Below are positions 1-23,595 of a DNA stretch of 23,595 nucleotides, one piece after another (the stretch's first letter is position 1; each line of letters begins with the position of its first letter). Where the stretch lies: positions 1 through 23,595 of the IMG/VR virus record IMGVR_UViG_3300031669_000237; one strand, given 5' to 3'. This DNA is from a virus. The notes beneath the pieces were generated by a model, which worked only from the letters and a program-made list of their open reading frames with translations, was not told where the DNA came from and made no database searches. Both the position numbers and the translations under genes were made by a program.

Positions 1-188
1 TTCCATTCCTCGCCCTCGGCATCCGCACGGCAATCCTCGAAGTAATCCGCCATATCCTTTCGAACGCCTGCGTAGAACTCGTCAGCCGCGACAAACTCCT
101 TGCCTACACTCTCGGGAATGCCAAGCGTACTATGCCCGTGAGCAGCGGCTTCCATGGCCTTGTGCTGAGATTCGCTGACTGATGGCAT
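1..188 (-). CDS. N-terminal part of a phage head-associated protein (runs off the window)
   Basis: An ATG at 188-186 opens a frame that is still open at base 1, so only the first 62 residues are visible. The start is supported by an AAGGAAA ribosome site six bases upstream. The N-terminus has the pattern [20 protein letters not shown] followed by PESVGKEF. I associate this K/H-A-M-x-x-A-A-H-G and IP-x-x-V-G-x-E-F pattern with phage structural-region proteins. The remainder seen is acidic (YFEDC, AEGEEW). It lies directly downstream of the Mu F-like head gene and a terminator, where a scaffold, protease or decoration gene is expected. The exact role cannot be decided from the fragment. Confidence 0.6.
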
Positions 189-204
189 GATTTCCTTTGG
201 ACGT

Positions 205-225
205 AAAAAAACCCGCTAGAGCGGG
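205..225 (-). terminator. Rho-independent terminator after the Mu F-like head gene
   Basis: Read on the minus strand, a short G+C stem (CCCGC / GCGGG, 212-225) is followed by seven T residues (211-205). The TAG stop of the head gene (218-216) lies inside the hairpin. The ribosome site of the next gene follows immediately, so some read-through or a separate promoter must serve that gene. Confidence 0.7.
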
Positions 226-1031
226 CTAGATGTGTGTTTCTGTTCAAGCCACTTGCGGCCCTTTTCGGTCACCATCTCGGGCGGTAATTCGCTGGGCGAC
301 GTGTAGTAGACCGCAAAGCAACGGCAGAATACTTCCTCGCCTGGGGTGGACATTTCGTCCGTGTAGCCTTCGCCCTTGTTAATCAGCCCTTGCTGCATGG
401 CCCAAGATCCACGAATCGCGTAAAACTTGCCATCGCGTTCCTTGTGGTCTTCGCGGTAATCATAGCCGGCCTGTCTCCAATGGCTGCGCCACTTCATTGC
501 AATCGCCCCGCTTTGATTCGCTATTTGGTTATTGATCGCGCTGATGAGCTTGTGGCCCTGGTCAATGTTCAGCCGCCGGACTTCGTAATTGGTCTGCACC
601 AATGACTTTTTGATGTTCTCTTTCACCTCGGCTATATCAACCACTTTCGAGCCGCCCGCCGGGATGGACGTCGCCCAGCCGCTAAATCGCTGCAAGGTCT
701 TCTCGATAGCCTGTTTGCGATTGATCTTGATGAGTTCGGCAGCGGCAAGAATGCGCCGATCAAGCTCGGGCCGCAATGAAGGCTCGATAATGGACAAGGT
801 AAAACGTGATACACCGGGATGATGCTTTAATGCGGCAGGCCCGACCGACCGGCGATATACAGCCTGCAACGCCTTGGTGAGCTGCTTCTCCAGTGATAAT
901 TGCGTCGGCAATGCCTTATCAGCGGCAAGGGCAATTTTCAGCACCCATTCGGCCATGCGATCCTGGCTAACGTAGCCATTCTGGATCAGGTCACGAATGG
1001 CTTGTGCCAATATCGCCAGAAAGTCTTTCAT
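216..1031 (-). CDS. Phage minor head / head morphogenesis protein (Mu F / SPP1 gp7-like)
   Basis: This is a 271-residue protein. The C-terminal third carries the signature of the phage Mu protein F / SPP1 gp7 family (PF04233): an H-x-x-R-D-G motif near residue 200 and, some 30 residues later, TPGEEVFCRC before an aromatic strand. In the family the protein joins the portal and helps procapsid assembly. The N-terminal 150 residues are helical and charged, with no recognisable enzyme motif. The start is fixed by a four-base ATGA overlap with the portal stop, so translation is probably coupled. The neighbouring portal and terminase confirm a packaging and head cassette. Confidence 0.88.
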   Translation of the reverse strand: MKDFLAILAQAIRDLIQNGYVSQDRMAEWVLKIALAADKALPTQLSLEKQLTKALQAVYRRSVGPAALKHHPGVSRFTLSIIEPSLRPELDRRILAAAELIKINRKQAIEKTLQRFSGWATSIPAGGSKVVDIAEVKENIKKSLVQTNYEVRRLNIDQGHKLISAINNQIANQSGAIAMKWRSHWRQAGYDYREDHKERDGKFYAIRGSWAMQQGLINKGEGYTDEMSTPGEEVFCRCFAVYYTSPSELPPEMVTEKGRKWLEQKHTSSPL

Positions 1032-2476
1032 GCTTCGCTGCTAAACGGCTTGGGTTCCCTCGGCTCTTCGATAGGCGTGGGCGGGACATAATTCGCAATG
1101 GCCTCGCCATCCAGGTCCAAGTGTTCAGAGAACATCAGCTTGCGACTGTTCATCACGTCAGCCAGCCACAGCGCAGCCGTTGCCTTGTTGTCCGGGTCGA
1201 GCGTGGGGGCCAGCACCTCAAAGCAGGCAATCGCAGCCTTCATAATCACGTCGTCTGTTTTCACTTTCTCAGAATCAGGCTCGGTCAGCAGATTCGGCCA
1301 TGTCGCCTTAAATGCGTTTTTCCAGCCATAAAACGCGGTCTCGTAGGGCATATCCCTGTAAGTCTCTGGATATTTGCGCTGCATTGAGGCGTAGAACTCT
1401 TCATTCCATGCCCGGCGCATCACGATCTCATCGAAGAACTTGTACAAGGGCCGCATTTCCATGCGCACCGTGTCAATGAACGCGGCGATGGTCTTTGCAT
1501 CTTCCGTGCCCTCACCAAAGCCTTCCGCCAGGGTTTCGAGGTTAATCATCGATGCGGGCATGTTCGCGGAAGCCGCGATGTTCTTCAGAATGTTGTTGCG
1601 CGAGAACTCTGCAGCGTCTTTCAAATTCATCAGGTCTACGGATTCGACCGACTCATCAATACCGATCGACACGACATTGCCGGTCTTCGCACCCTTAATG
1701 GCTTCTCGCTTGAAGCCGAAGAACGACCTGGCCCGCTGGTCGATAGCCGCGCCGGGGGATTTGAGCTTGGCAACCAGCAAAGCAGCCTTTTCAGCTACGG
1801 CTTGATCGGTAATCATGGTCTGGATATACGACTTCAGCGGATACAGGCATCGCTGATACACAGACCGGCCTACAAAGCCAAACGCAGAATTACTCCACTC
1901 GATATAGATCGGCTGCTCGTTCATCACGATACAGGCGCGGCTTGAGTGATATTTCATTGACCCAACCGAAATGTAGGTCGGTTTCTGATAGTCGGCCGCG
2001 TTAGGGTTCTGGTCGAGCACCAGACTGCCAGCCGTGTTAAGTGGGTCGAGCACATTATAATACAGATCCAGACCGGCAACCTTGTCCATCTGCAAAGGGG
2101 ATGTAGTCAGCAGGTTTTTCGCGCCTACCGCAATCGAAGCCACACCATAAATCCGGCTGGTCTTCATGGTGTTGTGAATCAGCTTGTCAGCGCCGATATG
2201 CCCGGTCTCATCCCATTCCTTGTCGAACGCTGCAATCAAGTCACCCTCCGGCGCGCCGGGGATGCTGATCTCGCGCTTCTGTGACTGTGCCCGGGTAATC
2301 GGTTCTTCGGCCAGTTTAGCCCCGAGCGGATGGTACGAATATATGGTTTTTGCCAATTCGTACGACGGGCTCGATCCCGGCTGTATGTCATCGCTCACCA
2401 GTATCTGCATCAAGGTCGGAGAAAGCGTAGAGCCAACCCCCAGGGTAGCTTGACCGTCATTGTTGTAATCTGCCAT
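1028..2476 (-). CDS. Phage portal protein (DUF1073-type)
   Basis: A 482-residue protein matching the DUF1073 portal family in length and pattern. It has an N-terminal segment in which a YSYHPLGAKLAEEPITRA stretch precedes a long acidic linker, then a SRIYGVASIAVGA strand typical of portal cores, and a helical C-terminal half including PLYKFFDEIV. Portals form the dodecameric ring through which terminase pumps DNA. The ATG follows a GGAGAAACG ribosome site, and the gene starts 26 bases after terminase. The last codons overlap the next gene by four bases. RefSeq names for this family sometimes mention anti-CBASS Acb1 because of fused relatives. I see no reason to assign that activity here. Confidence 0.88.
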   Translation of the reverse strand: MADYNNDGQATLGVGSTLSPTLMQILVSDDIQPGSSPSYELAKTIYSYHPLGAKLAEEPITRAQSQKREISIPGAPEGDLIAAFDKEWDETGHIGADKLIHNTMKTSRIYGVASIAVGAKNLLTTSPLQMDKVAGLDLYYNVLDPLNTAGSLVLDQNPNAADYQKPTYISVGSMKYHSSRACIVMNEQPIYIEWSNSAFGFVGRSVYQRCLYPLKSYIQTMITDQAVAEKAALLVAKLKSPGAAIDQRARSFFGFKREAIKGAKTGNVVSIGIDESVESVDLMNLKDAAEFSRNNILKNIAASANMPASMINLETLAEGFGEGTEDAKTIAAFIDTVRMEMRPLYKFFDEIVMRRAWNEEFYASMQRKYPETYRDMPYETAFYGWKNAFKATWPNLLTEPDSEKVKTDDVIMKAAIACFEVLAPTLDPDNKATAALWLADVMNSRKLMFSEHLDLDGEAIANYVPPTPIEEPREPKPFSSEA

Positions 2477-2502
2477 CGTTTCTCCGTATTACAATCTATC
2501 CG

Positions 2503-3774
2503 TCAATACCCTTCGCTGTCGCCCAATGCTATAGCTACGGAATAGCAGAACGTATCGAGCAAGTCCATACAATGCGGAGTCTTAGTGCCCATGCGATAAC
2601 CGCATACCTGGCTCAGAAGATGGTTTCTCGTCTGCCCTCTGAAATTGACTGTCTTGTTGTGGGCGTGTTTGCTGAGTTTGACGTCACCCTTAAATACATA
2701 TCCGCTGACGCTTAATGCGCGCCCGTCCTTGCCAATCGCGGTCAAATCACCATCAATCGGATAAGCGGGTAAGCCCTTGCGCTGCGCCTGCTGAATCAGG
2801 ACGATGCCGCTTGCCTTGTCCTCGATCCATAAGCCGACATTACCTTGCCGAGCGTTGGTCATCTTGGCTAACTCATCCACCCGCTCATTAACTGAGGGCA
2901 GCCATTGCTCGAGCAACGCGCCATCGATCTGGAGAATGTCCCAATCCAGTATAACGAGCGGATGACCCAGATACTTGTTGCGCGCACAGTACAATACCGC
3001 GGTACCGTCATGTTCGAGGCCGTCTTTAAGAGCCGTGTCAATGACCGCAAAGACCTGATCGGCCTTGGTAGGATAATCGACTGCCTCTCCATTGACCAGC
3101 ATGGACAATTCTGCAAAGAACGCCGTGCCGCGCCAATCAACGAATTCAGCACAGAACTCCTGTTGATAGACCAGCGGGGCATTCTCAATCTTTAACCGGG
3201 CAACTGCCTCCGCGCTCAGTGTCGGGTTTTCCCATGTCGGCGCGTGTCGTTCATCCCATCCCTCGGACTTATCCGTACATGCCACATAGAAGTAATTATC
3301 AGGGTCGATGCCTTTCGGCGTACCGGCCATGATTGCCGATCCGTTCCGATCCAGCAGGGTAGGCTTGATCGCCTGTTCCCATATTTCCCGAAGTCCGATT
3401 TTCTTCAGGCTTCCTTCATCAATGATTACAATATCGTAACTGCGAGACCGGCCCGCATCTTCATTGTCCAAAGACCAGAATTCAACCTGGCCGCCGGTAT
3501 CCGTGCAAATCAGGCCGTCAATCTTGCTCGAGCTCTCCCGAATAGGGCGAAGTGTCTGGTTAATTTGCCTGAAGGTCGGGATATTCAGCTTGTAGCTTGG
3601 GCTGAACCATCCAACCCTTAATCCCTTTGCTGCGGCATGGCTCCCGATCTCTTCCAGCCCGGTCGTCTTGCCTACACGTCGTCCAGCCCTTAATACCGTT
3701 CGCTTCCCGCGATTGGCAAAGAGCTTTACCTGCCCAGCATGGAACTTTCGGAACTTGATCTGTGCATCATTCAT
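2503..3774 (-). CDS. terL: Terminase large subunit
   Basis: A 423-residue DNA-packaging motor. The ATPase half has a Walker A motif LRAGRRVGKTT (residues 28-38), Walker B IVIIDEG (115-121, catalytic E120) and the AGTPKG coupling motif near 150. The nuclease half has the RNase H-like acidic set: VIDTALKDG (D246), IEDKASG (E318/D319) and DLLDTF (D404/D407). Length and motif spacing are normal for Terminase_6-type subunits, so the gene looks intact. It overlaps the small-subunit stop by eight bases without a clear Shine-Dalgarno, which suggests coupled translation. Portal and head genes follow in the same direction. Confidence 0.95.
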   Translation of the reverse strand: MNDAQIKFRKFHAGQVKLFANRGKRTVLRAGRRVGKTTGLEEIGSHAAAKGLRVGWFSPSYKLNIPTFRQINQTLRPIRESSSKIDGLICTDTGGQVEFWSLDNEDAGRSRSYDIVIIDEGSLKKIGLREIWEQAIKPTLLDRNGSAIMAGTPKGIDPDNYFYVACTDKSEGWDERHAPTWENPTLSAEAVARLKIENAPLVYQQEFCAEFVDWRGTAFFAELSMLVNGEAVDYPTKADQVFAVIDTALKDGLEHDGTAVLYCARNKYLGHPLVILDWDILQIDGALLEQWLPSVNERVDELAKMTNARQGNVGLWIEDKASGIVLIQQAQRKGLPAYPIDGDLTAIGKDGRALSVSGYVFKGDVKLSKHAHNKTVNFRGQTRNHLLSQVCGYRMGTKTPHCMDLLDTFCYSVAIALGDSEGY

Positions 3775-4282
3775 CAGGGGCGTTCACGAATTCGATTCGG
3801 CGCGGCTTGTCTGGATCAACTTCGGGCGTCTGTTTTGCCGCAATAGCCAACAAGTCCATTCCAAGCCTTGCGTGAGTGTTTACAACCATCCCTGCGGCCA
3901 TGTAACCCTTGAGACCTTCCGCATCCAGGTCTGCATCCTTCGCGCCCTTGGCTCGCTTGTGTGCTAACTCAGAGACGCGCTTGGCAACATGAGCGCCGGA
4001 GATTGCCGCATCGCTCAAAGCATCCTGAATTGCCATCAGCTTTGCTGCGTATCCGTGCGCGGATATTTGAGCGGCTATTGGAAGCTCTTTTAATGCTTTG
4101 TTTGTATTAACAATTTGATTCGCTACGGACTTTATTTTTTCCGTGTGCGCGGATATTTGCTCACGCGCAGCACTTTCGCTGACTCCAAATTCCTTTGCGA
4201 GTGATCTAAGGCTCTCCCCGTTAAGATGCCGTTTGGCAAATTCTGCCCATTGCTTCTCCGTGAGCTTCGACCTGCGGCCCAT
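3767..4282 (-). CDS. terS: Terminase small subunit (helix-turn-helix)
   Basis: A 171-residue protein directly upstream of and overlapping terL. The first 40 residues (GRRSKLTEKQWAEFAKRHLN, then SLRSLAKEFGVSESAAREQI) form a clear helix-turn-helix that would bind the packaging site. The rest is helical and alanine- and lysine-rich, as expected for the oligomerisation region. The C-terminus (DKPRRIEFVNAPDE) resembles tails that dock onto the large subunit. The ATG lies two bases beyond the stop of the preceding 63-codon gene. Position and fold make the assignment likely. Small subunits diverge strongly, so no family name is given. Confidence 0.85.
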   Translation of the reverse strand: MGRRSKLTEKQWAEFAKRHLNGESLRSLAKEFGVSESAAREQISAHTEKIKSVANQIVNTNKALKELPIAAQISAHGYAAKLMAIQDALSDAAISGAHVAKRVSELAHKRAKGAKDADLDAEGLKGYMAAGMVVNTHARLGMDLLAIAAKQTPEVDPDKPRRIEFVNAPDE

Positions 4283-4284
4283 AC

Positions 4285-4476
4285 TTAGGCAACTGGAGCA
4301 GCCTCGGCTGGTTTAGGATCGCTGACGGTGTAACCGGCCTCAACGAGTTCAGCCTTTGCAGCATCCAAGGAGAGTTGCTTGCCTTCGATGTAATCGACGA
4401 ACTTTCCGGCATCCGCTTTGACTTCGGCCTCGGCAGTCGTGAACAATGCTTTGATGCTTTCCGGTGATATGTTCAT
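4285..4476 (-). CDS. Small acidic protein of unknown function upstream of terS
   Basis: A 63-residue protein starting MNISPESIKALFTTAEAEV and ending with an alanine/proline-rich tail (KPAEAAPVA). I do not recognise a family. The start chosen has a strong AAAGGAAG ribosome site and lies just after a rho-independent terminator. An upstream extension of the frame would run through that terminator and is rejected. It is the first gene after the terminator and two bases before terS, so it may head the late packaging transcript. Confidence 0.75.
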   Translation of the reverse strand: MNISPESIKALFTTAEAEVKADAGKFVDYIEGKQLSLDAAKAELVEAGYTVSDPKPAEAAPVA

Positions 4477-4493
4477 TGCGCTTCCTTTCAAAT

Positions 4494-4515
4494 AAAAAAC
4501 CCCGCCGAAGCAGGG
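4494..4515 (-). terminator. UUCG-tetraloop rho-independent terminator
   Basis: On the minus strand the sequence reads CCCTGC-TTCG-GCGGGG followed by TTTTTT. This is a six-pair stem (one G-T wobble) with a stable UUCG loop and a T tract. It separates the early/accessory block from the terminase and head genes. That is where lambda-like phages put a terminator overcome by late antitermination. Confidence 0.85.
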
Positions 4516-4546
4516 AAGCTCGCCGTGCAGCGAGTGGGGAGAAACC

Positions 4547-5092
4547 TCAACAAAACTTGCAACTGCTCCGTCCACCTCGGGCCATTATGTCTCCAAGTTG
4601 CGATGTATTGACATCCTCCCCGCCCTGAAGGGCGAGGTTTCTCAGAGCAAAATCTAATAAATCCAGGGCGATGCGATCAAAGTCCTCATATTCGCGGTCA
4701 TTCTTGATTCTAACCCCATGCGCTTTCAATCGTCGCCAGATGGATTGCCTTTGATTGCGAAGGATGTATTCCCACTTCAAATACCACTTAACGGCAGATT
4801 CGTTTGGAAGATTGCGCCAAATCAGCTCTAATTTAGCCGCATCTCGTAGGTTTGTGGGGAGTCGTACAACAATCTCGTCGGTGAATACATCGCCAGCAGG
4901 GGGAGGGCTGTACCAGGAGACTGCATATATTCGCTGAATTGCGCGGTAATGTCGGCGCCAGTTGTCTATTCTGTCGCGTAGCACCAGGATTTCAGCGTGA
5001 GTTAAGCCGACCCTAGTTGGATTGGCGCAGCTTTGAGAGCCGGTGCCGCTGATAATACGCTCTTTTTTTGCAATTGCAAGCGATATATTCAC
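4547..5092 (-). CDS. Unknown 181-residue phage protein, last gene before the packaging cassette
   Basis: A GTG start (5092-5090) overlaps the TGA of the upstream gene (GTGA) and follows AAGGAG. Earlier starts would run back through that gene and are not used. The protein is basic and tryptophan/arginine-rich: RDRIDNWRRHYRAIQRIY in the middle and WEYILRNQRQSIWRRLKAHG toward the end. I recognise no domain. Its place immediately before a terminator and terS is where lambdoid phages keep a Q-type late antiterminator, but sequence alone does not show that role. The C-terminal ~30 codons run through an IS200/IS605-like hairpin, so the natural C-terminus may have been altered. Confidence 0.7.
   Translation of the reverse strand: MNISLAIAKKERIISGTGSQSCANPTRVGLTHAEILVLRDRIDNWRRHYRAIQRIYAVSWYSPPPAGDVFTDEIVVRLPTNLRDAAKLELIWRNLPNESAVKWYLKWEYILRNQRQSIWRRLKAHGVRIKNDREYEDFDRIALDLLDFALRNLALQGGEDVNTSQLGDIMARGGRSSCKFC
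4608..4641 (-). repeat. IS200/IS605-end-like hairpin embedded in a coding region
   Basis: On the minus strand this reads as a CGCCC-TTCA-GGGCG hairpin flanked by AACCT on the left and GGGGAGGATGTCAA on the right. I recall hairpin-GGAGGATGTCAA as the right-end sequence shared by many IS200/IS605/IS1341-type elements. No tnpA or tnpB is nearby, so this would be a solo end, a tiny derivative, or a look-alike. It lies in frame within the 181-residue gene and encodes roughly NLALQGGEDV. Confidence 0.45.
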
Positions 5093-5277
5093 GTTTTCTC
5101 CTTGTAGAAGTAGAATTTGCAACGCTTTCCAAAAACCCGACCTTTGGCGCATTGTGGGAATCGGACGCCGAATGCTTCCACAAAGCCAGCGTACCGGCAC
5201 CCTTTGCACGATTGCTGCTCGGCACGTTCCGCAACTAAGGCGGGATCACCGTATCTCCAGCGCTCAAGGGTGCTCAT
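5089..5277 (-). CDS. Small cysteine-containing phage protein
   Basis: A 62-residue protein with a compact cysteine pattern: CKGCRYAG (C-x-x-C) followed by FPQCAKG and a KRCKFY end. Four cysteines spaced this way suggest a small zinc-binding fold. I know similar short C-x-x-C proteins in phage accessory regions, all without known function. It overlaps the upstream methyltransferase by ATGA and the downstream gene by GTGA, so it sits inside a coupled operon. Confidence 0.75.
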   Translation of the reverse strand: MSTLERWRYGDPALVAERAEQQSCKGCRYAGFVEAFGVRFPQCAKGRVFGKRCKFYFYKEKT

Positions 5278-5867
5278 GCAAATACGATGCCTTGCTGAGT
5301 AACTTTACATGGGGGTTTTTGTAAAATCTTATAACGGGTATCTCTGGATCCAGAGATCCAAACAGTCCAGATCATATCCATTAGAGGAGAATGCCCCTTA
5401 TCAGATTCTAAAAAATTGAAATCAAGACGCCAATTCAAGGCCAGCACAAAAGCTGGAGGATGAGAAGAAAATAATTTAGTTCTCTTTACGGCGTGCCAAT
5501 ACTGTGACTTTAATAACATGGCGACAATTGGCGCTTGTGGCATCGCGTGTTCAATAAATGCAGCGCTGACGTTAAACGGAGGATTGGTAATAATGGCATC
5601 ACATGAGAACTTTGTTTTAAGAAAGTCCACATTACCTTCCCCAAAACCTGTCACCCTTAAGTCTGTAGATTTTACATGGTGGCCGTAACTCTTAATTACT
5701 TGTGCCATTGATCCATTTCCGCAAGCAGGCTCCCAAACCACAGAAATAGGAAGGTTTAGAAAAGTCATCAAAGCATGAGTTCCTTCTGGCGGCGTCGGGT
5801 AAAAATCAGATTCAACTCTTTTATTGGCCTTTGACGCGCCACCATTTATAAGATACGCATCCTTCAT
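5274..5867 (-). CDS. Phage DNA adenine/N-type methyltransferase-like protein
   Basis: A 197-residue protein with the two core SAM-methyltransferase motifs of DNA N6-adenine enzymes: EPACGNGSM (motif I, near residue 46) and DAIITNPPF (motif IV catalytic NPPF, near residue 92). FYPTPP near residue 22 is common in phage members. The catalytic NPPF is intact. It is short and lacks an obvious target-recognition domain, as usual for the phage forms, which modify phage DNA against host restriction. It starts with an ATGA overlap to the preceding 55-residue gene and ends with an ATGA overlap to the next. The sequence is more A+T-rich than the flanking genes, which may reflect separate acquisition. 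Confidence 0.82.
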   Translation of the reverse strand: MKDAYLINGGASKANKRVESDFYPTPPEGTHALMTFLNLPISVVWEPACGNGSMAQVIKSYGHHVKSTDLRVTGFGEGNVDFLKTKFSCDAIITNPPFNVSAAFIEHAMPQAPIVAMLLKSQYWHAVKRTKLFSSHPPAFVLALNWRLDFNFLESDKGHSPLMDMIWTVWISGSRDTRYKILQKPPCKVTQQGIVFA

Positions 5868-6031
5868 TTGTCATCCTCCAAAGGGCATTCGCTATCTATC
5901 TCGTAAAGAAGAACACTCTTATCTAACGAGAGACACCAATGCACACGAACCACATCATCATCTAGATCATAATTTATTTCGAAATAAGGACAATCTCTAC
6001 AGCAATCAAAATAAAAAATGGCTTTTTTCAT
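5864..6031 (-). CDS. Small cysteine-rich acidic phage protein
   Basis: The 55-residue product starts MKKAIFYFDCCRDCPYFEIN. The start is set by an excellent AAAGGAGG ribosome site. A frame extension of 15 codons upstream has no such signal. It has a CCRDCPYF motif, a further cysteine (HWCLS) and a conserved-looking C-terminal CPLEDD. I recall short phage proteins with C-x-x-CPYF near the start and CPL near the end, all of unknown function and probably metal-binding. Its stop overlaps the methyltransferase start by four bases. Confidence 0.75.
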   Translation of the reverse strand: MKKAIFYFDCCRDCPYFEINYDLDDDVVRVHWCLSLDKSVLLYEIDSECPLEDDK

Positions 6032-6082
6032 CGCGTCCTCCTTTACCGACAATACAAACTCTCCCGACTTGTTCAACTGCGC

Positions 6083-6265
6083 TCATAGCGAATGTACCTT
6101 AGTCGCCTTTATCGCAGCACGCCGATCCATCGCTTCCTTCCGGCACGGTTCGCATACATCGCGTTCCGTCCGACCATCGTCTGAGCGGAGCTTGGTCATC
6201 ATTTCACGTGGAACGATGTGATTCTTTTGTCTGCAAAACTTTGTGTCTGTCTGTACTGTTTTCAT
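6083..6265 (-). CDS. Small basic protein with three cysteines, unknown function
   Basis: A 60-residue protein starting MKTVQTDTKF. Cysteines occur at FCRQK and in CEPCRKEA, which suggests a small metal-binding site. It is rich in R, K and D. The ATG overlaps the stop of the 41-residue gene upstream (ATGA) and follows an AAGGA site. No family is recognised. Confidence 0.65.
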   Translation of the reverse strand: MKTVQTDTKFCRQKNHIVPREMMTKLRSDDGRTERDVCEPCRKEAMDRRAAIKATKVHSL

Positions 6266-6387
6266 TTCCAATCCTTACATGGTTGTCCGAATTTATGCCC
6301 TTTGCTGCACACCCACTCGGCATGGTGACCGCAATGCGTTTCTATGGCCTTGAGCCATCGGTGGATGCAGTTCTGGCAATTTTTCAC
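6262..6387 (-). CDS. 41-residue cysteine-rich protein (probable zinc knuckle)
   Basis: A GTG at 6387-6385 opens a 41-codon frame whose product contains NCQNC, then CGHH, then VCSKGHKFG, then CKDW. The spacing C-x-x-C ... C ... C ... C is typical of small phage zinc proteins, which makes chance unlikely. AAGGGG lies eight bases upstream. The frame overlaps the preceding gene (GTGA) and the following gene (ATGA), as elsewhere in this operon. Function unknown. Confidence 0.7.
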   Translation of the reverse strand: MKNCQNCIHRWLKAIETHCGHHAEWVCSKGHKFGQPCKDWK

Positions 6388-6519
6388 CTCTCCATCCCCT
6401 TAACGAGCGCAATCACGTCCGAAAGGTCGAGCACAACAAATACGCTGCCGGCCCATTCCGTGTGAAACTTATCCTCGCCAGCCGTCAGCTTTCTTGCGCT
6501 CGATCGTTGTTGGTGTCAT
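6384..6519 (-). pseudogene. Small gene apparently broken by a one-base frameshift
   Basis: An ATG at 6519-6517 has a strong GGAGGT ribosome site and an ATGA overlap with the upstream gene, but its frame (MTPTTIERKKADGWRG) stops after 16 codons at 6471-6469. The +1 frame, open from just after that ATG, continues with DKFHTEWAGSVFVVLDLSD and ends in KGMER with a TGA that overlaps the next gene's GTG. Joining the two near the AAGAAAG stretch (about 6490) gives one 44-residue protein with normal coupling at both ends. This is either a recent one-base insertion, a sequence error or a programmed +1 shift. Confidence 0.6.
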
Positions 6520-6713
6520 TTTACCTCCGGCGGTTTCAGTTTATGGCGCGCAATCAGCGCCTCTTCAATGAGTTTTGGCATGGACTCTGGCTGGGCGCGC
6601 AGCCATTCCACCAGCCAGCGGGGCAGTTTCATCCCCACCGGGATCTTTTTCAATTCCGGCGGGGATGGCTTGCGCCCAGATCCCTGTCTTGCTCCACCTG
6701 AATTATTCGGCAC
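6516..6713 (-). CDS. Small basic helical protein (possible DNA-binding)
   Basis: A 65-residue protein from a GTG (6713-6711) that overlaps the preceding gene by 11 bases. The N-terminus GGARQGSGRKPSP is the familiar G-A-R-x-G-S-G-R-K-P leader found on many phage small terminase-like or ribbon-helix-helix proteins. It is followed by a helix with MKLPRWLVEWLRAQ. A role in DNA binding is plausible but not shown. No strong Shine-Dalgarno is visible, so it is probably translated by coupling. Confidence 0.65.
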   Translation of the reverse strand: MPNNSGGARQGSGRKPSPPELKKIPVGMKLPRWLVEWLRAQPESMPKLIEEALIARHKLKPPEVK

Positions 6714-6981
6714 GGTAGATTTTCCCGTTGTCGCACAAAAACAAATCGTTTAAATTCAACTCGCCATCGACATCACGAGGAACATCTTGCTCCGGCACTT
6801 CTTCGGCCATGAACCCGAAATGATACTCAGAAGTACAATACACGACCATCTGTCCTTCAAATTCTTCATGATGCCAATGCGCACCTAGATCTTGCACAGG
6901 CCATTCTGGGCGCTCTGCACGATCACAACTGCGAGCTTCTTCGTATTCGTTACCATTAAAAATAATTTGAGTTGTTGTCAT
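6703..6981 (-). CDS. Acidic 92-residue phage protein of unknown function
   Basis: It starts MTTTQIIFNGNEYEEA, with GAGGAG eight bases upstream. An extension of 12 codons upstream lacks a better signal. The product is acidic and aromatic (HWHHEEFEG, YHFGFMAEEV, CDNGKIYRAE). I recognise no domain. It is the first gene downstream of the promoter at 7027-7055 and so heads the leftward run of small genes. Confidence 0.7.
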   Translation of the reverse strand: MTTTQIIFNGNEYEEARSCDRAERPEWPVQDLGAHWHHEEFEGQMVVYCTSEYHFGFMAEEVPEQDVPRDVDGELNLNDLFLCDNGKIYRAE

Positions 6982-7026
6982 GATCTCTACTCCTCTGTAA
7001 TCCGGAATTTCCTGCACCGTGAAAAC

Positions 7027-7055
7027 ATAATATTCCTATTTCAAATAGAATGCAA
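7027..7055 (-). promoter_or_regulatory. Leftward sigma70 promoter with an operator-like palindrome in the spacer
   Basis: On the minus strand TTGCAT (7055-7050) is followed after exactly 17 bases by TATTAT (7032-7027), a good sigma70 match. The spacer contains CTATTTCAAATAG (7036-7048), a perfect 13-base palindrome with an odd centre, so a repressor bound there would block RNA polymerase. It sits in the short gap after the Vsr-like nuclease gene and would drive the genes from 6981 leftward. Confidence 0.65.
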
Positions 7056-7067
7056 GTCTTTTTTCAA

Positions 7068-7418
7068 CTATTTTTTCAACAAAAAACGCTCGATTGTTTG
7101 CAGGGCTTTCCCTGATTTTACCATTGCTGGGCTGAAACGCATCACGCGCCAGCCCAGAATGGCGGCTTCGTTGAGCTTCTCAAGGTCGGCATCCTGGGTG
7201 TGCCGCCCGATGGCCACAGCTTTACCATTTTTCCCGATCACCGCCATGCGGTTGCCTCCGTCCACCTCGATCAACAACATGCACTCAGGGATGGCAAAAT
7301 CCGCGCGCCATTTGCGGCCGGGGCAGAACTCGTGTTCAGGGATGGCATGGATACCGGCAGCTCGAAGATGCAGGGCAAGCATGGCCTCGCCGGGCGACTG
7401 TTTCACGCCTTCTTCCAT
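7068..7418 (-). CDS. Vsr/DUF559-like PD-(D/E)XK endonuclease domain protein
   Basis: A 116-residue protein. The core KWRADFAIPE followed by LLIEVDGG is the D-x(n)-E-x-D pattern of the DUF559/Vsr branch of PD-(D/E)XK nucleases. GRHTQDADLEKLNEAAILGW and VMRFSP complete the usual Vsr-like order (H-x(n)-D-x-x-K-x-x-x-x-x-x-G-W). It probably nicks or cleaves DNA, possibly in recombination or repair like other nin-region nucleases. The ATG is 11-13 bases from GGGAG. An alternative GTG at 7406 gives an exact GTGA overlap with the upstream stop and a nearer GAAGAAGG, and would shorten the protein by four residues. Confidence 0.78.
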   Translation of the reverse strand: MEEGVKQSPGEAMLALHLRAAGIHAIPEHEFCPGRKWRADFAIPECMLLIEVDGGNRMAVIGKNGKAVAIGRHTQDADLEKLNEAAILGWRVMRFSPAMVKSGKALQTIERFLLKK

Positions 7419-7825
7419 TTTTTGATAATCTCCCAGTGCGTCAGCTCGCCAGACTCCATAACATTGACACCAAGAAACGCTTTATTTGGATTTGGATCGT
7501 GGATAACTGTGCCACTGCGATTTATCAGGACGGCATGGGTAGATCCCTCGAATGTACGGCTTTTTACGGATGCACGAATTGCCCCCTTAATCGTGGGAGT
7601 TTTGTCCAACGCGATAGAACTAACATCTGGTGCCGGTGGGAATCCGCAGCCGCAATAATCATATCTAATCGCGCGCAAATATCCCCAATAGACCTCGAAC
7701 CAGTCGCCTTTGTACAGAATGAAATGAGGAACTTGCTCTATTTCCAATTCAAATAGGCTCGCAATAGTTGCGCGCAGGCAGTCTCCACGATGGGAGTCAA
7801 TAATAGTCTGGTAAACTTTTTTCAT
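7403..7825 (-). CDS. Cysteine-peptidase-fold (C39/papain-like) small phage protein
   Basis: The 140-residue product begins MKKVYQTIID, supported by AAGGGG six bases before the ATG. A catalytic-looking cysteine lies in GDCLRATIASLFELE (about residue 15), a histidine in THAVLINRSG and an aspartate in VIHDPNPN near the C-terminus. This C ... H ... D order with HAV and HDPxP is that of C39/papain-like folds. I recall many bacterial and phage hypotheticals of this type with G-N/D-C-x-x-A-x-x-A-S-L-L-E and V-P-x-F. The substrate is unknown. It overlaps the downstream nuclease and the upstream 16-codon ORF. Confidence 0.65.
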   Translation of the reverse strand: MKKVYQTIIDSHRGDCLRATIASLFELEIEQVPHFILYKGDWFEVYWGYLRAIRYDYCGCGFPPAPDVSSIALDKTPTIKGAIRASVKSRTFEGSTHAVLINRSGTVIHDPNPNKAFLGVNVMESGELTHWEIIKKWKKA

Positions 7826-7872
7826 ATCAACCCCTTCCATTTCCACCAGATATCGGATACGCTTTGGATCAT
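7822..7872 (-). CDS. Candidate 16-residue micro-ORF
   Basis: The frame reads MIQSVSDIWWKWKGLI. Its ATG (7872-7870) overlaps the upstream stop as ATGA, and its TGA (7824-7822) overlaps the next ATG in the same way, so it fits exactly between two coupled genes. It could serve only to carry ribosomes across the junction. GGGTG is the only weak ribosome site. The evidence is positional. Confidence 0.35.
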   Translation of the reverse strand: MIQSVSDIWWKWKGLI

Positions 7873-7958
7873 GCCAGCACCCAATTCAAGATCAGAAACG
7901 CCGCAACCCACAGATGCCAAGTCCAGCATGCCCAGATGAATATGGAGAAGAGGATCAT
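7869..7958 (-). CDS. 29-residue single-pass membrane peptide
   Basis: Starting at ATG 7958-7956 the product is almost wholly hydrophobic (MILFSIFIWACWTW, then LWVAAFLILNWVLA), enough for one or two membrane passes. Both ends overlap neighbours as ATGA. A longer reading of the same frame back to 8138 would overlap the conserved C-terminus of the PP-loop gene by 65 bases, and I think it less likely. Function unknown. Tiny membrane peptides in phages can act in lysis or exclusion, but nothing here decides that. Confidence 0.55.
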   Translation of the reverse strand: MILFSIFIWACWTWHLWVAAFLILNWVLA

Positions 7959-8077
7959 TGGACACGCCTCCAGCCAACCGCTGTGTATATCCCGCACACA
8001 AACAAAAATGGGTGGCTCACCCAGAATATCGGCCTGCAAGTCCACTTCTTTCCTTTTATGGTTTGGGTGTATTTCAT
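7955..8077 (-). CDS. 40-residue small membrane-associated protein
   Basis: The ATG (8077-8075) overlaps the PP-loop gene stop as ATGA, and the TGA overlaps the next micro-gene. The product starts MKYTQTIKGKKWTCRP and continues with a hydrophobic stretch (IFWVSHPFLFVCGIYTAVGW) ending in RRVQ. A basic N-terminus, one hydrophobic helix and a basic end look like a small inner-membrane protein. No family recognised. Confidence 0.5.
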   Translation of the reverse strand: MKYTQTIKGKKWTCRPIFWVSHPFLFVCGIYTAVGWRRVQ

Positions 8078-9000
8078 TCGCATAATCCGTAAGCTGATGA
8101 ACAAGCTGTAGGTTCAGCAAGATCACCAAGCAAATCATATTGAGTTCCACCTCGTGTCGTCTTTGACCATTCAACACGCTCATCAATTGTTTCGAAGCCG
8201 CAAGAATGCAAAAATGAAGATTTTCCAGAGCGACTCACATCGCAAACTAATTGTTCCCATTTTCTAATGCGGTCTATTTGCTCTGGGAAGCGTGCTGCAA
8301 TTTCTCTCAACTCATCTTTATTGACATTTATGCACGGCATACAGCCCACACGCCCCATGCCTGCGCTGTAAAGAGGATTAGGCTGAATTCCCCGAAGCTT
8401 GGCAAATACGAATGTATCCATCGCAGTCCAATCAACAATTGGTCTAAATGCCCACATGCGCGGCCCAATACGCTCCATTTTTTTTGCATTTAACCGCCTC
8501 TTTGATTCGTCACGCCGAACACCCTGCCAAGAAATCATAGAATCCCCGGCATCGACAATATCTAGCTGGAATTCAACAGCAAGATTTCGCTTTAATTCTT
8601 CTGTGCAAAATTGGCGACCATGCGAGGGGAAGAGTCCTTTTATCATGCATAAATCAAGGAACGGATTACCACTTGGGTACATCAATTCCGCAGCACGTCC
8701 AGCTCTTTCTGGTGTCCACGGAAACTTCGCGCTTGGAAAATAATCAGGTCCACCAGCGGCTATTTCAAGCAAGCGAATACGATGCCTTTCCATCCGCTCT
8801 GTGAAGTCGGCCTTCAGCCTAACAATCGTAATATCCAGAGCCTGCTCTAAATATGTCAAATGTTCATAAACCGCTTCATGCTCGTTGCCGGTGTCGCAGA
8901 AAATTGGAATGACATGCTCTTTTGGGCAGTTTTCAAGCGCGAGCAGTAGAGTTGCAACGCTATCTTTGCCGGTACTGCAACTCACTACGTGCTTAATCAC
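8074..9000 (-). CDS. PP-loop enzyme, phage PAPS reductase family
   Basis: A 308-residue protein from a GTG (9000-8998) eight bases after AAGGG. A GTG three codons earlier is possible. The N-terminus VVSCSTGKDSVATLL is the PP-loop S-x-G-K-D-S nucleotide-binding motif. FCDTGNEHEAVYEHL, the conserved HGRQFCTEELK and a GCMPC motif before an NKDEL helix follow the phosphoadenosine phosphosulfate reductase fold. The protein ends SSAYGLCE, a tail I know from phage members. The family adenylates or reduces sulfate in bacteria. The cysteine pairs in phage forms suggest Fe-S or zinc binding and a role in sulfur transfer or nucleic-acid modification, which is inference. Next to it lie methyltransferase and nuclease genes. 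Confidence 0.85.
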   Translation of the reverse strand: MIKHVVSCSTGKDSVATLLLALENCPKEHVIPIFCDTGNEHEAVYEHLTYLEQALDITIVRLKADFTERMERHRIRLLEIAAGGPDYFPSAKFPWTPERAGRAAELMYPSGNPFLDLCMIKGLFPSHGRQFCTEELKRNLAVEFQLDIVDAGDSMISWQGVRRDESKRRLNAKKMERIGPRMWAFRPIVDWTAMDTFVFAKLRGIQPNPLYSAGMGRVGCMPCINVNKDELREIAARFPEQIDRIRKWEQLVCDVSRSGKSSFLHSCGFETIDERVEWSKTTRGGTQYDLLGDLAEPTACSSAYGLCE

Positions 9001-9011
9001 GCTGTTCACCC

Positions 9012-9116
9012 TTAACGTGAACCAAGCTCACGCAACATTTCGCGCGTATCATCTGCGCGCTCCTTCAAACTGAAAAAGCTGAAGCGGGTGTCATCGTCCA
9101 TCAATATTTCTGCCAT
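9012..9116 (-). CDS. 34-residue acidic peptide upstream of the PP-loop gene
   Basis: ATG 9116-9114 is preceded by a strong AAAGGAG. The product reads MAEILMDDDTRFSFFSLKER and continues with DDTREMLRELGSR. It ends three bases before the first possible GTG of the PP-loop gene. The good ribosome site and tight fit support a real small gene. No function is known. Confidence 0.6.
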   Translation of the reverse strand: MAEILMDDDTRFSFFSLKERADDTREMLRELGSR

Positions 9117-9156
9117 TTGTGTTACTCCTTTGTGGTTATGTGTGGAAACTTTGTAA

Positions 9157-9369
9157 TCAATCACTACTGCTTCGTAAAAATCTCGGAATATCGTAGGCGT
9201 GCGGTATGAAATTTACGCTATCCACACTTGATAGCATCGGAGGTGTTGATGGGCCTGGTGGAGCATGTGGACATTTGTGAATTCCCCATGCAACTTGATA
9301 GTCTCTCAGTTCGGCATCCTTTTGCCCGCATAGTGGACATATTTCATATACATCTCTTTTAATTGCCAT
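9157..9369 (-). CDS. 70-residue protein with an N-terminal zinc ribbon half
   Basis: The ATG follows AGGAG, nine bases upstream. Residues 11-14 are CPLC (CPLCGQKDAELRDYQ) and a later KCPH may supply the other ligands, giving a C-x-x-C ... C-x-H arrangement. The C-terminal half (SSVDSVNFIPHAYDIPRF) has no recognised motif. It follows the HNH gene with an 11-base overlap. Confidence 0.65.
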   Translation of the reverse strand: MAIKRDVYEICPLCGQKDAELRDYQVAWGIHKCPHAPPGPSTPPMLSSVDSVNFIPHAYDIPRFLRSSSD

Positions 9370-9619
9370 GTAGTAGTCTCCTAAGTGTGATATTCAGCGC
9401 CTTGATCTCGTCCAGCTTGTAAATTTTCCACATGGTCTTTTCCCGGTGAATGCCGCCCTTCCCGGTGTGGCATTCCTGACATAGCGCAACGCAGGTGTAA
9501 GCACAGGATTGGTCTATGTGATGCGCGTCTGAAGGCCCGGGTGCGTTACAGACCGAGCAAGGGAGATGCTTGATGGCTTCGATGTGATCGCGTTCAGCGC
9601 GGGTGTATGACTGATTCAC
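9359..9619 (-). CDS. HNH-type nuclease (Ref/DUF968-like)
   Basis: An 86-residue protein with CSVCNAPG (C21, C24), DAHHI (H33/H34), CQECH (C47, C50, H51) and GGIHREK (H58). This is the zinc-bound HNH fold in the compact form seen in P1 Ref and DUF968 phage proteins, which nick DNA and stimulate recombination. All expected metal and catalytic positions are present. The GTG start overlaps the upstream stop (GTGA) and has GGAGG eight bases upstream. It lies between a DPPY methyltransferase and a PP-loop gene, resembling a nin-region recombination set. Confidence 0.8.
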   Translation of the reverse strand: MNQSYTRAERDHIEAIKHLPCSVCNAPGPSDAHHIDQSCAYTCVALCQECHTGKGGIHREKTMWKIYKLDEIKALNITLRRLLHGN

Positions 9620-9780
9620 AGCACATTCCTCCGCGTCCGGTAGGTAATTATGTCGCGAGCGGTCGATATACCGCAGCCAAACTCAGCAGCCAGTGTTTCG
9701 TAGCCGATGACATAGGCTAGATACTTGGCGCGCATCTTGCGTACTTGGTCATCGGTTAGGATGGCGCGGTGGTGCATCAT
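9616..9780 (-). CDS. 54-residue helix-turn-helix protein
   Basis: The start is ATG 9780-9778, which forms an ATGA overlap with the upstream stop and follows GAGGGGGG. A much longer upstream frame extension overlaps two real genes and is rejected. The sequence RAILTDDQVRKMRAKY followed by YETLAAEFGCGISTARDII is a clear helix-turn-helix. It is followed by the HNH gene and may bind DNA for it, as in HNH/HTH pairs. That link is inference. Confidence 0.7.
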   Translation of the reverse strand: MMHHRAILTDDQVRKMRAKYLAYVIGYETLAAEFGCGISTARDIITYRTRRNVL

Positions 9781-9986
9781 GCACCCCCCTCTTTGAATGT
9801 ATCTTCCATTAAAATATCCCACTCCTTGCGAGAATACCGCACCTCTTCCCCATCCGTCCCAGCCCAGTGCGTCCCACAATTCAAGCAGACTCGGTTGACC
9901 TTCTGGACTTGCGGTTCGCCATAATGAACCCATAGCGGCCATTTATAGCGCTCGGTGTGGTGCGATGGTTTGGTGCAACAGGTCAC
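9777..9986 (-). CDS. 69-residue protein with putative zinc-binding residues
   Basis: A GTG at 9986-9984 overlaps the methyltransferase stop (GTGA) and follows AAAGGA. An earlier in-frame ATG lies deeper in the methyltransferase and is less likely. Motifs are TCCTKPSHH near the start and VCLNCGTHW in the middle, which together could bind zinc. The end is acidic (KEWDILMEDTFKEGG). No family recognised. Confidence 0.65.
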   Translation of the reverse strand: MTCCTKPSHHTERYKWPLWVHYGEPQVQKVNRVCLNCGTHWAGTDGEEVRYSRKEWDILMEDTFKEGGA

Positions 9987-10702
9987 GGAAACATCCTTTG
10001 CTGAGCCGTTGCCTGCAACACTCTCGCGCATCCGGCCTTGAAATAATCAGCATCCAACTCGCATCCAGTAAGCTCGAATCCTAGATTGTTTGCGGCGATT
10101 ACGCTACTCATTGAACCTAGATGGGTGTCTAAGATGCGCTGGCCGGGCTTGGCGTAGTTCGTTAAAAGCCATTCGTAGAGCTTTACGGGCTTTTGGGTGG
10201 GGTGGAATCGCTGCTCATTTAACGCTTTGTTACCTTGCTGCACCGATGAGCCTACTGCAGCACCTTGCATCATGCCATTCCACATATACCGAACCATTTG
10301 GATGCTTTCGTGCATTGAGCAATAAGCAATCTCAGCTTTGGAGTAATCGCTGTCATCTTTAATTTTGTCCCAAACAATTCTGCCTCCATTAAGCAAAATC
10401 GGCAAATAGTTAATCCCCCAAATAATGCGATTTTTACTCACTCGTTCAAGCTCGATGAAGTAATCCACATCAGGCGGGAAGTTATCCCAATCCTTTTTTT
10501 CATAGCCGCCATCAGCACAAAATATCTTGCTTCCATTTTTCTGCTTAACAAATTTGCTTCTGCAGGTTCCTCCGTGCTGCCCTATCCCATAAGGCGGGTC
10601 GCAAATGCAAAGGTCGAACGCCTTGTCGGGAAGCGTCCGCATGAAGTCCATGCAGTCCACGTTGTGCAGGGTAGCTTTGCCGATGATGATTGGAGCGTTC
10701 AT
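9983..10702 (-). CDS. DNA N4-cytosine/N6-adenine methyltransferase (DPPY type)
   Basis: A 239-residue protein. Motif IV is LCICDPPYGIGQHGG (DPPY near residue 34). TQKPVKLYEWLL and RILDTHLGSMSSVIAANNLG supply motif X and motif I in the circular order of the beta group, and ELTGCELDADYF is motif II. In motif I the usual D-x-F-x-G-S-G is D-T-H-L-G-S-M, with a methionine where glycine is common, as in many phage copies. The ATG follows AAGGGA. It probably protects phage DNA from host restriction. The promoter at 10798-10826 lies just upstream, so this gene heads a leftward transcript. Confidence 0.88.
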   Translation of the reverse strand: MNAPIIIGKATLHNVDCMDFMRTLPDKAFDLCICDPPYGIGQHGGTCRSKFVKQKNGSKIFCADGGYEKKDWDNFPPDVDYFIELERVSKNRIIWGINYLPILLNGGRIVWDKIKDDSDYSKAEIAYCSMHESIQMVRYMWNGMMQGAAVGSSVQQGNKALNEQRFHPTQKPVKLYEWLLTNYAKPGQRILDTHLGSMSSVIAANNLGFELTGCELDADYFKAGCARVLQATAQQRMFP

Positions 10703-10797
10703 TTGAGTTCCCTTGTCGGATTGAGTGAGGTTGTCGGCCAGTTTAAAGGACAAGCTTTAAAATGCTTGCGGGGCTCTCACACCCACCGACGGAAATA

Positions 10798-10826
10798 ATA
10801 CTAAACGCTTGCGCTGGTAATTGCAA
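10798..10826 (-). promoter_or_regulatory. Leftward sigma70-like promoter upstream of the DPPY methyltransferase
   Basis: On the minus strand TTGCAA (10826-10821), 17 bases, then TAGTAT (10803-10798). The -35 hexamer lies within an inverted repeat GCTTGC / GCAAGC (10807-10812 and 10823-10828) that could be an operator. It starts right after the ninB stop. The remaining ~95 bases to the ATG hold no convincing gene and would be the leader. Confidence 0.5.
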
Positions 10827-10828
10827 GC

Positions 10829-11236
10829 TCATTGTGCTGGAATCTCGCTGAATTTTACGTTGTGTTCAACTGCGAATGCAATCGCGTACTCAATCAAGCT
10901 GGAACCTCGTTTCTTGCTCATTAACGCCGTGGATTCGCGCAGGTTGATGAATTCCCCTTCTATCCCGGGCAAAACATCACTCCCCTCGCCTGTTGCGATC
11001 GCGTGACCCGATACCAGCAAGACCTTCCACTGGGCTGCTGTGCGTACCTTTCCAGCCCATTCAAGGCCGCTATTCGCAATGTCTGAGCAGATGGCGTGAA
11101 ACTTCGAATTTTGTTCCAAATTTCGAGACGGCGGCTTTATCTCGACCATAAAGCCATCAGGGGCCAGCATGACCTGAGCTGCGGCCAGCTTGCGCGCGGT
11201 GTCGTGAACCAGGAAAAATATCCGCTTGTCAGACAT
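10829..11236 (-). CDS. ninB: NinB-family recombination protein
   Basis: A 135-residue protein with the NinB (lambda Orf) layout: an N-terminal strand region, then KPPSRNLEQNSKFHAICSDI, a conserved middle segment, WKVLLVSGHAIATGEG, and a C-terminal SSLIEYAIAFAVEHNVKF. NinB binds single-stranded DNA and assists RecA-type and annealing recombination in place of RecFOR. Length is normal for the family. It has an AAAGG site and overlaps the methyltransferase by eight bases. It should work with the ERF annealase encoded on the other arm. Confidence 0.9.
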   Translation of the reverse strand: MSDKRIFFLVHDTARKLAAAQVMLAPDGFMVEIKPPSRNLEQNSKFHAICSDIANSGLEWAGKVRTAAQWKVLLVSGHAIATGEGSDVLPGIEGEFINLRESTALMSKKRGSSLIEYAIAFAVEHNVKFSEIPAQ

Positions 11237-12290
11237 GTTCTAGCCTTTCGTAGAGCAATCGGAATGCGGTTGCTGCCTGGAGCGGAACTTGGGCATTGCC
11301 ATAGCCTTTAAGTTGGCCCACCCTATTGGGAACATCATTAGCCACCCTACCCAATTTGGGTTCAATCTCAAACCACTCGATTCCTGTACCGCATCCGGCA
11401 GACTGTTCGTTTCTGGATTTCGTCCGGTTTTCTCCATTGTTTCCGGTAATCTCGCGCCCTTGTAATCGCGTGTGGCTGGTGTCGGCCACATCTTCATATT
11501 CGCTTCCATCCTCGCTTCGTCGTATGCTTGACACATCAGCGGGTCTATCTGCTCCCTCAAGTTCCCGGGTCTGCTCCGGTTCTTCCTGCCTCCATTCGTG
11601 GCTTGTCGTTTCATAGCTTCGTAGCTGCGGCTTGGCAGACTGTCCATCGTGTTCGGTGTTGCCCATATTTGTTTTTTCTTGGTATGTGCTGCCCGGTATG
11701 CCATTGCACTCATTTCCTCGAACGTCTCGCATGTTCTTGCCAGAATGTTCAAGTCTCCCTCGTTTGTGAATCCCCTCACCCCTAAGGTAGGCCAGCGCGA
11801 ACCACCTATCTCTCCCATGCGGAGCGCCGACATCGGATGCACGAATGCACAGCCATTGCGCGTCATACCCCATCGCGGCCAAGTCTCCGAGTACGGTTCC
11901 CAACCCGTTAGAAAGGATTGCTGATACGTTTTCCAGGAAGATGAACTCTGGTCGTACCACGCCAGCGATTCGCAAGACTTCTCGGTAAAGTCCTGACCGA
12001 GTGCCTTCTCCAAGTCCGGCCTGTTTTCCAGCGTTGCTAATATCCTGGCAAGGGAATCCCGCATGGATGCAGTCCACTCGTCCGGCGTATTCGGATGGAT
12101 CGAACAGCCGGACATCCCCTTCCCACACTGACAAGTCAGGGAACCATCCGTCTGCTGCACGTTCTCTAAGGACTTGGCAAGCGTACTTGTCCCACTCGAC
12201 CGCAACAATTGGCTTATGTCCGAGGATGAGGTCGGCAAGCAGTCCACCTCCAATTCCAGCAAAGAGGTGCATTGACCGTAGTTCATTCAT
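11229..12290 (-). CDS. C5-cytosine DNA methyltransferase
   Basis: A 353-residue Dcm-like enzyme. Motif I is HLFAGIGGGLLADL (8-21), motif II AVEWDKYAC, motif IV HAGFPCQDIS with catalytic Cys81, motif VI FIFLENV (E120), motif VIII VGAPHGRDRWF (about 154-164) and motifs IX/X GRVANDV...LKGYGNAQVP (314-336). The key residues are present. The region 170-305, the target-recognition domain, is unusually polar and low in hydrophobic residues (many N, E, R, G, S), consistent with constraint from a second frame. The ATG overlaps the upstream gene by eight bases and has AAAGG five bases upstream. A second frame is open over essentially the whole gene (separate entry). Confidence 0.9.
   Translation of the reverse strand: MNELRSMHLFAGIGGGLLADLILGHKPIVAVEWDKYACQVLRERAADGWFPDLSVWEGDVRLFDPSEYAGRVDCIHAGFPCQDISNAGKQAGLGEGTRSGLYREVLRIAGVVRPEFIFLENVSAILSNGLGTVLGDLAAMGYDAQWLCIRASDVGAPHGRDRWFALAYLRGEGIHKRGRLEHSGKNMRDVRGNECNGIPGSTYQEKTNMGNTEHDGQSAKPQLRSYETTSHEWRQEEPEQTRELEGADRPADVSSIRRSEDGSEYEDVADTSHTRLQGREITGNNGENRTKSRNEQSAGCGTGIEWFEIEPKLGRVANDVPNRVGQLKGYGNAQVPLQAATAFRLLYERLEHV
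11240..12286 (-). CDS. Second reading frame inside the C5 methyltransferase gene (WPTP / LNPxWVxWLM-type protein)
   Basis: The +1 frame relative to the methyltransferase is open for 348 codons. It begins at an ATG (12286-12284) that forms the canonical ATGA overlap with the upstream gene. Motifs in order are SSSSWKTYQQSFLTGW (114-129), SETWPRWGMTRNG (133-145), IWATPNTMDS (208-216), MWPTPATRDYKGARL (266-280) and LNPNWVGWLMMFPIGWANLK (308-327). I recall these SETWPRxGMxxxG, WPTPxxRDxKG and LNPxWVEWLMGxPxGWTDL motifs from many phage proteins annotated separately. The chance of 348 stop-free codons at equal base frequencies is about 6e-8, but the motifs are the stronger evidence. The function is unknown, and translation is not proven. 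Confidence 0.6.
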   Translation of the reverse strand: MNYGQCTSLLELEVDCLPTSSSDISQLLRSSGTSTLAKSLENVQQTDGSLTCQCGKGMSGCSIHPNTPDEWTASMRDSLARILATLENRPDLEKALGQDFTEKSCESLAWYDQSSSSWKTYQQSFLTGWEPYSETWPRWGMTRNGCAFVHPMSALRMGEIGGSRWPTLGVRGFTNEGDLNILARTCETFEEMSAMAYRAAHTKKKQIWATPNTMDSLPSRSYEAMKRQATNGGRKNRSRPGNLREQIDPLMCQAYDEARMEANMKMWPTPATRDYKGARLPETMEKTGRNPETNSLPDAVQESSGLRLNPNWVGWLMMFPIGWANLKAMAMPKFRSRQQPHSDCSTKG

Positions 12291-12474
12291 CGCCGCCTTT
12301 CAATATCTCTTCAGCTATCGCGCTGCCAATACAAGGCGAGAATCCAAACTTCTTGGCGCACGCGGCATCGTTCTGCTGCTGTTCGCGTCTGCCAGCCAAA
12401 TAGCAAGCAACCGCAAATTCACTTAGATTGCGCGATGCTTGATGTATTTGCTGGATTTGCTCGTTTGTTAGCAT
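12283..12474 (-). CDS. 63-residue protein upstream of the methyltransferase
   Basis: The ATG follows AGAGGT. The sequence starts MLTNEQIQQIHQASRNLSEF and then has VACYLAGRREQQQ and ILKGGDE. It is helical. The pattern is similar to many short phage proteins with unknown function. The stop overlaps the second-frame ATG by ATGA and the methyltransferase ATG by eight bases, so both could be coupled to it. Confidence 0.7.
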   Translation of the reverse strand: MLTNEQIQQIHQASRNLSEFAVACYLAGRREQQQNDAACAKKFGFSPCIGSAIAEEILKGGDE

Positions 12475-12490
12475 GATTACCTCTTGGTGA

Positions 12491-12507
12491 TTTGAGTTAT
12501 GCTTCGG
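12491..12507 (-). repeat. Gene-junction repeat, short copy 1
   Basis: On the minus strand this is CCGAAGCATAACTCAAA, holding the last codons and stop of the 141-residue gene. The same 17 bases are in the copies at 13317 and 14003. Here the downstream AGGAGAATG part of the module is absent and is replaced by AGAGGTAATCATG. Confidence 0.75.
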
Positions 12508-12922
12508 GTGTACATATCACGGTAGGGGTTGCATATCGTGCGCTGTTTATTTCCATCTCCTTTGTGTAGGCATCATCCAAAAACCCAACAGGCCATCGGA
12601 GCTCATCCTCATAATTCAATCCGACAGTTTTATATTCATGTTCCGCATTCAGATACAAAACACTTATTTTCTCATGCAGCGTTGGGTCAAGCGCGCACCG
12701 CAACCTCAACTGGTGGAAAAACAATTCAGACGGAGCAACTCTGAAAAATGTATCACCCCGCTTGATAGCTTCTATCGCTGCGTCAGCCTCCTTGTCGCCT
12801 TGGTCTTTCACCATCACAATGGTCAATGCTTTGCTCATAGTTAAGGGCGGTAAAATCACCCCTAACCCGGCGTTCAACACAGACGGCGCAACAGCATCTT
12901 CTTTCACAGCCTCAGTATTCAT
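12497..12922 (-). CDS. Unknown 141-residue phage protein
   Basis: It starts MNTEAVKEDAVAPSVLNAGL. I see an N-terminal flexible segment, a segment LTIVMVKDQGDKEADAAIEA, then RLRCALDPTLHEKIS and a C-terminal VICTPEA. The family is not recognised. The ATG overlaps the 28-residue gene as ATGA and has only a weak GAAG site, which suggests coupled translation. The last codons GAA-GCA-TAA belong to the repeated junction sequence described separately. Confidence 0.65.
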   Translation of the reverse strand: MNTEAVKEDAVAPSVLNAGLGVILPPLTMSKALTIVMVKDQGDKEADAAIEAIKRGDTFFRVAPSELFFHQLRLRCALDPTLHEKISVLYLNAEHEYKTVGLNYEDELRWPVGFLDDAYTKEMEINSARYATPTVICTPEA

Positions 12923-13005
12923 TTCTTCATCTCACTTTCTGCGGCAGCGCCGCTGGTTAACTTTACGTTCAGGTTGTCAGTGTCTCTTGACCCAAAATCA
13001 ATCAT
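12919..13005 (-). CDS. 28-residue small protein
   Basis: ATG 13005-13003 follows GGAGAATGAG from the repeat module. The product is MIDFGSRDTDNLNVKLTS followed by GAAAESEMKK, and its TGA overlaps the next ATG (ATGA). The ribosome site and coupling support translation. Function unknown. Confidence 0.6.
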   Translation of the reverse strand: MIDFGSRDTDNLNVKLTSGAAAESEMKK

Positions 13006-13007
13006 CT

Positions 13008-13032
13008 CATTCTCCTATTTGAGTTATGCTTC
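13008..13032 (-). repeat. Gene-junction repeat, copy 2
   Basis: On the minus strand it reads GAAGCATAACTCAAATAGGA then GAATG. It contains the last two codons and TAA of the 96-residue gene and the AGGAG ribosome site of the 28-residue gene, so it functions as a stop plus ribosome-site linker. Confidence 0.8.
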
Positions 13033-13314
13033 TTTGATAAGCACGTTAATACATTCATTCAGACGTGTAACTTTCAGGCGCACGTTATGAATAGCGCGTT
13101 TCTCAGCATCATCTTGAGTCTTGCAAGTTTTCATGTGGAGCGTGTCAATACCAAGGGCGCGGCAGTGCATTACCCAATCACCTTTGTATGATATGTGGCT
13201 GCTGGTTATCACTATTCTCAAGTCCCCGCTCACAGCTTCAAATGATGTTGGCTTGCGCTCTTTATCTCCTTGGCTGTAGCTTGTTATGTCTTTCCACATA
13301 CTTATTTGACCCAT
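13024..13314 (-). CDS. Unknown 96-residue phage protein
   Basis: It starts MGQISMWKDITSYSQGDKER. A W-K-D/E-I-T-S-Y-S-x-G-D-K-E-R-x-P-x-S/T opening followed by LRIVITSSHISYKGDWVMHC is a pattern I recall from phage hypotheticals. One later cysteine (KTCKTQDDAEKRA) precedes a C-terminal helix. The AGGAG comes from the repeat module. No activity is known. Confidence 0.72.
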   Translation of the reverse strand: MGQISMWKDITSYSQGDKERKPTSFEAVSGDLRIVITSSHISYKGDWVMHCRALGIDTLHMKTCKTQDDAEKRAIHNVRLKVTRLNECINVLIKEA

Positions 13315-13316
13315 TT

Positions 13317-13360
13317 CATTCTCCTATTTGAGTTATGCTTCGGTTAGGGTGGTGGGAAGG
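13317..13360 (-). repeat. Gene-junction repeat, long copy 3
   Basis: The minus-strand module CCTAACCGAAGCATAACTCA continues with AATAGGAGAATG, and before it lies CCTTCCCACCAC. At this copy the upstream gene has already stopped at 13363, so the CCTTCCC...GAAGCATAA part is non-coding. It matches the final codons of the 296-residue gene at 14019 and looks like a left-over 3' end. Confidence 0.8.
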
Positions 13361-13362
13361 TG

Positions 13363-13629
13363 TCAACACGGCACAAACTCCCCGGACGTCAGGTAACCAT
13401 GCCATCCGCAGGGTCGGTGCAGGATCGACGGCTGAAGAGTCGGCGTATTGGTGTGGCCTGTAATAGTCCAGCCATGCGTGCCGTCGTCCACAGGCAGATA
13501 ATCTTCCTGTCCACAACCGGGACAGCGATAGGCATACCCACCGACCTGTCCATCTGGGTATACACGCAATTCAATGTCGCCCGGCTGAGCATCTTGCGCT
13601 CGAATATTTGTTATAAGTCGTGCTTTCAT
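13363..13629 (-). CDS. DUF6527-like metal-binding protein
   Basis: The 88-residue product starts MKARLITNIRAQDAQPGD. The start is set by an ATGA overlap with the upstream gene, and no separate ribosome site is seen. The second half has the DUF6527 pattern: CPGCGQEDYLPV, a W-x-I/V-T-G strand, TPTLQPSI, CGWHGYLTSG and a final VPC. The four cysteines and one histidine probably bind zinc. Function unknown, but frequent in phages. A different frame over the same bases (13316-13516) is rejected. Confidence 0.78.
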   Translation of the reverse strand: MKARLITNIRAQDAQPGDIELRVYPDGQVGGYAYRCPGCGQEDYLPVDDGTHGWTITGHTNTPTLQPSILHRPCGWHGYLTSGEFVPC

Positions 13630-14000
13630 GGCTCGGTTGAGGAGAGTAATTTCAGTGCTATACTCGCTACGTCTGGGGTGCACTCATCAGCGGCTTGTTC
13701 GTATATTTTCTGCAAAGCTTTCCTAAACTCCACATTCTTTTCCTGAAGCAGCTTTTTTTCACATTGCAGCATGACAATTACTTCGTTGCTATTGCGTTGA
13801 TGATGCTCACGTTCAGCCAGAAGCTGCTTGTTGATGTCTTGGAGTTTTTGATACTCTCCACCAAGATGGTCAAAACTCAACTGCAATAATCGCTCGTCGC
13901 TGGACATCATGTGTTCCTTCCATATCGCATCACATTCAGGACATTTAGTCCCTATCCCAAAAGGATTTCCGTGGCTACATTTTTCAGGTAATTTGCTCAT
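13626..14000 (-). CDS. Coiled-coil protein with N-terminal zinc ribbon half
   Basis: A 124-residue protein starting MSKLPEKCSHGNPFGIGTKC. C-S-H and C-P-E-C residues (CSHGN, KCPECDAIW) form a probable zinc site. Residues 40-110 are a long charged helix (LGGEYQKLQDINKQLLAERE, EKKLLQEKNVEFRKALQKIY), predicted to be coiled coil. AGGAG is seven bases before the ATG; a GTG one codon earlier is also possible. Similar zinc-plus-coiled-coil proteins are common in phage accessory genes. Confidence 0.72.
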   Translation of the reverse strand: MSKLPEKCSHGNPFGIGTKCPECDAIWKEHMMSSDERLLQLSFDHLGGEYQKLQDINKQLLAEREHHQRNSNEVIVMLQCEKKLLQEKNVEFRKALQKIYEQAADECTPDVASIALKLLSSTEP

Positions 14001-14002
14001 CA

Positions 14003-14046
14003 CATTCTCCTATTTGAGTTATGCTTCGGTTAGGGTGGCGGGAAGG
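14003..14046 (-). repeat. Gene-junction repeat, long copy 4
   Basis: Same module as 13317-13360 with one difference in the C-rich part (CCTTCCCGCCAC). Here it is the true 3' end of the 296-residue PP-loop gene, encoding its last residues PATLTEA, followed by the AGGAG of the next gene. Confidence 0.8.
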
Positions 14047-14909
14047 TTTATGGATTCCATTGGGAACAATTCGCAACTTTCTCCACACTCTGAATTAGCA
14101 TCCTCCAGAAGAACGTCCTTGTGGTATGGGGATAACTTAAACAAATCTTTAGTCGATCTGTTTTTACGAAACATCACTCTTGAGATATTGGCGCTATCTC
14201 CAGTTTGTCCAACAAGCCCATACTGTTCTTCCATGCGATTAGTAAAATCGTATATCTCTGGCATTTCCTTAATTAGCATCAAATGCTTTTTGAGAGACTT
14301 TTTCCAGCACGCCTTGCAGTTTCCGTGATGTTCCAGCAAACCAAGATCAAACGGTTGTTGCTTCCACCAATTGTTGACATCCAATTTAGTGGTTGGCAAT
14401 AAATCAACAAATGGATAGATTATGTTTTCATCAGCAGCTTTTGGATTGACGCGGCGATATTCATCCGCCCTAATACCAAGTGCCATCACATAATCACCTT
14501 TCTCTAACCCAATAGATTTCAGATATGAGTAAATGGGTGCCAGCTTCAATCTATCGGTGCAGTTTGGATAAGCAGCGTTAAAAATCCCATATTTCTTGAT
14601 GGCGTTTTCAAATGGAGAGTTTCCCGCCAAATCTTCTGCATCACCCTCTCTTGCTGCTGTTTCAAAAGTAACGAGACGATGGCGAGTGCCTTTTCCAAGT
14701 TCGGGATCAATAACAGCCTCAACCCAGACAGTTTGATAACCCCATTGCTGATCGCAGTTATGTACAAACAGCAACGATTCCTCACGCTCACGACCAGTAT
14801 TGGCAAAAACATTTATAATCATTTCGTACTTGTCGGCGTGTTCGTCCATCATGTACTTAGCCATGCGCTGCGATGTTCTTCCGGCACTGGTACTGTTTAT
14901 TAAAATCAC
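14019..14909 (-). CDS. Second PP-loop (PAPS reductase-like) protein
   Basis: A 296-residue protein from a GTG with AGGAG six bases upstream. The PP-loop is INSTSAGRTSQRM (residues 4-16). This S-x-G-R-T-S variant replaces the usual S-G-G-K-D-S and is common in one phage lineage. Further family marks are VFANTGREREESLLFVHNCD, CTDRLKLAPIYSYL, ALGIRADEYRRV and a HHGNCKACWKKS cysteine motif. The fold suggests ATP-dependent chemistry on a sulfur or nucleotide substrate. Because the lysine is arginine and the aspartate threonine, the exact reaction may differ from the gene at 8074. It is only distantly similar to that gene, so recent duplication is unlikely. Confidence 0.8.
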   Translation of the reverse strand: MILINSTSAGRTSQRMAKYMMDEHADKYEMIINVFANTGREREESLLFVHNCDQQWGYQTVWVEAVIDPELGKGTRHRLVTFETAAREGDAEDLAGNSPFENAIKKYGIFNAAYPNCTDRLKLAPIYSYLKSIGLEKGDYVMALGIRADEYRRVNPKAADENIIYPFVDLLPTTKLDVNNWWKQQPFDLGLLEHHGNCKACWKKSLKKHLMLIKEMPEIYDFTNRMEEQYGLVGQTGDSANISRVMFRKNRSTKDLFKLSPYHKDVLLEDANSECGESCELFPMESINLPATLTEA

Positions 14910-14911
14910 AC

Positions 14912-14935
14912 CATTCTCCTAACCGTTAGAATATT
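14912..14935 (-). repeat. Second junction repeat family, copy A
   Basis: The minus strand reads GGAATATTCTAACGGTTAGG followed by AGAATG. It holds the last codon, TAA and ribosome site between the 141-residue and PP-loop genes. The CTAACGGTTAGGAG part recurs at 15357-15379. CTAACGGTTAG is itself an 11-base palindrome with odd centre. Confidence 0.7.
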
Positions 14936-15351
14936 CCACGCCAACTTCTAGCCTCCTCCGCAACCTCTTTAAAAATTGTTTTCATTTCTGTTGTGAAATT
15001 AAAACTTTCAACCATTGGTACCGGAATGTTTGCTTGGCGCAACGCAGCCATGATGCAGGCTGGGCAATTGTCGGTAGCTTCCCTCAGCTTTGGCATTGCT
15101 TCCTCAGTCTCGACGTAAAGTTTTCGATACAAATCATTATTTGAATAGTCCGCATGGTATGCAGCAGATGATGGCAAAATTGCAATCAACTCATTCATTG
15201 TAGCGGTGTATCCACCAATCAAGCTGCACACTTTGCAAGCGCGATCTGGATTTTTTGTGCAATGCTTTTCATGGTTACGCATACCACCGGCAGATAACAT
15301 GCCCCGATTGCAGAAATCACACCAGTAACGATTTACTTTTTTAATTCTCAC
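14926..15351 (-). CDS. Zinc-finger-like phage protein
   Basis: A 141-residue protein from a GTG with AGGAGGT. Residues 10-31 form a C2H2-like finger (WCDFCNRGMLSAGGMRNHEK then HC), followed by ACKVC and a later NCPACIMAALRQ, giving at least two metal sites. The C-terminal part is helical. It lies next to the second PP-loop gene and could partner with it, which is inference. No known family name. Confidence 0.72.
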   Translation of the reverse strand: MRIKKVNRYWCDFCNRGMLSAGGMRNHEKHCTKNPDRACKVCSLIGGYTATMNELIAILPSSAAYHADYSNNDLYRKLYVETEEAMPKLREATDNCPACIMAALRQANIPVPMVESFNFTTEMKTIFKEVAEEARSWRGIF

Positions 15352-15356
15352 GTTGA

Positions 15357-15379
15357 CCTCCTAACCGTTAGATATTCCC
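15357..15379 (-). repeat. Second junction repeat family, copy B
   Basis: The minus strand reads GGGAATATCTAACGGTTAGG then AGG. It ends the 96-residue gene and supplies AGGAGG for the zinc-finger gene. It shares GAATAT(T)CTAACGGTTAGGAG with the copy at 14912. Confidence 0.7.
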
Positions 15380-15658
15380 GTTCCATTTATGGATCGCCAT
15401 AGATAGTTCCTCTCTAGTTAATCCGTCTAGCTCTGCATCAAATGAAATCCGCTTACGAACTGCTATGGCATTGCGGATAATCAGCTTCATTTCGTGTGGT
15501 GTCGCTGGCATGATTGATCCTTCTCTCACAGGGCCGGTGCAAACCGTCCGATCATAGGCTTCGGTTTCTGTGTGGTAGCGCGTTGCGTAGTAATACAGCC
15601 GCTTATCACGCTCATTCACCTCAAAAGTTCCATAGAGTTCAAGTTCGCATTCTGTCAT
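15368..15658 (-). CDS. Unknown 96-residue phage protein
   Basis: It starts MTECELELYGTFEVNERDKR. The first half looks like beta strands (RLYYYATRYHTETEAYDRTV) and the second half helical (MKLIIRNAIAVRKRIS). The AGGAT site is seven bases before the ATG. There is no recognised family. Confidence 0.68.
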   Translation of the reverse strand: MTECELELYGTFEVNERDKRLYYYATRYHTETEAYDRTVCTGPVREGSIMPATPHEMKLIIRNAIAVRKRISFDAELDGLTREELSMAIHKWNGNI

Positions 15659-15681
15659 GGCTTTATCCTGTCGTAGAGCAA

Positions 15682-15708
15682 TGAGTTATGCTTCGGTTAG
15701 GGTGGGGG
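15682..15708 (-). repeat. Gene-junction repeat, copy 5 (non-coding remnant)
   Basis: The minus strand reads CCACCCTAACCGAAGCATAA then CTCA, the same as the 3' ends at 13317 and 14003, but the downstream AATAGGAGAATG is missing. The gene to its left in transcription (15714) has already stopped, so this copy is non-coding. Confidence 0.75.
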
Positions 15709-15713
15709 CATGT

Positions 15714-15977
15714 TCACGGCTTGGCTAGAGCCAGTGTTGCTTTTGCATGTTTGATTTCATCCCATTCATCAGTAGCACCTAGATGTATTGCAGCGCGTAT
15801 CATCATTTCCAAATCAATTACCGCTTCATCATACTTTTGTTGCCATGCCGCATTCAAATCTCGTTCAACATCGATAGTCTTGTTTGCTGCGTCTATTTGC
15901 TGTTCAAGTTTTTCAGCATACTTACGCATAGCATCATATTTTGGTTTTTCAATCCATTCTTCTAGTGGTCTACTCAT
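15714..15977 (-). CDS. 87-residue coiled-coil protein
   Basis: The start MSRPLEEWIEKPKYDAMRKY has GGAGAATTGAG before it. An upstream extension of 20 codons overlaps the neighbouring gene. A helical stretch YAEKLEQQIDAANKTIDVER leads into LNAAWQQKYDEAVIDLEMMI, predicted as coiled coil. No family is recognised. Confidence 0.68.
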   Translation of the reverse strand: MSRPLEEWIEKPKYDAMRKYAEKLEQQIDAANKTIDVERDLNAAWQQKYDEAVIDLEMMIRAAIHLGATDEWDEIKHAKATLALAKP

Positions 15978-15978
15978 C

Positions 15979-16044
15979 TCAATTCTCCAATCCTTCAACA
16001 TTCCCGGCTTGCTCAACCAGCGCAGAACTCGAATCAATGCGCAT
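15979..16044 (-). CDS. Candidate 21-residue micro-ORF
   Basis: ATG 16044-16042 follows GGGGGTGAGT and opens MRIDSSSALVEQAGNVEGLE then N. It overlaps the end of the preceding gene by 11 bases and stops one base before the next ATG. The evidence is positional, since the frame is short enough to be chance. Confidence 0.3.
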   Translation of the reverse strand: MRIDSSSALVEQAGNVEGLEN

Positions 16045-16240
16045 ACTCACCCCCAATGTTTTCACGTTGCTCTCTTTCCATATCCACAAGCACTGCGAGA
16101 TTCGCTATGTCTGCGTCCAGCGCTTCCAACTTCATCTTGTGGTTGTCGATCGCCATTGCGCGGAGGACTCGCAGTACATCAAGTTTCTGTTGGTTGAGGG
16201 ATTGGGTAATTTTAAAACCCTCCTGGCTGGGTGTTGTCAT
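16034..16240 (-). CDS. Unknown 68-residue helical protein
   Basis: It begins MTTPSQEGFKITQSLNQQKL. The rest is a long charged helix (VLRVLRAMAIDNHKMKLEAL, VLVDMEREQRENIG) likely to be coiled coil. The ATG overlaps the upstream stop as ATGA. No recognised family. Confidence 0.68.
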   Translation of the reverse strand: MTTPSQEGFKITQSLNQQKLDVLRVLRAMAIDNHKMKLEALDADIANLAVLVDMEREQRENIGGEYAH

Positions 16241-16512
16241 TCTACATCTCCCGATGCGGCACGTTTACGATCTACAAAAGGATCAGTCTTGGGTACACTA
16301 AGCGACTTACTCGCTTTCTTGTGCTGTTGGGCGACCTTTTCCCGTAATGCTTTCACCTTGTCAGCAAACCGGTTGATCTCTGATGACCGGCCTACATAAT
16401 AGGCTCTTGCTTCCTTGTCTGTTGAACATTGAGCCAGTACTTCATCTATGATGGCCTGATCTGTCTCATTAACATATTTTAACCAAGCTAGGACTTTTTC
16501 ACGATCTGACAT
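16237..16512 (-). CDS. Unknown 91-residue helical protein
   Basis: It starts MSDREKVLAWLKYVNETDQA with a GAAGGAAAG site. A segment EARAYYVGRSSEINRFADKV is followed by a basic tail (QQHKKASKSLSVPK). It is probably all-helical. It overlaps the upstream helix-turn-helix gene by 25 bases. Function unknown. Confidence 0.7.
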   Translation of the reverse strand: MSDREKVLAWLKYVNETDQAIIDEVLAQCSTDKEARAYYVGRSSEINRFADKVKALREKVAQQHKKASKSLSVPKTDPFVDRKRAASGDVE

Positions 16513-16706
16513 ATTTTCTTTCCTTCGTGTAATTTCTTTTGCTCTCTACAAATCGCCTTGACTCTGGATTCCGACAAATGACAAGTATTCGCTATTAGCT
16601 TCTGCCTATGCCCATTAATGAATAAAGTGAAAATAATCAAGTCCCGCTCTAGTCCTAACTTGGAGATACGTTCACAGACTATTGACAGTCCCTCCATAGA
16701 TTGCAT
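16488..16706 (-). CDS. 72-residue helix-turn-helix protein
   Basis: ATG 16706-16704 with AAAGAG upstream. An internal ATG three codons later is also possible. The C-terminal half (FINGHRQKLIANTCHLSESR then VKAICREQKKL) has the helix-turn-helix look of sigma-70 region 4 or FixJ-type domains. It lies directly downstream of the nested palindrome at 16742-16783, which could be its own operator. Regulatory function is inference. Confidence 0.68.
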   Translation of the reverse strand: MQSMEGLSIVCERISKLGLERDLIIFTLFINGHRQKLIANTCHLSESRVKAICREQKKLHEGKKICQIVKKS

Positions 16707-16741
16707 ATGTCACTCTTTTTGTTAGTATTTAGATACTTTTT

Positions 16742-16783
16742 AGGGACTGTAGAGTGTCCTTTAAAGGACTGTCCGCAGTCCCT
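16742..16783. promoter_or_regulatory. 42-base nested palindrome, probable operator
   Basis: Outer arms AGGGACTG (16742-16749) and CAGTCCCT (16776-16783) share their exact centre (16762.5) with an inner perfect 14-base palindrome GTCCTTTAAAGGAC (16756-16769). There is no adjacent T tract in the right orientation, so it is not a terminator. It lies 35 bases before a helix-turn-helix gene. A second small palindrome AGTAT/ATACT (16724-16737) lies between. A dyad operator or origin-like site is likely. Confidence 0.6.
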
Positions 16784-17049
16784 GTCGTTATTAAGCAAGC
16801 CATGTCATTGACCTCTGAGAAATTCAATATATTTCCTTTGAGGCTCCCAATTAGGGAGGAATCATCCGTTCATTATCAGGTGCCCTATCGTGGGCTAAAC
16901 GCTTTTGTCATTAGACATTAACCTGTTTCGCGGCATACGATGATTCAATTCTGCCAGCTCCGGCTTGCTAGTTAGAGCTATCTTACTATCTGTTCTGAGT
17001 GCGCCCGATGTTAGGCCATTAGCTAACCCGCTCTGAGGATAGTCCCAAT
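16784..17049. other. Non-coding stretch between the palindrome and the terminator
   Basis: No convincing gene. On the plus strand a 39-codon frame (16802-16921, starting MSLTSEKFNIFPLRLPIREE) lacks a clear ribosome site and opposes all neighbours. A hairpin GTTAG/CTAAC with an eight-base loop lies at 17011-17028. A TTG-started minus-strand frame that runs through the terminator is rejected. Confidence 0.5.
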
Positions 17050-17145
17050 GAAAAAGCCCCCGATTTTTAGTCGAGGGCTTTAAGTGTAATCGCGCTCTGA
17101 CTGGAGGAGGGCGGCAACCCTTCAACCAGCCGTTGCCGCGACTAT
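17050..17145 (-). ncRNA. Putative ~95-base small RNA or attenuated leader
   Basis: A promoter with consensus hexamers (17182-17152) points into this segment, which ends at a strong terminator, predicting a transcript of about 95 bases with no gene. Its 5' part folds into an eight-pair stem GCGGCAAC / GTTGCCGC (17139-17132 and 17118-17111) with a 13-base loop GGCTGGTTGAAGG. After it comes an unpaired CCTCCTCC that is complementary to Shine-Dalgarno sequences, then the terminator. It could be a trans-acting RNA, or a short leader transcript of the lambda PR'-tR' kind waiting for antitermination. Confidence 0.5.
17054..17081 (-). terminator. Strong rho-independent terminator
   Basis: On the minus strand AAAGCCCTCGA, loop CTAAAAA, TCGGGGGCTTT then TT. 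The stem has about eleven pairs including one wobble. The plus strand also ends in GGGCTTT, so it may work weakly both ways. Confidence 0.85.
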
Positions 17146-17151
17146 GAATAT

Positions 17152-17182
17152 ATTATAGCTTATGTTTTGAATGAAGTGTCAA
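17152..17182 (-). promoter_or_regulatory. Consensus sigma70 promoter with long spacer
   Basis: Minus strand TTGACA (17182-17177), 19-base spacer, TATAAT (17157-17152). Both hexamers are perfect but the spacer is two longer than optimal, which would lower basal activity or mark regulation. The -35 lies within the last codons of the 76-residue gene. Confidence 0.65.
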
Positions 17183-17390
17183 CTTTTTTTAAAATCCAAT
17201 AATTCCAAACATCACCCTCTCTCTGGCATTCGATCTGGATACCGTTTTGGCGAAGTTCGGCACAAATACTGTTAACGGCACACACCGATGCTTTACTGAT
17301 AATGTCTCGTGTTGTGTGTCGCTTACCATCCTGGAGCAGTTTGTAGACGCGCTGGAGTCGAGCACTTTTGGCTAGAATTGCGCTGTGCAT
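17160..17390 (-). CDS. 76-residue winged-helix-like protein
   Basis: It starts MHSAILAKSARLQRVYKLLQ with AAGGAT seven bases upstream. The order RVYKLLQDGKRHTTRDIISK, then AVNSICAELRQNGIQIECQR, then VWNYWIL matches a small winged helix: a helix, a recognition helix and a beta wing. Similar short proteins occur beside phage replication and regulatory genes. It probably binds DNA; the target is unknown. Confidence 0.72.
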   Translation of the reverse strand: MHSAILAKSARLQRVYKLLQDGKRHTTRDIISKASVCAVNSICAELRQNGIQIECQREGDVWNYWILKKVDTSFKT

Positions 17391-17392
17391 GG

Positions 17393-17482
17393 TTAATCCT
17401 TACCCGCCCAATGCACGAATAGGCCGATTATCAGCGCGAGAGAGCCGATAATCAGGATTAGCAGAATATCGTTAGGGGTCAT
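17393..17482 (-). CDS. 29-residue single-pass membrane peptide
   Basis: ATG 17482-17480 overlaps the upstream stop as ATGA. The product MTPNDILLILIIGSLALIIG followed by LFVHWAGKD is one clean transmembrane helix with short polar ends. The stop is two bases before the next ATG. The amphipathic ends and coupling support a real gene. Function unknown. Confidence 0.65.
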   Translation of the reverse strand: MTPNDILLILIIGSLALIIGLFVHWAGKD

Positions 17483-17862
17483 GCGGGTTGCTCCGGTGCT
17501 ATTCTTTTTTTGAATGCTTCAATCGCATCCATAAACTCGGCATCAAATTTAGCGTGTGATGTTGAACGCAAGAATGAACTGCATTGTGATTGATGATTTT
17601 TAAATGCAATTTCTTTCCTCATCTTGATTATTTCTGGCGCACCAATTTCGTAAACTTCCGAGGTTCGTTTGAATACAAACTCTCTAATCTCGCCATTACC
17701 AGTCCAGAGGATAGGCTCACCATTCGATAGTGCATGGCATTTAATATCCCGCTTGCCTGCCTTAATAACGAGATAGTTAAAGGCTGATTTAATGCCGCCT
17801 CCGTATTCGTGATATTCAGGGGCGGAGAATTTATCGCCAACTTTTATGTTTTCCAAGTTCAT
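17479..17862 (-). CDS. Unknown 127-residue phage protein
   Basis: AGGAGATATTCGC precedes the ATG. The first two thirds look like beta strands (KVGDKFSAPEYHEYGGGIKS, YLVIKAGKRDIKC) and the C-terminal part is helical (DAEFMDAIEAFKKRIA). Family not recognised. It is the second or third gene after the Cro-like regulator, so it is probably early expressed. Confidence 0.7.
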   Translation of the reverse strand: MNLENIKVGDKFSAPEYHEYGGGIKSAFNYLVIKAGKRDIKCHALSNGEPILWTGNGEIREFVFKRTSEVYEIGAPEIIKMRKEIAFKNHQSQCSSFLRSTSHAKFDAEFMDAIEAFKKRIAPEQPA

Positions 17863-17954
17863 GCGAATATCTCCTTAGATTGTACAAATACCCATACCAG
17901 ACTTAGCTCATGCCTGGGTATCGCTGGTGTGGAAGGGGAGCTGCAATGAAACAT
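17859..17954 (-). CDS. Candidate 31-residue ORF after the Cro-like gene
   Basis: ATG 17954-17952 lies one base after the Cro-like stop, and the TGA overlaps the next ATG. The product MFHCSSPSTPAIPRHELSLV continues WVFVQSKEIFA. The segment also contains ATACCCA/TGGGTAT inverted arms (17888-17921), so it may instead be a structured leader. Either reading is possible. Confidence 0.35.
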   Translation of the reverse strand: MFHCSSPSTPAIPRHELSLVWVFVQSKEIFA

Positions 17955-17955
17955 A

Positions 17956-18138
17956 TCAACCCTTGATAACATCCATAATCGTAATTTTCCCTTTTGTTAC
18001 TTTTTCTACCTGCTCGGCCCGTTTCCACGGTATACCATACTTTTTCCAATATAAAACGCCCTGCCTACTTAGATCAAAGGCAACCGCGATATTATCGTCA
18101 GAACCAAGTAACGCCTTGAGTTTATTGAACGTGCGCAT
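17956..18138 (-). CDS. Cro/YdaS-like helix-turn-helix regulator
   Basis: A 60-residue protein with AAAGGAG before the ATG. NKLKALLGSDDNIAVAFDLS followed by RQGVLYWKKYGIPWKRAEQV is the compact Cro/YdaS helix-turn-helix, with a Q-G-V/S-x-x-x-x-W-x-x-x-G-I-P-x-x-x-A pattern and a C-terminal TIMDVIKG as in lambda-like Cro proteins. It would bind operators in the 18140-18300 region and control both divergent transcripts. Length is typical for Cro. No partner CI repressor is visible in the window. Confidence 0.83.
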   Translation of the reverse strand: MRTFNKLKALLGSDDNIAVAFDLSRQGVLYWKKYGIPWKRAEQVEKVTKGKITIMDVIKG

Positions 18139-18165
18139 TTCTTACTCCTTTAATGCTCACATCCT

Positions 18166-18194
18166 ATACTAAGTCGCATTATTGTGCAAGTGAA
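18166..18194 (-). promoter_or_regulatory. Leftward early promoter candidate
   Basis: Minus strand TTCACT (18194-18189), 17 bases, TAGTAT (18171-18166). Transcription would begin just before the Cro-like gene. The -35 lies in the operator-like repeat, so autoregulation is likely. Confidence 0.45.
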
Positions 18195-18217
18195 ACTTAC
18201 GCAGAAAGTTCTTGCAC
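18184..18217. promoter_or_regulatory. Operator-like inverted repeat between divergent promoters
   Basis: GTGCAAG (18184-18190) and CTTGCAC (18211-18217) are perfect seven-base arms. AACTT and AAGTT lie inside. The two half sites overlap the -35 elements of both divergent promoters, the expected place for Cro-type binding. Confidence 0.55.
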
Positions 18218-18240
18218 TGAAATAAAAAATATGCTTTAAT
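18212..18240 (+). promoter_or_regulatory. Rightward early promoter
   Basis: TTGCAC (18212-18217), 17-base A+T-rich spacer, TTTAAT (18235-18240). It would transcribe the plus-strand operon starting at 18302 with a leader of about 55 bases. Confidence 0.55.
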
Positions 18241-18301
18241 GCACTCCATCAGCTAACCGATAAGCGCGGCTGGTGAAGAAACCAAACCAAAGGAGATTGA
18301 C

Positions 18302-18481
18302 ATGAACTGCCAAATTATTAAATCAGTTGAAGGTCGCGTATCGCCAGAACAAGGACAGGTATCTGTTTACTGGCAGAACATCGACTGCACGAATGTTTAC
18401 CCTGATTCTTTCGATACAGACAGCATCGAGGATGATCTTTGGGGTGGCGAATACATCAGCCCTGAAATAATTACCTACTAG
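18302..18481 (+). CDS. 59-residue early protein, first gene of the rightward operon
   Basis: The ATG follows AAAGGAGATTGAC. The product starts MNCQIIKSVEGRVSPEQGQV, contains SVYWQNIDCTNVYP, and ends in an acidic DSIEDDLWGGEYISPEI stretch. I do not recognise it. Its position directly after the rightward promoter suggests an early function, such as a host-interaction or anti-host protein; acidic small proteins of this type sometimes mimic DNA. That is inference only. Confidence 0.7.
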   Translation: MNCQIIKSVEGRVSPEQGQVSVYWQNIDCTNVYPDSFDTDSIEDDLWGGEYISPEIITY

Positions 18482-18553
18482 AGCATCCTCCTAGCCTACG
18501 GGCTAGTGGGACAGCTTTGTGCTGACCAATAGCGAATAACCAGGAGAGCAGAG
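18482..18553 (+). other. Short spacer with hairpin
   Basis: It contains CTAGCC-TACG-GGCTAG (18491-18506), a six-pair stem without a T tract, and then the first copy of the 26-base junction repeat with its AGGAG ribosome site. Confidence 0.5.
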
Positions 18554-18557
18554 ATGG
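18532..18557 (+). repeat. 26-base direct repeat, left copy
   Basis: It starts GCGAATAACCAGGAGAGCAG and runs through the ATGG of the repeat-protein gene. The identical 26 bases recur at 19080-19105. Here the GCGAATAA part is non-coding; in the right copy it is the stop of the repeat gene. Confidence 0.9.
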
Positions 18558-19087
18558 GAAAGATTCTTAAATTGCAGCAGTTGATAGATGCTGATGCTTG
18601 CTTACAACAAGTCGAGCTATTCAGATCAACGTTTGGAGATCAAGTCGAAGTAACTGTTGAACTCGCACTATACGTGTTCGATAAGTTTGATTGGGATTTT
18701 GCTGCGCGAAAATTTCTATCTGCTCCGGCATTGGCTGAGTACGAAAAGGTAAGGGCTCCGGCAGGGGCTGAGTACGACAAGGTAATGGCTGCGGCATGGG
18801 CTGAGTACGAAAAGGTAAGGGCTGCGGCATGGGCTGAGTACGACAAGGTAAGGGCTCCGGCATGGGCTGAGTACGAAAAGGTAAGGGCTGCGGCATGGGC
18901 TGAGTACGACAAGGTAAGGGCTGCGGCATGGGCTGAGTACGACAAGGTAATGGCTCCGGCAGGGGCTGAGTACGACAAGGTAATGGCTGCGGCAGGGGCT
19001 GAGTACGACAAGGTAATGGCTCCGGCATGGGCTGAGTACGACAAGGTAATGGCTCCGGCATGGGCTAATCTTTATATTGGCGAATAA
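18554..19087 (+). CDS. Decapeptide/undecapeptide repeat protein (AxAxAEYxKV)
   Basis: A 177-residue protein. Residues 1-56 form a non-repetitive head (MGKILKLQQLIDADACLQQV, then FDKFDWDFAARKFLS). From residue 57 there are ten full copies of an 11-residue unit of the type A-P/A-A-W/G/L-A-E-Y-D/E-K-V-R/M, then a truncated unit ending NLYIGE. I recall similar AEYEKV repeats in phage and bacterial hypotheticals. They are probably helical, with the tyrosine and alanines on one face. Function unknown. The ATG follows AGGAGAGCAGAG. Repeat number is probably variable through slippage. Confidence 0.85.
   Translation: MGKILKLQQLIDADACLQQVELFRSTFGDQVEVTVELALYVFDKFDWDFAARKFLSAPALAEYEKVRAPAGAEYDKVMAAAWAEYEKVRAAAWAEYDKVRAPAWAEYEKVRAAAWAEYDKVRAAAWAEYDKVMAPAGAEYDKVMAAAGAEYDKVMAPAWAEYDKVMAPAWANLYIGE
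18722..19051 (+). repeat. Ten tandem 33-base repeats within the gene
   Basis: Ten units of 33 bases starting GCTCCGGCATTGGCTGAGTA, differing at a few positions (CCG or GCG, TGG, GGG or TTG, GAC or GAA, AGG or ATG). Thirty-three is a multiple of three, so copy-number change keeps the frame. The two long antisense open frames here result from the repetition. Confidence 0.95.
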
Positions 19088-19105
19088 CCAGGAGAGCAGA
19101 GATGG
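19080..19105 (+). repeat. 26-base direct repeat, right copy
   Basis: Identical to 18532-18557. It contains the last codons and TAA of the repeat gene, then AGGAGAGCAGAG and the ATGG of the next gene. The two copies are 548 bases apart and flank the repeat-protein gene exactly as one cassette. Confidence 0.9.
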
Positions 19106-19245
19106 CCATACGCAACAACGTTAAGACATATTCAATCTTCGGCTACAAATTCCGCCCGGTGTCGTGGGCAATGATACTGCCAGCAGGACAGATATTGAAT
19201 CATCCGGCGAGTGGGTATCTTCGCAATGTGGGATCGAGCTACTAG
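19102..19245 (+). CDS. 47-residue small protein
   Basis: The ATG is led by the AGGAG in the repeat. The product MAIRNNVKTYSIFGYKFRPV continues with SWAMILPAGQILNHPASGYL. A few aromatic and hydrophobic residues suggest a small folded domain. Family not recognised. It ends two bases before the next gene. Confidence 0.65.
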   Translation: MAIRNNVKTYSIFGYKFRPVSWAMILPAGQILNHPASGYLRNVGSSY

Positions 19246-19247
19246 CC

Positions 19248-19511
19248 ATGAAAGAGATACTCGGAAAGATAACCCAATTGACCGCACACAATGGCGATGT
19301 GAAAAGCAACCTTGAGCGCGTGTTTGGTGAGAAATTCATTCCGACACACGCCGAGAAGCTGCAAGACGTGATGTGCGAGGCCAGTCGGGTAGCAAGGATG
19401 CTGGAAGAGTTTGGCGAGGCATTCCCGCAGAACGAGCATATCGCTGAGGCGCAGGAATGCGCACAGGAGTTATTCAGGTGTTTGGAAACTTATCGGAGGG
19501 AGTTCGCATGA
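19248..19511 (+). CDS. Unknown 87-residue helical protein
   Basis: It starts MKEILGKITQLTAHNGDVKS, two bases after the previous stop. An earlier in-frame ATG would overlap the preceding gene for most of its length. All predicted helices (THAEKLQDVMCEASRVARML, AQECAQELFRCLETYRR). No recognised family. Translation is probably coupled, since no strong ribosome site is seen. Confidence 0.65.
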   Translation: MKEILGKITQLTAHNGDVKSNLERVFGEKFIPTHAEKLQDVMCEASRVARMLEEFGEAFPQNEHIAEAQECAQELFRCLETYRREFA

Positions 19512-19816
19512 AAATCAAACTGTTTGTATTCGTCCAGCAGTACGACTGGGAAGAAAAGGGGAAACTGCTGTTCTGGCATATTAAGGTTAAGGAAGATTCT
19601 AACACTATCTTTGTCGAGGAAATCGAGGTTGATGTGCCTGATATCCAATTGCCCAGCATGGAGCAGATGGCGCGCCTCAAAGTCACAGCGCTGCAAGCTG
19701 AGCGCCAGGACATTCTTTCCGAAACTCACATGAAGGTAGCCAAGATCGACGAGAAAATCTCGCAGCTTTTGGCTTTACCAAACCTGCAGCCCGCTGATGA
19801 CGGAATACCATTTTAG
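19508..19816 (+). CDS. Unknown 102-residue protein
   Basis: The ATG overlaps the previous stop (ATGA) and has GGAGGGAGTTCGC before it. The product starts MKIKLFVFVQQYDWEEKGKL. The N-terminal half is beta (LLFWHIKV, TIFVEEIEVDVPDI) and the C-terminal half a coiled helix (QMARLKVTALQAERQDILSE). It is similar to small phage proteins near recombination genes; function unknown. Confidence 0.7.
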   Translation: MKIKLFVFVQQYDWEEKGKLLFWHIKVKEDSNTIFVEEIEVDVPDIQLPSMEQMARLKVTALQAERQDILSETHMKVAKIDEKISQLLALPNLQPADDGIPF

Positions 19817-19824
19817 GGGGAATT

Positions 19825-19971
19825 ATGACCTACAACAACATAGCAATAAAACTCAACGCCATCGCCCGTCAACGTGCCGAGGATACTAAGCGGCAATTCG
19901 AGGATGCGAATGTGGCATGGGGAGTCGTGCTGATTTGTTTGGTTGGATATTTATTGGGAGCGTTCGCATGA
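19825..19971 (+). CDS. 48-residue tail-anchored membrane protein
   Basis: GGGGGAATT leads the ATG. The N-terminal part MTYNNIAIKLNAIARQRAED is charged. Residues 32-48 (WGVVLICLVGYLLGAFA) form a C-terminal membrane helix. The TGA overlaps the next ATG. No function known. Confidence 0.65.
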   Translation: MTYNNIAIKLNAIARQRAEDTKRQFEDANVAWGVVLICLVGYLLGAFA

Positions 19972-20051
19972 TCCGCAATCTTATACGGTACAGATTCAAA
20001 TATGGCTATCGCTGGGCTCAGGCTTGGCGGATGGCGAAGGGGGAATTGTGA
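19968..20051 (+). CDS. 27-residue arginine/aromatic-rich peptide
   Basis: The product MIRNLIRYRFKYGYRWAQAW continues RMAKGEL. It is ATGA-coupled at its start and GTGA-coupled at its end. Very short R/Y/W-rich peptides of this type recur in phage early operons, which I recall without a named family. The double coupling supports it. Confidence 0.55.
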   Translation: MIRNLIRYRFKYGYRWAQAWRMAKGEL

Positions 20052-20287
20052 AAACGATAACCTACGACGATTCTCTGTATTGCTTGGTGCCGATTGAGCC
20101 TGATGCTAATCAACAGACATCTGGTGCAGGTTCAATCCGATTCGATACCACACCAATCAATAAATTGTGGACAGCGAACAAAATTTACAAAGCCATGCTC
20201 GCCGCCAGCCCGACGAATGTCCCGCCACCATCAACGCAGCCCGAACCGAATCTCATAGCAGCAGACGGGTGTTGTGAAATCGACTAA
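20048..20287 (+). CDS. 79-residue unknown protein
   Basis: A GTG (20048) overlaps the previous TGA and follows AAGGGGGAATT. An earlier frame extension overlaps two other coupled genes and is rejected. The sequence KTITYDDSLYCLVPIEPDAN is followed by a proline-rich end (NVPPPSTQPEPN) and GCCEID. The N-terminal strand region resembles phage proteins with L-V-P/P-x-x-P-T and M-x-x-A in the middle (here IYKAMLAASP). Function unknown. Confidence 0.65.
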   Translation: MKTITYDDSLYCLVPIEPDANQQTSGAGSIRFDTTPINKLWTANKIYKAMLAASPTNVPPPSTQPEPNLIAADGCCEID

Positions 20288-20297
20288 GGAGAATTTA

Positions 20298-20480
20298 ATG
20301 GAACACCCAACATGGTTTTTTGCTTGGACTTCAGAACGACCATACATTACTTCGATGTGTAGTTGGACTCGTAAACAATTGATAGATGACGTTGAAAGAT
20401 CATTTGGGAGGGATTGGAAACGAATATATCGTCAAGGTGGACGCGCACTCAAATGTACTGTTATTCCTGACCGACACTAA
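20298..20480 (+). CDS. 60-residue unknown protein
   Basis: It starts MEHPTWFFAWTSERPYITSM with AAGGAG ahead. Tryptophan-rich N-terminus, then helical RKQLIDDVERSFGRDWKRIY and a GRALKCTVIP strand. No family recognised. The TAA shares a base with the next ATG (TAATG). Confidence 0.65.
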   Translation: MEHPTWFFAWTSERPYITSMCSWTRKQLIDDVERSFGRDWKRIYRQGGRALKCTVIPDRH

Positions 20481-20665
20481 TGCGCACCGTCCTTCTGCTC
20501 ATGCTGATGATGTTTACCAGATCCACCGAGCCAATGGACATGATGAAGTATAACCTGCAACCGTTTCACGAAGAGGATTGGCGCTGTACCAAGATTGATT
20601 TAGAGGAACACACATGCGGCGACCTGCATATTTTGCAGAGGCCTAGGATAAGGAGAATGAAATGA
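20480..20665 (+). CDS. 61-residue protein with hydrophobic N-terminus
   Basis: MRTVLLLMLMMFTRSTEPMD looks like a short signal or membrane anchor, followed by a soluble part with two cysteines (RCTKIDLEEHTCGDLH) and a basic tail. It may be exported or membrane-bound. The start is TAATG-coupled and the end ATGA-coupled. Function unknown. Confidence 0.55.
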   Translation: MRTVLLLMLMMFTRSTEPMDMMKYNLQPFHEEDWRCTKIDLEEHTCGDLHILQRPRIRRMK

Positions 20666-20844
20666 GCAGGATGGCAGAGCAATACCAAGAGCAGCAAGAG
20701 CAGGAAAATGAATCTGGCATTGATATGCACGATTGCTATCATGCCTGCCACCCACTAGCAAGAAGGGAAGACTGGCATCACTTGGACGATAGCCCATCAA
20801 AAGGCTCTACCGATAACGAAAGGAGCGATCATGGAAAAGAGTGA
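20662..20844 (+). CDS. 60-residue acidic/histidine-rich protein
   Basis: It has AAGGAGAATGAA before the ATG. The product has a glutamine/glutamate-rich start (AEQYQEQQEQENES) and a central HDCYHACHP motif that could bind a metal (H, C, H, C, H). It overlaps ERF by 14 bases, so expression of the two is linked. No family recognised. Confidence 0.6.
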   Translation: MSRMAEQYQEQQEQENESGIDMHDCYHACHPLARREDWHHLDDSPSKGSTDNERSDHGKE

Positions 20845-21433
20845 AAGCATTAAAGAGTTAGCTACTGCGCTATCAAAGGCGCAGGGCGAGTTTAGTGGTG
20901 CTGCAAAGGATGCAGATAACCCATTTTTTAAATCAAAATATGCCGACCTTGAAAGCTGTGTTGCAGCAATTAAGCCAGCGCTGGCAAGTAATGGATTGAG
21001 CTTTATACAAGTCTCACATGATGAGGAAAAGTCGGCGGCTATTGAAACGATAATCATGCACTCATCTGGGGAATGGTTATCGGCTGGGAAGGTGTCTGTA
21101 CCAGTATCAAAAGCAGATGCTCAAGGGTTTGGGTCGGCTATGACATACGCGCGGCGATATAGCCTGTCTGCGGCATTTGGGATAGCGCCGGAAGATGATG
21201 ATGGTAATGCAGCAGCTAAAGCAAAGCCATCCGCTAAACAACAGCCCCCTGCCGCAGGCTTCAAAGCCGAGGAAAAAACCCTGCTGGATTGCGCCAGTAT
21301 GCCATCACTCGCAATCGCATGGGGTAAGCTGGATAAGCCAACACAGCATGCACTCTCAGCACTTAAAGAAAAGTGCAAACTGGCTATTATGCAAGCTGAT
21401 AAAGACGCACAACTGGAGGACATAAACCAATGA
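20831..21433 (+). CDS. erf: ERF-family single-strand DNA annealing protein
   Basis: A 200-residue protein. The first 120 residues match ERF: LATALSKAQGEFSGAAKDAD, NPFFKSKYADLESCVAAIKP, an NGLSFIQ strand and AQGFGSAMTYARRYSLSAAF, then a GIAPEDDDGNA acidic end of the core. The rest is a flexible linker (KPSAKQQPPAAGF) and a helical tail. ERF proteins anneal single strands and circularise phage genomes in place of RecA. The ATG is in the AAAGGAGCGATC context. It should act with the exonuclease that follows and with NinB. Length is normal. Confidence 0.92.
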   Translation: MEKSESIKELATALSKAQGEFSGAAKDADNPFFKSKYADLESCVAAIKPALASNGLSFIQVSHDEEKSAAIETIIMHSSGEWLSAGKVSVPVSKADAQGFGSAMTYARRYSLSAAFGIAPEDDDGNAAAKAKPSAKQQPPAAGFKAEEKTLLDCASMPSLAIAWGKLDKPTQHALSALKEKCKLAIMQADKDAQLEDINQ

Positions 21434-22125
21434 ACATCTATATCGACATAGAAACTTTGCCTAGCAGCGATCCGAAATTCATCGCAGATGTCGCCGCAAC
21501 AATAACCGCACCCGGTCAATACAAGAAGCCGGAAAGCATCGCAGAATGGCTTGCAGCAAACAAAGAGCAAGCTGTTAAGGACATTGTAAGCAAGACCTCG
21601 TTCGATGGGCTGTATGGCAGCATAGCGTGTATTGCGTGGGCTTTTGATGATGGGCCAATTCAGGTTGTCGGGGTGGACGTATCAATCTCGGAATCTCAAA
21701 TGCTGCATGACTTTTATGATTCGGTGAGCGAATATGTAAAGGTACAGTATTCCGGTTGCATTACCTCCACTCCGCTTACCGTCATCGGTCATAACGTGGC
21801 CGGGTTCGATCTGCCATTTCTGAAACATCGCTCTATCATTCATGGCATAAAACCTCAGACGGATATTTATCGAGCCATGAACGCAAAGCCGTGGGATAGC
21901 TGTATAGCCGATACCATGCTGATGTGGTCGCCTGATCGTGAGAAACGAGTCAGCATGGACAAACTATGCAAGGCTTTCGGCATAACTGGTAAAGATGGAT
22001 TCGACGGCTCAATGGTTGCAGATACCTGGCCCATAGACCCTCAAAAGGTGATGGATTATTGCAAGGATGATGTTGAAAGAACGCGCCATATTTACAAGCG
22101 TTTAACTTTTTCGGAGGTAGCGTGA
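21430..22125 (+). CDS. PolB-type DEDD 3'-5' exonuclease
   Basis: A 231-residue protein. Motif ExoI is IYIDIETLP (D6, E8), ExoII IGHNVAGFDLPFL (N and D, about 119-131), and ExoIII YCKDDVERTRHIY (Y, D, near 211-223). The set matches the DNA_pol_B_exo2 (PF10108) class of stand-alone exonucleases common in phages. It may resect DNA for ERF annealing or trim 3' ends. It overlaps ERF by four bases (ATGA). Confidence 0.9.
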   Translation: MNIYIDIETLPSSDPKFIADVAATITAPGQYKKPESIAEWLAANKEQAVKDIVSKTSFDGLYGSIACIAWAFDDGPIQVVGVDVSISESQMLHDFYDSVSEYVKVQYSGCITSTPLTVIGHNVAGFDLPFLKHRSIIHGIKPQTDIYRAMNAKPWDSCIADTMLMWSPDREKRVSMDKLCKAFGITGKDGFDGSMVADTWPIDPQKVMDYCKDDVERTRHIYKRLTFSEVA

Positions 22126-22271
22126 ACCTATACGATACAGGCGGCGTCCCACCCGTTCCCCCATACATGCGCGACCGTCTCTGCAAGTGCCCACTTGGGC
22201 ATGTGTATGTTGGCGTGATGGGTTCGGCGTGTCCCGTGTGCGGTAAATTGAAGGAGGAAAAGAAGCTATGA
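22122..22271 (+). CDS. 49-residue zinc-ribbon protein
   Basis: GTG start overlapping the exonuclease stop, with GGAGGT ahead. Cysteines occur in LCKCPLGH and in ACPVCGKLKEE, giving a C-x-C ... H ... C-x-x-C zinc ribbon. The ATGA at the end couples it to the next gene. Small ribbons of this form are frequent in phage operons; function unknown. Confidence 0.72.
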   Translation: MNLYDTGGVPPVPPYMRDRLCKCPLGHVYVGVMGSACPVCGKLKEEKKL

Positions 22272-22879
22272 ACTTAACCGATATGCAGAAGTTTTGCGAC
22301 ACAACAGATGTGCGATTTTACTACACCCGCCCTTTCCCGATACCAGACGGACGTATTGTAGCGACAGACGGAAAAGTCATCGTTGCCTTTGATGGTGGAA
22401 TTGAGATAGATGCGATTGATATTTCAGAAAAGTCTATGCAGACATTGCAAAAATACATCGCTCCCGAATTGTTCGTTAATGGCTTCGTGCCGCTGCAAGT
22501 TGAAATTGGCGACTATCCGATTTGCACACAATGCGATGGAACTGGAAAGTTAAACAAAAAAACGGAATGCAAAGAGTGTGATGGCGAAGGTGAATTTTAC
22601 TACAACGGCCATTGGTATGACTGCAAGGGATGCGATGGTTCCGGTGAAACGGATGACCACAGCAAAGCAATTGCTGATAAAGTGGATTGCGAAAACTGCG
22701 GCGGTACTGGCAAAGGATTTTATCCGGTGAAAATTGATAGCAGATTTTTCCAAGCAAAATATCTGGAAAAATTGCTTATTCTCCCGAACATCGAATATCT
22801 GCCATCAGATGATGCACTTGCCGCTATGAAATTCCGTTTTACCGGAGGCGTTGGATTTTTGATGCCGGTGAGGGTATAG
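22268..22879 (+). CDS. Protein with four DnaJ-like CxxCxGxG repeats
   Basis: A 203-residue protein. Residues 1-85 include an RIVATDGKVIVAF motif reminiscent of sliding-clamp-like phage domains. A central cysteine-rich region has CTQCDGTG (86), CKECDGEG (101), CKGCDGSG (119) and CENCGGTG (141), the four-repeat zinc arrangement of DnaJ. The C-terminal part (KYLEKLLILPNIEYLP, FRFTGGVGFLMPV) again looks like a clamp-type beta domain. No J-domain is present, so the cysteine-rich region is inserted in another protein. The function is unknown, perhaps DNA-metabolism related. Confidence 0.78.
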   Translation: MNLTDMQKFCDTTDVRFYYTRPFPIPDGRIVATDGKVIVAFDGGIEIDAIDISEKSMQTLQKYIAPELFVNGFVPLQVEIGDYPICTQCDGTGKLNKKTECKECDGEGEFYYNGHWYDCKGCDGSGETDDHSKAIADKVDCENCGGTGKGFYPVKIDSRFFQAKYLEKLLILPNIEYLPSDDALAAMKFRFTGGVGFLMPVRV

Positions 22880-22881
22880 CC

Positions 22882-23274
22882 ATGCCCTGGCCCAAAGGAA
22901 TCCCCCTAAGCAAAGAATCGCTATCCAAGCGCGCATCAACTTTGCTACCCGAATCGCAATTGGCTCGACTGGCGAATTACCTGATAGCGAATATGCGCTA
23001 TGCCCATTTCGACATATTCCATCTTCGCGCATTCGTTCGAGACGAGGATACGAATCAGCGCGCAGTAACAAAAGCGCTAAACCGCCTGGAGCAAGCAGGA
23101 TTCCTGATGGTGATGGGAAAGACTAAGCTACCGACTAAACGTGTCCACCGGATTGTTTATGCCGTGCGTTCGCCGGAGTTTGGATCGTACAGTGAATGGC
23201 TCGACCGGCCCAGGTACGAAGCGAGGATTACGAAACCTAAGCCGTATATTACTGTGCATCGGATGCAGGGATGA
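22882..23274 (+). CDS. Winged-helix-like 130-residue protein
   Basis: It starts MPWPKGIPLSKESLSKRAST, three bases after the previous stop. The N-terminal PWPKGIPLSKE and KR pattern resembles short DNA-binding tags (cf. Nuc-associated WxKG). In the middle LRAFVRDEDTNQRAVTKALN and RLEQAGFLMVMG suggest a winged-helix domain, with a wing in KRVHRIVYAV. It probably binds DNA. No family assignment. Confidence 0.7.
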   Translation: MPWPKGIPLSKESLSKRASTLLPESQLARLANYLIANMRYAHFDIFHLRAFVRDEDTNQRAVTKALNRLEQAGFLMVMGKTKLPTKRVHRIVYAVRSPEFGSYSEWLDRPRYEARITKPKPYITVHRMQG

Positions 23275-23329
23275 TTCGTTATTTAGGTTTTTACGGTGGC
23301 GGGAATATTTAGAGGATTGGAGATTGAAG
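23271..23329 (+). other. Short gap with a 13-codon frame
   Basis: An ATGA-coupled frame MIRYLGFYGGGNI stops after 13 codons. The same bases in another frame continue into the next gene as RFLRWREYLEDWRL. It may be a leader or a frameshifted 5' end; nothing firm can be said. Confidence 0.3.
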
Positions 23330-23428
23330 ATGGACATGCAAGCATTGATTGATGGAATGAATGCGAAGTTGATGCGCGAACGTGCTGAACTTGAAATCAA
23401 ATTGGCAACTACTAACAAATCAAGCTAA
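23330..23428 (+). CDS. 32-residue helical peptide
   Basis: MDMQALIDGMNAKLMRERAE followed by LEIKLATTNKSS, led by TTGGAG eight bases upstream. It is probably a single amphipathic helix. The frame is open upstream without a good start. Function unknown. Confidence 0.5.
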   Translation: MDMQALIDGMNAKLMRERAELEIKLATTNKSS

Positions 23429-23511
23429 CTCGGCGGCTGTAAGCCGTCCGATGTTGAGCGATGGGTTAGCCGCCTACCCTCTACGAAGCGCGGCACAACA
23501 GGAGAAACAAC
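23429..23511. other. Structured intergenic spacer
   Basis: GGCGGCT and AGCCGCC arms (23433-23439 and 23468-23474) and a GCTAAC/GTTAGC pair could form a long stem. No T tract follows and no gene is seen. The next gene has its own GGAGAAACAAC ribosome site. Confidence 0.4.
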
Positions 23512-23595
23512 ATGAGTGAAGATTGCCAAGAAGTTTGCGAATGTGGCGCAGAAATGCCCAAGTACAAATGCCACAAAGAAGTTTGGGCGCTGAAG
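23512..23595 (+). CDS. N-terminal fragment of a phage MPKYKCHKxVWALK-type protein
   Basis: ATG at 23512 with an AGGAGAAACAAC site. The 28 residues seen include VCECGAEMPKYKCHKEVWAL then K, a start I recall from many phage early proteins (M-P-K-Y-K-C-H-K-x-V-W-A-L-K-I) with a downstream beta domain, function unknown. The gene runs off the window. Confidence 0.75.
   Translation, partial: MSEDCQEVCECGAEMPKYKCHKEVWALK

Follow-up and report, generated by a model that had tools for sequence, protein, structure and literature searches.

A viral C5 cytosine methyltransferase gene open in two frames over its full length, most likely encoding a two-subunit enzyme

The locus studied here raises the question of what a second reading frame is doing when it stays open over the whole length of a C5 cytosine methyltransferase gene: whether it is a product of chance, an annotation error, an independent protein or a part of the methyltransferase itself. 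The gene lies in a stretch of viral DNA of 23,595 nucleotides (IMG/VR record IMGVR_UViG_3300031669_000237), hereafter called the window. The methyltransferase frame (A) and the frame at +1 relative to it (B) are both open along the entire gene, their starts being 4 nt and their stops 11 nt apart, and the ATG of B (12286-12284) shares bases with the TGA (12285-12283) that closes the ORF upstream (12474-12283). An earlier note on this DNA had described two full-length overlapping frames, a base-for-base correspondence between their motifs and the ATGA coupling of B to the gene upstream, and all of these, coordinates included, were correct. The features of the locus are collected in Table 1.

Table 1. 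Features of the overlapping frames A and B, in window coordinates.
Feature	Coordinates	Strand	Description or basis
Frame A	11229..12290	(-)	353 aa; C5 cytosine methyltransferase; catalytic (large) subunit, motifs I-VIII and X
Frame B, +1 to A	11240..12286	(-)	348 aa; PHROG_1008 family; read as the small/specificity subunit
Start region common to both, GAAAGGCGGCG-ATGAATGA	12282..12301	(-)	single SD-like stretch; A ATG at 12290, B ATG at 12286
A motif I FAGIGGG, SAM binding	12243..12263	(-)	direct reading
A motif IV GFPCQDIS, catalytic Cys	12036..12059	(-)	direct reading; C81 invariant in the alignment of A relatives
A motif VI ENV	11925..11933	(-)	direct reading
A motif VIII GAPHGRDRW	11802..11828	(-)	direct reading
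A residues 178-320, without a folded TRD, passenger frame	11331..11759	(-)	AF2 model; fourfold-site divergence; A position 1 fastest
A motif X LKGYGNAQVP	11283..11312	(-)	direct reading; N332, Q334 and P336 invariant in the A alignment; A-type substitutions
B beta-sheet segment SWKTYQ...SETWPRWGMTRNG, over A motifs VI-VIII	11852..11938	(-)	predicted strands; A fourfold sites 0.245 vs 0.35
B TRD interval, W-P/A-T-P repeats (WPTLGVRG, WATPNTMDSLPSR, WPTPATRDYKG)	11456..11794	(-)	B-type substitutions
B motif IX LNPNWVGWLMMFPIGW	11318..11365	(-)	nearly invariant in the B alignment; changes frame among relatives

Frame A matched the profiles PF00145 (E 1.3e-35) and phrog_363 (E 2.6e-63), and motifs I, IV (PCQ), VI (ENV), VIII and X are all present in it. 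Frame B matched phrog_1008 with an E-value of 6.2e-20, as did 109 of the 111 aligned relatives, and nothing relevant was found for it among the Pfam and NCBIfam profiles. In most of the close relatives, a start codon for B lies within about 20 nt of that of A. We propose 12286 as the translation start of B; there is little constraint on the first part of this frame, and an internal start at Met 75 (12064) is possible.

The occurrence of stop codons in the +1 frame was evaluated in 56 non-redundant viral loci picked by their similarity to A alone. There were 62 stops, against 323 expected from synonymous-codon shuffling of A, in which both the protein and the codon usage were preserved. All of the 62 fell in the first 14% or the last 11% of A and none occurred mid-gene; by position, the nearly stop-free part of the +1 frame ran from a point about 100 codons ahead of the end of motif VIII to motif X. 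The +2 frame of the same loci contained 895 stops. As a control, seven single-frame C5 methyltransferases from plasmids (L259, L260, L262 and L264-L267) had 171 stops in the +1 frame, the shuffled expectation being about 172. For A of the window, only 1 in 20,000 synonymous shuffles (mean, 6.9 stops) left the +1 frame without a stop, a figure that flatters the case because the stretch had been chosen as open in B; likewise, the count of zero stops over 234 loci carries no weight, as the stretch was picked for an open B. The shuffles of the loci selected by A and the single-frame controls rule out a frame that is open by chance.

We then ask which frame selection acts on, using a constraint map built on 48 independent locus pairs. 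Over motifs I-V, the divergence at codon positions 1, 2 and 3 of A was 0.132, 0.069 and 0.329, respectively, next to 0.118, 0.075 and 0.301 in the flanking ordinary genes. Between motif VIII and motif IX, the corresponding values were 0.407, 0.145 and 0.123, and the ratio of position 3 to position 1 dropped from about 2.5 to 0.30 in the TRD, which is the signature of coding in B. Since position 1 of A, equivalent to position 3 of B, evolves fastest between the two motifs, B is the frame selected there. The fourfold-degenerate sites of A diverged by 0.355 over motifs I-V, 0.343 in the middle, 0.245 over motifs VI-VIII, 0.069 in the TRD interval, 0.078 over motif IX of B and 0.366 over motif X. 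Altogether, selection acts on A at the two ends of the gene and on B between them, and motifs VI-VIII form a zone shared by both. We infer that in the TRD interval the low-complexity A is the passenger and in the N-terminal half B; the methyltransferase frame has the look of a passenger between motifs VIII and IX, where it is disordered and fast-evolving. Misannotation of a single real frame is ruled out, because selection acts on both frames in separate regions of the gene. Tests of synonymous constraint and of stop rate had been suggested in the earlier note, and the outcome of both favours B, as seen in the fourfold sites of the TRD interval and in the observed and expected stops.

The linkage of B to a methyltransferase was surveyed across genomes. 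When viral contigs were scanned with the B motif alone, at least 600 stretches matched, at least 423 of which were relatives. Among the best 80 of the latter, 76 had an overlapping C5 methyltransferase exactly one frame off, and the other four had a frame change inside the locus. The scan of bacterial and archaeal genomes with the B motif found 237 relatives, and A was one frame off in all of the best 80 of these; two further scans from actinophage versions gave 78 of 78. Judged by record titles, the genome loci were of Proteobacteria, Bacillota, Bacteroidota, Planctomycetota, Spirochaetota, Actinomycetota, Chloroflexota, Nitrospirota, Verrucomicrobiota, Gemmatimonadota, the Acidobacteriota genus Geothrix and one archaeal genome bin. 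B was never found apart from A in the loci analysed. The second frame does belong to a large family, PHROG_1008, as had been suspected, and practically all of its homologues overlap a methyltransferase located in the -1 frame.

In two plasmids of Bacteroides finegoldii (L087, 2050-3300; L088, 2150-3290), A is broken by stops, with a TGA at motif I in both and more stops later, and B stays open for 348 and 246 aa, respectively. The stops represent either a recent decay of A or a usefulness of B without A, and a two-subunit enzyme does not by itself explain a broken A beside an open B.

The structure models indicated what A is missing. In the AF2 model of A, residues 1-177 and the C-terminal helices of motif X fold, and residues 178-320 are disordered, with a pLDDT below 50 for almost all of them. 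The model aligned with M.HhaI over about 204 residues (Z 21.8, rmsd 3.4). No TRD and motif IX were found in the same polypeptide as the catalytic motifs: A has the disordered region at 178-320, and no motif IX pattern occurs in A of the window's kin. As A is without a predicted TRD and a motif IX pattern of its own, we read it as half of a PF00145-family enzyme. The AF2 model of B was moderate (pLDDT 62, pTM 0.33), comprising mostly disordered residues 1-61, a small beta sheet at about 107-148, and helices from 178 onward, including that of motif IX. No usable match and no solved fold were found for B in the PDB by sequence, Foldseek or VIA, a result that says little at a pLDDT of 62.

The best-conserved block of B, LNPxWVEWLMGxPxGW (signature L(N/T)P...LMGxP), lies on the DNA just 5' of motif X of A, in the other frame and with a gap of about 6 nt. 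In single-frame C5 enzymes, motif IX reads RKLTPRECxRLQGFPD and is followed by motif X some 20-24 residues on. Pattern, position and layout suggest that the block in B is motif IX; the direct profile match was weak, as hhalign gave P 0.033 for the motif IX tail of B and P 0.0012 for actinophage tails with motifs IX and X, both against single-frame enzymes. Three layouts were distinguished by motif pattern, most of the remaining loci being not fully typed. In 184 loci, including the close kin of the window, motif IX is in B and motif X in A. In 19 loci (e.g. L133, L208 and relatives of L094 and L098), both motifs are in B, and A usually stops soon after motif VIII. In 22 loci (e.g. L276), both motifs are in A, and B has the part with SETWP and WPTP only; A of L276 contains LNPAFVEWMMGLP and then LKALGNGVVP some 20 residues on, near the ordinary C5 spacing. 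In all but one locus of this count, the WPTP part is one frame off the catalytic motifs, and the parts are arranged along the DNA as in a normal gene. The strongest argument for B being the displaced half of the enzyme is that one and the same motif IX-like block can be supplied by either frame.

Within the TRD interval of B, P268, T269 and P270 are nearly invariant in the alignment of B relatives. The number of (W/L)PTPxxxDxKG repeats in this part varies, being about three in the window (11456-11794) and greater in L094 (2130-3626) and L091 (2320-3696), and the repeats may possibly be a modular recognition unit. One of the single-frame C5 methyltransferases, that of a Vibrio vulnificus IncC plasmid (L262, 1201-2445), is permuted, with a motif X-like GVGNAIVP preceding a C-terminal, motif IX-like LNPVFAERMLGYPDNHT; its end is matched weakly by the B profile.

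Having a motif IX-like block and the TRD interval, B is best interpreted as the other half of the enzyme to which A belongs. We therefore consider it highly likely that a single cytosine-5 DNA methyltransferase is encoded by the locus in the form of two polypeptides, of the kind known from M.EcoHK31I, with B supplying the TRD and motif IX. From A would come the half that binds SAM and carries out catalysis (motifs I-VIII), along with the C-terminal motif X helix; from B would come the target-recognition half, made up of the small beta-sheet segment, the TRD with its WPTP repeats, and motif IX. The parts would follow each other on the DNA as in an ordinary C5 methyltransferase (I-VIII, TRD, IX, X), with the TRD and motif IX one frame over. 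Ribosomes would initiate both proteins at the adjacent ATGs, that of B being the one at 12286, and the two products would assemble into an active enzyme that methylates phage or host DNA at a specific sequence, with protection against restriction as its probable role. As for its evolution, a frame change after motif VIII could have produced a layout like that of M.AquI, and a second change before motif X or motif IX the other two layouts. No fused, single-frame form of this family was seen, which may be because the beta-sheet segment of B lies over motifs VI-VIII. With good though somewhat lower confidence, we propose that a wide class of C5 methyltransferases in bacteria, an archaeal genome bin and phages obligately splits its catalytic and target halves between two frames by reciprocal overprinting, that the overlap at motifs VI-VIII locks the +1 relation, that specificity changes only via substitutions tolerated by the other frame, and that motifs IX and X have moved between the frames.

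The reading that survives best beside the split enzyme, improbable as we judge it, regards B as a genuine overprinted protein with its own job (a regulator, an antirestriction protein or a nuclease inhibitor) that sits inside a methyltransferase gene by happenstance. A conserved open frame under selection with a PHROG family of its own would suit such a protein, as would the open B beside the broken A of the two Bacteroides plasmids; however, none of the loci analysed had B without A, the motif IX-like block is part of B, as is motif X in some relatives, and A without B would have no predicted TRD or motif IX. A gene overprinted de novo is by definition related to the older gene neither in function nor by homology; B is overprinted on motifs I-VIII in its N-terminal part, but its TRD and motif IX sit where parts of the methyltransferase are missing. 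The alternatives put forward in the earlier note, a family born by overprinting or a misannotation, are thus retained in part: B is selected, one frame is usually dropped in annotation, and the N-terminal part of B, though no other part, is overprinted on methyltransferase motifs. A wholly overprinted separate protein and a plain misannotation are not, as B has the motif IX-like block and fills the TRD interval.

We see very little probability in a single polypeptide made by programmed frameshifting, from A to B after motif VIII and from B to A before motif X. Such a product would agree with the parts being collinear on the DNA with those of a single-frame enzyme, and with motif IX of B ending so close to motif X of A, but two opposite shifts would be needed per message, the open stretch of B begins long before any useful shift site, B has its own start codon beside that of A in close relatives, and the published prototype consists of two polypeptides (PMC3404938). 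That the second frame is an untranslated by-product of codon or amino-acid composition is scarcely credible: codons that seldom create +1 stops do abound in some stretches of methyltransferase genes, but the A-selected loci fall far short of the expected stops and have none mid-gene, single-frame C5 enzymes are at the null rate, and the substitution pattern is reversed in the TRD.

Altogether, the overlap is real, selected and full-length, and it most likely represents a two-subunit methyltransferase of a known kind, in a class much wider and more varied than the prototype suggests. Long same-strand overlaps are thought to be rare outside small viruses; the overlap described here spans about 350 codons, and it is found repeatedly, in loci placed in about a dozen bacterial phyla, in an archaeal genome bin and in many phages. 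Databases mostly retain one of the two frames, either the catalytic half alone, which on the split-enzyme reading has no target recognition by itself, or the recognition half as a hypothetical protein. Many records annotate A alone. B is annotated as 'g55 internal gene' in Paenibacillus phage Shelly, both frames are annotated as DNA methylase in Streptomyces phage RemusLoopin, and a Pseudomonas aeruginosa phage gene running from the B start (L095, 2939, as against 2935 for an A start) is annotated as a hypothetical protein. If annotated correctly, many 'complete' methyltransferases would become half enzymes, and this would account for any lack of activity in single-gene clones. The family is also a natural system for how overlapping frames share out selection. 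Our literature searches found no survey of the overlap and no description of the family.

Elsewhere in the window, on the minus strand, there are two phosphoadenosine-phosphosulfate-reductase-like genes (8077-9009 and 14022-14909; phrog_424) and two more DNA methyltransferase-like genes of the N6/N4 type (9986-10753 and 5277-5867; PF01555, phrog_799). With the latter two, the phage has several modification genes besides the putative split enzyme.

Among the known systems, M.EcoHK31I and its isoschizomer M.EaeI are YGGCCR methyltransferases. The small subunit of M.EcoHK31I is of about 176 aa, and Lee, Kam and Shaw are said to have described in 1995 that it is encoded within the large one in another frame, just as B of the window lies within A at +1. 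M.AquI recognises CYCGRG. A plasmid of Picosynechococcus sp. PCC 73109, a close relative of the source organism of M.AquI, carries a C5 methyltransferase gene whose 3' end is overlapped by a second ORF (L261, 1345-2455); there is no +1 stop in the annotated large gene, which is possibly a relative of M.AquI.

In M.EcoHK31I, the large subunit has motifs I-VIII and X and the small subunit motif IX (PMC3404938), and our motif search over all loci recovered this division of motifs between A and B for the window's kin, motif IX being recognised by its pattern and by its movement between frames. The two systems differ in that B of the window nearly equals A in length, with the two starts 4 nt apart, and in that substitution rates and structure place the TRD of the window in B, whereas the predicted TRD of M.EcoHK31I was assigned to the large subunit (PMC3404938). 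M.AquI is also a C5 methyltransferase split naturally into two subunits (PMC3404938), and the relatives L094, L098, L133 and L208, with motifs IX and X in B, divide the motifs similarly. However, the large subunit of M.AquI breaks off within the variable region, motifs IX and X being in the small one, whereas the frames of the window overlap across the whole gene and motif X is in A. PHROG_1008, labelled 'DNA methyltransferase', is the family that B and nearly all of its aligned relatives match, but the label is silent on its members lying at +1 inside a methyltransferase gene and being without catalytic motifs. M.HhaI shares with A the large domain and motif X, as well as the order of motifs on the DNA, whereas single-frame C5 enzymes such as M.HhaI keep the TRD, motif IX and motif X all in the catalytic frame and show an ordinary rate of +1 stops. 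Thus, the kind of enzyme is already known, and what is new is its breadth, the strict +1 lock, the three layouts and the reciprocal constraint map.
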